From Pseudogemmobacter bohemicus (GTDB lineage: Bacteria; Pseudomonadota; Alphaproteobacteria; Rhodobacterales; Rhodobacteraceae): a stretch of 64,000 nucleotides of DNA. The notes under the pieces were generated by a model, which worked only from the letters and a program-made list of their open reading frames with translations, made no database searches and was not told where the DNA came from. Made by a program: the position numbers and the translations under genes. Shown here piece after piece: positions 1 through 64,000 of the stretch (its first letter is position 1; every line of letters begins with the position of its first letter). Where the stretch lies: positions 1,314,656 through 1,378,655 of the forward strand of contig NZ_QNHG01000001.1 of assembly GCF_003290025.1 (NCBI RefSeq), given 5' to 3'.

Positions 1-553
1 GCGCCAGCTCCGCCCCCGGGCCGGTGGCCCGGCCCGCAATGGCCGCCACCACCGGCGCCGGATAGAGGTCGATCTGCCGGCAGAGATCGGCCAGCGAAGG
101 GGCGCCATCGCGCAAAGCCGCACCCGCCTCCACCAGTGTCGCCGAGGAGAAGCCCCCCGCCGCGCCGGTAATCACCACCGGCCGGGCGCCGGTCCTGGGC
201 CGGGTGCCAGGGGTCTCACCACCTTCGGGCGCGCGGGTCAGCGTCTCGCCGTCACGACCGGCAGAGCCCGCATCGCCATTTGATGCGCGGTTACAGGCAT
301 CAGGGGCAGCCTCGCCGGTATCCGCAGCCGCGCGGCCATGGGCCTCGTCCAGCCGGGCTTCGGCCTCCCCGACCTCTGCGGCAAGCGCGGCAGAAAGGGC
401 GGCCCGCACCTCCTGGGTCAGGCCGTTCAGGGGCGCATTGTCGATCTCAAGCAGCAGGACGCGCGCCTCCGGACCGACCAGGCTCTGCCGCAAAACACCC
501 TTCGCCGTGGAATGCGGCCCGGCCACATTCCCGCTCCGCTCAGTTCGAGTCAT
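1..553 (-). CDS. Enoyl-CoA hydratase/isomerase (crotonase) family protein, N-terminal part, cut by the window edge
   Basis: The reading frame opens at the ATG at 553 behind a GAAGGCGGGGG stretch and runs off the left edge without a stop. The fold signature of crotonases is visible: an LLEIDNAPLNGL-type beta strand near the start, VVITGAAGGFSSA, then a helix ending PVVAAIAGRATGPGAELA, which corresponds to the second oxyanion-hole region (usually GGGLELA). This arrangement is typical of the N-terminal half of FadJ/FadB-like beta-oxidation proteins, so it may be a bifunctional hydratase/3-hydroxyacyl-CoA dehydrogenase, but the dehydrogenase half would lie outside. Between the first strand and VVITG sits a low-complexity Ala/Gly/Glu-rich insert of roughly 45 residues that crotonases normally lack. 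Confidence 0.75.
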   Translation of the reverse strand, partial: MTRTERSGNVAGPHSTAKGVLRQSLVGPEARVLLLEIDNAPLNGLTQEVRAALSAALAAEVGEAEARLDEAHGRAAADTGEAAPDACNRASNGDAGSAGRDGETLTRAPEGGETPGTRPRTGARPVVITGAAGGFSSATLVEAGAALRDGAPSLADLCRQIDLYPAPVVAAIAGRATGPGAELA

Positions 554-866
554 GCCCCCGCCTTCACCCGACACATCCATGGGCTGCGAGTTAACAGGAC
601 ATTCCGGTGGCTTGACAAGAGCTTACCCTGCCCTGCCGGCTGTCTCCCGCCCAATATTCCACGCTTATTCCCACACGGCCCGCGCCCAGGCCAGCCAATG
701 CCCTGCCCGGATAACAGGCCACCTGCAACAATCCCTTGCCCATGCCACAACCGGACCGGCAAAAAAGACAGGCAGCACAATCCTTCCGTGAGCAGCCAAT
801 ACAGCCTGCCGCCGGATGGCAGCAGAGTATCAACGGCGCAAACCACCCGTGCAGGGCTGGTGGGGA
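554..866. other. Intergenic, no supported gene
   Basis: About 310 bases between the crotonase-like start and the end of the next small gene. Open frames here are short, have no Shine-Dalgarno sequence and encode Cys/Gly/Arg-rich translations without recognisable features. It presumably carries the promoter of the crotonase-like gene, but I see no convincing -35/-10 pair. Confidence 0.5.
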
Positions 867-1103
867 TCAGACCGGCATATTATCGAATATTTGTTCGATT
901 TCTTCTTCCTCACGCAGGCGCCGCGCCTCGCGCTGCGAGAGGCTTTCGCGCCCGCCCTCGGAAACGGGGGTGGGAAAGCGATGCGCCAGGGCCTGGATCT
1001 CTGCGAGCGTCGCGCTCAGATCCGTCATCGCACCATCTTCCGCAAGCTTTACCGCCTCGCGGGTCAGGCGCTGCAATTGAGAAAAACCGTTATAGATTTC
1101 CAT
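867..1103 (-). CDS. Small conserved-looking hypothetical protein (78 aa)
   Basis: The ATG at 1103 is preceded by a strong GGAGGA eight bases upstream, which is why this start is preferred over an in-frame ATG further out at 1184. The product starts MEIYNGFSQLQ and is charged and probably helical throughout, with a Glu/Arg-rich C-terminal half (SQREARRLREEEEIEQIF) that could form a short coiled coil. No cysteine, signal peptide or membrane segment is present. I do not recognise a family. It stands alone between the crotonase-like gene and the divergent TIGR01244 gene. Confidence 0.6.
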   Translation of the reverse strand: MEIYNGFSQLQRLTREAVKLAEDGAMTDLSATLAEIQALAHRFPTPVSEGGRESLSQREARRLREEEEIEQIFDNMPV

Positions 1104-1281
1104 GGCCGTTCCTCCTCCGGCTGCCGGTACTCCCGGGATTACAATATCAGGCTTGTGTTTCACTGCCATGACGCAGATCAACAATGGGCGCGCATTGCGC
1201 GGACAGGCGCCGCCGGATCGGGGCTTTTCCCCCGGCTTTCGGCGCTATAGGCTGCGGCAGAATTTCCGAAGGGACGTCAAG

Positions 1282-1719
1282 ATGGATATCCGCCCGCTCA
1301 GTGAAACCTATGCCGTTTCGCCCCAGATCGCAGTCGAGGACCTTGAGGCGATCAGGGACGCCGGCTACCGCGCGGTGATCGACAACCGCCCCGATGCGGA
1401 GATCCCCGACGACCTCCATACCAGCGAGATGCAGGCGCGGGCCGAGGCGCTTGGCCTCGCCTTCTTTGCCAATCCGGTGATTGGTGGCGCGCTTACGATG
1501 CAAAATGTCGTGGCCCAGGCCGAGGCAATTGCCGCCGCGCCGGGGCCGGTGCTGGCCTATTGCGCCAGCGGCAACCGTTCGTCGATCGTCTGGGCTTTGT
1601 CCCAGGCAGGGACGCAGCCGGCCGCCGATCTGATCGCCGCTGCCGCGCGGCATGGCTATCAGCTCGCCCATCTCGAACCGCAGATCGAGGCACTTGCGGC
1701 GCAGAAATCCGCCGGCTGA
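1282..1719 (+). CDS. TIGR01244 family protein (rhodanese/phosphatase-like, beta-lactamase-hydrolase-like domain)
   Basis: A 145-residue protein starting MDIRPLSETYAVSPQI, with a short upstream GGGA; in-frame codons upstream look non-coding. The anion-binding loop CASGNRS lies at about residues 94-100 (Cys94, Arg99), as in the TIGR01244/DUF442 family that is found free or fused to the sulfide-handling BlhA/Bigr proteins. The family fold is that of cysteine-dependent phosphatases, and roles in sulfur transfer or phosphatase action have been proposed; the substrate cannot be told from sequence. It is convergent with the FliM/FliN-like gene, with about 50 bases between them. Confidence 0.8.
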   Translation: MDIRPLSETYAVSPQIAVEDLEAIRDAGYRAVIDNRPDAEIPDDLHTSEMQARAEALGLAFFANPVIGGALTMQNVVAQAEAIAAAPGPVLAYCASGNRSSIVWALSQAGTQPAADLIAAAARHGYQLAHLEPQIEALAAQKSAG

Positions 1720-1771
1720 GACACGTCCGGGTCGTGGCGTGGCCCCGGCCTGGGGCTCTGTGCTGCGCCGA

Positions 1772-2815
1772 TCAGGCCGGGACACGGAAATCAAGCCCAT
1801 CCCCGAGGCCAGCCTCAATCCCGAAGCCCGGTTCACCCTCCGGGCCGGGAATCGCCATTTGTTCCGTTGCGAATCCAGCCGGAAAGTCCATCGCAGCGGG
1901 CGTATTCATCGCCGGAAGATCCGGCACCGAGTCCGCCGGGATACCCGGCTCTGTTTCGCCCTTGCCGCTCGCCACCGCGCTGATCCGCAATGCGCGGTAG
2001 CCGTTTTGCTGCCCCAGCCGTGCCGCAGCCACCGGTTTACCGTCGATCCCCCGCAGGCTGATCTTTGCGATACTGGCCTCGTTCAGCGGCAAAACCTGCC
2101 CCGGCTCCAGCTGCATCACCTCATTCAGGGTCAGCATCCGCCGCCCCAGCACCGCCTGCAATTCGCATTCCGTCTGCCCCAGATCGGCGGAGAATCCCGC
2201 AGGCTCGGGTGCGGTGCCGGCGGGCTCCGCCTGCGACATCTCAGCCAGCGGCAGCGCCAGCAGCATCTCCCCGCTGCGCTTGCCATCGGCCAGTGACAGG
2301 GTGGTGGTCATCAGGTGATAGGGCAGATCATCCAGCAACAGCCCGATGCTGCGCGGATCATCCAGCAATGAGGCAAAGCGGAAACCGCCATCGACGCGGC
2401 GATCCGGCAGGTCGCGGACCAGGAAATCGAACCGCGCCAGCGCCCGGTCAAGCACCGGCGAGATCATCGCGGCATCGGTCCTGGTCGGTCGTCTGGATCC
2501 GGGCGCCACCGTGCCGATACGGCCGATCGTCTGCATCTCGATCAGCGAAGCCGTCAGCTCGGGTGAGAAAGCCGCCACCCCCATCGCGCCCCCCGGCCCG
2601 TCCAGCAGCGCGATCAGCGCGCGCTCGGGCGGCAGCTCCGGCAGTTCCAACAGATCGCAGGGCCGCGAGGACAGCGCCGTGGTTTCCGCAGGCAGCCCCA
2701 CCCCTTCGCGCAGGGCGCGCGCCAAAGCCAGCCGCCAGGCCTGATCAACCAGCGCATGGGGCTGGGGCAGTTCCTCATGCGCGGGGCGAAGTTTGCGGCG
2801 CAGGATCTCGCTCAT
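1772..2815 (-). CDS. FliM/FliN family flagellar motor switch protein
   Basis: The protein of 347 residues opens with MSEILRRKLRP, a form of N-terminus common to this alphaproteobacterial group. A central FliM-like region (about residues 60-200) is followed by a SpoA/FliN-type C-ring module at about residues 215-280 (ELQAVLGRRMLTLNEVMQL, LPLNEASIAKISLRG). The C-terminal 60 residues are acidic and Pro-rich, probably disordered. Such proteins form the cytoplasmic C-ring that sets torque direction and binds CheY-P. No other flagellar gene lies in the window, so it is an orphan next to a sensor kinase. An upstream ATG at 2875 exists, but the MSEIL start fits the family better. Confidence 0.8.
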   Translation of the reverse strand: MSEILRRKLRPAHEELPQPHALVDQAWRLALARALREGVGLPAETTALSSRPCDLLELPELPPERALIALLDGPGGAMGVAAFSPELTASLIEMQTIGRIGTVAPGSRRPTRTDAAMISPVLDRALARFDFLVRDLPDRRVDGGFRFASLLDDPRSIGLLLDDLPYHLMTTTLSLADGKRSGEMLLALPLAEMSQAEPAGTAPEPAGFSADLGQTECELQAVLGRRMLTLNEVMQLEPGQVLPLNEASIAKISLRGIDGKPVAAARLGQQNGYRALRISAVASGKGETEPGIPADSVPDLPAMNTPAAMDFPAGFATEQMAIPGPEGEPGFGIEAGLGDGLDFRVPA

Positions 2816-2937
2816 GCCAATGCTTCCCGTTTTCGTCCAGGTATCGCCATTCTGGTCGCGAGAAGGTTTGCGCAAAGTTAACAGGGCCGGGAAAATCGTA
2901 GCGAAACCGCGCGCCGCCCGCCGCTGCCCGTTTTTTT

Positions 2938-5613
2938 TCAGCCGGGGTCGATTCTCAGCGGCAGCACCACGCGAAAGGCCGCACCGCCCTGGCCGGGAAG
3001 ATAGTCGATGCTGCCGCCCAGATTGGTGACGATCTCGCGGCAGATCGCGAGGCCCAGCCCCGCGCCCGAGGCCCTTGCCTCGCCGGGAAGTCGCCAGAAT
3101 TTCTCGAACACCATGGATTGCAGCGCCTTGGGAATGCCCTTGCCGTTATCCGAGACATCGACCCTGACCCGCCCGCCTTTGACCCGCACCGCGATGCGGA
3201 TGCGCGGATGACTCGAATCGCAATATTTGCGCGCATTGGCGATCAGGTTGATGAACACCTGGGTCAGCCGGTCGGCATCGGTGCGCATCCAGACGGATTC
3301 GGCGATGGTGTCGCGGGTGAATTCGATATCACGCTCGGGCTTGACCTTTTCGGTGGCGAGAATGGCGCGGTCGATCATATCGCGCATGCTGACAAGGCTC
3401 ACTGACAGCTGCACCTTGCCGCTTTCCAGCACCGACAGATCCAGCAGATCATCCAGCAACCGCGTCAGCCGCACCGCCTCGTCGCGGATGATCCCGCCCG
3501 AGCGCGCGACGGTACCGGGCGGCAGATCGCCCTCGGCGAGGATCTCGGAAAAGGCGCGGATCGAGGTCATGGGGGTGCGCAGCTCATGGCTGATCTGCGA
3601 CAGGAACGCGTCTTTCTGCACCGAAAGCGCGGTCAGCTTCTCATTGGCCTCCCGAAGCGCGGTGGCGGTGCGCGAAAGCGCGCCCCGCTGTTCCTCCAGC
3701 TGCGCGGAATGTTCCATCAGCTGCGCGGATTCGCGCGCCACCACCATCAGATCCTCGACCGTCACCGTATCAAGGCCGACCAGTTTCGAGATCATCGCAT
3801 GCGCCGTGGCGGCACCGATGGAGCCGGCGAGCTTCTCCTCAAGCGCGGCGAGGAAGGCGGGCGTCGGGTCGGGCAGCATGGATTCGCTTTTGCCCTGATC
3901 GCGGGCGGCGCGCTCGAAAAGGCCCTGTGCCTCCTCCTCGCCCATGATGCGCTGTGTCATAACAAGCAGCGCCTCGGGCTCTGCCTCGCCGCGCGCCCAG
4001 CGTTGCGGGCCGACCGGGCCATCGAAGACATTGACGAAAACCGCGCTTTGCAGCCGCTCGACCGGGCCGGGGAAGCTCAGGATCGAGGCGGCGCAGAACA
4101 CCGCCGTATTGGCGATCAGCGACCAGAACAGCGCATGGACCAGCGGATCCATCACCTCGGTGCCGAACATCGCCTCGGGGCGCAACCAGCCAAATCCCCA
4201 AAGGCCCTGTTGCAGCACCGAGGCGGGCAGGATCGCATCCCCGAAAGAGGGCAGGAACAGGCAATAGGCCCAGAGCGCGAAACCCGTCCCAAGCCCAAGG
4301 AGCGCGCCGGTCCGGGTGGCGCCGCGCCAGAAAATACCGCCGATCATCACCGGCAGGAATTGCGCGACACCTGCAAAAGAGATCAGCCCGATCTCGGCCA
4401 GCGCCCCCGATCCCCCCGAGACGCGGTAATAGCCGAGGCCCAAAGCCAGCACGAGCGCGATGGAGATCCGCCGTGCATTCAGCACCAGCGAGCGCACATC
4501 CTCGGAAATCGCGCCAGAACGGCGCAGCCTGAGCCAGGTCGGAATCACGATATGGTTCGACACCATGGTGGCCAGTGCAATCGCCTCGACGATCACCATC
4601 GAGGTGGCCGAGGAAAAGCCGCCAAGGAAGGCAAGCATCGCAAGCGCTCCCTGCCCCTCGGCCAGAGGCAGGGTCAGGACGAACATATCGGGGTTGGCGC
4701 CTTCGGGCAGGCGCTCGATCCCCATCACGGCGATGGGGATGATGAAAAGGCTCATCGCCAGCATATAGGCCGGGAATGCCCAGGAGGCGCGGGCCAGCTG
4801 GCGCTCATCGGAATTCTCGACCACGATGACCTGAAACATGCGCGGCAGGCAGATCACCGCCGCGCCGGCAAGGAACAGGATCGCGGTCCATCGCCCCGGC
4901 TGCAACTGCCAGTCATGCAACGAAGACGCGTCGATCTTCGCCATGATGCCCGAGACGCCGCCCGCCAGCCCCCAGACCACGAAACAGCCGACCGCGATCA
5001 GCGCGACCAGCTTGACCACCGCCTCGACCGCGATGGCGGCGACGATGCCGGTATGCTGCTCTTTGGCGTCCAGGTTGCGGGTGCCGAACAGGATGGTGAA
5101 GAGCGCCAGCCCCACCGCCACCCAGATTGCGGTCTGGCCGGCGGCCGGGCGCGCCTCGCCGGGCGCGGCATTGGCAAAGACCTCAAAGGCCAGCACCACC
5201 GATTGCAATTGCAGCGCGATATAGGGCGTCACCGCGACAATCGCGATCACGGTGACCAGCACGCCCAGCGAATTCGATTTGCCATAGCGCGACGAGATCA
5301 GATCGGCGATCGAGGTCAGCCGCTGCCGGCGCCCGATATGCACCAGCTTGCGCAAGATCCACCACCAGCCGATGAAGACCAGCGTTGGCCCCAGATAGAT
5401 CGTGATGAATTCCAGCCCCGAGCGCGCCGCATAGCCCACCGCGCCGTAAAAGGTCCAGGCGGTGCAATAGATCGACAGCGACAGCGTATAGACCATGGGC
5501 GAGCGCAGCCAGCCAAGCTTCCCCTGCCCCGAGCGCCGCTCGACCAGAAAGGCGACGGCGAAGAGGAAGATCACATAGGCAAGGCAAGAGGCGACCAGCA
5601 GGTTGAAAGACAT
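2938..5613 (-). CDS. Sodium/solute symporter-histidine kinase hybrid sensor
   Basis: At 891 residues, this joins an SSS-family (PutP-like) transporter of about a dozen membrane helices (roughly residues 1-520) to a cytoplasmic kinase. A linker with a short coiled coil (about 620-665) precedes HisKA with phospho-acceptor His676 in SHELRTP; the ATPase part shows an N box near 789 (INLIANARKY), DNGKGIP near 823 and GAGLGL near 851. This architecture is known from CrbS-type sensors, where transport or substrate binding is linked to phosphorelay. The start at 5613 follows seven bases after the stop of the small membrane gene. The substrate is unknown. The partner may be the single-domain response regulator upstream at 6482-6994. 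Confidence 0.88.
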   Translation of the reverse strand: MSFNLLVASCLAYVIFLFAVAFLVERRSGQGKLGWLRSPMVYTLSLSIYCTAWTFYGAVGYAARSGLEFITIYLGPTLVFIGWWWILRKLVHIGRRQRLTSIADLISSRYGKSNSLGVLVTVIAIVAVTPYIALQLQSVVLAFEVFANAAPGEARPAAGQTAIWVAVGLALFTILFGTRNLDAKEQHTGIVAAIAVEAVVKLVALIAVGCFVVWGLAGGVSGIMAKIDASSLHDWQLQPGRWTAILFLAGAAVICLPRMFQVIVVENSDERQLARASWAFPAYMLAMSLFIIPIAVMGIERLPEGANPDMFVLTLPLAEGQGALAMLAFLGGFSSATSMVIVEAIALATMVSNHIVIPTWLRLRRSGAISEDVRSLVLNARRISIALVLALGLGYYRVSGGSGALAEIGLISFAGVAQFLPVMIGGIFWRGATRTGALLGLGTGFALWAYCLFLPSFGDAILPASVLQQGLWGFGWLRPEAMFGTEVMDPLVHALFWSLIANTAVFCAASILSFPGPVERLQSAVFVNVFDGPVGPQRWARGEAEPEALLVMTQRIMGEEEAQGLFERAARDQGKSESMLPDPTPAFLAALEEKLAGSIGAATAHAMISKLVGLDTVTVEDLMVVARESAQLMEHSAQLEEQRGALSRTATALREANEKLTALSVQKDAFLSQISHELRTPMTSIRAFSEILAEGDLPPGTVARSGGIIRDEAVRLTRLLDDLLDLSVLESGKVQLSVSLVSMRDMIDRAILATEKVKPERDIEFTRDTIAESVWMRTDADRLTQVFINLIANARKYCDSSHPRIRIAVRVKGGRVRVDVSDNGKGIPKALQSMVFEKFWRLPGEARASGAGLGLAICREIVTNLGGSIDYLPGQGGAAFRVVLPLRIDPG

Positions 5614-5620
5614 CGGGGGT

Positions 5621-5905
5621 TCAGCCTTCTTCCTCGTCGCCCGATGCCTCGCCGGGGCGGGTCTCGTCGGGTTTCGCCAGCCCCGGCGCAAGCGCGGCGG
5701 CCAGAAGGATCAGCACGGCCCAGGTCAGAAAGAACCAGATCACATCCGAGGAAAGCAGCCGCTGGCCGCCATCCGCCGGCGTCCAGAGGATCGGCAGGAT
5801 CATCAGAAAGACCCCGGCCACCGGCAAAAGCCGCGCCGCATCGCGCAGCCGGCGGCGGCGATAGGGGATGCGGCCAAGAAAGAGCGGACGGCGCGGGCGT
5901 TTCAC
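5621..5905 (-). CDS. Small two-helix membrane protein preceding the symporter-kinase
   Basis: A GTG start at 5905 with GGAGA eight bases upstream gives a 94-residue protein. A basic N-terminus (KRPRRPLFLGRIPYRRRRLR) is followed by two hydrophobic segments (LLPVAGVFLMILPILW and IWFFLTWAVLILLAAAL) and an acidic tail. It ends seven bases before the symporter-kinase start, so the two are almost certainly co-transcribed. Small membrane proteins commonly precede SSS transporters and may help assembly; I infer, without a family match, that this is an accessory subunit of the sensor. Confidence 0.7.
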   Translation of the reverse strand: MKRPRRPLFLGRIPYRRRRLRDAARLLPVAGVFLMILPILWTPADGGQRLLSSDVIWFFLTWAVLILLAAALAPGLAKPDETRPGEASGDEEEG

Positions 5906-6481
5906 GGCCTGTCTTCTCCACACCTGACCGCAGTATCGCGGAACCCGGGCCCGCGCGCCACAACCCTCCGCCGCGTCAGCACTGCTGTCACGACCTGCGC
6001 GAGGGTCTCGGTCACCGCGCCCCTTTCTGCCCCCGGCATGGACTCTGCCCCTGTCACGGAGTTCGTCTCCACCCTGCGGGTGTTGCAACATGGCCGCGCG
6101 CAAGCCAGCGGCGGGATCACCCGGCGCGGAGGGCGCTCCTCTCTGATACGAATATGCCCCGTCCCGCTGAGGGTTCGGGTCACGGAAATCCTGCGGAGCG
6201 GATCTTCCCCCGCATCCGTGCTGCATTGTCCGATTGCGCGGGCGCAGGACGCGCCCGGATAATCCGGCCCCTCGCCGCGGGAAGATCGCGTCCGATCGCG
6301 CGCATCCGGCACGGGACCTGTCTGCCCCGACAGCGCTGTCTTCGGCAGCCGGGTATCGGCAGCAGCCTGTCGCACAACACCCCTCGGGCAGGAGGACCCG
6401 CCTTCCCTCTGACAAAATCCGGTCATCCGGCCAATGCCTCCCGGAGCCCGCAACCGCGCCATGGCAAAAGGCCCGGCGGCG
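5906..6481. other. Intergenic, no supported gene
   Basis: Some 575 bases between the response regulator stop and the GTG of the small membrane gene. Frames that pass through on either strand are Arg/Pro/Ala-rich with no initiation signals, as expected for GC-rich noncoding DNA. The size is notable for this compact genome, and a promoter for the kinase group is likely here, but none is evident. Confidence 0.5.
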
Positions 6482-6994
6482 TCATGCGGCGCCATTGCCG
6501 GATCCCGCAATGGCCTGCCCCGCAATGGCCTGACCCGCATTGGCCTGACCCGCATCGACCTGCCCCGCATCGACCTGCCCCGCATCGACCTGCCCCGCAT
6601 CGACCTGACCGGCCCCGGCGCCAAAGCCGGTGAGGCTGCGCACCTCGGCCACGATCTCGGCATTGGAAAAAGGTTTGGTCATAAAGCGCGTCGCCCCGGC
6701 CCGCTCTGCCGCCTCGCGGTCGCGCGGCAGGCCCTTGGCGGTCAGCATCAGCACCGGCACCGTCACCGTCACCGGATCGGCCCGCAGCGCCGTCAGCACA
6801 TCAAGACCCGAAAGGCCGGGCAGCATATGATCAAGGATCACGAGGCCCGGGCGCAGGCTCCGCGCCAGCTGCGCCGCGCCCTGTCCCTCGGCATGGTGGA
6901 TCACCTCCCAGCCGGCGCGCGACAGGATGAACTGGATCGCCTCGGCGATATTGGGTTCGTCTTCGACCAACAGCACCTTGCGGCTGTTTTCCAT
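6482..6994 (-). CDS. Single-domain response regulator with a repeat-derived C-terminal tail
   Basis: The 170-residue protein begins MENSRKVLLVEDE; a GGG-rich ribosome site lies just upstream. The receiver domain (residues 5-125) is complete: acidic pair Glu11/Asp12, phospho-acceptor Asp55 in VILDHMLPG, Thr86 and Lys107 in FMTKPF. No DNA-binding or enzymatic output domain follows. Instead the C-terminus is made of pentapeptide repeats (AGQVD/AGQAI) encoded by a 15-bp tandem array. It lies upstream of the membrane protein and symporter-kinase on the same strand but about 575 bases away, so partnership is an inference from position. Confidence 0.88.
   Translation of the reverse strand: MENSRKVLLVEDEPNIAEAIQFILSRAGWEVIHHAEGQGAAQLARSLRPGLVILDHMLPGLSGLDVLTALRADPVTVTVPVLMLTAKGLPRDREAAERAGATRFMTKPFSNAEIVAEVRSLTGFGAGAGQVDAGQVDAGQVDAGQVDAGQANAGQAIAGQAIAGSGNGAA
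6507..6611. repeat. 15-bp tandem array, seven units
   Basis: Seven consecutive 15-base units, from GCAATGGCCTGCCCC through three identical GCATCGACCTGCCCC units. Reading in steps of 15 keeps the response regulator in frame and yields AGQVD-like pentapeptides. Units on the gene-internal side are most uniform, those near the stop are diverged. Confidence 0.95.
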
Positions 6995-7190
6995 GCCCGT
7001 CCCCCGCCTTTCTTCGCTGCTTTCTTCCCTGCCCGTCTGCCGCTTGTGATGCGGCATGACCGGTCCTCCCCATCCGGGCAACCGGCCCGGAAAGCCAGTA
7101 TCTTATGATTTGCCTTCCCCTGTCAAAAGGCGATCCACGCCGCATTGCAGCGCACCCTTACGCAGAGCGTGGCAGATACTCCGCCGTCGC

Positions 7191-8480
7191 TCAGCGCGGC
7201 GGTTTTGTCGCCTGCTGTGGCGCATCGCCAAGGATCGAGGGTTCCCGCCGCGCCGGGCAGGCATCCCTCGGGCAGATGCGGCAGGTGGTGCCCGCCGCCA
7301 GCGGCGCCGGATCGGGGGCGCTGCCGCTGTCGGGCTGGATCAGCAAGGCGGCCTCGCGCAGTTCCGGCCCGGCAAAGCCCCAGGGCAGCCGCGCCTCACA
7401 CCAGGCCAGACAGAGAAACCGCCCGCCCCCTGGCTGCGGCATCTCCATCACCGCCCGGACCGGCTGGCCGGGCCGCGCAAGTGCCGTGAAAAGCGGCCAG
7501 AGCGGACAGGCCGCCCCATAGCGCGGCGGCGCGAAACCGGGGATCGGCTTCCGGAACAAAAGCGTCCCCGAGGCATCGCAGACCACCAGCCCGGCGACAG
7601 ATCCCGGCCGGAACGCGATCCGGCGCATCGCCGCCTGGACAGAAACCCCGAACCGCGCCGCGATCAGCGCGGGATCGCCCCCCGCTGCCAGCGCGGTGCG
7701 CAAGCCAGCTTCGGGGATCGCCGCGATATCGCCCCGCGCCTGACCCATCCAGCCCCGCGCCAGCGCCTTCGCATCACGGCCCTGGATCTGATCCAGCGCC
7801 ACAGCCTCTTCCTCGGGCAGGACCCAGCCGATCCTGGACAGCCAGGCCTCCAGCTCGTCCTGCGGCGCCATCACGGCGCTTTCCGCCTCCTCGCCGGAAT
7901 GATCAAGCCAGGAGACCAGCGCCTCGGCGCCCCCCACCAGGCGCTCGCTGTCCTGATGCAGGTTCAGGTGAAAGCGGCGCTGCCAGTCGGGGCTGAGATC
8001 CTCGGTCTCGACCAGGATCCCCGCCGTCGCCCGGACCGCAGACAGCGCCGATAACAGCTCATGCAGCGCCGCCGACAGATGCGGGTCATGGCCCAGCCGG
8101 TCATTCAGCGCCGCCATCCCCTGCCTGAGCCCGGAGATATGGGTCTGGAGATCGGCGATCAGCTGCGCCCAGCCGGGAAAGCGGCCCGCCAGTTCCCCGG
8201 CGCGATCGGCCTCGGCACCCGAGCCCGGGAAGCTTGCCGCCACCGCCCTGAGTTCCGCCACCAGCGCGCCGGGATCACGCTCCGAGAATTCCTCGGGCGC
8301 GACATCCAGCGCGCGCGCAAGGCGGTCCAGCACTTCGGGCGTCACATTGCGGCGATTATGCTCGATCAGGTTCAGATAGGAGGGCGAGATCCCCGCCGCC
8401 CGGCTGAGATCACCCTGCCGCATCCCCGCAGCAATACGCCGCTCACGCAGGCGGGTGCCGATCAGGGGGGCGCGGGACAT
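7191..8480 (-). CDS. XRE-family regulator with DUF2083-type C-terminal domain (short-chain fatty acyl/RamB-like)
   Basis: This 429-residue protein has an N-terminal helix-turn-helix (about residues 8-62: LRERRIAAGMRQGDLSRAAG, SPSYLNLIEHNRR). A long helical middle is followed by a C-terminal domain with PRYGAACPLWPLF and a cysteine group CRICPRDACPARR. This is the plan of the ScfR/PrpR/RamB regulators, which sense acyl-CoA-type metabolites and control acetate or propionate metabolism. Here the gene follows dihydropyrimidinase by about 70 bases on the same strand. Pyrimidine breakdown yields beta-alanine or 3-aminoisobutyrate, which feed malonate semialdehyde or propionyl-CoA routes, so a link is plausible but unproven. 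Confidence 0.85.
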   Translation of the reverse strand: MSRAPLIGTRLRERRIAAGMRQGDLSRAAGISPSYLNLIEHNRRNVTPEVLDRLARALDVAPEEFSERDPGALVAELRAVAASFPGSGAEADRAGELAGRFPGWAQLIADLQTHISGLRQGMAALNDRLGHDPHLSAALHELLSALSAVRATAGILVETEDLSPDWQRRFHLNLHQDSERLVGGAEALVSWLDHSGEEAESAVMAPQDELEAWLSRIGWVLPEEEAVALDQIQGRDAKALARGWMGQARGDIAAIPEAGLRTALAAGGDPALIAARFGVSVQAAMRRIAFRPGSVAGLVVCDASGTLLFRKPIPGFAPPRYGAACPLWPLFTALARPGQPVRAVMEMPQPGGGRFLCLAWCEARLPWGFAGPELREAALLIQPDSGSAPDPAPLAAGTTCRICPRDACPARREPSILGDAPQQATKPPR

Positions 8481-8552
8481 GGCTTCTCCGGGCAGGGCTT
8501 GCGACAGGCTCGCCCGGAGAATTTACAACCTGGTGAAAACTTTACAACCGGT

Positions 8553-10004
8553 TCAGACACCGGTTGCCGGAATGCCGCCGCGCTGCACCGGGCGCGGCGC
8601 GGTGAGGTCTTTCCACTGCGTATAGGCGCGGCTGACGGTTCCGCGCGGCTCGCGCGCGACGAATTTGCCATGCCCCTCCGCCGAGGCAAGCTGGCCATCG
8701 GTCACCGCCACATGGCCGCGTGACAGCACAAAACGCGGACCGCCCATGACCTCCTGCCCCTCGAAGACGTTGTAATCAATGGCGGATTGCTGGCTTTCGG
8801 CCGAGATAGTCTTTGCCTTTGCCGGATCCCAGACCACCAGATCGGCATCGGCGCCCACCAGCACCGCGCCTTTCTTCGGATAGCAGTTCAGGATCTTGGC
8901 GATATTGGTCGAGGTCAGGGCGACGAATTCGTTCATCGTGATCCGCCCGGTGCGGACGCCATGGGTCCAGAGCATGGAAAGCCGGTCCTCCAGCCCGCCT
9001 GTCCCATTGGGGATCCTGGTGAAATCGCCAAGCCCGGTGCGTTTCTGTTCGGTGGTGAACGCACAATGGTCGGTCGCGACACAGGACAAAGACCCCGAAG
9101 ACAGCCCCGCCCAGAGACTGTCCTGGTGCCGTTTGCCCCGGAACGGCGGCGACATCACGCGCCGCGCGGCATGGTCCCAGTCGGGGTGGAAATACTCGGT
9201 CTCGTCCAGCGTCAGGTGCTGGATCAGCGGCTCGCCCCAGACACGTTGCCCATTCTGACGCGCGCGGCGGATCGCCTCATGCGCCTCTTCGCAAGAGACA
9301 TGCACGATATAGACCGGCACCCCCGCCATATCGGCAATCATAATGGCGCGGTTCGTCGCTTCACCCTCGACCGCAGGGGGCCGTGAATAGGCGTGGCCCT
9401 CGGGGCCATTGGTGCCGGCGGCCATCAGCTTCGTCTGCAGCTCGGCCACCAGATCGCCATTCTCGGCATGCACAAAGGGGATCGCGCCGAGATCGGCGCA
9501 GCGCGAAAACGACGCGAACATCTCGTCGTCATTCACCATCAGCGCGCCCTTATAGGCCATGAAATGCTTGAACGAATTGATGCCGCGATCGGCGACCTGC
9601 CGCATCTCGTCAAAGACCTGCTCACCCCACCAGGTCACGGCCATATGGAAGGAATAATCGCAATGCGCCCGCGCGCCTTTGTTGTCCCAAAGCTTCAGCG
9701 CATCCATCAGCCCCTGGCCGGGCGAGGGCAGCGCGAAGTCGACGACCATCGTGGTGCCGCCCGCCAAAGCCGCGCGGGTGCCGGTGTCGAAATCATCCGC
9801 CGTATAGGTGCCCATGAAAGGCATTTCGAGATGGGTATGCGGGTCGATCCCCCCCGGCATCACATAGCAGCCGGTGGCATCGAGCACCTTATCGCCTTTC
9901 AGCCCATGGCCGATCCCGATGATCTGCCCCGCCTCGATCAGCACATCCGAGACATAGCTCAGATCCGCCGTGACGATGGTGCCGCCTTTGATGACCGTGC
10001 TCAT
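8553..10004 (-). CDS. hydA: Dihydropyrimidinase (D-hydantoinase)
   Basis: Hydrolyses 5,6-dihydrouracil and dihydrothymine to N-carbamoyl-beta-amino acids in the cytoplasm, the second step of reductive pyrimidine catabolism. The 483-residue length is standard. Visible metal-site motifs are HTHLEMPF (His56, His58), the FKHFMAYKG segment carrying the lysine that is carbamylated in the family, and VHVSCEEAH. The strand order (HPDWDHAARRVMSPPFRG, RIPNGTGGLEDRLSMLW) is that of bacterial hydantoinases. The start at 10004 (MSTVIKGGTIVTAD) follows AGGGGGAAAGAGC. It sits behind the periplasmic protein and the M20 amidohydrolase, presumably one transcript under RutR control. Confidence 0.93.
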   Translation of the reverse strand: MSTVIKGGTIVTADLSYVSDVLIEAGQIIGIGHGLKGDKVLDATGCYVMPGGIDPHTHLEMPFMGTYTADDFDTGTRAALAGGTTMVVDFALPSPGQGLMDALKLWDNKGARAHCDYSFHMAVTWWGEQVFDEMRQVADRGINSFKHFMAYKGALMVNDDEMFASFSRCADLGAIPFVHAENGDLVAELQTKLMAAGTNGPEGHAYSRPPAVEGEATNRAIMIADMAGVPVYIVHVSCEEAHEAIRRARQNGQRVWGEPLIQHLTLDETEYFHPDWDHAARRVMSPPFRGKRHQDSLWAGLSSGSLSCVATDHCAFTTEQKRTGLGDFTRIPNGTGGLEDRLSMLWTHGVRTGRITMNEFVALTSTNIAKILNCYPKKGAVLVGADADLVVWDPAKAKTISAESQQSAIDYNVFEGQEVMGGPRFVLSRGHVAVTDGQLASAEGHGKFVAREPRGTVSRAYTQWKDLTAPRPVQRGGIPATGV

Positions 10005-10018
10005 GCTCTTTCCCCCTG

Positions 10019-10528
10019 CTATTGCCCTGCACAAACCGGATCGGCCAGCGCCTCGCGCAGACCACCGGCAGTGAAATCGAATTCGGTTCCGACCTCTTCG
10101 CCCATCACCGAAAGGATCACACCGGCGCTGTTTTGCAGCCGCTCTACCGATTGCGGGTCAAGGGCGGTGAAATAGCTGCCGCCGGCATAGGGCATCTCGT
10201 TCAGGTCGATACTGTCGCCATCGGCGAGGCCGAGGCTTGCCGTGATCGTGCTGCCAAAGGCCGGCTCGCCTGAGGCCGAATAGCGGATGGTGCGATTACC
10301 ACCCTCATCCGTCCAGCAAGACAGGTAGAGGCCGTTCCCGACCGCATCGCGAAGATAGGCTTCGGAAAATTCGGCCTCGGCGCGCTCCACCACGACCGGA
10401 CGCGAGCCGCCGCTGTCGGCGAGATATTGCAGCTGCCAGCCCCCGGCAGCGGCGACGCCTGCGGTTGCCATCAGCCCCACCAGGGCCAGCACGCCCGGGC
10501 GGGCGGGGATCAGCGATGTCAGTTTCAT
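10019..10528 (-). CDS. Putative periplasmic protein of unknown function in the pyrimidine-catabolism operon
   Basis: A 169-residue product with a signal peptide: basic start (MKLTSLIPARPG), hydrophobic core (VLALVGLMATAGVAAAGG) and cleavage near residue 25. The mature part has only two cysteines (LSCWTDEGG and the C-terminal PVCAGQ) that may form a disulfide. The start at 10528 has AAGGA closely upstream. It lies between the amidohydrolase (17-base gap) and dihydropyrimidinase (14-base gap), so co-transcription is likely. I recognise no family; a role in uptake or sensing of pyrimidine-derived compounds would be a guess. Confidence 0.7.
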   Translation of the reverse strand: MKLTSLIPARPGVLALVGLMATAGVAAAGGWQLQYLADSGGSRPVVVERAEAEFSEAYLRDAVGNGLYLSCWTDEGGNRTIRYSASGEPAFGSTITASLGLADGDSIDLNEMPYAGGSYFTALDPQSVERLQNSAGVILSVMGEEVGTEFDFTAGGLREALADPVCAGQ

Positions 10529-10545
10529 GTCCTTGCCTTCACGTT

Positions 10546-11796
10546 TCACGCCACGACCTCAGCCGTTTCCAGCACGGCATGGAGAAGCACATCCGTCCCC
10601 GCCGCCGCCCATTCCGGGCTGATCGCCTCGGCCTCGTTATGCGACAAACCACCCTCACAGGGGCAGAAGATCATCGTGGTCGGCGCCACCCGCGCAATCC
10701 AGCAGGCATCGTGCCCGGCGCCGGAAACGATGTCACGATGGGAATAGCCGAGGCGCTCTGCCGCGCGGCGCACCGAACCCACGAGGTCCGGCGTGAAGGT
10801 CACCGGGTCGAAATGGCCGACTGCCTCGACCGCGCAACCAACATCCAGATCGGCGCAGATCTTCGCCGCGCCCGCCTCGACCGCTGCCCGCATCCGGTCA
10901 AGCTTGGCCTGGTCAACCGTGCGGATATCGACGGTGAACACCACCGTGCCCGGCAGCACATTGCGCGAGTTCGGCGCAAACCGCACCTGACCCACGCCCC
11001 CCACCGCATCGGGCTGGTTGGACATGGCAACCCCCTGCACCAGCTCAAAAATCCGCGCCATGGCGAGGCCCGCATTCTTCCGCATCGCCATCGGAGTGGA
11101 TCCGGTATGGGCATCGCGGCCGGTCAGGGTGAATTCCAGCCACCAGAGCCCCTGGCCATGGGTCACCACGCCGATATCTGTGGCCTCCGCCTCAAGGATC
11201 GGGCCCTGTTCGATATGCAGCTCATAGTAAGCATGGATTTTGCGCGCGCCGGTCTTCTCTTCGCCCAGCCAGCCGATCCGCCGCAATTCATCGCCGAAAC
11301 GCTTGCCATCAGGGTCGGGCCGCGACCAGGCGTAATCCTGTTCCAGCACCCCCGCGAAAACGCCCGAGGCCACCATCGCCGGTGCGAACCGCGCGCCTTC
11401 CTCATTCGACCAGTTCACCACGGTGATCGGATGCTTCGTGCGGATGCCGAGATCGTTCATCGTCCTGACCGCCTCCAGCGCGCCCAGAACCCCCAGCACA
11501 CCGTCATATTTGCCACCAGTGGGTTGCGTGTCGAGATGGCTGCCCATGAAGACCGGCGCGGCTTCTGGGTCTTCGCCCGGGCGGGTGAAGAACATAGTCC
11601 CCATCTGATCGACGCCCATGGTCATGCCCGCCGCCTCGGCCCAGCTGCGAAACAGATGGCGGCCCTCGCCATCCGCATCGGTCAGCGCCTGGCGGTTATT
11701 GCCGCCCGCCACGCCCGGCCCGATCTTCGCCATCTCCATCAGGCTGTCCCAGAGCCGTTGCGAATTGATGCGGAGGTTCTCGCCCGCTGCGGCCAT
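10546..11796 (-). CDS. Zn-dependent M20-family amidohydrolase (beta-ureidopropionase / N-carbamoyl-amino acid hydrolase)
   Basis: 416 residues, the usual length. Metal-ligand motifs of the HyuC/AtzF-related M20 group are present: GSHLDTQPTGGKYDG, NWSNEEGARF, and HIEQGPILE. The family removes the carbamoyl group from N-carbamoyl-beta-alanine or N-carbamoyl-L-amino acids, giving CO2, ammonia and the free amino acid. Paired with dihydropyrimidinase in the same operon, N-carbamoyl-beta-alanine is the likely substrate. The start MAAAGENLRIN at 11796 has CGGGAGACC just upstream and is preferred to the in-frame ATG at 11820. It is the first gene of the RutR-flanked operon. Confidence 0.88.
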   Translation of the reverse strand: MAAAGENLRINSQRLWDSLMEMAKIGPGVAGGNNRQALTDADGEGRHLFRSWAEAAGMTMGVDQMGTMFFTRPGEDPEAAPVFMGSHLDTQPTGGKYDGVLGVLGALEAVRTMNDLGIRTKHPITVVNWSNEEGARFAPAMVASGVFAGVLEQDYAWSRPDPDGKRFGDELRRIGWLGEEKTGARKIHAYYELHIEQGPILEAEATDIGVVTHGQGLWWLEFTLTGRDAHTGSTPMAMRKNAGLAMARIFELVQGVAMSNQPDAVGGVGQVRFAPNSRNVLPGTVVFTVDIRTVDQAKLDRMRAAVEAGAAKICADLDVGCAVEAVGHFDPVTFTPDLVGSVRRAAERLGYSHRDIVSGAGHDACWIARVAPTTMIFCPCEGGLSHNEAEAISPEWAAAGTDVLLHAVLETAEVVA

Positions 11797-11842
11797 GGTG
11801 GTCTCCCGTCGGTCTGCCATTCTGACCGCAGGCCAGCACAGC

Positions 11843-11858
11843 CTGACCACATGGTCAA
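11843..11858. promoter_or_regulatory. Putative RutR operator
   Basis: CTGACCACATGGTCAA matches the RutR consensus TTGACCA-N2-TGGTCAA at 13 of 14 specified bases. It lies in the 126-base gap between the amidohydrolase start (11796) and the divergent RutR-type gene (11923), where it could repress both directions. In E. coli RutR releases DNA on binding uracil or thymine. Confidence 0.8.
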
Positions 11859-11922
11859 GATTTTTCCCCACGCCGCGCCTGCGAGGTTTGACCGCCACCC
11901 CCCGGGCGGATTAAAAAACATC

Positions 11923-12555
11923 ATGGAGAACAAGACCGCCCGCGCGCCGCGCCGCAGCCGTATCCAGCAAAAGAACCGCGAGACCATCCTCGCCGCGGCG
12001 CTCGACGTGTTTTCCGCCCAGGGGTTTCGCGGCGCGACGCTGGACCAGATCGCGCTGCAGGCAGGACTGTCGAAACCCAATCTGCTGTATTATTTCGGCT
12101 CCAAGGAAGAGATCCATCGCGACCTCCTGACCGGGCTGATGACCGCCTGGCTGGAGCCTTTGCGGGCGATGCGCGAAGACGGCGATCCGCTGGCCGAGAT
12201 GCTGGGCTATATGCGGCGCAAACTGGACCTGTCGCGCGATTTCCCCCGCGAAAGCCGGCTTTTCGCCAATGAGATCCTGCAGGGCGCGCCCAGGATTTCC
12301 GAGGTGATCCAGGGTGAATTGCGCGATCTCGTGCAGGAAAAGGCACGGCTTTTGTCGCGCTGGATGGATCTGGGGCGGATCCGGCGCTCGGACCCGGTGC
12401 ATCTGATCATCTCGGTCTGGGCGCTGACGCAGCATTATGCCGATTTCGAAAGCCAGACCCGCGCTGTGCTGGGCGAGGGTCACGACCCCTGGACCGAGGC
12501 TGCCGCTTTCCTTGAAACGCTTTATCGGCGGCTGCTTTCGCCGCTGCCGGGCTGA
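11923..12555 (+). CDS. rutR: TetR-family repressor of pyrimidine utilisation, RutR-like
   Basis: The 210-residue protein has a TetR helix-turn-helix at about residues 20-65 (ETILAAALDVFSAQGFRGATLDQIALQAG, LLYYFGSKEEI written here in pieces) and a C-terminal ligand domain with LSRDFPRESRLFANEI and LIISVWALTQHYADF, the pattern of RutR. RutR senses uracil/thymine and regulates pyrimidine breakdown. The assignment is strengthened by the divergent catabolic operon and by the near-perfect RutR operator between them. The ATG at 11923 is the first plausible start; the Shine-Dalgarno sequence is weak. Confidence 0.88.
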   Translation: MENKTARAPRRSRIQQKNRETILAAALDVFSAQGFRGATLDQIALQAGLSKPNLLYYFGSKEEIHRDLLTGLMTAWLEPLRAMREDGDPLAEMLGYMRRKLDLSRDFPRESRLFANEILQGAPRISEVIQGELRDLVQEKARLLSRWMDLGRIRRSDPVHLIISVWALTQHYADFESQTRAVLGEGHDPWTEAAAFLETLYRRLLSPLPG

Positions 12556-12727
12556 ACCCGGGGGCCGGGGTCAGGGGGCCCGGGTCGCGGCCGGGGTCGC
12601 GGCTGGGGCTTCGGGGGCCGAGAGGTTTCCTAAAATCTCTGACAAATTCATCATATTGCCCGCTGGGGAGAATCCGCGATCTGTGCCAGGATCAGGCTGT
12701 GGGGCTTTCTATCGTGGGGTGACGGTT

Positions 12728-13033
12728 ATGGGATTCATTTCCGCCGTCCGGCCAGTCATGGCGTCCGTTGAACCGGTCGCGAATGCCCAGGCCGGGAATA
12801 CAGCCGGATCCGCTCCGGCATCTCAAAGCGGCAGCCGGGCATCGCCCGCCGCCGCCAGCGAAATCGCGCAGCCTGTGGCGCAGGTCTCGGGGGCAAACAG
12901 CTCGCGGCCGCCGCTGACCGATCAGAGCAATCTGTCCGAGGCCGCGCGCGACAAGGTCGAGGCGGCGCAGCGCGCCTATATGATGACGCTGCGCGCGGTC
13001 GGGGTGAACCCGCTGGCCAACCGCGTGCCGTAA
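12728..13033 (+). CDS. Small Ala/Ser-rich hypothetical protein (101 aa)
   Basis: Starts MGFISAVRPVMASVEPV. The first two thirds are low-complexity (Ala, Ser, Gly, Gln), probably disordered; the end is more structured, with SEAARDKVEAAQRAYMMTL and VGVNPLANRVP. Upstream GTGACGGTT gives only a weak ribosome site. Reading frame and composition look coding, and the ordered tail suggests a conserved segment, but I recognise no family. The stop codon lies inside the first of two 15-bp tandem units. Confidence 0.5.
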   Translation: MGFISAVRPVMASVEPVANAQAGNTAGSAPASQSGSRASPAAASEIAQPVAQVSGANSSRPPLTDQSNLSEAARDKVEAAQRAYMMTLRAVGVNPLANRVP

Positions 13034-13143
13034 CGCCGGTTGCCGTAACCCCGGTTTCTGCGCCGCCGGATTATGGGCGCCCGGATCTGGCATATCCGGA
13101 TCTGGCATGTCCGGATTTGAGACGTCCGATTTGGGGCATCAGC
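13026..13143. repeat. Two adjacent sets of 15-bp tandem units
   Basis: Two units TGCCGTAACGCCGGT/TGCCGTAACCCCGGT (13026-13055) are followed, after a short spacer, by five degenerate 15-base units from 13069 to 13143 (for example GATCTGGCATATCCG, GATCTGGCATGTCCG, GATTTGAGACGTCCG). The first set overlaps the stop codon of the small gene before it. Confidence 0.85.
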
Positions 13144-13567
13144 AATCGCCTGACCTGTTTGCCTGGAAACGGAGGCAGCGATCCCGGCCGGGGTCATTCC
13201 GGCTGAGGGCACCAGCTTTTCCAAACCCTCTCGCGCAGCCGCCAGGGCTGCGCGAGATCCGGTTTCGGACTACACGGCGGGCCATGCTGATGGCTCTCTG
13301 GCCGCTGGCTGAGGGAGCATCCGACCCTGTGCGCGCCCGGGCTCCGGGCGCAAGAATGGACGCAAGAAACTGCCGCTGCATCATCCCCCCCGGAATTGCC
13401 GCTGCGGGTCAGATCCGCCGCCTGCACGCGCCCAAGGAAACCTGAACCCCAAACGGCAAACTGGAATCCACGACCGTTCTGTCAATCAGACGGATCGGAA
13501 CCTGACCTGAACCGAGGCGCATCACCGACATCACACAGCTGGGCGGCAGCATAGTGCTGCCCCGCCT
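13144..13567. other. Intergenic, no supported gene
   Basis: Part of a 726-base gap between the small Ala/Ser-rich gene and rnd. Short frames exist on both strands, but none has a ribosome site or recognisable protein features. Tandem repeats flank it on both sides. Confidence 0.5.
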
Positions 13568-13619
13568 GTGACCGTGCCCAGTGACCCTGCCCTGCAATCG
13601 TGCCCTGTGACCGTGACGA
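13568..13619. repeat. 13-bp tandem array, four units
   Basis: GTGACCGTGCCCA, GTGACCCTGCCCT, GCAATCGTGCCCT and GTGACCGTGACGA follow each other at exactly 13-base spacing. The array is noncoding and lies downstream of rnd. Confidence 0.85.
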
Positions 13620-13759
13620 AATCGGATTGCGCCAGGGTCTCGCATTCCTCTGCGCATTCCTGTCGGATCGGTTCCGCCCAAAGAGCAGCCCGAAGGCGTA
13701 GGGGCATTCCCCGCCAGATCCCGTGAGGCGCCATGAGCCAGCGCCCTCCGCCCCCGCTG

Positions 13760-14917
13760 TCAGATCCGGATCGTGCGGATTTCCGTGCCCTTCGCGGTCA
13801 GCGCGATTTCGCCCTTGCACAACCGCAGCGCCTCATCGCCAAAGACCTCGCCGCGCCAGCCTTGCAGCGCCTCGACATCGCGCTTGCCGGCCGCAATCGC
13901 ATCAAGCTCCGAGGCCGCCGCGATCAGACGCGGCGCCACGCCCAGTTGCTCGGATTTCGCCTTCAGCAGCACCCGCAGCAGATCGGCCAGCGCCGCATTG
14001 GTCTGCGGCTGATCAATCTGCGGCGCGACCTTCGGCAGATCCTCATTGCGCACCTCCATCCCGGCCTGGATCGCGGCAAGGATCCCCTCGGCGATCTCGG
14101 GCTTCCTGCCCTCGCGCAGCAAGAGCCGCGAGCGGCCGAGTTCCTCCATCGTGGTGGGCCGGGTCGAGGCCAGCTCCAGCAGAGCATCATCCTTCATCAC
14201 CCGTGAGCGCGGCACGTTCTGCCCCTGCGACCAGGTTTCGCGGAATTTCGCAAGCTCGCGCACAATGGCAAGGAACCGCCCCGAAGAGGTGCGGGTCTTG
14301 ATCCGCTTCCAGGCCTCATCGGGATGCACGGTATAGGTCGCCGGATCCACCAGCACCGCCAGTTCCTCCTCGACCCAGGCGGAGCGGCCATTCTTTTTCA
14401 GCTGCGCCGCCAGCCATTCATAGATCACCCTGAGATGGGTGACATCGGCCAGCGCATATTCCTTTTGCGCATCCGACAAGGGCCGGCGCGACCAGTCGGT
14501 AAAGCGCGAGGTCTTGTCGAGATTGGCCCGCGCGATCTTGCGTACCAGCGTCTCATAGCCGACCTGTTCGCCAAACCCGCAGACCATGGCCGCGATCTGG
14601 GTGTCGAACAGCGGCACCGGAAAGACATTGCCCTCGACGAAGAAGATCTCAAGATCCTGGCGCGCGGCATGGAAGACCTTGACCACCGCCTCATGGCGGA
14701 AGAGGTCATAGAGCGGCTCCAGCGACATATCCTCGCCAAGGATCGGGTCGACCAGAACCGCATCGCCCTCCTTGCCCGGCAGCGCCATCTGGATCAGGCA
14801 GAGCTTTGACCAATAGGTGCGCTCGCGCAGGAATTCGGTGTCGATGGTGACATAGGGGGCCGATTTCGCAGCTGCGCAGAAAGACGCAAGCTCTTCGGTC
14901 GTGGTAATGGTGCGCAT
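13760..14917 (-). CDS. rnd: Ribonuclease D
   Basis: A 3'-5' exoribonuclease acting in tRNA 3' maturation and turnover of structured RNAs. The DEDD motif I is VTIDTEFLRERTYW (Asp26, Glu28); motif II is FHAARQDLEIF and motif III is LSDAQKEYALADVTHL. The HRDC domain follows from about residue 205 to the end (FRETWSQGQNVPRSRVMKDDALLELA). At 385 residues it is a normal alphaproteobacterial RNase D. The start at 14917 (MRTITTTEEL) is the family start; an ATG further upstream leads into an implausible Pro/Arg/Gly-rich extension. It seems to be a single-gene unit. Confidence 0.95.
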   Translation of the reverse strand: MRTITTTEELASFCAAAKSAPYVTIDTEFLRERTYWSKLCLIQMALPGKEGDAVLVDPILGEDMSLEPLYDLFRHEAVVKVFHAARQDLEIFFVEGNVFPVPLFDTQIAAMVCGFGEQVGYETLVRKIARANLDKTSRFTDWSRRPLSDAQKEYALADVTHLRVIYEWLAAQLKKNGRSAWVEEELAVLVDPATYTVHPDEAWKRIKTRTSSGRFLAIVRELAKFRETWSQGQNVPRSRVMKDDALLELASTRPTTMEELGRSRLLLREGRKPEIAEGILAAIQAGMEVRNEDLPKVAPQIDQPQTNAALADLLRVLLKAKSEQLGVAPRLIAAASELDAIAAGKRDVEALQGWRGEVFGDEALRLCKGEIALTAKGTEIRTIRI

Positions 14918-15184
14918 CTGTCCTCGCGGTTGCGGGGGTGTCCCGCCGGTGATCAGCGGCAGGAACGGGTCCGGCCGCCGCGATTTCGCCGGTATCCCGC
15001 ATGCCCCCGCCATTCCGTCCCCGCCGCAGCAGGCTGCGGACGAAGGATGGTCCTTGCGCCGGGAACGGGCTCCAGGCACAAAACCCGAAGGAAACCGGAA
15101 TTTCCCGTTTCTAATCGCCGTTGTGCTGATTGGAAAGAGAAATAGCGCGGCGGCAGCGATGCCGGATGTCCCCGGCCCCGCCCA

Positions 15185-16270
15185 TCAGCCCGCCGCGCGC
15201 AGCGCCGCGAGCAGGGCATTCATATCCCCCGGCAGCTCTGACCGGAATTCCAGCCGCTCGCCCGTCACAGGATGGGTGAAGCCAAGGCTTGCCGCATGCA
15301 GCGCCTGGCGGGGGAAATCCGCAGCCTCCTGCGCCGCCTCGCCCAGCAGTTTCCCGGATAATTTGCGCCGCCCGCCATAGGTCGGATCGCCGATCAGCCC
15401 ATGGCCCGCCCAGGCGAGATGGACACGGATCTGATGGGTGCGCCCGGTCTCCAGCCAGCAATCAATCAGCGCCGCCTGGCCCGCAAAACCCTCGACCACC
15501 CTTGTGCGGGTGACGGCATGGCGCCCCTCGGGCGGCCAGGTCACGGCCTGCTTTTGCCGGTCGGTGCGGTGGCGGGCGAGGTTGGTCGCGATCCGGATCA
15601 CGCCGCCGGGTTCAAAGCTTATCCCCCTGGTGCCGCGCAGCCGCGGGTCAGATCCCTCCGGCACCCCGTTGCACAGCGCGAGGTAATGACGCGTCACCGT
15701 ATGGGCCTCGAACTGCGCCGCCAGTCCGTGATGGGCGCGGTCGGATTTCGCCGCCACGATCAGGCCCGAGGTCTCTTTGTCGATCCGGTGCACGATGCCG
15801 GGGCGCCGCTCGCCGCCGATGCCGGAAATGCTGTCGCCGCAATGATGCAAGAGCGCATTGACCAGCGTGCCCGAGGGAGAACCCGGCGCCGGATGCACCA
15901 CCATCCCCGCCGGTTTGTCGATCACGATCAGATCAGCATCCTCCCAGATCACCGAAAGCGGGATCGCCTCGGCCAGGGTCTCGACCGCCTGGGCGGGGCC
16001 GATCCGGATCTGCCAGACCTCTCCCGGCGCGGTTTTCGCCTTCTGATCGGTCACCACCTGGCCCGCACGGCTGACGGCGCCTTCTTCGATCAGACGCGCC
16101 AGCCGCGAGCGCGACAGTGCCGCTTCCTCTGGCACAGCGGCGCTGAGCGCCTTATCAAGACGCAAAGCGGCATCCGGGCCCAGCGTGACGGAGATCACCT
16201 CTCCCGCTTCCGGCTGGCCCAGAAAGTCGTCATCGTCAGGAAAAGGTTCAGGCGTGAAAGGTTCAGTCAT
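15185..16270 (-). CDS. RluA-family 23S rRNA pseudouridine synthase (RluD-like)
   Basis: The 361-residue protein has an S4 RNA-binding domain at about residues 35-95 and the synthase domain after it. Catalytic Asp164 sits in HRIDKETSGL. Other family motifs are VIDKPAGMVVHPAPG, THQIRVHLAWAGHGLIGD and RQALHAASLGFTHP. It probably makes pseudouridines at 1911/1915/1917 of helix 69, as RluD does, although subfamily specificity cannot be settled by eye. Its start codon overlaps that of the divergent DUF6476 gene (CATG shared), so any promoter must lie inside the other gene or the starts are used from leaderless or internal transcripts. Confidence 0.9.
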   Translation of the reverse strand: MTEPFTPEPFPDDDDFLGQPEAGEVISVTLGPDAALRLDKALSAAVPEEAALSRSRLARLIEEGAVSRAGQVVTDQKAKTAPGEVWQIRIGPAQAVETLAEAIPLSVIWEDADLIVIDKPAGMVVHPAPGSPSGTLVNALLHHCGDSISGIGGERRPGIVHRIDKETSGLIVAAKSDRAHHGLAAQFEAHTVTRHYLALCNGVPEGSDPRLRGTRGISFEPGGVIRIATNLARHRTDRQKQAVTWPPEGRHAVTRTRVVEGFAGQAALIDCWLETGRTHQIRVHLAWAGHGLIGDPTYGGRRKLSGKLLGEAAQEAADFPRQALHAASLGFTHPVTGERLEFRSELPGDMNALLAALRAAG

Positions 16271-16592
16271 GGCTCAGGCCCCGAAGGAGAATGCGGAAGA
16301 GATCGCGCTGCCGCCCTCGCTGCGTTTTCTGAAGGCGCTGGTGATCGTGCTGATGCTGAGCATGATCGCGGGTGTCATAACCGTGACCCTGTTGCTTGTC
16401 ACGCGCCTCAGCGCGCCGATTTCGGCGCCGGCAGAGCTGCCCGCCGCGCTGCAGCTGCCTGCGGGCGAGGTTGCGGTCTCGGTGGTGCCCGGGCCGGGCT
16501 GGATCGGCGTCGTCACCGGCAAGAGCCGCATCCTGATCTTTGCCCCCGATGGCAGCCTGCGGCAAGAAATCGAGGTCACAACCGCGCCGTAA
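16269..16592 (+). CDS. DUF6476 family single-pass membrane protein
   Basis: A 107-residue protein beginning MAQAPKENAEEIALPPSLRFLK, with one strong membrane helix at about residues 27-50 (LVIVLMLSMIAGVITVTLLLV) and an external domain with GWIGVVTGKSRILIFAPDG, a short beta-rich motif typical of DUF6476. GAAAGG lies upstream. The family is common in Rhodobacteraceae and has no known function. The start overlaps that of the divergent pseudouridine synthase by two bases. Confidence 0.8.
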   Translation: MAQAPKENAEEIALPPSLRFLKALVIVLMLSMIAGVITVTLLLVTRLSAPISAPAELPAALQLPAGEVAVSVVPGPGWIGVVTGKSRILIFAPDGSLRQEIEVTTAP

Positions 16593-16632
16593 GGGATGTC
16601 AAAAAAATACGGCGCCGTCCGGGCCGCCACAA

Positions 16633-17466
16633 TCAGCCACGGCGCTCAGCCGCCAGCCTCACCGAATCCGGCCCCACCGAATCCAGCCCCACCGCCTCCA
16701 GCCAGGGCTCCATATGGGGCGCCCAGAGCGCCGGTTTGAACATCAGCGCATGGCCCGCCTTCAGCGAGACAAAGCGCACCTGCCCGCCCGCCTCGCGGAA
16801 ACGGTCGAAATTGCTGCGGCAATGGCCGATGCGGTAATACTGATCCTGGGTGCCATGCAGCCAGAGCGTGTCAGTTCTGGCCCCGGTTCTGGCCCCGGCA
16901 CCGAGTGCAAAGAGCAGCGGATTGACCGCTTCGAAAGCCGGACAGGCCCGCCCCAGCCAGCCGCCGCTGAAACTGACCGCACCCCGTAACAGGCCCGGCC
17001 GCATCCCGGCAAAGGCAATCGCGAGGATCCCCCCGCGCGAGACGCCGCCGATCACCAGCCGTCCCGGATCGACATCGGGCCAGCGCGCCAGATCGCGCAT
17101 GACAGCGTCCAGATCCTCGACCGCCCGGTCAAAGCCGGCCAGCGCTGCCGCCGTATCGCAGGAATAGCCCGAGCCATCCGCCGCCAGCCCCTCACCATAG
17201 GCGCCACCCGATTTCCCCCGCCCGCGCCGCTGCGGGAAGGCAACCATCCAGCCCCTTGCCACGAAATAGCGGCTGATCACCGCCGGACTGACGCTGCGCC
17301 GCCAGACCGCCGGGCTTTGCCCGCTGCCGGTCGAGCCATGGTTGAAGACCATCACCGGATAAGGCCCTGGCTGCGGCTGCGGCGGCCGCACCACCACGAC
17401 CTCAAGCGCCACTCCGGGCTCGGCCGAGGGCAGAAAGACCCTGTTGCTTCGCGGTTTTTCCGTCAC
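16633..17466 (-). CDS. Alpha/beta hydrolase (dienelactone hydrolase/dipeptidyl-peptidase-like)
   Basis: A 277-residue hydrolase with the triad in the right order: nucleophile Ser143 in GGVSRGG, Asp208 in LHGTQDQYY and His239 in LKAGHALMF. The oxyanion strand VMVFNHGSTGSG lies near residue 40. No clear signal peptide is present, so it is probably cytoplasmic; the substrate is unknown. The last ~20 residues (AVGLDSVGPDSV) come from a 15-bp tandem repeat. It faces rpoH divergently across a repeat-bearing spacer. Confidence 0.82.
   Translation of the reverse strand: MTEKPRSNRVFLPSAEPGVALEVVVVRPPQPQPGPYPVMVFNHGSTGSGQSPAVWRRSVSPAVISRYFVARGWMVAFPQRRGRGKSGGAYGEGLAADGSGYSCDTAAALAGFDRAVEDLDAVMRDLARWPDVDPGRLVIGGVSRGGILAIAFAGMRPGLLRGAVSFSGGWLGRACPAFEAVNPLLFALGAGARTGARTDTLWLHGTQDQYYRIGHCRSNFDRFREAGGQVRFVSLKAGHALMFKPALWAPHMEPWLEAVGLDSVGPDSVRLAAERRG
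16658..16702. repeat. 15-bp tandem array, three units, in a gene 3' end
   Basis: CTCACCGAATCCGGC, CCCACCGAATCCAGC and CCCACCGCCTCCAGC follow without gaps. They encode a pentapeptide repeat at the C-terminus of the alpha/beta hydrolase, beyond the catalytic core. Confidence 0.9.
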
Positions 17467-17498
17467 GCCATACCCCGTCGCAAAACCCGCCCCCGCTT

Positions 17499-17573
17499 TG
17501 CATTCCCGGTCTCATGTTTCCCAATCCCATGTTTCCCAATCCCATGTTCCCAGGTCTCATGTTTCCCGGTCTC
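17499..17573. repeat. 15-bp tandem array, five units, in the hydrolase/rpoH spacer
   Basis: Units TGCATTCCCGGTCTC, ATGTTTCCCAATCCC (twice), ATGTTCCCAGGTCTC and ATGTTTCCCGGTCTC run in register. The array lies just upstream of the hydrolase start and about 245 bases before rpoH. The remainder of the 351-base spacer (17574-17817) should hold the rpoH promoter; an AAGGAGG at 17740 is too far from the ATG to be its ribosome site. Confidence 0.9.
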
Positions 17574-17817
17574 ATGCCACGCCGCCCCGGTCCCGCGCCA
17601 GCCGGGCTCCCCCGGTTCTTTCCCGTTTCCTTCCCCCGGCCCCTCCGCCCCTGACATTCGCGTGAACCGCCCGACACAATTCTTTTCATCGGGATCCCCA
17701 ATCCCCATCTCGCGTTCATCTTCCATTGATCGCTCCCTTGTAAGGAGGATCCGTGGCACATAAGTGAAGCGGTTCTCCGGGGGCTGATGGCACCGGAAGA
17801 AAAACAGGGGGCAGAAA

Positions 17818-18714
17818 ATGAGCACCTATACCAACCTTCCCGCACCGAGCCCTGAACAGGGCCTTAACCGTTATCTCCAGGAAATCCGCAAATTCCCGCT
17901 GCTCGAACCCGAGCAGGAATATATGCTGGCCAAGGCCTGGACCGAACGCCAGGACAGCAAGGCCGCGCATCAGCTGGTGACCTCGCATCTGCGGCTCGCC
18001 GCCAAGATCGCCATGGGCTATCGCGGCTATGGGCTGCCTCAGGCCGAGGTGATCTCCGAGGCCAATGTCGGGCTGATGCAGGCGGTGAAACGCTTCGATC
18101 CCGAGAAAGGCTTCCGCCTCGCGACCTATGCGATGTGGTGGATCCGCGCCTCGATCCAGGAATATATCCTGCGGTCGTGGTCTCTGGTGAAAATGGGCAC
18201 CACCTCGGCGCAGAAAAAACTGTTCTTCAATCTGCGCAAGGCCAAGGCCAAGGTCGGCGCGCTGGAGGAAGGCGATCTGCGTCCGGAAAACCTCGCCCAG
18301 ATCGCGAAAGACCTCTCGGTTTCCGAGGCCGAAGTGGTCGAGATGAACCGCCGCCTTTCCGGCTCGGATGCCTCGCTCAACGCCCAGATCGGTGGCGATG
18401 GCGATGGGGCAACCCAATGGCAGGACTGGCTCGAGGATGAGGACAGCGATCAGGCCGGCGCCTATGCCGAAAAGGACGAGCTGGACACCCGCCGCGAAAT
18501 GCTGACCGAGGCGATGTCCGTGCTCAATGACCGCGAGAAAGACATCCTGATGCAGCGCCGCCTCGCCGATGAGCCGGTGACGCTGGAGGAATTGTCGGAA
18601 AGCTATGGCGTCTCGCGTGAACGGATCCGCCAGATCGAGGTGCGCGCCTTCGAGAAACTCCAGGCGAGAATGCGCGATCTGGCACAGGGCAAAGGCATGG
18701 CGATCCCGGCCTGA
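17818..18714 (+). CDS. rpoH: RNA polymerase sigma-32 (heat-shock) factor
   Basis: A 298-residue sigma-70-family factor. Region 2 contains SEANVGLMQAVKRFDPEKGFR and YAMWWIRASIQEYI (about residues 80-116). The RpoH box QKKLFFNLRK at residues 132-141, diagnostic for sigma-32, follows. Region 4 ends with SYGVSRERIRQIEVRAFEKL. It directs transcription of chaperone and protease genes, and in Rhodobacteraceae also oxidative and singlet-oxygen stress genes, where two RpoH paralogues are common. Which paralogue this is cannot be told here. GGGGGCAGAAA precedes the ATG, and a hairpin terminator follows. Confidence 0.96.
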   Translation: MSTYTNLPAPSPEQGLNRYLQEIRKFPLLEPEQEYMLAKAWTERQDSKAAHQLVTSHLRLAAKIAMGYRGYGLPQAEVISEANVGLMQAVKRFDPEKGFRLATYAMWWIRASIQEYILRSWSLVKMGTTSAQKKLFFNLRKAKAKVGALEEGDLRPENLAQIAKDLSVSEAEVVEMNRRLSGSDASLNAQIGGDGDGATQWQDWLEDEDSDQAGAYAEKDELDTRREMLTEAMSVLNDREKDILMQRRLADEPVTLEELSESYGVSRERIRQIEVRAFEKLQARMRDLAQGKGMAIPA

Positions 18715-18745
18715 AATCGCATTGTTCACCTGAATGGAACACCGC

Positions 18746-18773
18746 AAAGGCCCGGCCCATCGCTGGGCCTTTT
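18746..18773 (+). terminator. Rho-independent terminator of rpoH
   Basis: An eight-base stem AAAGGCCC/GGGCCTTT with an 11-base GC-rich loop, followed by a short T run, begins about 30 bases after the rpoH stop. Confidence 0.8.
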
Positions 18774-19310
18774 CATGTGCAGGGCCGCCCCCTTCGCAAA
18801 CAGCCCGACCAGAACGCATTGCCTCCGGCGCATCGACCGCCCGCAGCGGGGCCGCTATGCAGCGGTCAGAACAAAGTGAAAGCCCCCCGGCCAACAGCCA
18901 GTCCAAATCAGACCAGCAGGCCCATCGCAACATCAGCCAAAACAGTCGTCGGAAGGCGCATAGAAGGTCGGCAGCAAAGCGTTTGCTGACTTCGTCCGCG
19001 ATCAGGCGTTCGCCCGTGCTGGCCTCTTCGAAAGGTCGTTTGAAGCCGGTCGGCGAGACGAACACTTTCGGATTGTGTGAGCGTTAAGTGTTAAGCCAAT
19101 ACCCAACGTTCAATAGGAAACGGGAACTGAACCCTTCCCGATTATGGGCAAATCATCCCACACTTGCGAAATTTCACCACTGATTTCATTGACTATTTTG
19201 TGCCCCTTCCGAGGCGTGAAGGCCTGCACCTACCCGTGCAGCCCTCAAAGCATCAAACCTGTTGAAACGCGTCACGAGGGGGCAGGGCCACTCTGCCCGA
19301 TCAGCCAATG
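18774..19310. other. Gene-poor stretch with lower GC, possible remnant
   Basis: About 540 bases between the rpoH terminator and gph. Bases 19080-19260 are clearly more AT-rich than the surroundings. A minus-strand frame ending its coding-like part near 18960-19065 reads SPTGFKRPFEEASTGERLIA, which looks more protein-like than random but has no clear start and merges into low-quality sequence. I could not assign it to a family. It could be the eroded edge of a mobile element or of a former gene. Confidence 0.35.
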
Positions 19311-20027
19311 CTACCCGATCAGCTGCCTGACGATCTCCGGCAGATCCTCGTAGCGATGCAGCAAGACATCCGGCGCCAGCCGCGCAATGCCTTCCCCCTC
19401 CGGCCCGAAACTCACCAGCACCGAAGGCACCCCCACCGCGCGCGATGTTTTCAGATCGGTCTCGGTATCCCCGACCAGAAGCGAGCGCGCCACCACCCCG
19501 CCCGCGCGTTCAACCGCCAGATGATAGGGCGCGGGATCGGGCTTGCGGACTGGCAGCGTATCGGCGCCCACCAGCGATCCGAACAGATCCCGCACACCAA
19601 GCTGGCGCAACAGCTCTTCCGCCAGCGCAAAGGGTTTGTTGGTGCAGACCGCAACCCGGTAGCCCGCGCGGCGCAGCGCCTCCACCGTATCGACCGCCCC
19701 CGGATACATCTTTGTGTGAACCGCAATCGCCGCGCGGTAATGGCGCAAAAGCCCGGGGTAAAGCCGCTCCAGTTCCTGCCCTTCCGGCGCCGGCTGTCCC
19801 AGCCGCTCAAAGCCGAGCCTCAGCATCGCCCGCCCGCCATGAAACGCGGTCAGGCTGTCTCCCGCATGCAAAGGCGTGCCGGCCCCCATTTCGGTGAAAC
19901 AGGCATTGGCCGCGGCCAGCAGATCGGCGCTGGTATCGGCCAGGGTGCCGTCAAGGTCAAACACCACACAGGCGCCGTCGCGGTTGCCGTTTTGCTCATT
20001 CCCGGGCGAAAGCCGATCTTGCAACAT
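19311..20027 (-). CDS. gph: Phosphoglycolate phosphatase-like HAD hydrolase
   Basis: 238 residues with all HAD motifs: FDLDGTLADT (nucleophile Asp24, acid Asp26), VCTNKP (motif II), KPDPAPY (motif III lysine) and VGDTETDLKTSRAVG (motif IV). A helical cap domain follows motif I. The gene is probably phosphoglycolate phosphatase, which clears 2-phosphoglycolate from DNA repair or oxygenation reactions, though related HAD enzymes look similar. The start at 20027 has GAGGG seven bases upstream. It is divergent from glmU with an 85-base gap. Confidence 0.82.
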   Translation of the reverse strand: MLQDRLSPGNEQNGNRDGACVVFDLDGTLADTSADLLAAANACFTEMGAGTPLHAGDSLTAFHGGRAMLRLGFERLGQPAPEGQELERLYPGLLRHYRAAIAVHTKMYPGAVDTVEALRRAGYRVAVCTNKPFALAEELLRQLGVRDLFGSLVGADTLPVRKPDPAPYHLAVERAGGVVARSLLVGDTETDLKTSRAVGVPSVLVSFGPEGEGIARLAPDVLLHRYEDLPEIVRQLIG

Positions 20028-20112
20028 GCCGCAACCCTCTGTGACCGCCGCCCCCCTTGGCGACCCTGCACGGCTTCGGTAGAACGGCGGCAACACAAAA
20101 GGAAGGGGCAGA

Positions 20113-21462
20113 ATGCAGGTCTCGCTCATCATCCTGGCGGCAGGCCAGGGCTCGCGCATGAATTCGGATCTTCCGAAAGTCCTGCACAAGGTTGCGGCGG
20201 CACCGCTTTTGCATCACGCCATGGCCGCCGGCGCCGCTCTCTCCCCTGTCGCGACCATCGTGGTGGTCGGCCATGGCGGCGATGAGGTCGCGGCCTCGGC
20301 GCTGAAATTCGACCCCGATGTGGTGATCACCCGCCAGGAGGAGCAGAAAGGCACCGGCCATGCCGTCGATCAGGCCCGGGCAGCGCTTGCAGGCCAGGCG
20401 GGCGATGTGATCGTGCTTTACGGCGATACCCCCTTCATCCGCTCTGAGACGCTGGAGGCAATGCTTGAGGCCCGCGCGCATAATGCCGTGGTGGTGCTGG
20501 GCTTCGAGGCCGCCGATCCCGGCCGCTATGGCCGTCTGATCACCGAGGGTGACAGTCTCGAACGCATCGTCGAATATAAGGATGCGAACGCAGCCGAACG
20601 CGCGGTGACTTTGTGCAATTCCGGGGTGATCTGTGCCTCGGCCAAAGACCTCTTCGCGCTGATTTCAGAGATCGGCAACGCCAATGCCAGCGGCGAATAT
20701 TACCTGACCGATGTGGTGGGAATCGCGCGGTCAAAGGGCCTTTCGGCCACCGTGGTGATCTGCGACGAATCCGAGACGCTGGGCGTCAATACCCGGGCGC
20801 AGCTGGCCGAAGCAGAGGCCGCCTTCCAGGCCCGCGCCCGGAGCGAGGCGCTGGAAAACGGCGTCACCCTGACCGCGCCCGGAACCGTGTTTTTCGCGCT
20901 GGACACCATTGTGGGTCGCGATGCGATCATCGGGCCGAATGTGCTGTTCGGCCCCGGCGTCACCATCGAATCCGGCGCTGAGATCAGGGGCTTCTGCCAT
21001 CTGGAGGGCTGCCATGTCTCGCGCGGCGCCGATGTCGGGCCTTTTGCCCGCCTGCGCCCCGGGGCGGAACTGGCCGAGGATGTTCATGTCGGCAATTTCG
21101 TCGAGATCAAGAACGCCATCCTTGAGGAGGGCGTCAAGGTCGGGCACCTGTCCTATATCGGCGATGCGGATGTGGGCGAGTTCACCAATATCGGTGCCGG
21201 CACCGTCACCTGCAATTATGATGGGGTGATGAAACACCGCACCCGGATCGGCAAACGCGCCTTTATCGGCTCTGACACCATGCTGGTGGCGCCGGTCACG
21301 GTCGGCGATGACGCGCTGACCGGCTCTGGCTCGGTCGTCACCGAGGACGTGCCCGCAGGTGCCGTGGCGCTGGCACGGGCAAAGCAGGTCAACAAACCCG
21401 GCCTCGCGATCAGGCTTTTCGAGAAACTCCGCACGATTAAAGCTGCGAAGAACAAAGGATAA
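20113..21462 (+). CDS. glmU: Bifunctional GlmU: N-acetylglucosamine-1-phosphate uridylyltransferase / glucosamine-1-phosphate acetyltransferase
   Basis: Makes UDP-GlcNAc for peptidoglycan and lipid A. The N-terminal nucleotidyltransferase has the signature LAAGQGSRMNSDLPKVLHK at residues 8-26, and YGDTPFI and SGEYYLTDVV are also present. The C-terminal half is a left-handed beta-helix of hexapeptide repeats with GHLSYIGDADVGEFTNIGAG and NYDG, the acetyl-CoA site. At 449 residues it is complete. AAGGGGCAGA precedes the ATG. It ends five bases before glmS, an arrangement that keeps both UDP-GlcNAc enzymes together. Confidence 0.97.
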   Translation: MQVSLIILAAGQGSRMNSDLPKVLHKVAAAPLLHHAMAAGAALSPVATIVVVGHGGDEVAASALKFDPDVVITRQEEQKGTGHAVDQARAALAGQAGDVIVLYGDTPFIRSETLEAMLEARAHNAVVVLGFEAADPGRYGRLITEGDSLERIVEYKDANAAERAVTLCNSGVICASAKDLFALISEIGNANASGEYYLTDVVGIARSKGLSATVVICDESETLGVNTRAQLAEAEAAFQARARSEALENGVTLTAPGTVFFALDTIVGRDAIIGPNVLFGPGVTIESGAEIRGFCHLEGCHVSRGADVGPFARLRPGAELAEDVHVGNFVEIKNAILEEGVKVGHLSYIGDADVGEFTNIGAGTVTCNYDGVMKHRTRIGKRAFIGSDTMLVAPVTVGDDALTGSGSVVTEDVPAGAVALARAKQVNKPGLAIRLFEKLRTIKAAKNKG

Positions 21463-21466
21463 TTTC

Positions 21467-23290
21467 ATGTGTGGCATTGTCGGCGTCCTTGGCAATCACG
21501 AGGTCGCTCCGCTTCTGGTCGAAGGGCTGAAGCGGCTGGAATATCGCGGCTATGATTCCGCCGGAATCGCCACCGTGAACAAAGGCCGGCTCGACCGGCG
21601 GCGCGCGGTGGGCAAGCTGGTCAACCTATCGGATCTGCTGGTGCATGAGCCGCTGGCCGGGAAATCCGGCATCGGCCATACCCGCTGGGCCACCCATGGC
21701 GCGGCGACGGTGGTAAATGCCCACCCCCATCGCGCCGGTGGCGTGGCGGTGGTGCATAACGGCATCATCGAAAACTTCCGCGCCCTGCGCGAAGAGCTGG
21801 CAGCCGACGGCTATCACCAGGAATCCGAGACCGATACCGAGACGGTGGCACTGCTTTTGAAACGCAGCATCGACAAGGGCGCCACCCCCATCGACGCCGC
21901 GCGCGAGACGCTGACCCGGCTGGAGGGCGCCTTTGCGCTGTGCATGCTGTTCGAGGGCGAGGATGATCTGCTCATCTGCGCGCGCAAAGGCAGCCCGCTT
22001 GCCATCGGGCGCGGCGAGGGCGAGATGTTCGTAGGCTCGGATGCCATCGCGCTGGCGCCGATGACCGACCGGATCACCTATCTCGAAGAGGGCGACTGGG
22101 CGGTGCTGACCCGCCAGGGCGCCGAGATCTATGACGCCGCAGGCCGGCGCGCGAACCGGGCCGAGACCCGCATCCAGCTGGGCGCGACCCGGGTGGAGAA
22201 AGGCGGCTACAAGCATTTCATGGCCAAGGAAATCGCCGAACAGCCGGTGGTGCTGGCCGATGCTTTGCGCCACTACACCGGATCCAGCGCCAGCCCGGCG
22301 CTGAACCTGCCCGAGGGGCTTGATTTCACCACTATCGACCGGGTGGTTATGGTGGCCTGCGGCACCGCAAGCTACGCCACCCATGTCGCGAAATACTGGT
22401 TCGAACAGATCGCCGGCATCCCGGCGGAAATCGACGTGGCCTCCGAGTTCCGCTACCGCGAGCCGGTGCTGTCAGACCGCTCGATGGCGCTGTTTGTCAG
22501 CCAGTCGGGCGAGACCGCCGACACGCTGGCGGCCTTGCGCTATGTGAAGGAAAAGGTCGCGAAAGTGGTCGCGGTGGTCAATGTGCCGACCTCGTCCATT
22601 GCGCGCGAAAGTGACCTGGTGCTGCCGATCCTCGCCGGCGCCGAGATCGGTGTTGCCTCGACCAAGGCGTTTTCCTGCCAGCTGATGGTGCTGGCGCTGA
22701 TGGCGCTGAAGGCAGCCGCCGACCGGGGCCGGATCAGCGGGGAGGAACTGACCGCGCGCATCATCAGCCTGCGCAACCTGCCCGGGCTGCTGAATGCGGC
22801 GCTCTCGCTGTCCGATCAGATCGCGGCGGTCTCGAACGAGTTGGCAGAGGCGCGCGACATCCTCTTCCTCGGGCGCGGGCCGATGTATCCGATGGCATTG
22901 GAAGGCGCGCTGAAACTCAAGGAAATCAGCTATATCCATGCCGAGGGCTATGCTTCCGGAGAGCTGAAACACGGCCCCATCGCGCTGATCGACGCCAATG
23001 TTCCGGTGATCGTGATGGCGCCGTCAGATGCGCTGTTCGACAAGACGGTGTCGAATATGCAGGAGGTGATGGCCCGCCATGGCAAGGTTCTGCTTCTGTC
23101 GGATGCGGCGGGGATCGCCCATGCCGGCCAGGGCACCTGGTCACAGCTGACGCTCCCCGAGGTCGACCCGGTCTGGGCACCGATCCTTTACGCGGTGCCG
23201 GCGCAGCTTTTGGCCTATCACACCGCGATTGCCAAAGGCACTGATGTGGACCAGCCGAGGAACCTCGCGAAATCGGTGACGGTCGAGTAA
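21467..23290 (+). CDS. glmS: Glutamine-fructose-6-phosphate aminotransferase
   Basis: Produces glucosamine-6-phosphate from fructose-6-phosphate and glutamine. At 607 residues it has the N-terminal Ntn glutaminase (catalytic Cys2 in MCGIVGVLG, then HTRWATHG and HNGIIEN) and two SIS domains (VACGTASYATHVAKYWFEQ, SQSGETADTLAALR, EGYASGELKHGP). The C-terminal tail NLAKSVTVE closes the active site in the family. It follows glmU with four bases between the stop and the ATG, so the pair is co-transcribed. No glmS ribozyme or GlmY/Z-like signal is visible. Confidence 0.97.
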   Translation: MCGIVGVLGNHEVAPLLVEGLKRLEYRGYDSAGIATVNKGRLDRRRAVGKLVNLSDLLVHEPLAGKSGIGHTRWATHGAATVVNAHPHRAGGVAVVHNGIIENFRALREELAADGYHQESETDTETVALLLKRSIDKGATPIDAARETLTRLEGAFALCMLFEGEDDLLICARKGSPLAIGRGEGEMFVGSDAIALAPMTDRITYLEEGDWAVLTRQGAEIYDAAGRRANRAETRIQLGATRVEKGGYKHFMAKEIAEQPVVLADALRHYTGSSASPALNLPEGLDFTTIDRVVMVACGTASYATHVAKYWFEQIAGIPAEIDVASEFRYREPVLSDRSMALFVSQSGETADTLAALRYVKEKVAKVVAVVNVPTSSIARESDLVLPILAGAEIGVASTKAFSCQLMVLALMALKAAADRGRISGEELTARIISLRNLPGLLNAALSLSDQIAAVSNELAEARDILFLGRGPMYPMALEGALKLKEISYIHAEGYASGELKHGPIALIDANVPVIVMAPSDALFDKTVSNMQEVMARHGKVLLLSDAAGIAHAGQGTWSQLTLPEVDPVWAPILYAVPAQLLAYHTAIAKGTDVDQPRNLAKSVTVE

Positions 23291-23304
23291 TCGCCCCGGA
23301 ACCG

Positions 23305-23335
23305 CTCCGGCGGGCAGATTACGGCCCCGCCGGAG
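23305..23335. terminator. Bidirectional hairpin between convergent glmS and the thiamine operon
   Basis: CTCCGGCGGG and CCCGCCGGAG form a perfect ten-base stem around an 11-base loop. It fills the 46-base space between two convergent stops and lacks a long T run, so termination strength is uncertain. Confidence 0.65.
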
Positions 23336-23336
23336 T

Positions 23337-24068
23337 TCAGCCGGCAAAGCGTTCCAGCCGGGCAGCGATCTGCCCGGCGATGATGCGCTGAAACCCCAGC
23401 GACAGCATGACGACCAGCGCAAGGCTCGCGAAGACAAGGTCGATCCGCATCCTTCCATTCGCGTGCAGCATCACCGCGCCCAGCCCTTCCGATCCGCCCA
23501 CCCATTCGCCGATCACCGCCCCCACCGGCGCCAGCACGGCCGCAAGCCGCAGCCCCGTCGCCAGATCCGGCAAAGCCGAAGGCAGACGGATACGCAGCAG
23601 CCCGGCCCACCGCCCGGCGCCCATCACCCGCGCCAGATCGAGGCGCGCCTGCGGCACACGGGCAAGCCCGTCATGGAAGGCACTGGCCACCGGGAAAAAC
23701 GTCACCAGCGCCACCACGGCCAGTTTCGGCGCCATGCCGTAACCCAGCCAGAGCGTCAGGATCGGCGCCAGCGCGAAAATCGGGATCGTTTGCGAGAACA
23801 CCACCATGGGGCCAAGCCAGCGCCTGACCCGCCCGGATGCCGCCATGGCCAGCGCAAGGCCCATGCCGATCAGCGTGCCAAGCGCGAAACCGGCAATGAC
23901 CTCGGCAAGCGTTCGTGCGAAGGCGGGCGCGAGTTCCCCCCGATGGGTCCAGAGCGCGCCGGCCACCGCCTGCGGCGAAGGCAGCAGAAAGGGCGGCAGG
24001 CCGGTTGCAAGGATCAGCCCCTGCCACAATGCCAGCAAGATCAGGGTGGTGACCAGCGCCCGGATCAT
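23337..24068 (-). CDS. thiX: ABC transporter permease for a thiamine pyrimidine precursor (ThiX)
   Basis: A 243-residue inner-membrane protein with about six helices and the EAA-type cytoplasmic loop GAGRWAGLLRIRLPSALPDL typical of SsuC/TauC-like permeases. It is the last gene of the thi operon and overlaps thiZ by four bases (ATGA). With ThiY and ThiZ it should import hydroxymethylpyrimidine or N-formyl-aminomethylpyrimidine (FAMP); the TenA gene in the operon favours the latter. Confidence 0.85.
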   Translation of the reverse strand: MIRALVTTLILLALWQGLILATGLPPFLLPSPQAVAGALWTHRGELAPAFARTLAEVIAGFALGTLIGMGLALAMAASGRVRRWLGPMVVFSQTIPIFALAPILTLWLGYGMAPKLAVVALVTFFPVASAFHDGLARVPQARLDLARVMGAGRWAGLLRIRLPSALPDLATGLRLAAVLAPVGAVIGEWVGGSEGLGAVMLHANGRMRIDLVFASLALVVMLSLGFQRIIAGQIAARLERFAG

Positions 24069-24760
24069 GCCAGCGCCACCAGGCGGGTCAACAGAACATG
24101 GGCGCAGGCCAGCACCTCCGGCGCATCGGGCGCGCGCGGCCCCGGCCCTGCGGGCGCCGCGATATCCTCCAGCCCCGCCGGGCTCATCAGGCAGATCCGG
24201 TCCGAAAGCCGCGCCGCCTCGCCCGGGTCATGGCTGATCATCATCACCGTCCTGCCGCGCAAAAGCTCGGCCGCCAGATCCTGCATCTTCAGCCGCAGCC
24301 CGACATCCAGCGCCGAAAACGGCTCATCCAGCAGGACAAGCGGCCGGTCCTCCATCAGGACCCGCGCCAGCGCCACCCGCTGCCGCTGCCCGCCCGAAAG
24401 CTGTCCTGGCCGCCTGGCCGCATGGGGGGCGAGGCCGGTCCGCTCCAGCACCTCGGCCAGCCGGACGCGGTCGGGCGCCTCTCCGCGCAGCTTTGACCCC
24501 AGCGTGATATTCGCCGCAACCGTGGCCCAGGGCATCAGCCCCGGATCCTGCGCCATCAGCGCGACCGGGCGGCGACCGGTGATCCGGCCGGTGAATTCCG
24601 CGCCGACCGGCAAGCCGCCGATCAGCCGCAAAAGCGTGGTCTTGCCCACCCCCGAGGGACCAAGCAGTGTCAGCCATTCGCCTTCCCTGAGCGTCAGCCG
24701 CAAGGGCGGGAACAAAGGCTGCCCGCCGATCTGCGCCGGGCCGTCCAGCACCAGCGTCAT
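24065..24760 (-). CDS. thiZ: ABC transporter ATP-binding protein (ThiZ)
   Basis: The 231-residue ATPase has Walker A GPSGVGKTT (about 34-42), Q-loop in MAQDPGLM, signature LSGGQRQRVALARV and Walker B LVLLDEPFSALD, followed by the H-loop ISHDPGEA. It energises the ThiXYZ importer at the inner membrane. It overlaps tenA upstream and thiX downstream by four bases each, so the three are translationally coupled. Confidence 0.88.
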   Translation of the reverse strand: MTLVLDGPAQIGGQPLFPPLRLTLREGEWLTLLGPSGVGKTTLLRLIGGLPVGAEFTGRITGRRPVALMAQDPGLMPWATVAANITLGSKLRGEAPDRVRLAEVLERTGLAPHAARRPGQLSGGQRQRVALARVLMEDRPLVLLDEPFSALDVGLRLKMQDLAAELLRGRTVMMISHDPGEAARLSDRICLMSPAGLEDIAAPAGPGPRAPDAPEVLACAHVLLTRLVALA

Positions 24761-25431
24761 CGAAGACCCGCCCGCCAGAAGCCCGCCTCAAGCCGGGTGG
24801 CGGTGCGGAAATGCCGCTCAAGCTGGCGCCAGCGCGGCAGGGTCTGCGGCGCCTCCCCCAGCCGGTCACGGATCGCAGCGTCAAACAGCGCCCCCGCCTC
24901 GCGGCAGATCTGCTGCCAGGTCTCGCCGCCATAGGTGTCGATCCAGTCGCGGTAAGGGGTTTCCCCCGCCATGCGGATCAGCCGCGCCCCGATCTCGCCA
25001 TAGCCCAGCACGCAAGGCATCAGCGCCGCCAGCAGATCAAGGAAATCACCGCTGAGCCCGGCATCAAGCACATAGCGCGTATAGGCGAGGTTGCCGGTGG
25101 CCTCTTCCGTCGCGGCCAGATCAGCCGCAGAAATCCCCGCCTCGCCGCAAAGCCGGATATGCAGCCCCATCTCGTGATGCAGCAGCCCATGGACCGTCGC
25201 ACTCGCCGCCTGCATCTCTGCCAGCGATCCGGCCTTCACCACCGCCAGCGACCAGGCGCGGGCGAAATGGATCAGGAACACATAGTCCTGGCGCAAATAG
25301 CTGAGGAAGGCGGCGCGGGGCAGCGTGCCGTCCTGCAGCTGTTCCAGGAAATCATGCTGCGTATAGGCAAGCCAGTCCGCCTCGCAGGAGGCGCGCAGCC
25401 GGGCGAAGGCGTCACCGTAATCGGGGATCAT
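24757..25431 (-). CDS. tenA: Aminopyrimidine aminohydrolase / thiaminase II (TenA)
   Basis: Converts 4-amino-5-aminomethyl-2-methylpyrimidine, a breakdown product of thiamine, to HMP for reuse. The 224-residue all-helical protein shows the TenA motifs SYLRQDYVFLIHFARAW (about 44-60), HHEMGLH, catalytic Cys140 in LMPCVLGYGEIG, and YGGETWQQ. TenA between transporter genes indicates a salvage route rather than de novo pyrimidine synthesis. Overlaps with thiY and thiZ are four bases. Confidence 0.92.
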   Translation of the reverse strand: MIPDYGDAFARLRASCEADWLAYTQHDFLEQLQDGTLPRAAFLSYLRQDYVFLIHFARAWSLAVVKAGSLAEMQAASATVHGLLHHEMGLHIRLCGEAGISAADLAATEEATGNLAYTRYVLDAGLSGDFLDLLAALMPCVLGYGEIGARLIRMAGETPYRDWIDTYGGETWQQICREAGALFDAAIRDRLGEAPQTLPRWRQLERHFRTATRLEAGFWRAGLR

Positions 25432-26369
25432 TCCGCAGCCCCCGGATCAATGGCGAGGGCCCCGACCGGCAGTGCGGTGTCGATCAGCCCCGCCTCAAGC
25501 AGGAAGGCCTCGAACCGGGCGTAACGGCCATAATCCAGCGCCGCCGGAGAATGGGCGAAACGCGGCAAGGTGTCTTTCCAGGCCTGGGCATTCAGCGGAT
25601 CGGAAAGGTCGGGCGCGGTGGCGGCAAAGATCTCGTAAGCCTCATCGGGATGGTTGATCATAAAGGCGGTGGCGCGCTCGATCGCGGTCAGAAAGCGGGT
25701 CACCTTTGCAGGGTCAAAGTCTTTCTGCGCCACGAAGATCAGCTCGTCATAAGCGGGGATGCCGGATTCTTCGGGGTAAAAGCAGCGCCCCTGACCGCCC
25801 GCGAGCCGCATCTGCGTCAGTTCGAAATTGCGGAATGCCCCGATCACCGCATCGACCTGGCCGGTCATCAGCGCGGGCGTCAGCGACCAGTTCACATTGA
25901 CCATTTCGACATCGCCGATACTCAGCCCGGCACTGGCCAGCATCCCCGCCAGCACCGCCGATTCCACGCCGGAAACCGAATAGCCGATGCGGCGCCCTTT
26001 CAGATCGGAAAGCGCCTGAACCGGCCCGTCCTCTGCCACCATCAGACAGTTCAGCGGTGTCGCTATCAGGGTGCCGACGCGGATCAGCGGCAGCCCCTCA
26101 TGCACCATCAGATGCAGTTGTGGCTGGTAGGAAATCGCCAGATCCGCCTGGCCTGCCGCCACCAGTTTCGGGGGCTCGGTCGGGTCGGCGGGGGCGATGA
26201 TCTCCACCGCCAGCCCCGCATCAGCGAAGAAGCCCTTTTCCTGCGCGATGATCACCGGGCCATGATCGGGGTTCACATACCAGTCGAGGATCAGGGTCAT
26301 AGAGTCCTGCGCAAGGGCTGGCTCTGTCAGGGAAAATGTGGCCATAAGGGCCAGGGCGAAACGGGTCAT
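25428..26369 (-). CDS. thiY: ABC transporter substrate-binding protein (ThiY, NMT1/THI5-like)
   Basis: 313 residues with a cleavable signal peptide (MTRFALALMATFSLTEPALAQ) and an NMT1/THI5-like fold (LDWYVNPDHGPVIIAQEKGFF, AISYQPQLHLMVHEGLPL). ThiY binds formylaminopyrimidine in the periplasm in other bacteria. The yeast-type HMP-synthase cysteine motif is absent, which supports a binding-protein role. It lies between thiF and tenA with ATGA overlaps at both ends. Confidence 0.88.
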   Translation of the reverse strand: MTRFALALMATFSLTEPALAQDSMTLILDWYVNPDHGPVIIAQEKGFFADAGLAVEIIAPADPTEPPKLVAAGQADLAISYQPQLHLMVHEGLPLIRVGTLIATPLNCLMVAEDGPVQALSDLKGRRIGYSVSGVESAVLAGMLASAGLSIGDVEMVNVNWSLTPALMTGQVDAVIGAFRNFELTQMRLAGGQGRCFYPEESGIPAYDELIFVAQKDFDPAKVTRFLTAIERATAFMINHPDEAYEIFAATAPDLSDPLNAQAWKDTLPRFAHSPAALDYGRYARFEAFLLEAGLIDTALPVGALAIDPGAAE

Positions 26370-27343
26370 CCTTCGGTCTCCGTAAGGGGCGAATCAGCGA
26401 TCAGCGCAATCTCATTGGGGAAAAGCGGGCCAAGCCGCGCCGCTGCGCGCCAGGCCCTGAGGCCGGACCGGCAGGCCAGCACGATGCGCTGCCCGGGTGC
26501 AGGGGCGGAGCGGCTGATCTGGTCGGGCGACAACCGATGCGCCCAGGGGGTGACGGGCAGCGGCGCCTCGGCGGCATCGCGCAGCTCGACCACATAATCG
26601 CCGGGCTGGATCGCGGCTTTCGCGATGAAGGGAAAGGCGGTTGCCGGCTCGGGCGCGGCATCGAAACGGAAGGTGCTGAAGCGCCAGCCCTCCAGGTCAA
26701 AGCGGATCAGCTGGCCAAGCGGCGAGGGCGTGATCCCCGCCAGATGCGCCAGGGCCATCTGCGCCATGATCATGCCCAGCATCCCCACCACCGGCCCCAG
26801 CACCCCGGCGCTGTCGCAGCTGGCAAGGGTCTCGGGCAGATCGGGGAAGACCGCGCGCAACGAGGGTGCCGGGCCGCAAAACCCGCCGACATAGCCCGAA
26901 AGCCCAAGTGCCGAGGCCGAGATCAGCGGCTTTCCGGCAGCCTGGCACAGATCGGATAACAGGTAGCTCGTGGCGAAACTGTCGGCGCAATCAAGGACCA
27001 GATCGGCCGCCGCTACAAGGCCCGGCGCATTGGCCGGATCGCAACGCGCTGTCAGGGCGGTGACCGCGCAATCGGGGTTCAGCGCCCGCAGCGCGCTTGC
27101 CGCCGCATCAGTTTTGGGCTGGCCGACGCGCCCGGCATAAAGCGGCTGGCGGTGGAGATTGCTTTCCTCTGCCCGGTCGGGGTCGATCAGGGTGATGCGG
27201 CCAATGCCGGCACCGGCGAGATATTGCAGCGCCGGCACGCCCAGGCCGCCCGCCCCCACGATCAGAAGATGCGCCGCATGAAAGGCCGTCTGACCTCCCG
27301 GCCCGATCTGCGGCAGGATCAGCTGGCGGGCATAGCGGCTCAT
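26366..27343 (-). CDS. thiF: ThiF/MoeB/HesA adenylyltransferase with C-terminal rhodanese-like domain
   Basis: Activates the C-terminal carboxylate of ThiS by adenylation so that sulfur can be loaded. The nucleotide-binding loop GAGGLG is at residues 31-36; Asp, Arg and Lys residues follow in DPDRAEESNLHRQ. ASCDSAGVLGP holds the family cysteine. No zinc CxxC pairs are seen. From about residue 232 a rhodanese-like domain follows (PGDYVVELRD, VLACRSGLRAWRAA with a possible persulfide cysteine), so one protein may both activate and deliver sulfur. The fusion is known in MoeB/MOCS3-like proteins; its use in ThiS charging is inferred from context. Confidence 0.85.
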   Translation of the reverse strand: MSRYARQLILPQIGPGGQTAFHAAHLLIVGAGGLGVPALQYLAGAGIGRITLIDPDRAEESNLHRQPLYAGRVGQPKTDAAASALRALNPDCAVTALTARCDPANAPGLVAAADLVLDCADSFATSYLLSDLCQAAGKPLISASALGLSGYVGGFCGPAPSLRAVFPDLPETLASCDSAGVLGPVVGMLGMIMAQMALAHLAGITPSPLGQLIRFDLEGWRFSTFRFDAAPEPATAFPFIAKAAIQPGDYVVELRDAAEAPLPVTPWAHRLSPDQISRSAPAPGQRIVLACRSGLRAWRAAARLGPLFPNEIALIADSPLTETEG

Positions 27344-27939
27344 GCCACCGCCTCCAGCCAGGCGCGAACCCGCGCCTCCGGATCGGGGTTCAGCGTGATA
27401 TCGGTCACCACCGAGACCACATCCGCCCCCGCCGCAAAGGCCTCCGCCGCGCGGGGGATGGTCAGCCCGCCGATGGCGATCAGCGGAATATCCTGGACCC
27501 GCGCCTTCCAGTCAGCCAGCTTTGCAACCCCCTGCTGATGCCATTTCATCTGTTTCAGAATGGTCGGCCAGACCGGCCCAAGCGCGATATAATCCGGGGA
27601 AAGCGCCAGGGCGCGCGCCAGTTCGGCCTCGTCATGGGTCGAAAGGCCAAGCCTGAGCCCCGCCCCCCGGATCGCCGCCAGATCGGCAGTGTCGAGGTCT
27701 TCCTGGCCGAGATGGATCCAGTCGCAGCCCTCCTCGATCGCGAGGCGCCAATGGTCATTGACCACCAGCGTCGCATTATGTGCGCGGCACAGCGCGAGGC
27801 TGTCGCGGATCTCGGCGCGGGTTCCGGCGAAGTCCAGATCCTTGATGCGCAGCTGCACCAGCCGGACGCCCAGCGGCAGCATCCGCTCAAGCCAGGCGGC
27901 GCGGTCGAAAATCGGGTAGAAACGCGGCAGGGCTCTCAA
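27340..27939 (-). CDS. thiE: Thiamine phosphate synthase
   Basis: Joins HMP pyrophosphate and thiazole phosphate to thiamine phosphate. The 199-residue TIM barrel has VQLRIKD (pyrophosphate site), [30 protein letters not shown], and [14 protein letters not shown], which is the alphaproteobacterial version of the GPxxPTxTK loop. IAIGGLT closes the phosphate pocket. It overlaps thiG and thiF by four bases. Confidence 0.92.
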
Positions 27940-28697
27940 AGAAATGCCCTCCCCACCACCGGCGTCGAGGGCGCGGCCATGTCGCGCGGCTCCATCGGTC
28001 GGGCAAGATACGCCGCCCTGCCCGCCCGGACCGCCCCGGCCATCGCGGCCGCCATCAACGCCGGATCGCCGGCCTTCGCCACCGCCGTGTTCAAAAGCAC
28101 CGCGTCAAAGCCCAGCTCCATCGCGCGGGCGGCATGGGAAGGCAGCCCGATCCCGGCATCGACCACCAGCGCCTGGTCTGGAAATTCCGCCCTCAACGCG
28201 CGCAGCCCATATTCATTCATCAGCCCGCGCCCCGAGCCGATCGGCGCCCCCCAGGGCATCAGCACCTCACAGCCCGCCTCGACCAGCCGGGCGCAGACGG
28301 TCAGATCCTCGGTCGTATAGGGAAAGACCTGGAACCCGTCGGCGATCAGAATGCGCGCGGCCTCGACAAGGCCAAAGACATCGGGCTGCAGGCTGTCGGT
28401 ATGGCCGATCACCTCCAGCTTGATCCAGCCGGTTCCGAACAGTTCGCGCGCCATATGGGCAGTGGTGACGGCCTCTTTCACCGTATGGCAGCCGGCGGTA
28501 TTGGGCAGGATCTGCGCGCCAAGGCCCGCCACAAGCGCGCGGAAATCACCGCCGCCGCCCTGTTCGCGGCGCAAAGACACGGTGGCAATCCCGGCTTTTG
28601 ACGCCCCGAACGCAGCCTCAAGGATCTTTGGCGAGGGATATTGTGCTGTCCCGAGCATCAGCGCACTGTCGATGTCAGTCCCGTAGAAAACCGGCAT
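27936..28697 (-). CDS. thiG: Thiazole synthase
   Basis: Forms the thiazole ring from deoxyxylulose phosphate, ThiS-thiocarboxylate and dehydroglycine. The 253-residue TIM barrel starts [20 protein letters not shown]; Schiff-base lysine is in GWIKLEVIG; phosphate-site motifs are [32 protein letters not shown] and [13 protein letters not shown]. The start at 28697 lies one base after the thiS stop. ThiO (glycine oxidase) in the same operon supplies the glycine imine, so this is the aerobic pathway. Confidence 0.95.
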
Positions 28698-28698
28698 C

Positions 28699-28893
28699 TC
28701 AGCCCCCCTGCATCGCAGAAAGAACCTCGACCCGGTCGCCATCCTGCAGCTTTATCGCAGCGCGGGCGGCTTTGGCGACAAAGCTCTCATTCACCGCTGT
28801 GGCGACGGCCGGGCCAAATCCCTCCTCCTCCAGCAATGCCGCCAGCGTTGCTGCGCCGGTCTGTCTTTCCTCGCCATTCACGAATATTTTCAT
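28699..28893 (-). CDS. thiS: Sulfur carrier protein ThiS
   Basis: A 64-residue ubiquitin-like protein ending in Gly-Gly ([10 protein letters not shown]), the tail that ThiF adenylates and that becomes the thiocarboxylate sulfur donor for Thi[21 protein letters not shown] is the usual first hairpin and helix. It sits between thiO (four-base overlap) and thiG. Confidence 0.95.
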
Positions 28894-29882
28894 GGGATTA
28901 CCTCATCCATCAGTTCGGGCTGCGATCCGGTCTCGATATGCTCCGCCAGCATCCGCGCGACGGCGGGGGACAAAAGGAAGCCATGGCGGTAGAGACCATT
29001 CGCAAAGATCACATCGCCCCGGCGACGCAGCCGGGGCAGGTTGTCGGGGAAAGCGGGGCGGGCATCCGCGCCGGTTGCGATCAGTTCGGCCTCGCCAAAG
29101 CCCGGATGCAGGGTCCAGGCCGCCGCCATCAGCTCCATCATCGACCTGAGCGTCACCGGCCCGCGATGCCCGCTTTCGATCATCGTGGCGCCCAGCATGA
29201 AATACCCGTCGCCGCGCGGCACGATGTAGAGCGGGATGCGGGGATGCAGCAGCCGGACCGGGCGCGAGAGCGTCACGCCCTCGCAGCGGATCAGCACCAT
29301 CTCGCCCCGCACCCCGCGCAGATCGGGAAGGCGGTCGCGGGCGGCGAGGCCCCGGCAGTCGATGGTCAGGGCTGCGGCCTGGGGTTCAGAGGTCACGGTG
29401 ATACCCTGTCCGGCCAGGCGGCGGACCAGTTCCGCCAGTGCGGCGCGGGGGGCGAGATGCGCCTCGGTTTCGAAATACAGCCCTGCGCGGAAGCGGGTGG
29501 CAAGGTCGGGCTCCAGCGCCGCGATTTCATCGGCACCGAGGCGGCGATGCTGCCGGGTCAGCCGCGCGAACCGGGTCAGATCGCCCCGGTCGCGGGGATC
29601 TGCCAGCACAAGGGTTCCGGCCTGCGAGACGAGGCCGGTATGAGCCTGCCACCAGGCAGCGGCCTCGTCGCCCAGCCGTTCAACCGGCTCTTCGGCTGCT
29701 TCCGCCTCGCAATGCGGCGCCAGCATGCCGCCGGCCCACCAGGAACAGGCATGTGGCCCCGGCCCGCCGGCGGGGTCGGAAATGGTGACCGCATGGCCGC
29801 GTGAGGCCAGTTCGCTGGCCACCACCAGCCCCATGACACCGGCCCCGAGAATATGGATGCGGGGGATATGGACCCGGCTCAT
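28890..29882 (-). CDS. thiO: Glycine oxidase
   Basis: An FAD enzyme of 330 residues that oxidises glycine to iminoglycine for ThiG. The dinucleotide-binding motif is [20 protein letters not shown] near the N-terminus; [19 protein letters not shown] is the conserved FAD/substrate segment of ThiO. Near the C-terminus, [15 protein letters not shown] completes the FAD site. The start MSRVHIPR at 29882 overlaps the thiD stop by four bases (ATGA). Confidence 0.93.
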
Positions 29883-30679
29883 GGTTGCGGCCAGAGCGCG
29901 TGGAAATGATGCACCGGGCCATGGCCGGAGCCGACCGCCAGAGCATCCGCCGCCCGGATCGCATCCTGGAGCCAGGCATGGGCGCGGGCCACAGCCTCGG
30001 GCACCGCAAGCCCCTGCGCCAGCCCCGCCGCAATCGCCGAGGCATAGCTGCACCCGGTGCCATGGGTGTTGCGGGTCTCCTGGCGTTTTGCGGTGAAATC
30101 ATGGGCTTGTGGACCGATCAGCAGATCGCGGCATTCGGCCCCGCTGGCATGACCGCCCTTCATCAGCACCCATTCCGGCCCCAGGGCCAGCAACTGCCGC
30201 CCCTGCGCCTCCTGCGCAGCCCGGTCATTGGCGGGCGCAAGGCCGAGGAGATCAGCGGCCTCGGGCAGGTTCGGGGTCAGGACCGTCGCCAGCGGCAGGA
30301 GGTGGTCGCGCAACGCCGCCACCGCCTCCGCCGCCAGCAGCCGGTCGCCGGATTTCGCCACCATCACCGGATCGACCACCAAAGGCAGACCGCGACCGCG
30401 CAAAGCCCCGGCCAGGGTGACGACCAGCTCCGGCGTGCCCAGCATACCGATCTTGACCGCCCGGATGGCGAGATCGTCGAACACCGCCTCCAGCTGCGCC
30501 TCGACCAGGGCGACCGGCAAGGCCATCACCGCGGTCACCGTCCGTGTATTCTGCGCGGTGATCGCGGTGATCACGCTGGCGCCGTAAACGCCCATGGCCG
30601 CGAAACTCTTGAGATCGGCCTGTATCCCGGCCCCCCCGCCGGAATCCGAGCCCGCAATGGTCAAAGCTATCGCCGTCAT
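29879..30679 (-). CDS. thiD: Hydroxymethylpyrimidine / phosphomethylpyrimidine kinase
   Basis: Phosphorylates HMP twice to HMP-PP. The ribokinase-fold protein of 266 residues has [20 protein letters not shown] near the start, [22 protein letters not shown], and the anion hole with catalytic Asp-type region [15 protein letters not shown]. Two adjacent ATGs occur (30682 and 30679); the second is preferred because the TTTGGGGGC ribosome site would be too close to the first. It is the first gene after the TPP riboswitch. With no thiC in the operon, HMP must come from elsewhere or from salvage. Confidence 0.94.
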
Positions 30680-30765
30680 CATGCCCCCAAATGACCGGCG
30701 AAATGTCAGGGAGCCGCCGCGCCGGGCCGCCCCCAAAGGGCCACCAGAGGCGCGATCAGACTACC

Positions 30766-30848
30766 CGTTCCCTCCGCCGGTATGAACCGGATCAGGTTCG
30801 ATGGGTTAGCCTTTCGGCCTCTCAGCCCCGGTTGCCCGGGACACCCCA
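30766..30848 (-). promoter_or_regulatory. TPP riboswitch (THI element)
   Basis: Read on the minus strand, the conserved elements are in order: CTGAGAGG, ACCC, GAACCTGATCCGGTTCATAC split around the central helices, and GCGGAGGGA, closed by GGGGTGTCC at the 5' side. It begins about 170 bases before thiD and should switch off the ten-gene thi operon when thiamine pyrophosphate is bound, probably at translation because no T-rich terminator follows. Confidence 0.95.
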
Positions 30849-30954
30849 ACGAGTAAGTTGCCCAATCGTTAAGCGCCGCATTTTGGTTTGGCAACCGGCA
30901 AAATCGCACTTTCGGGGCCAAAAGCACCGCGCGGGCGGCGGCTGTCTTTTCCGC

Positions 30955-30972
30955 TTTGCGACATGTCGCAAA
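30955..30972. promoter_or_regulatory. 18-bp perfect palindrome between the divergent thi and gbc leaders
   Basis: TTTGCGACATGTCGCAAA is identical on both strands. It lies about 35 bases upstream of the cobalamin riboswitch and 105 bases upstream of the TPP riboswitch, where promoters are expected. It looks like the operator of a dimeric repressor or activator. I cannot name the factor. Confidence 0.6.
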
Positions 30973-31003
30973 CAGACAATCCGGCGCGCTGCACTGTGGT
31001 CAA

Positions 31004-31203
31004 TTCGCCTTGCAAGGTGCCGCTGGAGACAGCGGAGAATTGGGAAGCCGGTGCGGCCCGAAATGGGTCAAATCCGGCGCTGCCCCCGCAACGGTGGGGG
31101 GAGAGGGCGCGACAAGGACCACTGGGTGGAGGAGCCCGGGAAGGCGTTGCGACCGGGGTCGAAGAGACCACTCCCCAAGCCCGGAAACCAGCCTTGCGAG
31201 AGA
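31004..31203 (+). promoter_or_regulatory. Cobalamin (B12) riboswitch
   Basis: The hallmark segments occur in order: GGTGCC (31016), GGAAGCCGGTGC (31042), AATCCGGCGCTGCCCCCGCA followed by ACGGT (31071-31095), a B12-box-related CCACTGGG (31119), GGGAAGG (31138) and AGCCCGGAAACCAGCC (31178-31194). Outer strands at TTCGC and GCGAG can close the P1 helix. About 135 bases of leader, with a GC-rich hairpin around 31300-31320, separate it from gbcA. Bound cobalamin normally lowers expression of the downstream gene. Confidence 0.93.
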
Positions 31204-31339
31204 ATGTCGAGCCGCGGCGGGCGGTGCAGCGACAACAGGCTCGCGGGTCCATCCCCCGTGCGGGCCGGTTGTGCTGCCTTGTCCATCGCAAGTCAAACCT
31301 GCCCGTGCGGGGAGCGCGGGCTAACGCGAAGGACAGCAG

Positions 31340-32578
31340 ATGCTGAGCCAGTCCGAGACCCTAACGCGCCTTTTGGCGCGCCAGAGCGGCTATGCTCTCG
31401 AACGTGATTTATACTGTGATCCCGGCGTTTTGGAGGCCGATCTTCAACAAATCTGGTATCGCGAATGGCTTTTCGCCATACCGGCCTGTGAACTGGAAAA
31501 GACGGGCGCTTTTGCCACGCTGCAGGTCGGTGCCTATCCGGTGGTGATCATCAAAGGCAAAGACAACCGCATCCGCGCCTTCCACAATGTCTGTCGCCAT
31601 CGCGGCCAGAGGCTTTGCGCGAAGACCAATGGATCGACCACGAACCTTGTCTGCCCCTATCACCAATGGACCTATGATCTTGAGGGCAAGCTGATCTTTG
31701 CCCGCGATATGGGCGAGGATTTCGATCCCGCGAAATTCGGCCTGAAGAAGGTTCACTGCGTCGATCTGGGCGGCATGGTCTTCATCTGCCTGGCCGAAGT
31801 GCCGCCGCCGATTTCCGATCTCGCACCGAAACTGATGTCCTATCTGGCGCCTTCGGGCCTCTCGGATACGAAGGTCGCTTTCAGCTCTACGATTGTGGAA
31901 AACGGCAACTGGAAGCTGGTGATCGAGAACAACCGCGAGTGCTATCATTGCGGCGGCTCGCACCCGTCTTTGTGCCGCACCTATTCCGACAATCCGCGGA
32001 TGACGGCGATGGAGGGTCCCGATTCGGCCTCGCCCGATATTATCGGGCACTGGAAGCGTTGTGAGGCAGCCGGCCTGCCCTCGCGCTTTACCAACCACCC
32101 GAAGATGCAATGGCGGCTGGCGCGGATCCCGCTGCTGAACGGGGCGGAAAGCTATACGATGTCGACAAAGGCCGCCGTGGCGAAACGGATGGGAACCATG
32201 CCGTTCAATGATGCCGGCAGCCTTCTCTTCTTCCACTACCCGAACACCTGGAACCACTTCCTCGGCGATCACGCCATCGTCTTCCGCATCCTGCCGATCA
32301 GCCCGACCGAGACCCAGGTGACCACCAACTGGCTGGTCCATAAGGACGCGGTCGAGGGCGTCGATTACGATCTCGAAACCCTCACCCGCGTATGGCTGAA
32401 TACCAATGACGAAGACCGCCAGGTGGTCGAGGAAAACCAGAAGGGCATCCTCTCGCCCGCCTATGAGCCCGGCCCCTATTCCACCATCCAGGAAGAGGGC
32501 GTCATGCAGTTCATCGACTGGTATGCCGGCGTGATGACCGAACGGCTGAGCCCGAAGCCCGCGATGGCGGCGGAATAA
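31340..32578 (+). CDS. gbcA: Rieske non-heme oxygenase, glycine betaine monooxygenase-like (GbcA)
   Basis: Removes a methyl group from glycine betaine as formaldehyde, using O2, in the GbcA family. The 412-residue protein has the Rieske site Cys85-x-His87 (CRHRG) and Cys105-xx-His108 (CPYHQW), and a catalytic iron site around NNRECYHCGGSH (Glu200, His203, His208). From memory it follows the Pseudomonas GbcA pattern closely, including VHKDAVEGVDYD and AYEPGPYS near the C-terminus. Other quaternary amines (stachydrine, carnitine) are possible substrates. It is followed after three bases by the reductase gene and preceded by a cobalamin riboswitch. Confidence 0.87.
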   Translation: MLSQSETLTRLLARQSGYALERDLYCDPGVLEADLQQIWYREWLFAIPACELEKTGAFATLQVGAYPVVIIKGKDNRIRAFHNVCRHRGQRLCAKTNGSTTNLVCPYHQWTYDLEGKLIFARDMGEDFDPAKFGLKKVHCVDLGGMVFICLAEVPPPISDLAPKLMSYLAPSGLSDTKVAFSSTIVENGNWKLVIENNRECYHCGGSHPSLCRTYSDNPRMTAMEGPDSASPDIIGHWKRCEAAGLPSRFTNHPKMQWRLARIPLLNGAESYTMSTKAAVAKRMGTMPFNDAGSLLFFHYPNTWNHFLGDHAIVFRILPISPTETQVTTNWLVHKDAVEGVDYDLETLTRVWLNTNDEDRQVVEENQKGILSPAYEPGPYSTIQEEGVMQFIDWYAGVMTERLSPKPAMAAE

Positions 32579-32581
32579 GCC

Positions 32582-33673
32582 ATGGGAAAGAGCCAACTGA
32601 ACTGGGCCGCGAACCCCTGGAGCGATTCCGAGCCGCTGGAATGTGCCATGGTGGTGCCCGAGACGCCCGACACCGCCACCTTCACCTTCCGCGCGCCCTC
32701 GGGCGCCTGGTTCGACTATCAGCCGGGCCAGTTCGTGACGCTGGACCTGCCAGTCGATCCGAAAAAGGGGGCGAAGGGCAATGTGCAGCGCACCTATACT
32801 ATATCTTCCTCGCCGTCCCGGCCGCTGTCGATCTCGGTCACGGTCAAGGCGCAGGCGGACAGTATCGGCACGCGCTGGATGCTCGATCATCTGAAACCGG
32901 GGATGCAGATCAAAGCCTATGGGCCGGCAGGGATCTTCAGCTCGCACCGGCATCCGGCAAAGAAGTATCTCTTCATCTCGGCCGGGTCCGGCATCACGCC
33001 GATGATGTCGATGACGACCTGGGCCTGGGATTCGGGCCAGATGCCCGACATCACCTTTGTTCATGCCGCGAAACGGCCGTCGGAGATCCTGCTGAAAAAA
33101 CGGCTGGAGGGGTTTGCCGACCGGGTGCCGGGGCTGAAACTGCGCTTCACGGTCGAGGAAGCCGACCCGTTCCAGACCTGGTCGGGCTATCAGGGGCGGC
33201 TTTCGCAGATCATGCTGGGGCTGATGGCGCCGGATTATCTGGAGCGCGAGGTGTTTTGCTGCGGACCGGAGCCCTTCATGCAGGCGGTGCGCGAGATGCT
33301 GGTCTCGCTGGCCTTTGATATGGAGCATTACCACCAGGAAAGCTTCGGCGCCCCGGTGAGTTCCGAGGCCGAGGCGCCGGTGATTACCGATGTGATCCCC
33401 GACGCAGATGCCGGAGCGCAGATCACCTTTGCCGCTTCCGGTGTAACCAGCCCCTGCGCCGAGACCGATACGGTGCTGGCGGTGGCGAAACGCTCGGGGC
33501 TGAACATCCCTTCGGGCTGCACTTTCGGTCTTTGCGGCACCTGCAAGGTGAAGAAGACCGAGGGCGAGGTGCATATGGTCCATAATGGCGGCATCTCGGA
33601 TGACGAGATCGCGGATGGCTGGATCCTTGCCTGTTGTTCAAACCCGATGGGCAAGGTGACCGTAGAGGTCTGA
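32582..33673 (+). CDS. gbcB: Ferredoxin reductase partner of the Rieske oxygenase (GbcB-like)
   Basis: 363 residues in three modules: FAD-binding (about 15-125; RTYTISSSPSRP), NAD-binding (ISAGSGITPMMSM, FCCGPEPFM near the end of the domain) and a C-terminal plant-type 2Fe-2S domain with Cys ligands in SGCTFGLCGTCK and ILACCSNP. It passes electrons from NAD(P)H to GbcA. Start at 32582 lies three bases after the gbcA stop, so the genes are an operon. Fused reductase-ferredoxins of this type serve betaine monooxygenase and some other Rieske enzymes. Confidence 0.87.
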   Translation: MGKSQLNWAANPWSDSEPLECAMVVPETPDTATFTFRAPSGAWFDYQPGQFVTLDLPVDPKKGAKGNVQRTYTISSSPSRPLSISVTVKAQADSIGTRWMLDHLKPGMQIKAYGPAGIFSSHRHPAKKYLFISAGSGITPMMSMTTWAWDSGQMPDITFVHAAKRPSEILLKKRLEGFADRVPGLKLRFTVEEADPFQTWSGYQGRLSQIMLGLMAPDYLEREVFCCGPEPFMQAVREMLVSLAFDMEHYHQESFGAPVSSEAEAPVITDVIPDADAGAQITFAASGVTSPCAETDTVLAVAKRSGLNIPSGCTFGLCGTCKVKKTEGEVHMVHNGGISDDEIADGWILACCSNPMGKVTVEV

Positions 33674-33749
33674 GTAAAATGACGCATCGGCACCCTTGCC
33701 GGTGCGCCTGAGACGGCTACTCTCCCGCTGGCTGAGAGGGAGAAGAGCC

Positions 33750-34184
33750 ATGACAAAACCGATCCTGATGGATGCGCGCGCGCTGAATGACTTTGTCACC
33801 CGCGATTTCGGCCAGGTGGCGGCAGATTTCACGGTTGATGCGGTGACGGATCAGGGCATCCGGCTGCGGCTGATCGTGGCGGATCGCCACCTGCGCCCGG
33901 GTGGCACGGTTTCCGGCCCCACGATGTTCGCGCTGGCCGATGTGGCGGTTTACCTCGCGATCCTGTCCAGGATCGGGCCGGTGGCGCTGGCGGTGACGAC
34001 GGGCTGCTCCATCGACTTCATGCGCAAGCCCGAGGCCGGGCGCGATCTTTATTGCGATGTGCGGCTGCTGAAACTGGGTCGTGTGCTGGCGGTGGCGGAT
34101 GCGCTGATCTTCTCGGACGGGGTCGAGGATCCGGTGGCGCGGGCGAATATGACCTATTCGATCCCGCCCGCCCCCGGCAGATGA
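33750..34184 (+). CDS. PaaI-family hotdog thioesterase
   Basis: A 144-residue single-hotdog protein. The PaaI-type helix LRPGGTVSGPTMFALADVAVYL carries the acidic catalytic residue (Asp in ALADVA), and TGCSIDFMRKPEAGRDLY is the following strand region (shown in part). It should hydrolyse acyl-CoA thioesters; substrate unknown. GAGAGGGAGAAG precedes the ATG. It follows gbcB by 76 bases on the same strand and may be read from the same transcript. Confidence 0.82.
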   Translation: MTKPILMDARALNDFVTRDFGQVAADFTVDAVTDQGIRLRLIVADRHLRPGGTVSGPTMFALADVAVYLAILSRIGPVALAVTTGCSIDFMRKPEAGRDLYCDVRLLKLGRVLAVADALIFSDGVEDPVARANMTYSIPPAPGR

Positions 34185-34565
34185 AACGGGCGACCAGGGC
34201 GGGCAATGTGGACGGGCGACCCGAGCAGGCGACGCGGGTGGGCGTCAACGACCGGTGGGCGGGTGGAATCGGCAGCGTTCGAATCAATTTGACGACGCCC
34301 TCAGGGAACCCATAGCGGACCGCGCAGCCTTACCCTGGGTCAACGGGCTTATCCCCAGAGATGTACACCATTCTGTCCACGAAACGCCCCGTCTATGGGC
34401 AGGGGCCGCTCCTGGATATTGTGCAAGGTGAAATTTTGCGCGGCCGCGCCCTGTGGGTTTAGAGGCACACATTTGCCCCCAGGATCAGAGGCAAAGCCGG
34501 GATTTCCCCTGATTTCAGGGGGTTTTCAACCCTGAGCCGTCCCGGTCACAGCTGGCATTTCAATA
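34185..34565. other. Intergenic, no supported gene
   Basis: About 380 bases after the thioesterase. Short frames on both strands lack initiation signals. A TTATCCCCA and nearby TGTCCACGA resemble degenerate DnaA boxes but do not form a cluster. The segment leads into the nrd control region. Confidence 0.5.
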
Positions 34566-34612
34566 ACACAAGATGTTGACAGTCAGATAAATCAGAGATC
34601 AATATACAGGTG
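34566..34612 (+). promoter_or_regulatory. Two NrdR-like boxes with an overlapping -35 element, nrd promoter
   Basis: Box 1 ACACAAGATGTTGACA (34566-34581) matches ACACAATATATTGTGT at 12 of 16 positions; box 2 GATCAATATACAGGTG (34597-34612) keeps the CAATATA core. The boxes are 31 bases apart, the three-helical-turn spacing typical of NrdR sites. TTGACA at 34576-34581 is a perfect -35 sequence inside box 1, and box 2 covers the expected -10 zone. NrdR-(d)ATP would then block RNA polymerase. The leader from here to nrdH is about 240 bases. Confidence 0.7.
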
Positions 34613-34851
34613 TTCCAGGGCGCAACTCTGCAGCCTGCGACGTGATGGAAAACCGGGGGGAACCGGGAATTTTCCAGCCGCCGCCAGCAGCAGACAAACC
34701 GATGGGGAAACCCATGGCAAGGCGGGAAACCCGGAACAAAAGTGAAGGCAACAAAACCGTGCGACGGGCGCGAGGATATGCCCGGCGGAAGATCTCCGCC
34801 GGCCGATCCTTTGTGAACCCTTGCCATATGGGACAGTAGAAGGATCAGGCA

Positions 34852-35076
34852 ATGACCATCACCGTTTACTCCAAACCCGCTTGCGTTCAGTGCACCGCCA
34901 CCACCCGGGCGCTGGATGCCAAAGGCTTGTCCTATTCGATTATTGATCTGACCGAAGATGCCGAGGCGATGGATCGCGTTGTTGCGATGGGCTATCGCCA
35001 GGCCCCCGTCGTCATCGCCGGTGATGCGCATTGGGCGGGATTCCGTCCCGACATGATCGGCCGCCTCGCCAGCTGA
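34852..35076 (+). CDS. nrdH: Glutaredoxin-like protein NrdH
   Basis: Reductant for class Ib ribonucleotide reductase. The 74-residue thioredoxin-fold protein has the redox motif Cys11-Val-Gln-Cys14 and the NrdH end signature WAGFRPDMIG. AGAAGGATC precedes the ATG. It is the first gene of the nrdHIEF operon, ten bases ahead of nrdI. Confidence 0.95.
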   Translation: MTITVYSKPACVQCTATTRALDAKGLSYSIIDLTEDAEAMDRVVAMGYRQAPVVIAGDAHWAGFRPDMIGRLAS

Positions 35077-35086
35077 GGGCGCGGTC

Positions 35087-35536
35087 ATGCCCGGGCTTGT
35101 CTTTTTTTCTTCTGCCTCGGGCAACACGCTCCGTTTCGTCACGCGCCTCGAAGAGACCCTCGCCGATACCGCTGAGGGCCGCTGTGCAAAGGTGCTGCGT
35201 ATCCCGATATCCCCGCAGGATCCGATGCCGGATCCGGGCGGGGATTATGTTCTGATCTGCCCCACATTCGCCGATGGCGAGGGGCGCGGCGCGGTCCCGA
35301 AACAGGTGATCCGCTTTCTGAATGACCCCGACCGGCGTGCCGGTCTTAAGGGCGTGATCGCCGGGGGCAACCGGAATTTCGGGACGACCTATGCTCTTGC
35401 GGGCAGGGTTATCTCAGAGAAATGCAATGTGCCGGTTCTGTACAGCTTTGAGCTGGCCGGAACCGAAACCGATATCGCCCGCGTCCGGCGCGGGCTTGAT
35501 CTATTCTGGGGGATGGAATGCTCGACAATGGCGTGA
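35087..35536 (+). CDS. nrdI: Flavodoxin-like NrdI
   Basis: The 149-residue flavoprotein generates the superoxide used to assemble the dimanganese-tyrosyl cofactor of NrdF. The FMN phosphate loop is [13 protein letters not shown] near the N-terminus; [20 protein letters not shown] and [18 protein letters not shown] are the family's FMN loops. Its last 19 bases overlap the nrdE start in another frame, indicating translational coupling. Confidence 0.94.
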
Positions 35537-37644
35537 AGCCGGCGCTGGATTACCATGCGCTGAACGCGATGCTGAACCTCTATGACGGCGAGGGAAAAAT
35601 CCGCTTTGACGCCGACCGTATGGCGGCCAAGCAGTATTTCCTGCAACATGTGAACCAGAACACCGTTTTCTTCCACAACCTGGATGAAAAGCTGCGCTAC
35701 CTGGTCGATGAGGGTTATTACGAACCCGATGTGCTGGACCAGTATTCGCGCAATTTCCAGCGCGCGATCTGGGATGCCGCCTATGAGAAGAAGTTCCGGT
35801 TCCCGACCTTCCTCGGCGCGTTCAAATATTACACCAGCTATACGCTGAAGACCCGCGATGGTCAGCGTTTCCTGGAGCGGTACGAGGATCGTGTCGTGAT
35901 GGTCGCGCTGGCCTTGGCGCGCGGCGATGAGGCGCTGGCGATGTCGTTTATGAACGAGATCCTTTCGGGCCGCTTCCAGCCCGCGACACCGACCTTCCTG
36001 AATGCCGGGAAGATGTCGCGCGGCGAGCTGATCTCGTGCTTCCTGCTGCGGCTGGAAGACAATATGGAATCGATCGGTCGTTCCATCAATTCGGCGCTGC
36101 AGCTGTCGAAACGCGGTGGCGGTGTCGCTTTGATGCTGACCAATCTGCGCGAAGCGGGTGCGCCGATCAAAGGGATCGAGAACCAGTCTTCCGGCGTCAT
36201 TCCGGTGATGAAACTGCTGGAAGACAGCTTCTCTTATGCGAACCAGCTTGGCGCGCGTCAGGGCGCGGGCGCGGTCTATCTGAACGCGCACCATCCCGAC
36301 ATCCTGCGCTTCCTTGATACCAAGCGCGAGAATGCCGACGAGAAGATCCGCATCAAGACGCTGAGCCTCGGCGTCGTGATCCCGGATGTGACTTTTGAAC
36401 TCGCGAAGAAGAATGAGGATATGTACCTCTTCTCGCCGCATGATGTGCAGAAGGTCTACGGCGTGCCCTTCTCGGAAATCTCGGTGACCGAGAAATATGA
36501 CGAGATGGTGGACGACAAGCGGATCAAGAAGAAGAAGATCAATGCGCGGGAATTCTTCCAGACGATTGCCGAGATCCAGTTCGAGAGCGGCTATCCCTAT
36601 ATCATGTTCGAAGACACGGTGAACAAGGCGAACCCGATCCATGGGCGCATCACCATGTCGAACCTCTGCTCGGAGATTTTGCAGGTCAACGAGGCTTCGA
36701 CCTTCCATGAGGATCTGAGCTACGACCATCTCGGCACCGATATCTCCTGCAACCTCGGCTCGCTGAATATCGCGGCGACGATGGACGGGCCGGATATTGG
36801 CGCGACCGTCGAGGCGGCGGTGCGCGCGCTGACCGCCGTGTCGGAAATGTCGGCGATTGATGCAGTGCCCTCGATCCGCCGCGGCAATGACGAGAGCCAT
36901 GCCATCGGCCTTGGCCAGATGAACCTGCACGGCTATCTGGCGCGCGCGCATGTGCATTACGGCTCGCCCGAGGGGGTTGAATTTACCTCTGTGTATTTCG
37001 CGGCGGTGGCCTATCATGCGATCCGCACCTCGAACCTGCTGGCGCGGGAACACGGGCAGAGCTTTAAGGATTTCGACAAGTCGAAATATGCCGATGGCAG
37101 TTTCTTTGACAAATACACGGAAAAGGACTGGCTGCCGGTCTCGGAAAAGGTCACCGAACTCTTTGACGGCGTGACGCTGCCGACCCGTGCGGATTGGGAA
37201 AGCCTGAAGGCCGATGTGATGGCGAGCGGGCTTTACAACCGCAATCTGCAAGCCGTGCCACCGACCGGGTCGATCAGTTACATCAACAACTCGACCTCTT
37301 CGATCCATCCGATCGTGGCGAAGATCGAGATCCGCAAGGAAGGCAAGATCGGGCGCGTCTATTACCCGGCCGCCTTCATGTCGAATGAGAACCTGGAATA
37401 TTACCGCGACGCCTATGAGATCGGGCCGGAAGCCATCATCGACACCTATGCGGCGGCGACCGAGCATGTCGATCAGGGCCTCTCGCTGACTTTGTTCTTC
37501 CCCTCAGAGGCCACCACGCGCGATATCAACAAAGCGCAGATCTATGCCTGGAAGAAGGGCATCAAGACGATCTATTACATCCGCCTGCGCCAGACCGCGC
37601 TGGAAGGGACCGAAGTGCAGGGCTGCGTTTCCTGCACGCTGTAA
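35518..37644 (+). CDS. nrdE: Class Ib ribonucleoside-diphosphate reductase alpha subunit
   Basis: Reduces ribonucleoside diphosphates to deoxy forms. At 708 residues it has an N-terminal RNR domain (without a full ATP cone, as usual for NrdE), the active-site segments [11 protein letters not shown] and [11 protein letters not shown], and [19 protein letters not shown]. The C-terminus ends CVSCTL, the redox pair that takes electrons from NrdH. The start [19 protein letters not shown] at 35518 lies inside nrdI. Its ends and length fit the NrdE family with no disruption. Confidence 0.96.
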
Positions 37645-37656
37645 GGTCAGGCTGAG

Positions 37657-38694
<1,038 letters not shown>

Positions 38695-38702
38695 ACCTTG
38701 CT

Positions 38703-38735
38703 CCGGCTCTGCCCACCTGAGGCAGAGCCGGATTT
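38703..38735 (+). terminator. Terminator of the nrd operon
   Basis: An 11-base perfect stem CCGGCTCTGCC/GGCAGAGCCGG with a seven-base loop and a short ATTT tail begins eight bases after the nrdF stop. Confidence 0.8.
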
Positions 38736-38874
38736 CACGGCTGGCTTTGCGGGCGGCATCGCCGCTGGTCGGGCCCGGCTGGATGCCCCCTGGTTTCCCC
38801 GGGGAACGCGCGCGCGCCTTGGATCATTCACGGATTTTCGTCACTCTGTAGTGCGTCAACCGCCGGGCCCCTGG

Positions 38875-39599
38875 CACGCAGAGGCTATGCTCTGGATGGG
38901 ACCGGCCAACGAGATGGTCTGGCATGCCATGCGCCGCTCGGTTCGTGTGGGCTGGCCCGGTCTCCGACTGCCGCCGATGCTCATCAATGGTCCGCCCGGC
39001 ATCGGCAAAAGCCATTGGGCGCGCAGGCTCGGCGAATTGCTCTCCATGCCGGTCCTGGTGGTCGATGCGGGCAGCGAGAGCGCCAGCTTTGGGCTGATCG
39101 GGCCGCAGCGTGGCTGGGGCAGCGCGGAGCCGGGGCGGCTCGTCAGGACGGTTCTGCGGAGCGCGGTGGCCAATCCCATCGTCGTGGTGGACGAAATCGA
39201 AAAGGTCGGAACGCCCGCCTCCCACAAGGGACAGACATTCGGGTTGACCGAGGGGCTGCTCCCGCTTTGAGCGCCAGGCGATGGAGCTGCCCCTGTTTTC
39301 AGGTGCCGTTCGACATGAGCTGGATCGGCTGGATCCTGACATCGAACACCGCGTCCATCCTGTCGGAGCCGTTCCGCAGCCGCTGCCCGCCCATTCATCT
39401 GCGGCACCTGACGCCCGACGAGCTCACAGCCTTCGTGCGCCACGAGGGCAAGAAGCGCGAGCTGTCCGAGGCCGCGATCGAGGCGATCGCGGAGGTGCTG
39501 ACGCACCCTTCCCTGTGCCAGCACCGGCCCTCACTGCGGATCGTCAACCGCGTGCTGCAACGCACGGCGGATCTGGAATGCGGGTCGCTCCTCCACTGA
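38875..39599 (+). pseudogene. AAA-ATPase, central and C-terminal part, frameshifted and detached from its N-terminus
   Basis: The first frame carries ATPase motifs: Walker A NGPPGIGKSHWAR (about 38990) and Walker B IVVVDEIEK (about 39180). It stops at 39270. The protein continues one frame over from about 39256: RRWSCPCFQVPFDMSW, ILTSNT, FRSRCPPIHLRHLTPDELTA. One missing base in the CTTTG near 39255 explains the break. No natural start exists: homologous-looking N-terminal sequence is found on the opposite strand at 40416-40069, suggesting an inversion. In related genomes such ATPases neighbour DUF6634 genes, as here. Confidence 0.7.
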
Positions 39600-39617
39600 A
39601 CCTCAAAGGACATTTTC

Positions 39618-40012
39618 ATGATACTCTCACCCCAATTGCGGGCCGAGTTCGATTGGCTGCTCCTTGCCATAGAGGCCGCCGAGGCCGGACCGTCGGATGA
39701 GGACCTCGCCACCGCGCCGATCATCGTTATGTGGCGAACCACCGCTGCGCGGTGCTCGGGGGCCTAGTCTCGAACCACCCGGAACTGAGCCGCGACTATA
39801 CCACAACCCCGGCGCTGATCGCGCTCGACCAACAGCGGGGCTGGGAGAGGACCTGGAACCGTTGGTATCGTCTTGGCACGCCTCTCGCGGACTTGTCGAT
39901 GAGCGCGCCTGTGGTCCATCTTAAGGATCTTGCACGTCCCGGTTTCCGGGAGATGGAAGACGAGGCCCGGCTGCCGGAGGTCATTGCCAACTACATCATT
40001 CGAGTTCGGTAA
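39618..40012 (+). pseudogene. DUF6634-like gene, frameshifted
   Basis: MILSPQLRAEFDWLLLAIEA starts the frame, which continues through GPSDEDLATAPII and then stops at 39766. The remainder lies in another frame from about 39722: DRYVANHRCAVLGGLVSNH, TTTPALIALDQQRGWERTW, WYRLGTPLADL and a C-terminus IANYIIRVR. One base change near 39722 restores a protein of about 130 residues. It follows the ATPase remnant by 18 bases, as an operon partner would. The family assignment is from memory of its pattern. Confidence 0.6.
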
Positions 40013-40035
40013 GGTGGACGCACAGGACCAGCTGG

Positions 40036-40416
40036 CGCGCGATGCGATGCAAAGCAGAGGATATCCGCATGCAGTTCCGTCGCGATCTCATCCGCACGAT
40101 GTTCGCGGGGGATGGCGATCAGCTTGGCGCCCTTGGCGAGGGGCTGGAGCACGCGCAGATCCTCGGTCTTCAGATGGCCGACCTCCCGAAGGGCGGCTCG
40201 GGCCCTGATAATCCGTTCCACGCGCCGGTCGATCTTGTCGATGTCCTGATCACTCAGATCGCCGAACTTGAAGCGCTTGGCGGGGCGGTCCTCCGGCGCA
40301 TCGGGCGTTGCCTTGGCGCGGAGCGTTGCGAGATGCGTCATGAAGCGCTGTTTGAGAACGTGGGGGGTGTGTTCCGGGTCGAAGAGCCGGATGCCGAGCA
40401 TGGGGATCGTGGGCAT
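40036..40416 (-). pseudogene. N-terminal fragment of the AAA-ATPase, opposite orientation
   Basis: The frame begins MPTIPMLGIRLFDPEHTPHV at 40416, behind an AT-rich promoter-like region (40470-40530). It is charged and well-formed to about residue 116 (EHRADEIATELHA) and then turns into implausible Arg/Pro-rich sequence to a stop at 39991. The point of change (about 40069) corresponds to the residues HA that also open the plus-strand ATPase remnant at 38875 (HAEAMLWMGPANE). The two pieces together would give an uninterrupted ATPase. Confidence 0.55.
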
Positions 40417-40620
40417 TGGCTAGGAACCTCGCGGCATGAGGGGACCGACAGGGAAAACCATGGCTTCCCGAACGAATTATTTAATAATTTAAAATCAATA
40501 ATATAGGATATTTTTTAGTTTTGAAATGTTCAAACCGGCGGGTGTCAGATGTTGGGAAATGTCGACGCTGGATCAGCGACTGGCTGAGCTTTTCAGAGGA
40601 GCAAGCCGCTATTGAGCGGA
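40417..40620. other. AT-rich spacer
   Basis: Bases 40470-40530 are strikingly AT-rich (runs such as TTATTTAATAATTTAAAAT), unlike anything else in the window. It lies upstream of the ATPase fragment on the minus strand and next to the IS66 remnant. It may be the former promoter of the accessory operon, or DNA brought by the insertion element. Confidence 0.5.
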
Positions 40621-40970
40621 TCAGAGGAATGAGGGCTTTCGGGCCGTGCGCGTCCCGACCTGGGTCCAGTCAACACCCTTGAAGAGCACCTCGAACTGAG
40701 CCCTGCTGAGGGTAACCGGCGCAGCCTGAGGTTTCGGCCAGGTGAAACGACCGCCATCGAGCCGTTTGGTGACCAGGACCAACCCGGTGCCGTCCCGGAC
40801 AAGCAGCTTCAACCGGGTGCGGCTTCTGGAGCGGAACACGAAGACCGCGCCGCAGAAGGGGTCGAGGTCAAAGCTGTTGGCGACACAGGCTGCCAGCCTT
40901 CCATTCCTTTACGGAAATCGACAGGTTGTGACGCCAGAAAGATACGAACGCTGTTGATCGGGACGATCAT
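40621..40970 (-). pseudogene. tnpB: IS66 tnpB (accessory protein), frameshifted
   Basis: From the ATG at 40970: MIVPINSVRIFLASQPVDFR-KGMEG, the IS66 Orf2 start. Near 40900 the frame shifts by one base and resumes as ACVANSFDLDPFCGAVFVF, RLKLLVRDGTGLVLVTKRL and GGRFTWPKPQAAPVTLS, ending around VLFKGVDWTQVG. The stop after a non-family tail (TARKPSFL) suggests truncation near 40650. Confidence 0.75.
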
Positions 40971-41392
40971 TGCGCGGCCCTCACAACACCAAGGATCCCA
41001 GCCAGATCGCCAGCGGGATAACTGGGCGGTATCGCGATTTCCGTGTCTTCCACGCGGATGCGGCAGAGCATGGTGTTTTTCTCTTCCCGGGGGAGGGAAT
41101 TGGCCTTTGTATCGGCGACAGGCCTCATTTCCTGCGGAGCCATCACCTCAAAGAACTTCGGACCATCCTGTTCGAGATTGATCTGTTTGACCCAATACGC
41201 GAGCAGAGACTTGTTCGCACCGATCTCCTCGGAGATCTCACGGATCCCTTCACTGTCCGCAATCCGCTTGACGGCCATTGCACGCAGCTTCTCAGGCCAA
41301 CGTTTCCGCCAGAGAGCACCAATCGGCACATCGGCCCCCGGACCGCCACCCCACTCGAAACCACTCCGTCCAGCACTTCCACCTCCTTCAAT
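40967..41392 (-). pseudogene. tnpA: IS66 tnpA-like, degraded N-terminus
   Basis: A helix-turn-helix protein reading RKRWPEKLRAMAVKRIADSE, REISEEIGANKSLLAYWVKQ and ending GDLAGILGVVRAAQ, with its stop overlapping the tnpB start (ATGA). The family-like N-terminal EVEVLDGV lies in another frame just upstream behind GAAGGAGG, so the first part is frameshifted. With no tnpC it is nonfunctional. Confidence 0.65.
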
Positions 41393-41562
41393 CAGGTGGT
41401 GCCAGTATCTCAAAGCCCTTATTTTATTGAAACATGGGTGTATACACCGCTTACAATCCTTCGCGCATGGCCCCTGATGCACTTTCAGAATGCCCGCGCC
41501 TGCCTGCCTCCTCGCAGCAGGAACAGGCCCCATCAGCGATGTCGCGCGGGCGCCCGCCCGGC

Positions 41563-42150
41563 TCAGAGCTGGCGGATCCAGAACTGCAGCGGTTTTTCGC
41601 TGTCGGCAGCCTCGCCAAGATCGCGCCAGGAGAAATGCGCGATGGCCCCCGGCAGCGGCGCATAGCCGCGTTTCGTCCAGAAGGCATCATTGCTGCGATA
41701 CTGTCCGGGGCGCAGCGGATGATCCCCGGGCCGCATCACCGAGCAAAAGGCGACATGGCTGCGGCCGAGGCTGCGGGCATGCTCCTCGCGCAGGTCGAAA
41801 AAGCGGTGCCCCACGCCCCTGCCCCGATAGTCCGGCAGCAGGACCGATTCCGCGCCGTAGAGGATTTTCTCCAGCGGCAGCCCGGTCTGGCGCATCGGCT
41901 CGGCGAATTCGCCGGCATGATCCTCCATCGGTGCCGAGGTCGAGGCACCGACGATCCGGCCATCATCAATCGCCGCGACCAGCAGAGCGCCTGCACTGTC
42001 GCGGTACGCCTGGAGGTAATTGCGCTCATAATCCAGCGTGCCGTCATAGAGATAGGGCCAGTCGCGGAACACGGTGATGCGAAGCCGCGCCATATCATCC
42101 AGCGCGGCCTCCAGTTCCGCGCCTTTGAGCGCGCGGACCTCCAGGCTCAT
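41563..42150 (-). CDS. GNAT-family N-acetyltransferase
   Basis: A 195-residue acetyltransferase. The acetyl-CoA pyrophosphate loop is LLPDYRGRGVGHRFF (about residues 108-122), preceded by the beta strand IVGASTSAPM. The acceptor is unknown. Its start overlaps the stop of the NTF2-like gene by four bases (ATGA), so the two are co-translated. The IS66 remnant lies downstream of its stop. Confidence 0.85.
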   Translation of the reverse strand: MSLEVRALKGAELEAALDDMARLRITVFRDWPYLYDGTLDYERNYLQAYRDSAGALLVAAIDDGRIVGASTSAPMEDHAGEFAEPMRQTGLPLEKILYGAESVLLPDYRGRGVGHRFFDLREEHARSLGRSHVAFCSVMRPGDHPLRPGQYRSNDAFWTKRGYAPLPGAIAHFSWRDLGEAADSEKPLQFWIRQL

Positions 42151-42557
42151 TTCGAGACCTGTTCGATCCAGTCATTCAGGTTGTAGAAGGTGGTGACGCG
42201 GGTGATCCGGCCTCCCTTCACATCAAAGAAAGACCCGGCCGGCAGGATGTATTTCTGGCCCTTTGCCTCGGGCAGGCCGGGATCGGTTTTCAGATATTCG
42301 CCATGAACCACGAATTCCGCCGCCGCGCGGCTGCCGTCTTCGCTGACGAAGATCACGATGTCTTTGAGTTCCTCGCGGTAGGACACCCCCATATGCGAGC
42401 CGAATTCCGCGAATTTCTCGCGGCCGCGGCGGATGCCACCCTCATTGACGCGGTGTTCGATATCCTCGCTGACCAGCGCGGTCATTCCTTCGGGGTTCAG
42501 CGCGTTGAAGGCGGCGTAATAGGATTCGATCAGCTGGCGGGTCTCAGATGCGGACAT
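42147..42557 (-). CDS. NTF2-like / ketosteroid-isomerase-related protein
   Basis: A 136-residue SnoaL-like cone-fold protein: RQLIESYYAAFNALNPEGMT at the start, a conserved HRVNEGG near residue 35, and hydrophobic strands AAAEFVVHGEY, ITRVTTFYNLNDWI at the end. Such proteins are small isomerases, hydratases or binding proteins; the function cannot be read from sequence. It forms a two-gene unit with the downstream GNAT gene. GGGAGAG lies just upstream of the ATG at 42557. Confidence 0.8.
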   Translation of the reverse strand: MSASETRQLIESYYAAFNALNPEGMTALVSEDIEHRVNEGGIRRGREKFAEFGSHMGVSYREELKDIVIFVSEDGSRAAAEFVVHGEYLKTDPGLPEAKGQKYILPAGSFFDVKGGRITRVTTFYNLNDWIEQVSK

Positions 42558-42679
42558 GGCTCTCCCTTTCCTGTTGGCGCGAGGATAGCCACTCGCCGGG
42601 CAGAGGAAAGCCTGAAAGCGTCCTGAAATGGGCTCCGGGCGGCCTTTGAAGACCGCCCGGTATCGCCTGGTGTATCCGA

Positions 42680-43513
42680 TCAGGCCAGAGCGGTCGCCAC
42701 CGTCACGGCAAGCGGCGTGGTCGGGCGGCCAATCAGGCGCGACAGGGTCTTGCTGTCGTCAAACAGCGCACCTTTGGCGGTCTGGGCATCGCTGTCGGCA
42801 AGGATCGCGGCAAAGCCAGCCGGCAGGCCGAACCCTTCCAGCGCTTTGGCGTAATCGGCCTCGGGCAGGTTCACATAGCCCACCGGCTTGCCAGCCTGTT
42901 TCGCGACCTCGGCCGCGAGGTCAGCGCCTGTGAAAGCGGTGTCCCCCGCAAGCTCATAGATCTTGTTCTCATGCCCCGCTTCGGTCGCAGTGACGGCGAT
43001 TGCCTCGGCATAATCCTGACGGGCGGCGGCGGAATAGCGCCCCTCACCCGCCGAGCCGATGATCGCACCATGTTCAATCGCCGGGGCCAGGGCGCCGGTC
43101 ATATTCTCGGTATACCAGCCATTTCTGAGGATCGTGTATGCGAGGCCCGACGCCTTCAGCGCGGCCTCGGTCCCGATATGCTCGGCGGCGAGTTTCATCG
43201 TAGAGGCATCGCCTTTCAGAAGCGAGGTATAGAGGATCCGCTTCACGCCGGCGGCTTTGGCGGCGTCGATCACCGCCTTATGCTGCGGGAAACGCTTGCC
43301 GACCTCATTGGCCGAGATCAGCACCAGGGTATCAACGCCTTTCAGCGCGGCCGGATCGGGTTTGTCATAGTCAAAGGCGCGGGTCTCGACGCCCAGATCG
43401 GCGGCTTTCGCGGGGCTGCGCACCAGGGCTATCGGGGCGGTGCCACGGGCTTTAGTGGCGGCAATGGCGAGGCGGCCAAGCTGGCCGCTGGCTCCGGTGA
43501 TGGCGATTGTCAT
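42680..43513 (-). CDS. NmrA-like NAD(P)H:quinone oxidoreductase, QorB-like
   Basis: 277 residues of the atypical SDR/NmrA family. The cofactor loop is ITGASGQLG at residues 5-13; the phosphate-binding LVRSPAKA follows the second strand; SANEVGKRFPQHKAVIDAAK and YTSLLKGD match QtR2 (E. coli YtfG/QorB). It probably reduces quinones with NADPH. CAGGAGA precedes the ATG at 43513. The divergent HxlR gene, as ytfH is to ytfG in E. coli, is its likely regulator. Confidence 0.85.
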   Translation of the reverse strand: MTIAITGASGQLGRLAIAATKARGTAPIALVRSPAKAADLGVETRAFDYDKPDPAALKGVDTLVLISANEVGKRFPQHKAVIDAAKAAGVKRILYTSLLKGDASTMKLAAEHIGTEAALKASGLAYTILRNGWYTENMTGALAPAIEHGAIIGSAGEGRYSAAARQDYAEAIAVTATEAGHENKIYELAGDTAFTGADLAAEVAKQAGKPVGYVNLPEADYAKALEGFGLPAGFAAILADSDAQTAKGALFDDSKTLSRLIGRPTTPLAVTVATALA

Positions 43514-43552
43514 TGGATTCTCCTGTTCCGGATTTGACAGGAAGAGAATAGC

Positions 43553-43576
43553 GTAATACTTATAAAAAGTAAGTAC
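43553..43576. promoter_or_regulatory. Candidate HxlR-type operator
   Basis: TACTTATAAAAAGTA (43557-43571) is an inverted repeat with five-base arms around ATAAA, flanked by outer GTA...TAC. It is an AT-rich island in the 87-base gap between the divergent quinone-reductase and HxlR genes, the expected place for an autoregulatory site. Confidence 0.55.
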
Positions 43577-43600
43577 GCACCATTTTGTAAGTGTGGAACA

Positions 43601-44083
43601 ATGACGCACAACCCTGTTACGACGGATGCACAGCGGCTGATGGATGGCTGGCGCGAGGGCAATGTTCTTGCCGCCGAATGCCCGTCGCGGCGCATCCTGC
43701 AGCATCTGACCAGTCGCTGGGGCGTGCTGGTGATGGTGGTACTGGCGACCGGGCCGCAGCGTTTCGCCGGACTGCGGCGCCGGGTGGCCGGGGTCAGCGA
43801 GCGGATGCTGTCCCAGGTGCTGAAGGATCTGGAATCGGATGGATTCGTTTTGCGCACTGCGCATCCGGTGGTGCCGCCGCATGTCGATTATGAGCTGACA
43901 CCGCTGGGTCAGCAGGCGGCGGCGCGGCTGATCGGTCTGGTGGGCTGGATCGAAGCCGAGCTGGAAACGATCCTGGCCGCAGGCACTGGTCTCGCGGCAG
44001 GATCCGGGGTGGCCTCCGGGGACGCATCCGGGGGCGCCGAGGTCGGCTCGCTGGTCGCGGAAACAGAAACGGCCCGGGGCTGA
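43601..44083 (+). CDS. HxlR-family transcriptional regulator
   Basis: A 160-residue winged-helix protein. The HxlR core lies at about residues 25-120: CPSRRILQHLTSRWGVLVM (with the family N-terminal cysteine), RFAGLRRRVAGVSERMLSQV, LKDLESDGFVLR, VDYELTPLG. The C-terminal 35 residues are Ala/Gly/Ser-rich and contain a short 12-bp repeat. HxlR proteins often sense electrophiles or redox state through the cysteine. The stop codon lies within the loop of the terminator hairpin. Confidence 0.88.
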   Translation: MTHNPVTTDAQRLMDGWREGNVLAAECPSRRILQHLTSRWGVLVMVVLATGPQRFAGLRRRVAGVSERMLSQVLKDLESDGFVLRTAHPVVPPHVDYELTPLGQQAAARLIGLVGWIEAELETILAAGTGLAAGSGVASGDASGGAEVGSLVAETETARG

Positions 44084-44100
44084 TCGCCCGGGCCGCGTTT
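44070..44100 (+). terminator. Terminator overlapping the end of the HxlR gene
   Basis: CGGCCCGGG/CCCGGGCCG forms a nine-base stem with an eight-base loop that includes the stop codon region, followed by CGTTT. It may work in both directions, since the membrane-protein gene converges 24 bases further on. Confidence 0.7.
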
Positions 44101-44123
44101 ACGCTGGTATCTTTGGGGAAAGC

Positions 44124-44654
44124 TCAGGCGGCGCGGCTGGCGCGCCCGGCATTGGCCTCGTCCTCGCCTTCCTTGCGCATATCATTCCATTTGGCCAGTT
44201 CCGCCGCCAGGCGGTTCTGCGGTGCCACACCCTCGCGGTTGCGGTTGCCCCAGAAACCATGGTCGGCGATCACCCGGCCAAAGGGCAGGAAGGCCGGCAT
44301 CAGCGCATGTTTCGTCATCGCCCAGCCAAAGGCGCTGAGGATCGCGGCCATGCCGAAGAGGCGCAGGAATGACTGGTGTTCTACTGTCGTCAGGGTTTGC
44401 AGGCCCGGGCTGGACAGGGCGGCGACATGGCTGATTGCAACCATCAGCGAGACAATGGCCACCACGCCGTAGAACCAGCTGATGAAATGACCGGCATTCC
44501 GGAGATGGCGGAAATCACTGCGGCGGATGGTCATGCAGAGCCCCGCCAGCAGCACCACCATCGGCGGGATGCCCCCGATCAGGAAACAGGCAGCGGCGGT
44601 CATCAGCAGATAGACAGCCAGAACGGTATAGGATGACCCCGGAATGCCAGACAT
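44124..44654 (-). CDS. Multi-pass membrane protein of unknown function (176 aa)
   Basis: Starts MSGIPGSSYTVLAVYLLM; about four membrane helices are visible (VLAVYLLMTAAACFLIG, PPMVVLLAGLCM, WFYGVVAIVSLMVAISHV, FLRLFGMAAILSAFGWAM). The last 50 residues are hydrophilic (DHGFWGNRNREGVAPQNRL) and cytoplasmic in character. I recognise no family. The start at 44654 follows CGAGAAACCTC, a weak ribosome site. It is transcribed alone, convergent with the HxlR gene. Confidence 0.65.
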   Translation of the reverse strand: MSGIPGSSYTVLAVYLLMTAAACFLIGGIPPMVVLLAGLCMTIRRSDFRHLRNAGHFISWFYGVVAIVSLMVAISHVAALSSPGLQTLTTVEHQSFLRLFGMAAILSAFGWAMTKHALMPAFLPFGRVIADHGFWGNRNREGVAPQNRLAAELAKWNDMRKEGEDEANAGRASRAA

Positions 44655-44804
44655 GAGGTTTCTCGCCCTTCGCGTGCAGATTGTCCCTGCCTTCTGGGTG
44701 CAGGCACAATGTGGCACCCGTTCGACGCAATGCGGATCTTAGCGGGGCGAATAGCGGCAATGCGCCTTATTCCCGCCCCGTAAGCAGAGCCGCGGAACGG
44801 GGTA

Positions 44805-45269
44805 TTACGCGCCCTCAGCCGGTGCGGGCGGGCCAAAGCGCTGGATCATGCGGTCACGGATCTGATCGCGGGCCTGGCGATAGGCGGAAAGCCTGGCCTC
44901 GCGGCTTTCGCCAAGCCCGGTCGGGTCGAGAATGGGCCAGTATTCGACCTCAAGATGATGCCAGCGCGTCAGTTCCAGCGCCTGGCGCTGGCTGGCCGGA
45001 GACAGGGCCACGATCAGATCGAACTGGCCCAGATCATCGCCCCATTCCTGCATCTCCTCAAACGAGCGGGCGCGGTGGCGGGACAGCTCGATCCCCATTT
45101 CCTGGCAGACGGCGACCGAAAACCCGTCCACCTCCATATCATTCTTAACGCCCGCAGACTGTACATAGGCGCGCTGGCCGTAGAATTTCTTCATCATCCC
45201 CTCGGCCATGGGGGAGCGCACAGCGTTATGGTCGCAGCAGAACAGAATGGACTGCGGGAAATCGACCAC
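44805..45269 (-). CDS. Low-molecular-weight protein-tyrosine-phosphatase-family protein (ArsC-like)
   Basis: 154 residues with the P-loop Cys12-x5-Arg18 (CDHNAVRS) and the general-acid loop around ILDPTGL. In alphaproteobacteria this paralogue sits with UPF0262 and often hisD and infA. It is probably a phosphatase of unknown target; arsenate reduction is less likely because no ars genes are near. It begins two bases after the UPF0262 stop and is translationally coupled to it. Confidence 0.85.
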   Translation of the reverse strand: MVDFPQSILFCCDHNAVRSPMAEGMMKKFYGQRAYVQSAGVKNDMEVDGFSVAVCQEMGIELSRHRARSFEEMQEWGDDLGQFDLIVALSPASQRQALELTRWHHLEVEYWPILDPTGLGESREARLSAYRQARDQIRDRMIQRFGPPAPAEGA

Positions 45270-45271
45270 GC

Positions 45272-45751
45272 TTACCCCCAGTGCAACACGCAGATCAGGG
45301 TAAACAGCCGGCGCGCGGTGTCGCGGTCGACATCCGCCTTGCCGTCAAGCCGCTCTTGCAGGATCGCGGCGCCTTCATTGTGGATGCCGCGCCGCGCCAT
45401 GTCGATCGCCTCGATCTGGCTGGGCGGCAGGCGTTTGACGGCCTCGAAATAGCTTTCGCAGATCTGGAAATAGTCCTTCACCACCTGCCGGAAGGGGCCG
45501 AGGCTCAGATGGAATTCGCCGACCGCGCTTTCATCCTCGCGCGCGATGCCGAACACCAGCCGCCCCTCGCGGATCGCAAGGGCCAGGCGATACGGCCCCG
45601 GCGGCACCTCGCGGCCCTCGCGGGCGGGCAGGCCAAAGCTGTTTTCCTCAAGCAGGTCGAAGATTGCAACCTTGCGCTCCTGTTCGATCTCCGGTGTCGG
45701 GCGCGCGAGACCCTTCTCGTCGATCTCGATATGGCAGATGCGGTTGGTCAT
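45272..45751 (-). CDS. UPF0262 family protein
   Basis: A 159-residue protein beginning [20 protein letters not shown] and containing [20 protein letters not shown] and [20 protein letters not shown], characteristic of UPF0262. The family is alphaproteobacterial and has no known function. Usually hisD lies immediately upstream; here the upstream side instead holds an AraC fragment, so the locus has been rearranged or the order differs in this lineage. Confidence 0.9.
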
Positions 45752-45851
45752 GCGGGCGTTTCCGGCAAATGAATCACCCCTTGATGCCCGAGCAAGACGC
45801 CGCGCGCAAGCATAGCGCAGGCCCCGTTGCCCCCTGCCCCGGCCGAGGCCC

Positions 45852-45931
45852 GTGTCAGGCCCCGTACCTGTCCGGCCCTTTTCTTTTCAGGCCCCGTTGT
45901 TTTCAGGCTCCGTTCTTTTCAGACCCCATCC
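45852..45931. repeat. 16-bp tandem repeat, three clear units
   Basis: TTTTCAGGCCCCGTTG, TTTTCAGGCTCCGTTC and TTTTCAGACCCCATCC begin at 45884, 45900 and 45916, with more degenerate units before them. The array abuts the 3' end of the AraC fragment and may mark the deletion that truncated it. Confidence 0.75.
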
Positions 45932-46119
45932 TGCGCCCACGCCGGGGTCAGACCGAAGGCGCGGCTGAAGGCGGTCGAGAAATTCGCCCTGCTGGCATAG
46001 CCGGCGATATAGACCGCCCGAACCACATTGGCGCCACCGCGATACAGGCTCCGATAGGCGGCGACCAACCTCTGGCACGACGGGATCAAGCCGCTCCGGG
46101 CGCCAGGCCGCACCGTCAC
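45919..46119 (-). pseudogene. AraC-family regulator, C-terminal remnant
   Basis: The frame ends with YIAGYASRANFSTAFSRAFG followed by LTPAWAQ, the second helix-turn-helix of AraC proteins (usual form GFxSxSHFSRAFRRxFGxSP). Upstream sequence in this frame is short and not convincing, and no ligand domain exists. It is a relic of a larger gene between the UPF0262 gene and the HerA-like gene. Confidence 0.65.
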
Positions 46120-46304
46120 CCTCGGGGCGACGCTGAAATTCTGACCCCGGGTCCTGCCACAAAAAAGGCAGCCAGCGGCAGCCTTTTTCCACCGCCAAAA
46201 CGTCAGCCCAAACCCTGGCCACCGCTTTTCATCCTGGCCCGGGGTGTCCCGCCGGAGGTCCGCCCGGCGGCCCGCAGCCTTCCCGCAGCCCCCTCCGTCA
46301 GGCC

Positions 46305-47894
46305 TCAGCGTTTTCCGAAAATCGTCCCGAGCACGCCGCGCACGATGGCCTGGCCGCTCTTGCTGCCCAGCTGACGTGCGAAACTTTTGGCGAAAGCCTC
46401 CCCCACCGAATCTGACCGCGACGCGCTGCTTTTCTTCTTCGGCGCCGGCGCCGGTGCCTCATAGCGGCGCGAGGAATTCTCGCCGCCATAGCGCTTGCCG
46501 CGGCTGAAGCCGGTCTCTGATTCCACCGGTTCCTCCGCGCGCTGCGCCTCTGCCGCGGCTTTGTCGGCCCGCGCCCGCAGGATCTCGAAAGCGCTTTCGC
46601 GGTCGATTTCCTGATCATATTTGCCCGCCAGCGGCGAGGCCGCAAAGGCCGCCGCCCGCGCGGCCTCTTCGGCCGGGCCCAGCCGGCTGAAAGGCGGGCG
46701 GATCAGCGTGCGCTCGGCCATGCCCGGCACGCCTTTCGCCTCCAGCAGCGAGGTCACCGCCTCGCCGGTCCCGACCTCGCGGATCGCCTCTTCGATCGGG
46801 AAACGCGGATTGGCGCGGTAGGTGCGCGCCGCCCGGGCCAGATCGGTCTGGTCTTTCGCGGTGAAGGTACGCAGCGCATGCTGCACCCGGTTCCCCAGCT
46901 GCCCCAGCACCGTATCCGGCACATCAGCCGGGTTTTGCGTGATGAAATAGACCCCAACGCCCTTTGAGCGGATCAGCCGCGCCACCTGTTCGATCCGCGA
47001 AATCAAGGCCTTGGGCGCGTCATTGAACAGAAGATGCGCCTCGTCGAAGAAGAAGACCAGCCTTGGCTTATCGGGATCGCCCACCTCGGGCAGCGCCTCG
47101 AACAGCTCCGAGAGCAGCCACAGCAGGAAGGTCGCATAAAGCCGGGTGGAGTTGATCAGCTTATCCGCCACCAGGATCGAGATCCGCCCGGTGCCGTCCG
47201 GATCGACCCGCATCAGATCCGCCAGCTCCAGCGCCGGCTCGCCAAACAGCGTCTCGGCGCCTTCGTTTTCCAGCATCAGAAGCCGGCGCTGGATCGCCCC
47301 CACCGATTGCGAGGACACCAGCCCGTAAGTGGTGGACACCGTTTCGGAATTCTCGGCGATAAAGGTCAGGAGCGCGCGCAGATCCTTCAGATCCAGCAGC
47401 GCCAGTTTCTCGTCATCGGCCAGGCGGAAGGCCACGTTCATCACGCCCTCCTGCACCTCGGTCAGTTCCAGCAGCCGCGACAGCAGCAAAGGCCCCATCT
47501 CGGCGACGGTGGTGCGCACCGGATGGCCGCGCTCGCCGAAAAGATCCCAGAACAGCACCGGGAAGGCGCGGTAGGCCAGATCAAGCCCGATGGTCTTTGC
47601 CCGGGCAGCAAAGGCCGAATGGGTCTTCGCCGCCGGATCGCCCGCCTGGCAGATCCCCGAGAGATCGCCCTTGATATCGGCCAGAAAGACCGGCACGCCC
47701 GCCGCCGCGAACCCCTCGGCCAGCACCTGCAGCGTCACCGTCTTGCCGGTGCCGGTGGCGCCCGCGATCAGCCCGTGGCGATTGCCGTATTTCAGCAGCA
47801 GATCCTGGGCCGCGTGATAGCCCTCACCACCGCCGCCGACGAAAATCCGGTCCTGCGCCATGCCGGCGGCCCCTGTCTCATTCTGTGCTGTCAC
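46305..47894 (-). CDS. HerA/YjgR-like DUF853 ATPase
   Basis: A cytoplasmic P-loop ATPase of the HerA/FtsK superfamily, 529 residues from a GTG at 47894 that has AGGAGA eight bases upstream. Walker A is GATGTGKT (residues 45-52), Walker B LVFFFDEAHLLF, with the sensor YFITQNPADVP and arginine-rich QLGNRVQHALRTFTAKDQ typical of YjgR. The C-terminal 90 residues are Ala/Lys/Ser-rich and end GVLGTIFGKR, the family terminus. Function is unknown; a role in DNA or protein translocation is inferred from homology only. In-frame starts at 47930 and 47861 are alternatives. Confidence 0.87.
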   Translation of the reverse strand: MTAQNETGAAGMAQDRIFVGGGGEGYHAAQDLLLKYGNRHGLIAGATGTGKTVTLQVLAEGFAAAGVPVFLADIKGDLSGICQAGDPAAKTHSAFAARAKTIGLDLAYRAFPVLFWDLFGERGHPVRTTVAEMGPLLLSRLLELTEVQEGVMNVAFRLADDEKLALLDLKDLRALLTFIAENSETVSTTYGLVSSQSVGAIQRRLLMLENEGAETLFGEPALELADLMRVDPDGTGRISILVADKLINSTRLYATFLLWLLSELFEALPEVGDPDKPRLVFFFDEAHLLFNDAPKALISRIEQVARLIRSKGVGVYFITQNPADVPDTVLGQLGNRVQHALRTFTAKDQTDLARAARTYRANPRFPIEEAIREVGTGEAVTSLLEAKGVPGMAERTLIRPPFSRLGPAEEAARAAAFAASPLAGKYDQEIDRESAFEILRARADKAAAEAQRAEEPVESETGFSRGKRYGGENSSRRYEAPAPAPKKKSSASRSDSVGEAFAKSFARQLGSKSGQAIVRGVLGTIFGKR

Positions 47895-48183
47895 CGGTCG
47901 TTCTCCTGTCTGGGGGCCTGTTGCGGCCATGCCGCCCGCTTTCGTCAGCCAGCTTTCGCCGGCCAGCCTTTGCAGGCCGGTCTTTGTCGGCCCGATCACT
48001 GGCCATATTACTGGCCGGATCGCTAGTCGCGACCATAACCTGTTCCCCGATCGCTGCCAGCCTTGATCTTCACCGCGTCTCCGGTTCCGCCCTGGCGTAA
48101 AAAGCGGGAACCGCGCTGTTTTCCTGACCAAATGGTCGGAATTTTTTCTCTGTCTCCGCCCGCCCCATGTAACAGATTTCCTG

Positions 48184-48325
48184 TTGACGCAGTGCAGAAA
48201 GCTGCTTAGCGTCCCCCTCACGTGAAGTCGGCCAGTCCGACAGGGAGCAAAAAATGATAAGCGTCAGGGGGCAACTCCGGAACGCGTGCAAAGGGCCGGT
48301 CATTCCGGCCCTTTGATTTTTTCCG
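48184..48325 (+). ncRNA. Candidate small transcript (sRNA or 20-codon gene) with its own promoter and terminator
   Basis: A -35-like TTGACG at 48184 and CTTAGC about 15 bases later precede a 100-base segment. Inside, GGGAG is followed seven bases on by ATG (48254) of a 20-codon frame, MISVRGQLRNACKGPVIPAL, whose stop lies in the terminator stem. The stem AAAGGGCCGG/CCGGCCCTTT with loop TCATT and GATTTTTT tail (48290-48322) is the best intrinsic terminator in the window. Whether the product is RNA or peptide is open. Confidence 0.5.
48290..48322 (+). terminator. Strong rho-independent terminator
   Basis: A perfect ten-base stem AAAGGGCCGG/CCGGCCCTTT, five-base loop, and GATTTTTT. It lies about 190 bases upstream of the IalB-like gene, so it ends a separate short transcript. 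Confidence 0.9.
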
Positions 48326-48332
48326 GGCCTGA

Positions 48333-48356
48333 CCTGTATTTCGGATACAGGATTTT
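48333..48356 (+). terminator. Second hairpin directly after the strong terminator
   Basis: CCTGTAT-TTCGG-ATACAGG followed by ATTTT. The seven-base stem with a UUCG-containing loop is 11 bases behind the first terminator, so the two act in tandem. Confidence 0.75.
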
Positions 48357-48513
48357 GTGCCCCGATTTGCCGCCCGAGGGGCGGATTTCCGGCGGGATCA
48401 CGCCGCAGGTCGCGCAAATGAGACCTGACACTGTCATTTCACCGTGTTATTCAGCGCGCGGCAGCCAGGCAAATCTCTACCGGCTACAGTCACCGTTCAA
48501 AGGACATGACTAT

Positions 48514-49224
48514 ATGTTGAATCCGCGTATCCCGCTTCTCGCCCTCGCTCTTGCAATTGGCAGCCCGCTGGCGGCCTTCGCCCAGGAAACGACCGAGGCC
48601 CCCGCAGAAGCCCCCGCAGAAGCGCCGGCCGCAGCTCCGGCAGAGGCTGGCGAGACCGCCGCTCCGGCAGATAACGGCCTGTCGATGGGTTCCGAAGTTG
48701 GTGGCCAGAGCGCGATCTACACCGCCTCGACCCATGAGAAATGGGAACTGCGCTGCGAGCGCACCGGCCTCGATGCCGATCCCTGCCAGCTGTACCAGCT
48801 GCTGAAGGATGCCGATGGCGCGCCGGTGGCCGAACTTGCGATCTTCTCGCTGCCCGAGGGCGCCGGTGGCCCGGCCATTGCCGGTGCGAATTTCATCGCG
48901 CCGCTGGAAACGCTGTTGACCGAAGGCATGCAGCTGACCATCGACACCGCCAAGCCGCGCGCCTATCCGTTCACCGTCTGCACCCAGATCGGTTGCGTGG
49001 CGCGGATCGGCTTTACCGCCGAGGAAATCGCCGCGTTCAAAAAGGGCGCCAGCGCGAAATTCGCGATCTCGCCCTTCGTGGCACCGGATCAGAAAGTCAG
49101 CCTGGACGTCTCGCTGAAAGGCTTCACCTCGGGCTATGATGCGATGGTTGCGGCCAATGTGAAGGCCGATGCCGCCGTCGCCGCTGCGGCAGCCGCAGCG
49201 CCTGCCCCGGCAGCCGCCGAGTAA
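48514..49224 (+). CDS. Invasion-associated locus B (IalB) family periplasmic protein
   Basis: 236 residues: signal peptide (MLNPRIPLLALALAIGSPLA, cleavage after AFA), then a Glu/Ala/Pro-rich stretch built from AEAP repeats, then the IalB domain (WELRCERTGLDADPCQLYQL, ITIDTAK-type strands, PFTVCTQIGCVARIGF). Four cysteines in CxxxxxxxxxC and CTQIGC positions suggest disulfides. IalB proteins are periplasmic and poorly understood outside Bartonella. AAAGGACATGACTAT gives the ribosome site. The C-terminus is Ala/Pro-rich. Confidence 0.82.
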   Translation: MLNPRIPLLALALAIGSPLAAFAQETTEAPAEAPAEAPAAAPAEAGETAAPADNGLSMGSEVGGQSAIYTASTHEKWELRCERTGLDADPCQLYQLLKDADGAPVAELAIFSLPEGAGGPAIAGANFIAPLETLLTEGMQLTIDTAKPRAYPFTVCTQIGCVARIGFTAEEIAAFKKGASAKFAISPFVAPDQKVSLDVSLKGFTSGYDAMVAANVKADAAVAAAAAAAPAPAAAE

Positions 49225-49264
49225 ACCCTTTACGGGGCCGCAGACTGGGCTCTCACAGGGCTGC

Positions 49265-50464
49265 TCACTGGGCTGCACGGAGCGCCAGCACCGCGTTCAG
49301 CCCGCCAAAGGCGAAGGAATTCGACAGCGCCGCGCCCGGTTGGGCGCGGCGCGCCTCATTCGGGACATGGTCAAGGTCGCAATCCGGGTCAGTGCGGTCC
49401 AGCCCGAGCGTCGGCGCGATCACCCCCTGATCCAGCGCCATCAGGCAGGCGATCAGCTCCAGCGCGCCGGTGGCGCCTATGGCATGGCCATGCGCCGCCT
49501 TGGTCGAAGACACCATCAGCCCATTGGCCGCATGCCCGAAAACCCTGTGGATCGCGGCGACCTCATTGCGGTCATTGACCCGCGTGCCAGTGCCATGGGC
49601 GTTGATATAGCCGATCTCTTCCGGTGCCAGCCCGGCCTCGGCCAAAGCCGCCCGCATCGCTGCCGCCGCGCCACCGACCGAGGGCACCACGATATCCCCG
49701 GCATCCGCTGTCATGCCGAACCCGGCTATTTCCGCGATGATCCTCGCACCGCGCGCGCGGGCGCGGGTCTCCTCCTCCAGCACGAAAACGGCGGCGCCCT
49801 CGCCCATCACCATGCCGTTGCGGCTGGCCGAAAACGGGCGGCAGCCATCGGGAGACAGCACCCGCAGCCCCTCCCAGGCCTTGATGCCGCTGAAACACAG
49901 CATCGCCTCGGCGCCACCCGCCAGCATCGCGGGCGCATGGCCGTCCCGGATCAGCCGGAAGGCCTGGCCGATGGCGTGGTTCGAGCTGGAACAGGCCGAG
50001 GAGACCGCGAATGTCGGCCCTGTCAGCCCATGTCGCATCCCGATATGCGAGGCCGCCGCGTTCATCATCAGCCGCGGCACCGTCAGCGGTGGCACCCGGT
50101 TTTTTCCTTCGGCAAAGACCGTCCGGTAATTGTCCTCCCAGGTGTGGATGCCCCCGGCGGAAGACCCGATCAGCACGCCGGCCCCCTCACCCGCCCCCTC
50201 GCCGGCCATGGCCAGCGCCTCAGCCGCCGCCGCCAGCGCATAGCGGGTGAAGGGGTCATAAAGCGACTGCTCCTGCGGGGTCAGGGCCTGACCCCAGGTC
50301 CAGCCCCGGATCTGCGCGCCGATGCGGATGCTGAGCCGGTCGGCATCGCGAAACTCCAGCACCCCGATCCCCGAACGCCCCGCCGCCAGCGCCGCACAGG
50401 TTCCCGGCAGATCATGGGCCAGCGCATTCACGGTGCCGGCGCCGGTGATGACGACGCGCCTCAC
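49265..50464 (-). CDS. Beta-ketoacyl-ACP synthase (FabF/NodE-like)
   Basis: A 399-residue condensing enzyme with the complete KASII triad Cys158 (SSACSSS), His290 (NAHGTGT) and His325 (KAAHGHAIGA). It extends acyl-ACP by two carbons. It overlaps by four bases with a dedicated acyl carrier protein gene and lies in a row with lpxD, so it probably elongates or tailors an acyl chain for the envelope rather than serving bulk fatty acid synthesis. Similar KAS-ACP pairs make very long acyl chains of lipid A in rhizobia; whether that is so here is inference. Confidence 0.87.
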   Translation of the reverse strand: MRRVVITGAGTVNALAHDLPGTCAALAAGRSGIGVLEFRDADRLSIRIGAQIRGWTWGQALTPQEQSLYDPFTRYALAAAAEALAMAGEGAGEGAGVLIGSSAGGIHTWEDNYRTVFAEGKNRVPPLTVPRLMMNAAASHIGMRHGLTGPTFAVSSACSSSNHAIGQAFRLIRDGHAPAMLAGGAEAMLCFSGIKAWEGLRVLSPDGCRPFSASRNGMVMGEGAAVFVLEEETRARARGARIIAEIAGFGMTADAGDIVVPSVGGAAAAMRAALAEAGLAPEEIGYINAHGTGTRVNDRNEVAAIHRVFGHAANGLMVSSTKAAHGHAIGATGALELIACLMALDQGVIAPTLGLDRTDPDCDLDHVPNEARRAQPGAALSNSFAFGGLNAVLALRAAQ

Positions 50465-50739
50465 GGAGCTTTCGCCGCGATCAGAGCCTCGATGCCGCGA
50501 ATGATGCCGCCGACGGTCGAGACATCCAGATCCCCGGGCCCGGCCTGATCGGGCTCATTGGGGTTGAAGGGGACCTGGATATCGAACCGCTCTTCAATGG
50601 CGAAGATCGCCTCGACAAGGCCCAGGCTGTCGAGCCCAAACTCCTCCAGCCTGTCGCTTTCCCGCATGCCTGCCGGATCGACCAGCGCCTGGGCGGCGAG
50701 GATCGCGATCACGCTCCGGCCGATCTCGCTGAGCGCCAT
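50461..50739 (-). CDS. Acyl carrier protein (specialised)
   Basis: A 92-residue ACP with the phosphopantetheine serine Ser38 in FGLDSLGLVEAIFAIEE. It is longer and less acidic than housekeeping AcpP, with an insert FNPNEPDQAGPGDLDVST before the last helix. It lies ten bases after lpxD and overlaps the KAS gene by four bases. The setting suggests that it supplies acyl chains to LpxD or to a partner acyltransferase. Confidence 0.9.
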   Translation of the reverse strand: MALSEIGRSVIAILAAQALVDPAGMRESDRLEEFGLDSLGLVEAIFAIEERFDIQVPFNPNEPDQAGPGDLDVSTVGGIIRGIEALIAAKAP

Positions 50740-50749
50740 CGCCCTGCCC

Positions 50750-51850
50750 TCAGTCGTCGGCGCCGGCGTCAGAGCCGGGGGTCAGCTTTTCCAGCGCCGC
50801 CACCCTGGCCGCAAGGCGCGGCAGGCGGCGGAGATATTTCTGGATCTCGACATGGGTTTCCATCTTCACCGCCGGATAACCCAGCAACACCCGCCCCGCC
50901 GGCGCATTGGTGAAGATCTTGGTGCCGCCGCCGCAGATCACATCATCGCCGACAAAGATATTGTCGTTCACACCGCATTGCCCGGCCAGCACCACCCGGT
51001 TGCCGATCTTCGACGAGCCGGCAATGCCGACCTGGCCGCAGATCAGACTATCCTCGCCGATCTGCACATTATGGCCGATATGAACAAGATTATCGAGCTT
51101 GGTGCCACGCCCGATGGATGTATCGCGGATGGTGCCGCGGTCGATGCAGCTATTGGCGCCGATCTCGACATCATCGCCGATGGTGACCGCGCCAAGGGAA
51201 TGGATGCGGGTCCAGCTTTGCGCCCGGATCTCGTCGCGCTGGCCCAGCGTCTTGCGGATCTCTTCGACGCCGGATTTCTCGGGCGTCACGAAGGAAAACC
51301 CGTCCGAGCCGATCACCGCGCCGGGCTGGCAGATGAAGCGTTCGCCGATGGTGACCCGCGCACCGATCTTCGCGCCTTGCAGGATCAGCGCCTCTGCACC
51401 GATCGTCGCGCCTTCGGCGATGGAAACATGGCTGGCGATCCGCGCGCGCGCGCCCAAGGTCACGCCGCGCCCGATCACCACGAAGGGGCCTATGGCGGCG
51501 CCCTCACCGATTTCAGCGCTCTCGTGAACCACCGCGAGCGGATGGATGCCCGGCGCGATCTCTGGCCCCGGATCCATCAGATGCGTCAGCCCCGCCATGG
51601 CAAGTCGCCCGCGCGGCGCGAAAATCGCGGCCTCAAGCCCCATCGCGCGCCAGTCGGCGCCGGGCCAGACCACGGCGGCGCGCGCCCGCCCCTCGGCGAT
51701 CCGGCCCGCGTAACGCGGATCCATCGCCAGCGCGAGATTCTCCGGCCCCGCCGCCTGCGGCTCGGACGCGCCCGAGACGGTGATCGTCAGATCGCCCTCG
51801 GCCACCGCACCAAGTGCGGTCGCAATCTCGCCAATGCTGTGCAGCGCCAT
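50750..51850 (-). CDS. lpxD: UDP-3-O-(3-hydroxyacyl)glucosamine N-acyltransferase
   Basis: Adds the N-linked hydroxyacyl chain in the third step of lipid A synthesis. The 366-residue protein has an N-terminal uridine-binding domain (about 1-100), a left-handed beta-helix of hexapeptide repeats (about 105-315) with catalytic His in [16 protein letters not shown], and a C-terminal helix. Other lpx genes usually cluster with fabZ-lpxA; none is present, so this may be a second, specialised LpxD linked to its own ACP and KAS. It starts just downstream of the L,D-transpeptidase gene. Confidence 0.9.
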
Positions 51851-51880
51851 CGCAAATCCCTCCGCAACCCGAAGAGACAG

Positions 51881-53512
51881 TTACTGCGAAACCATCCGCG
51901 CGACCACCCCTTCGGCACTCAGCGCCGACCAGAGCTTTGCATCGCGCCCGTAAACATCACGCCGGTAGCCCATCACGCCACGCCCCTCAGGATAGGCCGT
52001 GAAATAGACCAGATGGATCGGCACCTGTTTTTCCAGTTTGACCGGCGTTTCCAGCCCACCTTTCATCGTCTTGTTGAACTCGGTCTCGATTTCCGGCGCC
52101 TGGGTGCGGAACAGCGCATGGGCGAAATCAAAGGGATCGGCGAGGCGGATGCAGCCATGGCTATAGGCGCGCTTGTCATGGGCAAAGAGCGATTTCGCAG
52201 GCGTATCATGCAGATAGATATTGTGCTTGTTCGGGAACATGAACTTCACCTTGCCAAGCGCATTGTCGTCGCCCGGCGGCTGGCGCATCCCGAAGGGGAA
52301 GCTGCGCGAGGTGTAGCTTGCGAAATTCACCGATCCACGCGGCACCACGCGGCCATTCCTGTCGATGATCTGCATATAGCTGACCGCATTCGGATTCGAC
52401 CGCAAAAGCGGCAGATATTCCCCCACAATGATCGAGCGCGGCACCCCCCAGGAGGGGTTCACCACCATATGATCCATCCTGTCCGAGAATTCCGGCGTGC
52501 GCCGGTCCATATCCTCGCGCCCGATCACCGAACGGGTACGGAAAGTGACCCGCCCGTCATCGACGATCTCGGTCGAGAAATCCGGCAGGTTCACCCAGAT
52601 CATCCGCCCCGAGCGGTCAATATCCATCCAGCGCTCGCGCTCCATCGCGACGAGTACGGATTTCATCCGCTCTTCCGGCTCCTTGTTGATCTCGGCCAGG
52701 GTATCGCCCCCCGCCACGCCATCAGCCGGCAGACCATGGGCGCGCTGGAAATTCAGCACCGCATTCTGCACCGCGCGGTCATAAACGGCGGTCGGCGTCG
52801 GCGAGAGCCAGCCCATCGCGATCAGCCGGTCGCGCAGAATGACCACCCGCTCGCCGCTCGCGCCGGGCTCCAGTGCGCCACCGGGCACCTGCGGCCCCCA
52901 GCCCCCCGAGGCGATGATATCCTCAAGGTCGAAACGCGTCTTCATAAGCTGCACATAGATATCGGAATCGGGGACGAGCCCCCGCATCGCCGCCGCCGGG
53001 TCCTTGCCGGCAACCGCGCGCAACAGCGCCGCCGGCTCGGGCCGGGTGATTTCGCGCACGATTGTGGAATCGATCTTTGCCGGATCCAGCGCGCCCGAGC
53101 TGATATCCCGCGCCCAGTCGAGCCAGGCGCGCGTCATCTTCACCTCAAGCCGCCCCAGATCGCCCTCGGTCCGGGCCGAGACCAGCGCGCTGCGGATCCC
53201 CGCCAGATCATAGCGCGCAACGGGCAGCCCGTGATCGCCCGCCGTCTCAAGCGCCGCGATCAGCGCCTGGCGGCGGGCGAGGTCATCCGCGCCGGTCCAG
53301 AGCGTATCGAAACCGGTTTCGCGATACCAGGCCGCGATCTCTTCATCGCCCGAGGCCGCCACTGCGAGGGATTGCGAAAATGCCGTGGATTTTGCCGCCG
53401 CAGGCGGTGCCGCCCCCCAAAGCACCGCTGCCAGCGCAAGACCGGAAATGACCGGGGAAAGCAGGCCCCGCATCCGCGCTTTCCGGACAGGATTCGGGAC
53501 GGAATTCGGCAT
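51881..53512 (-). CDS. L,D-transpeptidase (YcbB/LdtD-like)
   Basis: Cross-links peptidoglycan 3-3 in the periplasm. At 543 residues: signal peptide or anchor (GLLSPVISGLALAAVLWGAA), a scaffold domain with EEIAAWYRETGFDTLW, a PG-binding domain (about 220-285, VILRDRLIAMGW, VLNFQRAHGLPADGVAG) and the YkuD catalytic domain ending SHGCIRLADPFDFA with the catalytic cysteine. AGAGG precedes the ATG at 53512 by seven bases. It lies 30 bases upstream of lpxD on the same strand and opposite the DUF882 peptidase. Confidence 0.92.
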   Translation of the reverse strand: MPNSVPNPVRKARMRGLLSPVISGLALAAVLWGAAPPAAAKSTAFSQSLAVAASGDEEIAAWYRETGFDTLWTGADDLARRQALIAALETAGDHGLPVARYDLAGIRSALVSARTEGDLGRLEVKMTRAWLDWARDISSGALDPAKIDSTIVREITRPEPAALLRAVAGKDPAAAMRGLVPDSDIYVQLMKTRFDLEDIIASGGWGPQVPGGALEPGASGERVVILRDRLIAMGWLSPTPTAVYDRAVQNAVLNFQRAHGLPADGVAGGDTLAEINKEPEERMKSVLVAMERERWMDIDRSGRMIWVNLPDFSTEIVDDGRVTFRTRSVIGREDMDRRTPEFSDRMDHMVVNPSWGVPRSIIVGEYLPLLRSNPNAVSYMQIIDRNGRVVPRGSVNFASYTSRSFPFGMRQPPGDDNALGKVKFMFPNKHNIYLHDTPAKSLFAHDKRAYSHGCIRLADPFDFAHALFRTQAPEIETEFNKTMKGGLETPVKLEKQVPIHLVYFTAYPEGRGVMGYRRDVYGRDAKLWSALSAEGVVARMVSQ

Positions 53513-53870
53513 CTTAAACCTCTTAAACGCGCAGAAAGCTTTGGCTTCCGACAGATTCAGCGATTTGGACCCGGTGTCCATTCACATTCCCATCCGGTGG
53601 CCGCCATAATGTGGCCACCATGCCGGCTCGGGGCCGTTTTCCGACCACAGTTGCAGCGATGCAACGCCAGGTTCCGGCCGAATGTTCAGCGATTTTTTGC
53701 TTATTGCCGATTGAATAGGGAACCAGAGGCAATCTTCGCTTGGGCTTCGAATCATGTTATGCCATACAGACGAGGCATCCGGCAGGACGCAAAGTGTTGC
53801 GCCTTTCGGAAATGAACGCGCAGGAGAAGCTGCCGATCAGGCAGTCGACAGACGAAAAACGGGACAGGCT
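53513..53870. other. Divergent promoter region between two cell-wall genes
   Basis: The 358 bases contain GGTGGCC-N10-GGCCACC (53596-53619), a seven-base-arm inverted repeat, and an AT-richer zone near 53690-53720 (TTTTTTGCTTATTGCCGATT) where a promoter for the DUF882 gene is likely. No gene was seen. Confidence 0.45.
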
Positions 53871-54440
53871 ATGACTGAAAACACATCAAACCTTATCTCG
53901 CGTCGCGGGCTGTTGGGCGTGTTCGCGGCAACGGCAATCGTCGCCGCACCGACCTACTCCAATGCTTTCGGTGTGCTGAGGGGTGCAGGCGATATCCGCC
54001 GCATCCGGATGTATTCCGGCCGCACCGGCGAAAGCATCGACACGATCTACTGGATCGAAGGCAAGTACATTCCGGAAGTGATGAAGGAAATCAATCACTT
54101 CATGCGCGACTGGCGCACCGGCGACACCAAGCAGATGGATCCGCGCAATGTGGATATCATGGCGGCTGCGCATCGTCTGATGGATGTCAGCGAATCCTAT
54201 ATGCTCCTCTCCGGGTTCCGCAGCCAAAAGACCAATACAATGCTGCGCTCTAAATCGGGCGGCGTCGCAAAGAACTCCCTGCATATCGTGGGCCAGGCTG
54301 CCGATCTGCGGCTGAAGTCGCGCTCGGTCAACCAGATGGCGCGTGCCGCTGTGGCCTGTGCCGCTGGTGGCGTTGGCCGCTACTCCCGTTCAAACTTTGT
54401 CCATATGGATAGCGGCGCTGTCCGCAGCTGGGGCGCCTGA
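53871..54440 (+). CDS. DUF882 (YcbK-like) murein peptidase, Tat-exported
   Basis: 189 residues with a twin-arginine signal (SRRGLLGVFAATAIVAAP). The M15-related metallopeptidase core has LSGFRSQKTN, SLHIVGQAADL (His and Asp ligands) and NFVHMDSG (His ligand). YcbK-type proteins trim peptidoglycan; in E. coli ycbK lies next to the L,D-transpeptidase ycbB, the same pairing as here though divergent. A terminator follows 56 bases after the stop. Confidence 0.88.
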   Translation: MTENTSNLISRRGLLGVFAATAIVAAPTYSNAFGVLRGAGDIRRIRMYSGRTGESIDTIYWIEGKYIPEVMKEINHFMRDWRTGDTKQMDPRNVDIMAAAHRLMDVSESYMLLSGFRSQKTNTMLRSKSGGVAKNSLHIVGQAADLRLKSRSVNQMARAAVACAAGGVGRYSRSNFVHMDSGAVRSWGA

Positions 54441-54495
54441 GAAAGAGCCTGCAACCGGGCGTCAAGTCCGGTTTCCCGACCAGTCCGGTCGAACA

Positions 54496-54519
54496 GGGCA
54501 CCCGCAAGGGTGCCTTTTT
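54496..54519 (+). terminator. Terminator after the DUF882 gene
   Basis: GGCACCC-GCAA-GGGTGCC followed by TTTTT: a seven-base stem with a GNRA-type tetraloop and clear T run. Confidence 0.92.
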
Positions 54520-54526
54520 GATTCTG

Positions 54527-54594
54527 TCCCGCCGTTCTGGCCCGCCGTTCTGGCCCGCCGTTCAGGTCCACAGTTCTGAACCACAATTCGGGTC
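54527..54594. repeat. 13-bp tandem array, about five units
   Basis: GCCCGCCGTTCTG-like units place GTTC or ATTC at 54534, 54547, 54560, 54573 and 54586, exactly 13 bases apart. The first three are nearly identical; the last two have decayed. It lies in the DUF882-fumC spacer. Confidence 0.85.
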
Positions 54595-54692
54595 CGGATT
54601 TGCGGCAAGCCATCAGCATACAATGGCATACCGATTGATTTCCGTTGCCTTGCTGCGCTACAGCATGGCGCGAGAACTTGCAGGAGGCACGC

Positions 54693-56099
54693 ATGACTGC
54701 GACCCGTAATGAGACCCGTACCGAGACCGACAGCTTTGGCCCGCTGGAAGTCCCCGCCGACAAATACTGGGGTGCGCAGACACAGCGCTCGATCATCAAT
54801 TTCCCGATCGGCTGGGAGCGTCAGCCCGTCCCGATCATCCGCGCGCTTGGCGTGATCAAGAAGGCGGCGGCGACGGTCAACGCGGCCCAGGGCGATCTCT
54901 CCGCCGATCTGGTCGGCGCGATCACCGAGGCCGCGCAGGAAGTGATCGACGGCAGGTTCGACGACAATTTCCCGCTGGTGGTCTGGCAGACCGGGTCTGG
55001 CACCCAGTCGAATATGAACGCGAATGAGGTGATCTCGAATCGCGCCATCGAGATCCTCGGCGGCGCGAAGGGCTCGAAAAAGCCGGTTCACCCCAATGAC
55101 CATGTGAATATGGGGCAGTCGTCGAACGACACGTTCCCGACCGCGATGCATGTCGCCATCGGCATGCATACGCGCGATGTGCTGCTGCCGGGGCTGGAAA
55201 AGCTCGCGAAAGCGCTCTGGGCGAAATCGGCCGAGTTCAGGGATATCATCAAGATCGGTCGCACCCATACCCAGGATGCGACGCCGCTGACCCTGGGCCA
55301 GGAGTTCTCGGGCTATGCGACGCAGGTTGATCGCGGCATCGAGCGGGTGAAGCTTGCGCTGCCGCATATCTATGAACTGGCGCAGGGCGGCACCGCTGTC
55401 GGCACCGGACTGAACACCCGCAAGGGCTATGACGTGGCGGTCGCTGCCGAGATCGCGAAGATCACCGCCCTGCCCTTCGTCACCGCGCCGAACAAGTTCG
55501 AGGCTCTGGCCGCGCATGATGCGATGGTCTTCTTCTCGGGCGCGCTGAAAACGGTGGCGGCGTCCCTTTACAAGATCGCAAGCGACCTGCGACTGCTGGG
55601 GTCCGGCCCGCGTTCGGGTCTCGGAGAGCTGATCCTGCCCGAGAATGAACCGGGATCGTCGATCATGCCGGGCAAGGTCAATCCGACCCAGGCCGAGGCG
55701 CTGACCATGGTTTGCGCCCATGTGATGGGCAATGATGCGGCGGTGACTTTCGCCGGCAGCCAGGGGCATTTCGAGCTCAACGTCTATAATCCGATGATGA
55801 GCTATAATGTGCTGCAATCCATCCAGCTGCTGGGGGATGCGGCATCTTCCTTCACCGATAATATGGTGGTCGGAACCCAGGCCAATACCGCGCGGATCGA
55901 AAAGCTGATGAAGGAATCGCTGATGCTGGTAACGGCGCTGGCGCCGACCATTGGCTATGACAACGCGACCAAAGTGGCCAAGACCGCGCATAAGAACGGC
56001 ACGACGCTGCGTGAAGAGGCGATTGCGCTCGGTTTCGTCGATGGCGAGACCTTCGATCGCATCGTGCGGCCCGAAGACATGATCGGCCCGAAAGGCTGA
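54693..56099 (+). CDS. fumC: Class II fumarate hydratase
   Basis: Interconverts fumarate and malate in the citric acid cycle; oxygen-stable and iron-free. 468 residues with [51 protein letters not shown] and the catalytic loop [22 protein letters not shown] lies seven bases upstream of the ATG at 54693. The stop overlaps the start of the DUF4169 gene by one base (TGATG). Confidence 0.97.
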
Positions 56100-56302
56100 T
56101 GGCGGATCCCGTCAACCTGAACCGGTTCCGCAAGGACCGGGCCCGCGCAGAAAAGCGGGCCCAGGCTGACGCCAATGCCGTGAAATTCGGCCGCAGCAAG
56201 GCCGGGCGCGATTCTGACAAGGCACGGACGGAGAAATCCGCCCGTGCCCTCGAGCAGCACAGGCGGGAGGATAGCCCTTCCGGTGCAAAGGATCCTGATT
56301 AA
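56099..56302 (+). CDS. DUF4169 family small basic protein
   Basis: 67 residues, [20 protein letters not shown] at the start, almost entirely Arg/Lys/Asp/Ala and helical, with KFGRSKAGR in the middle. This is the DUF4169 pattern; the family is typically next to fumC in Rhodobacteraceae. Function unknown; the composition suggests nucleic-acid or ribosome association. It is coupled to fumC by a one-base overlap. Confidence 0.85.
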   Translation: MADPVNLNRFRKDRARAEKRAQADANAVKFGRSKAGRDSDKARTEKSARALEQHRREDSPSGAKDPD

Positions 56303-56348
56303 CCACAGCTTAACCCTGATCTGCGCAGCCTCGGTCAGGAGGCTCGCC

Positions 56349-56579
56349 ATGTCGGACATTCAGGACCATTTCAGCCGCGAGAGCTGGATGCTGCACCTCT
56401 TTTCCTCACAGTCCGCACGCAGCGGCAGCGTCATCCGCCGCAAGATCCGCGACATAGACCGCTTTGCCGGTCGCGCCTGGTTTCTCGCCGAAATGCGCCG
56501 GCGCGGCTTTCCGGTGGTCGAGAATGCCGGCCAGTTCGTGATCTTTTGCAACCGCGAACCGATCCGCCGCATCGCCTGA
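56349..56579 (+). CDS. Small hypothetical protein (76 aa)
   Basis: MSDIQDHFSRESWMLHLFSS starts the frame; the middle is basic (SVIRRKIRDIDRFAGR) and the end is RAWFLAEMRRRGFPVVENA, then FVIFCNREPIRRIA. CAGGAGGCTC directly precedes the ATG, a strong ribosome site. The protein lies 46 bases after DUF4169 and is likely in the same transcript. I do not recognise the family. Confidence 0.7.
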   Translation: MSDIQDHFSRESWMLHLFSSQSARSGSVIRRKIRDIDRFAGRAWFLAEMRRRGFPVVENAGQFVIFCNREPIRRIA

Positions 56580-56580
56580 A

Positions 56581-56625
56581 ACGATTTCTTGCAAGAAATC
56601 GTGCCGGAGTTTTCAAAACTCCGGC
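56581..56625. repeat. Double-palindrome element, copy 1
   Basis: A 22-base perfect palindrome with core ATTTCTTGCAAGAAAT and outer ACG/CGT is followed after one base by a 21-base palindrome, CCGGAGTTTT-C-AAAACTCCGG. It begins directly after the stop of the 76-aa gene. A second copy with different arms but intact pairing is at 60974-61017 in the opposite order. Confidence 0.9.
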
Positions 56626-56663
56626 TGGTGCCCCTGCCTTGGCCTTGCTAGCCTGGGCAGGCA

Positions 56664-56885
56664 ATGCCAGGTCCGGAAAAACACTCTCTCACTTTACGCG
56701 GCCACCGCACCAGCGTGACGCTGGAGCCGGAATTCTGGCAGGCTTTCGCAGAAATCGCCCGCGCGAAACAACGCCCGGTCAATGCTCTGGCATCCGAAAT
56801 CGACGCAATACGTCGACCCGGCGAGGGCCTTGCTTCGGCGATCCGCGTCTATTGTCTGAACCACTTCCGCAACACCGGGGCCTGA
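56664..56885 (+). CDS. Ribbon-helix-helix domain protein
   Basis: 73 residues. The RHH motif (SVTLEPEFWQAFAEIARAKQ and VNALASEIDAIR) is that of the alphaproteobacterial DUF4160-like/RHH_4 small DNA-binding proteins. HSLTLRGHRT is the strand region. It starts MPGPEKHS shortly after the double palindrome and stops two bases before the alcohol dehydrogenase. It is probably a transcription factor or antitoxin-like protein; no toxin gene is near. Confidence 0.82.
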   Translation: MPGPEKHSLTLRGHRTSVTLEPEFWQAFAEIARAKQRPVNALASEIDAIRRPGEGLASAIRVYCLNHFRNTGA

Positions 56886-56887
56886 CC

Positions 56888-57925
56888 ATGCGCGCCGCGC
56901 TCATCCGCCAGTATCGCAGCCCGCTTGCCATAGAAACCGTGCCGGACCCGGTCTGCGCCCCGGACGGGGTTGTGCTGCGTCTCCTCGCCTGCGGCATCTG
57001 CCGCTCGGACTGGCATGGCTGGGTGGGAGAGCACCCAAAGGTGAAGCCGGGCGATATTCCAGGCCATGAATATTGCGGCGAAGTGGTCGAAGCCGGACCG
57101 CAGGCGCAGTGGAAACCGGGTGACCGGCTGATCGCTCCCTTCATCCTCTCTTGCGGCAGTTGCCCGGAATGCCGCTCCGGACAATCCACCACCTGCCAGA
57201 GCCAATATGTCCCGGGTTTCGGCAGTCCCGGCGCCTATGCCGAATATGTCTCGGCCCCGCATGCCCATAATCTCACCCGGCTGCCAGACAGCCTGTCGCC
57301 CCATCTCGCGGCCGGGCTTGGCTGCCGCGTCACCACCGCCTTCCACGCCCTGACCGGTCGCGCGGGCCTCCAGGCCGGAGAGTGGCTGGCCATTCATGGC
57401 ACCGGCGGCATCGGCCTTTCCTGCCTGCTGATCGGTCTCGCCCTTGGTGCGCGTGTCATCGTCACCGATATCGTGCCGGAAAAGCTCGATCATGCCCGCG
57501 CGCTCGGCGCCGAGGCCGCCTTCGATGCCAGCCAGGCCGATGTCGCGGAAGAGATCCGCGCGCTCACCAGCGGCGGCGCCCATGTCAGCGTCGAGGCGCT
57601 CGGGATCGAGGCCACCACCAATGCCTCGCTTCGCTCGCTGCGCCCGCTGGGCCGCCATGTGCAGATCGGCCTGCCCACCGGGCGCCATGCGCAGATGCAG
57701 CTTGACGTCAACACGATCTATATGCGCCAGCTCGCGGTCTATGGCTCGCGCGGGATGCCATCCTGGCGCTATCCGTCGCTGCTTTCGCTGATCGGGACCG
57801 GGCGCCTCGATGTCACTCCCATCGTCGCCCGCCAGGTTGCGCTCAGTGACGCCTCGGCTGAACTCGCCGCCTTCGACGGCCCCACCGCGCCCGGCGTCGC
57901 CGTCATTACCGATTTCGCGCAGTGA
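56888..57925 (+). CDS. Zinc-dependent alcohol dehydrogenase (MDR family)
   Basis: 345 residues. Catalytic zinc motif CGICRSDWHG and GHEYCGEVVEAG; structural zinc cysteines CGSCPECRSGQSTTC; NAD-binding GTGGIGLSCLLIGLALGA. It oxidises an alcohol or aldehyde with NAD(P); the substrate is not clear. ATG at 56888 lies two bases after the RHH gene stop. Expression coupled to the RHH gene is likely. Confidence 0.9.
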   Translation: MRAALIRQYRSPLAIETVPDPVCAPDGVVLRLLACGICRSDWHGWVGEHPKVKPGDIPGHEYCGEVVEAGPQAQWKPGDRLIAPFILSCGSCPECRSGQSTTCQSQYVPGFGSPGAYAEYVSAPHAHNLTRLPDSLSPHLAAGLGCRVTTAFHALTGRAGLQAGEWLAIHGTGGIGLSCLLIGLALGARVIVTDIVPEKLDHARALGAEAAFDASQADVAEEIRALTSGGAHVSVEALGIEATTNASLRSLRPLGRHVQIGLPTGRHAQMQLDVNTIYMRQLAVYGSRGMPSWRYPSLLSLIGTGRLDVTPIVARQVALSDASAELAAFDGPTAPGVAVITDFAQ

Positions 57926-57962
57926 TTTCCTCTTGATGGAAATACTCCCGCCGGAGGCATCC
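57924..57962 (-). repeat. TATTT/GATGAAA-type intergenic element, reverse orientation
   Basis: Read on the minus strand: GGATGCCTCCGGCGGGAGTA, then TTTCCATCAAGAGGAAA. It shares the GGGnTATTT and GAxGAAA parts with the element at 37657-37708 and fills the end of the space between the convergent alcohol dehydrogenase and DUF1638 genes, where a terminator is expected. Confidence 0.55.
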
Positions 57963-57976
57963 GAAACCACCGCCCC

Positions 57977-58663
57977 TCACCCCAGTCGGGCAAGTGCACC
58001 GGCCAGATCGCCATAACCGGTAAAGCGGCGCTCATACGCCAGCCCCAGCCGCGCCGCGCAATCCTGCGCCTTCGCATCCAGCGCCGGGTCATCGGTCTGC
58101 GCCTGATAGACCAGTTTCTCATAATTGCCGAAGATCATGTCGCGCAGCTCCGGATGCCGGTCGAGGCCCATCGGCTTCCACACAAAGGCATCGAATTGCC
58201 GCACCAGGAAATCGGTCAGGTAAAAAGCAGTGAATTCCTCTTCGGACCGCGCCGCAAAAGCCTCATTGCCTTCGAAAAACGAATAGCAATGCGGGCCGGC
58301 CACCATCTCGACACCCAGCTCGGCGCAGCGCGCAGCCAACAACCCGCCTGTGCCGCAATCGGCATAAACCACGAAGATCTGGCTATACTCCTCGCGATGC
58401 GCCTTCACAGCCACCTCGACCGCCTCGGTAATCCGGTCGGGCCAGAGATGCAGATTCGCCGGCAGACATTGCAGGTCGAGATGATCCCAGCCATTCGCGC
58501 GTTTCAGATCAAGGATCTCGCGCGCAAGCGCCCCGCAGGCGATCAGCAGGATCCGTCCGGTGCCAGAGCCTGCCACGCCGCTGCCCATGCCTCGACTGGT
58601 CAGGACATCATCGTCCGGAACCGCCGGGGGCATTGCCGGCACTGATATCGCCGGGCCCGTCAT
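57977..58663 (-). CDS. DUF1638 domain protein
   Basis: 228 residues; the DUF1638 core starts at about residue 37 (ILLIACGALAREI) and includes LPANLHLWPDRI, VVYADCGTGGLL and GPHCYSFFEG. The conserved cysteines and histidine suggest metal or corrinoid handling. DUF1638 genes commonly lie with corrinoid-dependent methylamine or betaine methyltransferase genes, as here with the corrinoid protein upstream. The first 35 residues are low-complexity, so a later start is possible. Confidence 0.82.
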   Translation of the reverse strand: MTGPAISVPAMPPAVPDDDVLTSRGMGSGVAGSGTGRILLIACGALAREILDLKRANGWDHLDLQCLPANLHLWPDRITEAVEVAVKAHREEYSQIFVVYADCGTGGLLAARCAELGVEMVAGPHCYSFFEGNEAFAARSEEEFTAFYLTDFLVRQFDAFVWKPMGLDRHPELRDMIFGNYEKLVYQAQTDDPALDAKAQDCAARLGLAYERRFTGYGDLAGALARLG

Positions 58664-58676
58664 CGTCAGGCCCGGT

Positions 58677-58832
58677 TCAGCGCCACTGCTTCATGCCGAG
58701 CGCAAGGCTGCCCAGCATGGCGAGAATCGCAATCACCGAAACCGGCACACCGAGGTTCAGCGCAACAAGCAGGGTCAGACCGGCGGCAAGGATCACCAGG
58801 GCAATCAGCCCGAGAAAGGACGTCAAAGGCAT
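58677..58832 (-). CDS. Small membrane peptide (51 aa)
   Basis: MPLTSFLGLIALVILAAGLT opens a 51-residue peptide with two hydrophobic segments (the second SVIAILAMLGSLALGM) and ends KQWR. Upstream CGTCCTTT on the plus strand gives AAAGGACG on the minus strand, a good ribosome site. It lies between the corrinoid protein and DUF1638. No family is recognised. Confidence 0.6.
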   Translation of the reverse strand: MPLTSFLGLIALVILAAGLTLLVALNLGVPVSVIAILAMLGSLALGMKQWR

Positions 58833-58941
58833 ATCCACAACCCTCCACCCTTTAAACTTGGGGCCGCAGCGCCCCCCATGCAAGCCCGAAAGAAAAACAG
58901 GCCCCGGAACCCGCCGGGGCCTGCCTGAATATTATGAGAAA

Positions 58942-59640
58942 TCAGGCATTCAGCTGGTTGTGGCGACGCGCGACCAGCTGTTTCGCGGTCTCGACCGCCA
59001 CCGCCGCATCGCGGCAATAGGCGTCGGCCCCGATCGCCTTGCCGAATTCCTCATTCAGCGGCGCACCACCTACGAGGACGATATAATCCTCGCGCATGCC
59101 TTTTTCCTTCAGCGTGTCGATCACCACTTTCATATAGGGCATGGTGGTGGTCAGCAGCGCCGACATGCCAAGGATATCAGGTTGCTCGGCCGCCAGCGCG
59201 TCGAGATATTTCTCGACCGAATTGTTGATCCCCAGATCCAGAACCTCGAACCCGGCGCCTTCCATCATCATCGCGACAAGGTTCTTGCCGATATCGTGGA
59301 TGTCGCCCTTGACCGTGCCGATAACCATCTTGCCCATGCGCGGCGCGCCGGTTTCCGCCAGCAACGGCTTGAGAATGGTCATCCCCGTTTTCATCGCATT
59401 GGCCGACAAGAGCACTTCCGGAACGAACAGGATCCCGTCGCGGAAATCGTCGCCGACGATCTTCATGCCGGCAACCAGCGCCTGGGTCAGCACATCATAG
59501 GGCGTCCAGCCGCGATCCAGCAGGATGCGCGTCCCCTCTTCGATCTCGTCCTTCAGACCGTCATAGAGGTCGTCATGCATTTGCAGGACCAGCTCGTCAT
59601 CGGGAAGTTCCGAGAGGATGATTTCGTCGTCATCGGCCAT
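58942..59640 (-). CDS. B12-binding corrinoid protein (MtbC/MtgC type)
   Basis: 232 residues: a helical cap domain (about 10-95) and a cobalamin-binding Rossmann domain. The signature DxHxxG is GDIHDIGKN (Asp113, His115, Gly118), followed by LGMSALLTTTMP and VLVGGAPL. The histidine provides the lower axial ligand to cobalt. Such proteins carry methyl groups between a substrate methyltransferase (MttB/MtgB family) and a folate or CoM acceptor. No methyltransferase gene is in the window. CTCTCTCCGCTGGAGC upstream on the plus strand gives a GGAG ribosome site for the ATG at 59640. Confidence 0.92.
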   Translation of the reverse strand: MADDDEIILSELPDDELVLQMHDDLYDGLKDEIEEGTRILLDRGWTPYDVLTQALVAGMKIVGDDFRDGILFVPEVLLSANAMKTGMTILKPLLAETGAPRMGKMVIGTVKGDIHDIGKNLVAMMMEGAGFEVLDLGINNSVEKYLDALAAEQPDILGMSALLTTTMPYMKVVIDTLKEKGMREDYIVLVGGAPLNEEFGKAIGADAYCRDAAVAVETAKQLVARRHNQLNA

Positions 59641-59770
59641 GGGGCGCTCCAGCGGAGAGAGTTCTTTCTCCCTCAATGGGCCGAAAGCGACACCGCCACT
59701 CAGATGTTTGCGACATGCGCGAAGAGAAAGCCGACTTCGGTGCGAATCCCCCTTTCCTTCGCCGGTATTT

Positions 59771-59785
59771 GTTCTATTTTTGTTC
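59771..59785. promoter_or_regulatory. LexA (SOS) box, alphaproteobacterial type
   Basis: GTTCTATTTTTGTTC is an exact GTTC-N7-GTTC site, 25 bases upstream of the GTG start of the radical SAM gene and 130 bases from the divergent corrinoid gene. Confidence 0.88.
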
Positions 59786-59809
59786 TCATTACTTCCGAGG
59801 GATCCCACC

Positions 59810-60955
59810 GTGCCAGCCGCCCATCCGTCCAGCCCCACGACGCCCGGCCCCCCGACACCCAGCCCCCCGACGCCGCCTTTGCCCGGGCTGATGCCGGGTC
59901 AGCGCGCAAGGGCGCGCGGCGCCGGCCAGAACGAGACCGGGCGCTATGAGCCGCATCGCCGCGAGGCCGTGGATGACGGCTGGGACCTTCCCGAAGAGGA
60001 TGCGCTTTTGCGCACCGAAATCAGTCTGGAACCCGCAAAATCCGCCCTCAGCCGCAACAACTCTCCCGATCTGCCGTTTGACCGCTCGGTGAACCCGTGG
60101 CGGGGCTGCGAGCATGGCTGTATCTATTGTTTCGCGCGGCCGACCCATGCCTATCTGAACCTCTCTCCGGGGCTGGATTTCGAGACGAAGCTCTTTGCGA
60201 AACCCGGAATCGGCCAGCAGCTGGACCGTGAGCTGCGGGCGAAATCCTATAAGGTGGCGCCAATTGCACTCGGGACGAACAGCGATCCCTGGCAACCGGC
60301 AGAGGTGCGATACCGGGTCACCCGCGAGGTGGTGGAGGTGCTGGCAGCCTTTCAGCACCCGCTGGCAATCACCACACGCGGCACCCTGATCGAGCGTGAC
60401 ATCGACCTGCTGGCACCGATGGCGGCCTTGGGGATCGCCCGGGTGGGCATCTCGATTACCACTCTGGATCAGGGCCTTGCGCGACGGATGGAGCCCAGGG
60501 CGCCGGCGCCGGCGCGACGGTTGCAGATCATCCGGCGGCTGAGCGAGGCGGGCATCCCCGTGCGGCTGATGCTGGCACCGGTGATCCCGGGCCTGACCGA
60601 TCACGAGATTGAACCGCTGCTTGAGGCGGCGCAGGAGGCCGGGGCCACCAGTGCCAGCTGGATTTCACTGCGGCTTCCGCAAGAGGTGGCGGGGCTGTTT
60701 CGCGACTGGCTGGAGCGGGCAGAGCCAGGGCGGGCGACAAAGGTTATGAACCGGGTGCGTGAGATGCAGGGCGGCAAGGACTATGACGCGACTTTCGGCA
60801 AAAGGATGCGCGGCGAAGGCCTGTGGTCGCGGCTGATCGCCGACCGCTTCCGACGCGCATCGGCAAAGCTGGGGCTGGACCAGCCGCAACCGGCGCTCCG
60901 CTGCGACCTGTTCCGGGTGCCGTTTGCCAGAGGTGACCAGCTGGGCCTGTTCTGA
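59810..60955 (+). CDS. PA0069-family radical SAM protein
   Basis: 381 residues from a GTG start with GAGGG upstream. The [4Fe-4S] motif is Cys100-x3-Cys104-x2-Cys107 in NPWRGCEHGCIYCFAR; IALGTNSDPWQPAE and LAITTRGTLIERDIDLLAP are the following barrel strands of the family (related to Rv2578c and distantly to spore photoproduct lyase). Substrate unknown; the LexA box suggests a role after DNA damage. The N-terminal 30 residues are Pro/Thr-rich, made by a 15-bp repeat. Confidence 0.87.
   Translation: MPAAHPSSPTTPGPPTPSPPTPPLPGLMPGQRARARGAGQNETGRYEPHRREAVDDGWDLPEEDALLRTEISLEPAKSALSRNNSPDLPFDRSVNPWRGCEHGCIYCFARPTHAYLNLSPGLDFETKLFAKPGIGQQLDRELRAKSYKVAPIALGTNSDPWQPAEVRYRVTREVVEVLAAFQHPLAITTRGTLIERDIDLLAPMAALGIARVGISITTLDQGLARRMEPRAPAPARRLQIIRRLSEAGIPVRLMLAPVIPGLTDHEIEPLLEAAQEAGATSASWISLRLPQEVAGLFRDWLERAEPGRATKVMNRVREMQGGKDYDATFGKRMRGEGLWSRLIADRFRRASAKLGLDQPQPALRCDLFRVPFARGDQLGLF
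59833..59877. repeat. 15-bp tandem array, three units, at a gene 5' end
   Basis: Units of the form CCCCCGACGCCCGGC place CGA at 59838, 59853 and 59868. They encode PTPGP/PTPSP/PTPPL at the N-terminus of the radical SAM protein, outside the catalytic domain. Confidence 0.85.
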
Positions 60956-60973
60956 CCCCCGCCCGCCAGGGGC

Positions 60974-61017
60974 CCGGATTTTTCAAAAATCCGGACAAAT
61001 TTCTTGCAAGAAATTTG
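60974..61017. repeat. Double-palindrome element, copy 2
   Basis: A 21-base palindrome CCGGATTTTT-C-AAAAATCCGG, one base, then a 22-base palindrome with core ATTTCTTGCAAGAAAT and outer CAA/TTG. It lies between the convergent stops of the radical SAM gene (60955) and mmcB (61027) and may terminate both. Confidence 0.9.
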
Positions 61018-61026
61018 CGTGGCGCC

Positions 61027-61500
61027 TCAGGGCGACGGATCGCGCAGGGCCAGCAGGCGCAAGGCTGCATGGCGGGCGAAATCGCGACAGACGACCTTAC
61101 GCCTTGCTGCCGCAAGCGGTGTCTCGGAGGCCATCTGCATGATCTCGCCCCCGAAAGCATCGGCGAGGATCAACCCGCAGCCTTCAGGCAGGATTTCTTG
61201 CGGGAAATCCGGCCCCACCGCCCAGAAGAACCGATCACAATAGCCGATATAGCCCTGCCATTTGCGGTCGGCGCGAAAATCCGCGCGGCAGGATTTGCAT
61301 TCGACGATCCAGACCTCGCCCTTCGGCCCGATCGCCATCACATCGGCGCGCAGCTTACCAGCCAGCGGCATTTCCAGCACCGGCGCGAAACCATGGCTGC
61401 ACATCAGCCGCGCCACTCCCCGCGCGATGCGCTGGCCCGCCTGGGGCGGTACGGTTTCACAAGGGTCCGAGAAAGGCAAAGCGTGCATCGGGATATCCAT
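61027..61500 (-). CDS. mmcB: MmcB family DNA repair protein
   Basis: 157 residues with a PD-(D/E)XK nuclease-like core: RADVMAIGPKGEVWIVECKS (Asp53, Glu67, Lys69), then FRADRKWQGYIGYCDRFFWAV. MmcB was identified in Caulobacter as a mitomycin-C-response protein. LVPPQAGQRIARGVARLMC-like N-terminal helix precedes it. The start at 61500 or at the internal Met (61488) are both possible. A LexA-like box lies 12 bases upstream, as expected for an SOS gene. Confidence 0.88.
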   Translation of the reverse strand: MDIPMHALPFSDPCETVPPQAGQRIARGVARLMCSHGFAPVLEMPLAGKLRADVMAIGPKGEVWIVECKSCRADFRADRKWQGYIGYCDRFFWAVGPDFPQEILPEGCGLILADAFGGEIMQMASETPLAAARRKVVCRDFARHAALRLLALRDPSP

Positions 61501-61511
61501 CCGCCAACCAT

Positions 61512-61526
61512 GAACAAATCATAAAC
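61512..61526. promoter_or_regulatory. LexA-like box upstream of mmcB
   Basis: GAACAAATCATAAAC; on the minus strand GTTT-N7-GTTC, seven of eight half-site bases. It ends 12 bases before the mmcB start. Confidence 0.7.
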
Positions 61527-61820
61527 ATTTGTCCAGATACCCCGAAATGCCCCCATGATGGCCGCGCCTGCACGCTGCGCTCTTGTGCGGATCAGGGGCC
61601 GGCCCTAGATATGAGGGCGGCGGGTGCTGCTCTTCGCGTGAGGGGTCCATAACCCAGTGGCCGATAAGCATATGAATGGGGGCTGGCTCTGCCCGGATCC
61701 TGGTCCGGATACCTGGTTCCCACCTGAGACCTCTGGCTCTCGGGATATCGAGACCACCCACGGCCGCTGCGGGCCCGCCACCTTATCACACGCCGCCCTA
61801 TTCCCCGAATGTCGCACAGG
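61527..61820. other. Intergenic, no supported gene
   Basis: The space between the mmcB promoter and the terminator of the following membrane-protein gene. Short frames in both directions lack ribosome sites. Imperfect CCTGGTCCGGATACCTGG-like direct repeats occur around 61695-61730, but nothing is assignable. Confidence 0.45.
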
Positions 61821-61851
61821 AAAAAACCCGCCGGGCAAAGCGCGGCGGGTC
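61821..61851 (-). terminator. Terminator of the small membrane-protein gene
   Basis: On the minus strand ACCCGCC/GGCGGGT with an 11-base loop and a TTTTTT run, 37 bases after the stop at 61888. Confidence 0.85.
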
Positions 61852-61887
61852 TGATCTAGAGTGTCGGGGTAAGATTGTCCGCAAGGA

Positions 61888-62199
61888 TCAGCGGCGCGGC
61901 TGCCGCTTTTCTCTGCTCACCCGCACCGGAACCGGCATCATCTGCTGGCGCAGCCCGCCGCGCGGCGGCGTGTCGTTTTCGGCCATCATCATAATGCGGA
62001 TCCCGAATTGCACGCCCGAAAACAGGATGCCGAAGAACACCACCAGCATGGCCACCGCCACCCAGCCCATCGCCCCTGCCCCGCTGACCAGCGTACCGAC
62101 GGCAGCCACATCGCTCCAGAGCAGCGCTGCCACGAAACCGGCGGACAATCCGAATCCGATCGCGACGGACTGGATGTAGAGGCGGACGAGCCTGGGCAT
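61888..62199 (-). CDS. Two-helix membrane protein of unknown function (103 aa)
   Basis: MPRLVRLYIQSVAIGFGLSA opens the protein; two membrane helices (IGFGLSAGFVAALLW and VAVAMLVVFFGILFSG) are followed by FGIRIMMMAENDTP and a basic tail. CAGGAGAAGCGACTC upstream gives a clear ribosome site for the ATG at 62199. It is a single-gene unit with its own terminator. Similar proteins appear in Rhodobacteraceae, function unknown. Confidence 0.75.
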   Translation of the reverse strand: MPRLVRLYIQSVAIGFGLSAGFVAALLWSDVAAVGTLVSGAGAMGWVAVAMLVVFFGILFSGVQFGIRIMMMAENDTPPRGGLRQQMMPVPVRVSREKRQPRR

Positions 62200-62314
62200 G
62201 AGTCGCTTCTCCTGCTGTTTCCTGAAAACTAGGCATCTGAAACGGGCATGTGAAGCCCCGGAAACAATGTTTGCGCAAAAGCGCGGCGATTTTCCGCTAC
62301 GTCAGCCCGCCTGT

Positions 62315-63037
62315 TCAGATTTCGATCCGGGTAAAGCCGTCGCGCAGCGCATTGGACCAGGCGTCACTCATGGCGCGGAAGCCCTCATCCCCCGCCTCGA
62401 TCCGCCGCCGGGACGAGACCTTCAGCGCGTCGCGCTCTATCACCGCCAGATCCAGCGGCATCCCCACCGAGAGATTCGAACGCAGGGTCGAATCCATCGA
62501 CAACAGCACCGCCTTCTGCGCGTCCTGCAGCCCGGTCTCGGGCCGCACCACCCGGTCAAGGATCGGCTTGCCGTATTTATGCTCTCCGATCTGGAGGAAG
62601 GGCGTGTCATCGGTCGCCTCGATGAAGTTCCCCTCGGGATAGATCAGGAACATGCGCATGCCGCCGCCCTTCCGCTGCCCCGCGACGATCATCGAGGCCG
62701 AGGCGCCCTGGCTCATCGACAGTTTCTCGTCGATCTCGCGGCGCACGCTCGCAAGGGTATTCCCGACCATCTGCGCCACTTTCAGCATGGTCGGCGCCAG
62801 CATGATCGAGGTTTCCGGCGTGGCGTCGGGTTCATCCATCGCCTCATGCAGCCGCGCGATGGTGGTTTGCGTAATGGAAAGCGAGCCGGCAGTCATAATC
62901 ACGATCACCCGCTCGTCCGGGGCTTCAAAGGTGAACATCTTGCGATAGGTGGAAATATTGTCGAGCCCCGCATTGGTGCGGGTATCGGACAGGCATACCA
63001 TACCCTGATTGAGCAGAAGGCCGACGCAGTAGGTCAT
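62315..63037 (-). CDS. Proteasome-type protease, Anbu/HslV-like
   Basis: 240 residues of the Ntn-hydrolase fold. MTYCVGLLLNQGMVCLSDTR: after removal of Met1 the Thr2 would be the nucleophile, and SDTRTNAGLDNIS carries the Asp/Arg pair of the family. Later strands VIVIMTAGSLSITQ and FLIYPEGNFIEATDDTPF fit Anbu. Anbu genes generally co-occur with transglutaminase and alpha-E/ATP-grasp genes, as here. The complex forms a spiral oligomer in characterised members; its natural substrates are not known. Confidence 0.9.
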   Translation of the reverse strand: MTYCVGLLLNQGMVCLSDTRTNAGLDNISTYRKMFTFEAPDERVIVIMTAGSLSITQTTIARLHEAMDEPDATPETSIMLAPTMLKVAQMVGNTLASVRREIDEKLSMSQGASASMIVAGQRKGGGMRMFLIYPEGNFIEATDDTPFLQIGEHKYGKPILDRVVRPETGLQDAQKAVLLSMDSTLRSNLSVGMPLDLAVIERDALKVSSRRRIEAGDEGFRAMSDAWSNALRDGFTRIEI

Positions 63038-63070
63038 TTCTCACCGGAAAACTTATTCACCGACAGGATA

Positions 63071-63913
63071 TTACTGAGCGGAAGAGAGGACCGCAACAGC
63101 GACATCCATGGCTTCCTCACCCGCCTGACCGCCGCGGGCCACGCCCCGGATGGGCGCGGCGTCACGCGCGTCAAGGCCCGAGGCGAGGCGGATATAGCGC
63201 TCATCGGGGCAACAGGCATTGGCCGGGTCAAAGCCGATCCAGCCCAGGCCCGGCACATGGATCTCGGCCCAGGCATGCGCGGCCTCATGCGCGGCGCCTG
63301 ACGCATCGGCAAAAAGATAGCCCGAGACATAGCGCGCCGGCAGGTCGCGCAGCCGCGCCAGCGCGATCAGCGCATGCGCATGGTCCTGACAGACCCCCTC
63401 GCCCAGAGCCAGCGCCTCGGATGCCGAAGTATGGGCCTGGGTCACCCCCGGCCTGTAAGCAATCGCCGCCGCCACCGCCGCCGAAAGCCCATGCGCCAGC
63501 GCAAGCGGACCATCGGCATCGGAAACAGCCTCGGCCAGCGCCGCAAGCGCCGCCGATCCGGCGGTCATCGCGGTTTCCAGCTTATAGGCGCAGGGATTGA
63601 TCGCTTCGCGATAGCCTTTCAGCATGCCGGCAGTGTCGGTGGTTTCAACCGTGCCGCGCACGGTCACCGCCACTTCGCTCAGCGGCCCGGCAAGGCTCCA
63701 GCCCTGGATGCGGTCGCCGGCGCCATCCGTAAAATCGGCGCCTCTGACCGCGAGCGCGCCACCGCCCTGCCCCTCGCCGCCCTCGACGGTGATCTCCCAG
63801 GAGATCACCTTCTGGCCCTGAAACAGCGAGGGCGTCAGCCGGTGGCTTTGCACCAGCCCCCGGACCGGGCGTTCATAGCTGTAGCGGGTGACATGATCGA
63901 CGCTCAGGCGCAT
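63071..63913 (-). CDS. Transglutaminase-like family protein (Anbu locus)
   Basis: 280 residues: N-terminal beta domain (MRLSVDHVTRYSYERPVRGL) and C-terminal transglutaminase-like core with catalytic Cys in LGEGVCQDHAHALI, His in AAHAWAEIHVPG and Asp in WIGFDPANACCPD. The family is thought to include cysteine proteases or amidases. The start overlaps the stop of the alpha-E gene by one base, so the genes are coupled. Confidence 0.9.
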   Translation of the reverse strand: MRLSVDHVTRYSYERPVRGLVQSHRLTPSLFQGQKVISWEITVEGGEGQGGGALAVRGADFTDGAGDRIQGWSLAGPLSEVAVTVRGTVETTDTAGMLKGYREAINPCAYKLETAMTAGSAALAALAEAVSDADGPLALAHGLSAAVAAAIAYRPGVTQAHTSASEALALGEGVCQDHAHALIALARLRDLPARYVSGYLFADASGAAHEAAHAWAEIHVPGLGWIGFDPANACCPDERYIRLASGLDARDAAPIRGVARGGQAGEEAMDVAVAVLSSAQ

Positions 63914-64000
63914 CAGCTGATTTCTCCGCCCAGATAGACCTCATGGATGACGGTCCCCAGGCCCGCCACAGACCCAATGAAGCGCGAGAGATATTCGTGC
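63913..64000 (-). CDS. Alpha-E domain protein, C-terminal end only
   Basis: The last 28 codons (EYLSRFIGSVAGLGTVIHEV, then YLGGEIS and stop) enter from the right edge. Sequence alone is short, but the position immediately upstream of the transglutaminase and Anbu genes is where alpha-E proteins are found in this conserved locus. Confidence 0.6.
   Translation of the reverse strand, partial: HEYLSRFIGSVAGLGTVIHEVYLGGEIS

Follow-up and report, generated by a model that had tools for sequence, protein, structure and literature searches.

The stretch analysed here, referred to as the window, comprises 64,000 nucleotides of Pseudogemmobacter bohemicus (Rhodobacteraceae) and carries a cobalamin (B12) riboswitch, the aptamer of which ends ~130 bases before the start of a gbcA-like gene on the same strand (Table 1). 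A gbcB-like reductase gene follows, and then a hotdog thioesterase-like gene, a possible operon member that gave a tblastn match in one of 80 named loci, that of the closest relative (L012). An nrdHIEF cluster 3' of gbcAB was not in the preliminary description of this DNA; the class Ib ribonucleotide reductase that it encodes is B12-independent. A second riboswitch ahead of the window nrdH was sought and none was found, there being no RF00174 match in 33500-35600 at E<=5. The preliminary description had also placed a corrinoid protein at 58942-59640. An MtgC-like protein does lie there, but strand and extent had to be revised to a minus-strand open reading frame at 58942-59838, and the plus-strand translation of 58942-59640 matched no NCBIfam family. 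MtgC models were the best family match for the minus-strand frame, yet the score was under the cut-off and both models are of the NCBIfam type 'exception'.

Table 1. Features of the window, with positions counted from its first nucleotide
Feature	Position	Strand	Evidence
Cobalamin riboswitch aptamer, RF00174	30998-31210	+	cmscan, full length, not cut off
P13-like hairpin, expression platform	31211-31225	+	5 bp, loop GGCGG; alignment of 21 leaders
Predicted anti-Shine-Dalgarno strand	31277-31289	+	minimum-energy folds, window sequence only
Shine-Dalgarno region of gbcA	31326-31336	+	GCGAAGGACAG just 5' of ATG 31340
gbcA-like Rieske oxygenase, quaternary-ammonium demethylase type	31340-32578	+	PF00355, PF00848; NF058607
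gbcB-like reductase (FAD, NAD, 2Fe-2S)	32582-33673	+	NF058606; PF00970, PF00175, PF00111
Hotdog thioesterase-like gene, possible operon member	33750-34184	+	TIGR00369, 37.8 bits
nrdHIEF, class Ib ribonucleotide reductase	34852-38694	+	PF00462, TIGR00333, TIGR04170, TIGR04171
nrdH	34852-35076	+	
nrdI	35087-35536	+	
nrdE	35518-37644	+	
nrdF	37720-38694	+	
DUF1638 protein adjoining mtgC	57977-58663	-	PF07796, 113 bits
MtgC-like corrinoid protein, B12-dependent route	58942-59838	-	NF047996, 202.2 bits, cut-off 370

The claim that the B12 riboswitch is complete, which was to be checked with the Rfam covariance models, was borne out by a match to the whole of RF00174 (model positions 1-189) at 105.7 bits, well over the gathering score of 31.5 (E 1.9e-25). 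By this score the leader at 30998-31210 is a member of RF00174, for which ligand binding and a change in expression are predicted, and it is one of 11 such matches in the source genome. The hairpin that follows the aptamer, which we take to be P13 with its role in the kissing interaction, was paired in 97.1% of the cells of an alignment of 21 leaders, two of its five pairs had changed on both sides, and it outscored every slid register in cells paired and in covariation score. It was absent from both minimum-energy folds, which do not model kissing loops. In the fold of the whole leader 31277-31289 is predicted to pair with 31326-31336, and when 31206-31350 was folded alone the same strand is predicted to pair with 31214-31226, in the P13 region. 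No terminator-like site was found on the plus strand between the aptamer and the start codon.

The GbcA-like Rieske oxygenase and its reductase that had been described behind the riboswitch were recovered as two open reading frames on the same strand. Identification as GbcA by the curated equivalog cut-off failed (498.9 of 670 bits with NF058607), and this cut-off was reached in none of the 37 Rhodobacteraceae genomes; the reductase scored 364.8 bits with the GbcB model NF058606, under its curated cut-off of 500. The nearest solved chains to the oxygenase were 3n0q, 3vca and 4qup, the last two (545 bits) presumably being Stc2. The segment N198-R-E-C-Y-H-C did not vary across all 79 aligned homologues. 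The protein has the CxH, CxxH and E-C-x-H-C motifs and the Asn at the position of CntA Tyr203 that mark group Vb Rieske quaternary-ammonium demethylases in the available text of PMC7948474, position 203 having been placed by hand via the common E-C-x-H-C motif. The enzyme is probably a demethylase of betaine-like compounds, while the choice between glycine betaine and another quaternary ammonium compound, e.g. proline betaine, is not fixed by the sequence.

The survey of gbcAB homologues for upstream B12 riboswitches that had been proposed showed that the pairing recurs. An RF00174 match lay 55-140 bases 5' of gbcA on the same strand in 16 of the 37 Rhodobacteraceae genomes with an orthologue, as judged by comparing gbcA and riboswitch coordinates by eye after 10 of 47 genomes with GbcA matches weaker than 1e-150 had been dropped beforehand. 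The pairing was found with covariance models in 28 of the 80 named loci and in 7/11 homologues from other alphaproteobacterial families, and Sinorhizobium meliloti (L263), Ruegeria TM1040 (L265) and Phaeobacter gallaeciensis all carry it. A caveat that must be applied to the 80 loci is that 59 were tested with the Rfam model and all 80 with a model, R1, made from 27 riboswitches, 26 of which were in loci searched with R1 and so match by construction. Nine loci from outside the class (probably gammaproteobacteria), searched like the plasmid loci with R1 only, gave no riboswitch before gbcA. Calls made from sequence patterns were faulty (L026 was unconfirmed, and a strict rule missed L014, L082 and L100) and the counts were therefore taken from covariance models. 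Every Paracoccus locus among the 80 was riboswitch-free, i.e. had no B12 riboswitch upstream of gbcA, as were many other close homologues. A literature search found no paper joining a B12 riboswitch with gbcAB, in keeping with the earlier remark that the arrangement is not known as an established regulon.

Among 110 loci compared gbcA was present in 107, gbcB in 91 and the next gene cluster in 15, the neighbourhoods being otherwise mixed. With or without the riboswitch gbcAB is often near nrdHIEF or metH: nrdI lay within 6 kb of gbcA in six of the 14 genomes that have nrdI (four riboswitch-bearing, two riboswitch-free) and had a riboswitch of its own in 11 of the 14, while riboswitch-free gbcA loci with nrd genes (G088, G161 and six of Paracoccus) or metH (G046, L018, L061) also occur. 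A neighbour labelled here dgcA-like, the best model of which is an old-yellow-enzyme type oxidoreductase, was found at 0/28 riboswitch-bearing versus 12/52 riboswitch-free named loci (Fisher p 0.006). At two Roseibium loci mtgC, DUF1638 and an mtgD-like gene of pterin-binding type lie head-to-head with riboswitch-gbcAB; an open reading frame between DUF1638 and the mtgD-like gene at one of these loci (L058, 2691-3596) matched no family. A split metH lies on the same strand 46 and 88 bases 3' of riboswitch-gbcAB in two genomes (L213, L214), and at L215 one lies 537 bases 3' of a further riboswitch. The B12-dependent metH behind riboswitch-gbcAB at L213 and L214 is not predicted by a plain isozyme model.

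The B12-dependent counterpart is widespread. An MtgB-like methyltransferase gene was present in 180 of 198 Rhodobacteraceae genomes, among them the source genome (G000:C1:1307201) and all 16 that bear the riboswitch, and some MttB-family gene was present in 23/23 riboswitch-bearing genomes; these counts, with mtgC at the two Roseibium loci, bear on the survey for co-occurrence of gbcAB with mtgB/mtgC that had been proposed. Since the MtgB-like gene is near-universal, GbcAB in most cases provides a second route, one free of cobalamin; for the same reason the window mtgC, 27 kb away, is by itself weak evidence, and MtgB presence was uninformative as a discriminator between genomes with and without the riboswitch, G135 being riboswitch-free despite its MtgB-like gene. 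Presence of MttB did not separate the two groups either (23/23 versus 21/25, p 0.11): all four genomes without it were riboswitch-free, and 21 further riboswitch-free genomes have it. Copies of the family numbered a median of 4 in the 23 riboswitch-bearing versus 1 in the 25 riboswitch-free genomes (p 3e-6, phylogeny uncorrected and gene fragments counted). CbiC, a marker of corrin synthesis, is present in the source genome and was absent from eight genomes. Four of these (G114, G182, G026 and G163, 99-100% complete) are among the 16 bearing the riboswitch. G114 has three B12 riboswitches, ahead of a TonB-dependent receptor, nrdHIEF and gbcAB, and in G182 and G163 the single other one heads a TonB-dependent receptor.

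From the comparison of sequences the best explanation is probably that gbcAB acts, through its riboswitch, as a B12-sparing isozyme, opened when cobalamin is short. It builds on the presence and position of the riboswitch, its recurrence across several families, its gene company and the near-universal MtgB-like gene. With cobalamin present the aptamer would bind it, the P13-like hairpin would form and the ribosome-binding site of gbcA would be shut, so that control would be at translation; repression is expected because it is the usual sign for this class of riboswitch. Betaine methyl groups would then pass via MtgB to the corrinoid protein MtgC and via MtgD to tetrahydrofolate. With cobalamin short the leader would open and GbcA and GbcB be made, the O2-dependent Rieske enzyme with its reductase taking the methyl group off, presumably from glycine betaine, as formaldehyde and with no corrinoid; the purpose would be to spare B12. 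A switch between the corrinoid route and GbcAB had been put forward in the preliminary description, and the comparative evidence lends it support: the pairing in several families, the near-universal MtgB-like gene, the head-to-head Roseibium loci, the closeness of nrdHIEF and retention of the riboswitch in genomes without CbiC.

The arrangement has known relatives. Both metE and nrd genes are B12-independent isozymes under cobalamin riboswitches, and the window is like them in the aptamer and in a B12-free alternative that would be made when B12 is scarce; it differs in its target, which is neither a methionine synthase nor a ribonucleotide reductase but a Rieske oxygenase that acts on a methylated compound. 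'Isozymes of B12-dependent enzymes' form a category in PMC3766115, and the words 'betaine', 'Rieske' and 'oxygenase' are absent from its main text as available. What the switch would bypass is the B12-dependent route by MtgBCD, described in Ruegeria pomeroyi (PMC12478193), in which SPO2160 is mtgC and SPO2162 is DUF1638, and the window likewise has an mtgC-like gene and DUF1638. In the accessible part of that paper GbcAB is presented as a distinct pathway with a limited distribution and 'riboswitch' appears once, in a reference title. With GbcAB of Pseudomonas and Chromohalobacter the window shares the pair of oxygenase and reductase and the best NCBIfam match, but its protein is under the curated cut-off, and 9/9 out-of-class loci are without the riboswitch. 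In relation to Stc2 of S. meliloti, the stc-cluster protein has 55% identity to the window protein; the stc locus (L264), unlike the window, lacks a riboswitch and has stc4 and stc3 adjoining as well as a divergent gene of LysR type.

Several observations count against the switch, namely the non-discriminating presence of MttB and MtgB, the many riboswitch-free close homologues and the company of nrdHIEF and metH at riboswitch-free loci. A further one is that the GbcA-model score of the window protein equals that of the S. meliloti stc-cluster protein (499 versus 498.5 bits). This equality also favours a reading that overlaps with the B12-sparing switch and is somewhat unlikely, in which the switch logic is the same and the Rieske enzyme takes methyl groups from proline betaine (stachydrine) or from a different quaternary ammonium compound, standing in for an MttB-family methyltransferase other than MtgB. 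The 545 bits to 3vca and 4qup point the same way, as do extra MttB clades in riboswitch-bearing Rhodobacteraceae, e.g. clade B in 12/16 versus 7/21 riboswitch-free genomes (p 0.02; the tree held 90 of 106 matches, low-scoring ones being left out). However, the stc-cluster copy of S. meliloti is without a riboswitch while its second copy has one, the copy linked to hpbD in Paracoccus pantotrophus (L270) is also without one, and the riboswitch-bearing L234-L236, which score 631-653 bits on the GbcA model, near the cut-off, have as their sisters out-of-class proteins, among them L257 and L261, both above that cut-off.

That gbcAB is raised at low B12 so that betaine-derived glycine and one-carbon units feed corrin synthesis is improbable. 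According to the available text of PMC8123684 betaine is known to be added in B12 fermentation, and the source genome has CbiC, but the model is weakened by the four riboswitch-bearing genomes without a CbiC match, in two of which (G182, G163) the other B12 riboswitch is only at a TonB-dependent receptor. It is very unlikely that the riboswitch really serves the downstream nrdHIEF with gbcAB as a passenger: nrdH begins 1.2 kb past gbcB on the same strand and nrdHIEF elsewhere has a B12 riboswitch of its own, but at L212, L214 and L215 nrdH has such a riboswitch beside riboswitch-gbcAB, and within the stretch examined nrd genes were found at three of the 28 riboswitch-bearing named loci (L012, L056, L078) and at none of the other 25. 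Least probable of all is a decayed or non-responsive leader. Weakened copies occur elsewhere, at L024 (31.8 bits) and at L075 (35 bits with R1, over part of the model), whereas the window copy is full length with its platform hairpin kept.

The B12-sparing switch may be part of something wider, although this is tentative and rather doubtful. In an alphaproteobacterial B12 triage regulon low B12 would open, through riboswitches, GbcAB, NrdHIEF, in G026 also QueH and in some genomes a dedicated MetH, reserving the cofactor for methionine. MtgC would be shared by betaine demethylation and methionine synthesis, so that the breakdown of betaine would deplete the pool of cobalamin on which methionine depends; GbcAB would take betaine off the corrinoid protein, NrdHIEF would spare the B12-dependent reductase, and the split metH at L213, L214 and L215 would belong to the regulon. 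If true, this would reverse the usual rule that such a riboswitch restrains only genes for B12 supply and enzymes free of B12.

Betaine ranks among the major osmolytes and nutrients, and its two demethylation routes, one needing B12 and the other O2 and iron, occur together in many of the genomes examined. If a riboswitch chooses between them, the fate of betaine methyl groups, as methyl-tetrahydrofolate or as formaldehyde, would be tied to the supply of B12, and the recurrence of the pairing in many alphaproteobacteria suggests that these cells may turn to the B12-free route when the vitamin is scarce.

A cmscan search of the window recovered a full-length cobalamin riboswitch where the preliminary description had placed one, and the first genes 3' of it were identified, as claimed, as a GbcA-like Rieske oxygenase and its reductase. 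Downstream of these are a hotdog thioesterase-like gene and nrdHIEF, which that description had left out. The corrinoid protein it reported is present, but its strand and extent were wrong and are corrected in the table; in Ruegeria pomeroyi SPO2160 is mtgC and SPO2162 the DUF1638 gene, according to the available text of PMC12478193. A TPP riboswitch precedes the divergent thiamine genes of the window, and locus L012 has one too.

Features of the window, of genome G000 (contig C5) and of fetched loci
Feature	Position	Strand	Remarks
Cobalamin riboswitch, full length	30998-31210	+	105.7 bits, E 1.9e-25
Rieske oxygenase alpha subunit (gbcA-like)	31340-32578	+	first gene 3' of riboswitch
Flavin/2Fe-2S reductase (gbcB-like)	32582-33673	+	directly after oxygenase gene
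Corrinoid protein gene, adjoining DUF1638 gene	58942-59838	-	
TPP riboswitch	30752-30858	-	73.9 bits
Weak B12 riboswitch before gbcA	L024 5762-5937		31.8 bits, RF00174
Partial B12 riboswitch before gbcA	L075 5708-5780		35.4 bits, R1
SECIS_3 element	L013 9071-9129		Paracoccus
SECIS_3 element	L032 9062-9120		Paracoccus
Split metH	L213 473-4374	-	
Split metH	L214 3328-7187	-	
Split metH	L215 5049-9570	+	
B12 riboswitch ahead of QueH	L221 3560-4887	-	G026; PF02677, 214.7 bits
Identical 3216-base stretches	C5:43457-46672, 138696-141911, 259790-263005		L001-L003; riboswitch, CbtA cobalt transporter
Weaker B12 riboswitch	C5:97722-100930		L011; 61.9 bits
TonB-receptor plug domains behind riboswitch	L005, L007		
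Periplasmic binding protein behind riboswitch	L004		
CbtA cobalt transporter behind riboswitch	L009		
cobW behind riboswitch	L008		

A survey of gbcAB homologues found that the pairing recurs. GbcA-like matches at E<=1e-60 occurred in 47 of 198 Rhodobacteraceae genomes, and in 16 of the 37 retained at 1e-150 the Rfam cobalamin model RF00174 matched on the same strand 55-140 bases 5' of gbcA. Among 80 named loci 28 carried the riboswitch (27 strong, L024 barely over the cut-off), the Rfam model being run on 59 and R1, a covariance model built from 27 riboswitches, on all 80; R1 added just one partial match 5' of gbcA, in L075. The weak or partial copies in L024 and L075 are possibly losses in progress. 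A class-wide sample of 385 genomes yielded 11 further GbcA-like genes (E<=1e-120), seven of them, from five families, with RF00174 directly upstream. From a phylum sample (398 genomes, 50 matches) 26 new loci were fetched, and R1 found the riboswitch in nine, seven of which belong to one further alphaproteobacterial family; R1 found none in the nine loci from outside the Alphaproteobacteria, which are probably gammaproteobacterial. Five of eight plasmid-collection loci searched (drawn from 235 matching records) were positive, including those of Ruegeria TM1040 and of S. meliloti, the latter on a replicon that bears the label psymB. Parsimony on a protein tree (126 sequences, 50 with riboswitch) required 14 changes of state against at least 30 in 300 label shuffles, so the riboswitch is inherited, yet has been repeatedly gained or lost.

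Gene content was counted across 110 loci, of which 80 came with flanks of up to 6 kb and 30 with flanks of up to 1.5 kb. Calls were made for gbcA in 107 of them and for gbcB in 91, against 15 for the next commonest gene, and the riboswitch keeps its close upstream position to gbcA while neighbouring genes vary. A hairpin 3' of the aptamer is common to the leaders (97.1% of cells paired, covariation present, both sides changed in two of five pairs), and its paired cells and covariation score beat every slid register. When the whole leader of the window is folded, 31277-31289 pairs with the Shine-Dalgarno region; when the distal leader is folded alone it pairs with 31214-31226 and most of the Shine-Dalgarno region lies in short local pairs. 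The two predicted folds exclude each other, as would be expected of a switch, but the shared hairpin, which is P13-like, appears in neither, the folding leaving out kissing loops. No terminator-like site was found on the plus strand between aptamer and gbcA start codon. We infer that control of gbcA would act at translation.

The oxygenase is of the group Vb type, a group described in the available text of PMC7948474 as glycine betaine or proline betaine demethylases, and all 79 aligned homologues keep N-R-E-C-Y-H-C unchanged. Like the S. meliloti stc-cluster protein (498.5 bits), the window protein (499 bits) falls below the 670 cut-off of the GbcA model. The riboswitch-bearing L234-L236 score 631-653 bits and group in the tree as sisters to proteins from outside the class; the two of these that were scored exceed the cut-off. 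No riboswitch was found at the stc copy or at an hpbD-linked Paracoccus copy, whereas the second S. meliloti gbcA-like copy has one. Glycine betaine is thus favoured as the putative substrate.

The neighbours of gbcA in the 80 named loci include nrd (nine), metH (three), mtgC (two) and dgcA-like genes (12), the last confined to loci without riboswitch (12/52 vs 0/28, p 0.006). In two Roseibium loci (L058, L077), from a different order, Hyphomicrobiales, riboswitch-gbcAB stands head-to-head with mtgC-like, DUF1638 and pterin-binding mtgD-like genes; model tests covered DUF1638 in L077 and mtgD-like in both, with a corrinoid methyltransferase model in the case of L058, which has formate-tetrahydrofolate ligase on its opposite flank. 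Roseibium aquae has two gbcA copies, L058 with riboswitch beside mtgC and L045 without, beside a dgcA-like gene. Among the 37 genomes nrdI is present in 14 (own riboswitch in 11, within 6 kb of gbcA in six) and metH in 18 (within 4 kb in four); against random placement (10 kb either side, 4-Mb genome) such closeness is very unlikely (4.5e-11 and 1.8e-6), although the genomes are related. Both also accompany gbcA without riboswitch (nrd in G088, G161 and six Paracoccus loci; metH in G046, L018 and L061), so that this company ties gbcAB to B12 matters and is no marker of the riboswitch. CbiM cobalt genes lie alongside in L024 and L056. SECIS_3 selenocysteine elements lie about 2 kb past gbcA in two Paracoccus loci. 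In L213-L215 split metH genes, which code for a B12-dependent enzyme, either closely follow riboswitch-gbcAB or come after an additional B12 riboswitch; both placings run opposite to the usual rule. QueH is the B12-free counterpart of QueG, and QueH behind a further riboswitch in G026 is another B12-free isozyme of the same regulon.

Genome G000 holds 11 B12 riboswitches, the window copy included, and eight of the other ten were assigned to genes (L001-L005, L007-L009), the remaining two being L010 and L011. L011 faces, on its downstream side, an opposite-strand ORF, transposase-like by eye, with no Pfam match.

G000 also has four MttB-family genes, of which C1:1307201 scored 389 bits against the glycine betaine methyltransferase 9yce and 713 bits against 4yyc ('putative trimethylamine methyltransferase'). 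Of the 198 Rhodobacteraceae genomes 180 hold mtgB-like relatives of it (E<=1e-190), and MttB is present in 23/23 genomes with and 21/25 without the gbcA riboswitch. Presence of such a near-universal gene is thus no test of the switch model. Median MttB-family copy number was four with the riboswitch against one without (p 3e-6, uncorrected for phylogeny and counting draft-genome fragments). A rival reading is that gbcAB is raised at low B12 so that betaine products feed corrin synthesis. CbiC is missing from eight of 37 genomes, where corrin synthesis is apparently absent, and four of these have the gbcA riboswitch. The sole other B12 riboswitch of G182 and of G163 heads a TonB-dependent receptor, and the other two of G114 head such a receptor and nrdHIEF. 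All this argues against precursor supply and in favour of B12 sparing.

No paper was found tying a B12 riboswitch to gbcAB; PMC3766115 treats Rhodobacterales riboswitch regulons, its available main text being without 'betaine', 'Rieske' or 'oxygenase', and an unremarked entry may stand in its supplementary tables or in a regulon database. The proposed switch, in which betaine goes through the corrinoid MtgB/MtgC/MtgD route with B12 and through GbcAB when B12 is scarce, is supported, and the pairing is wider than had been proposed: riboswitch and gbcAB probably form a B12-sparing module in several alphaproteobacterial families.
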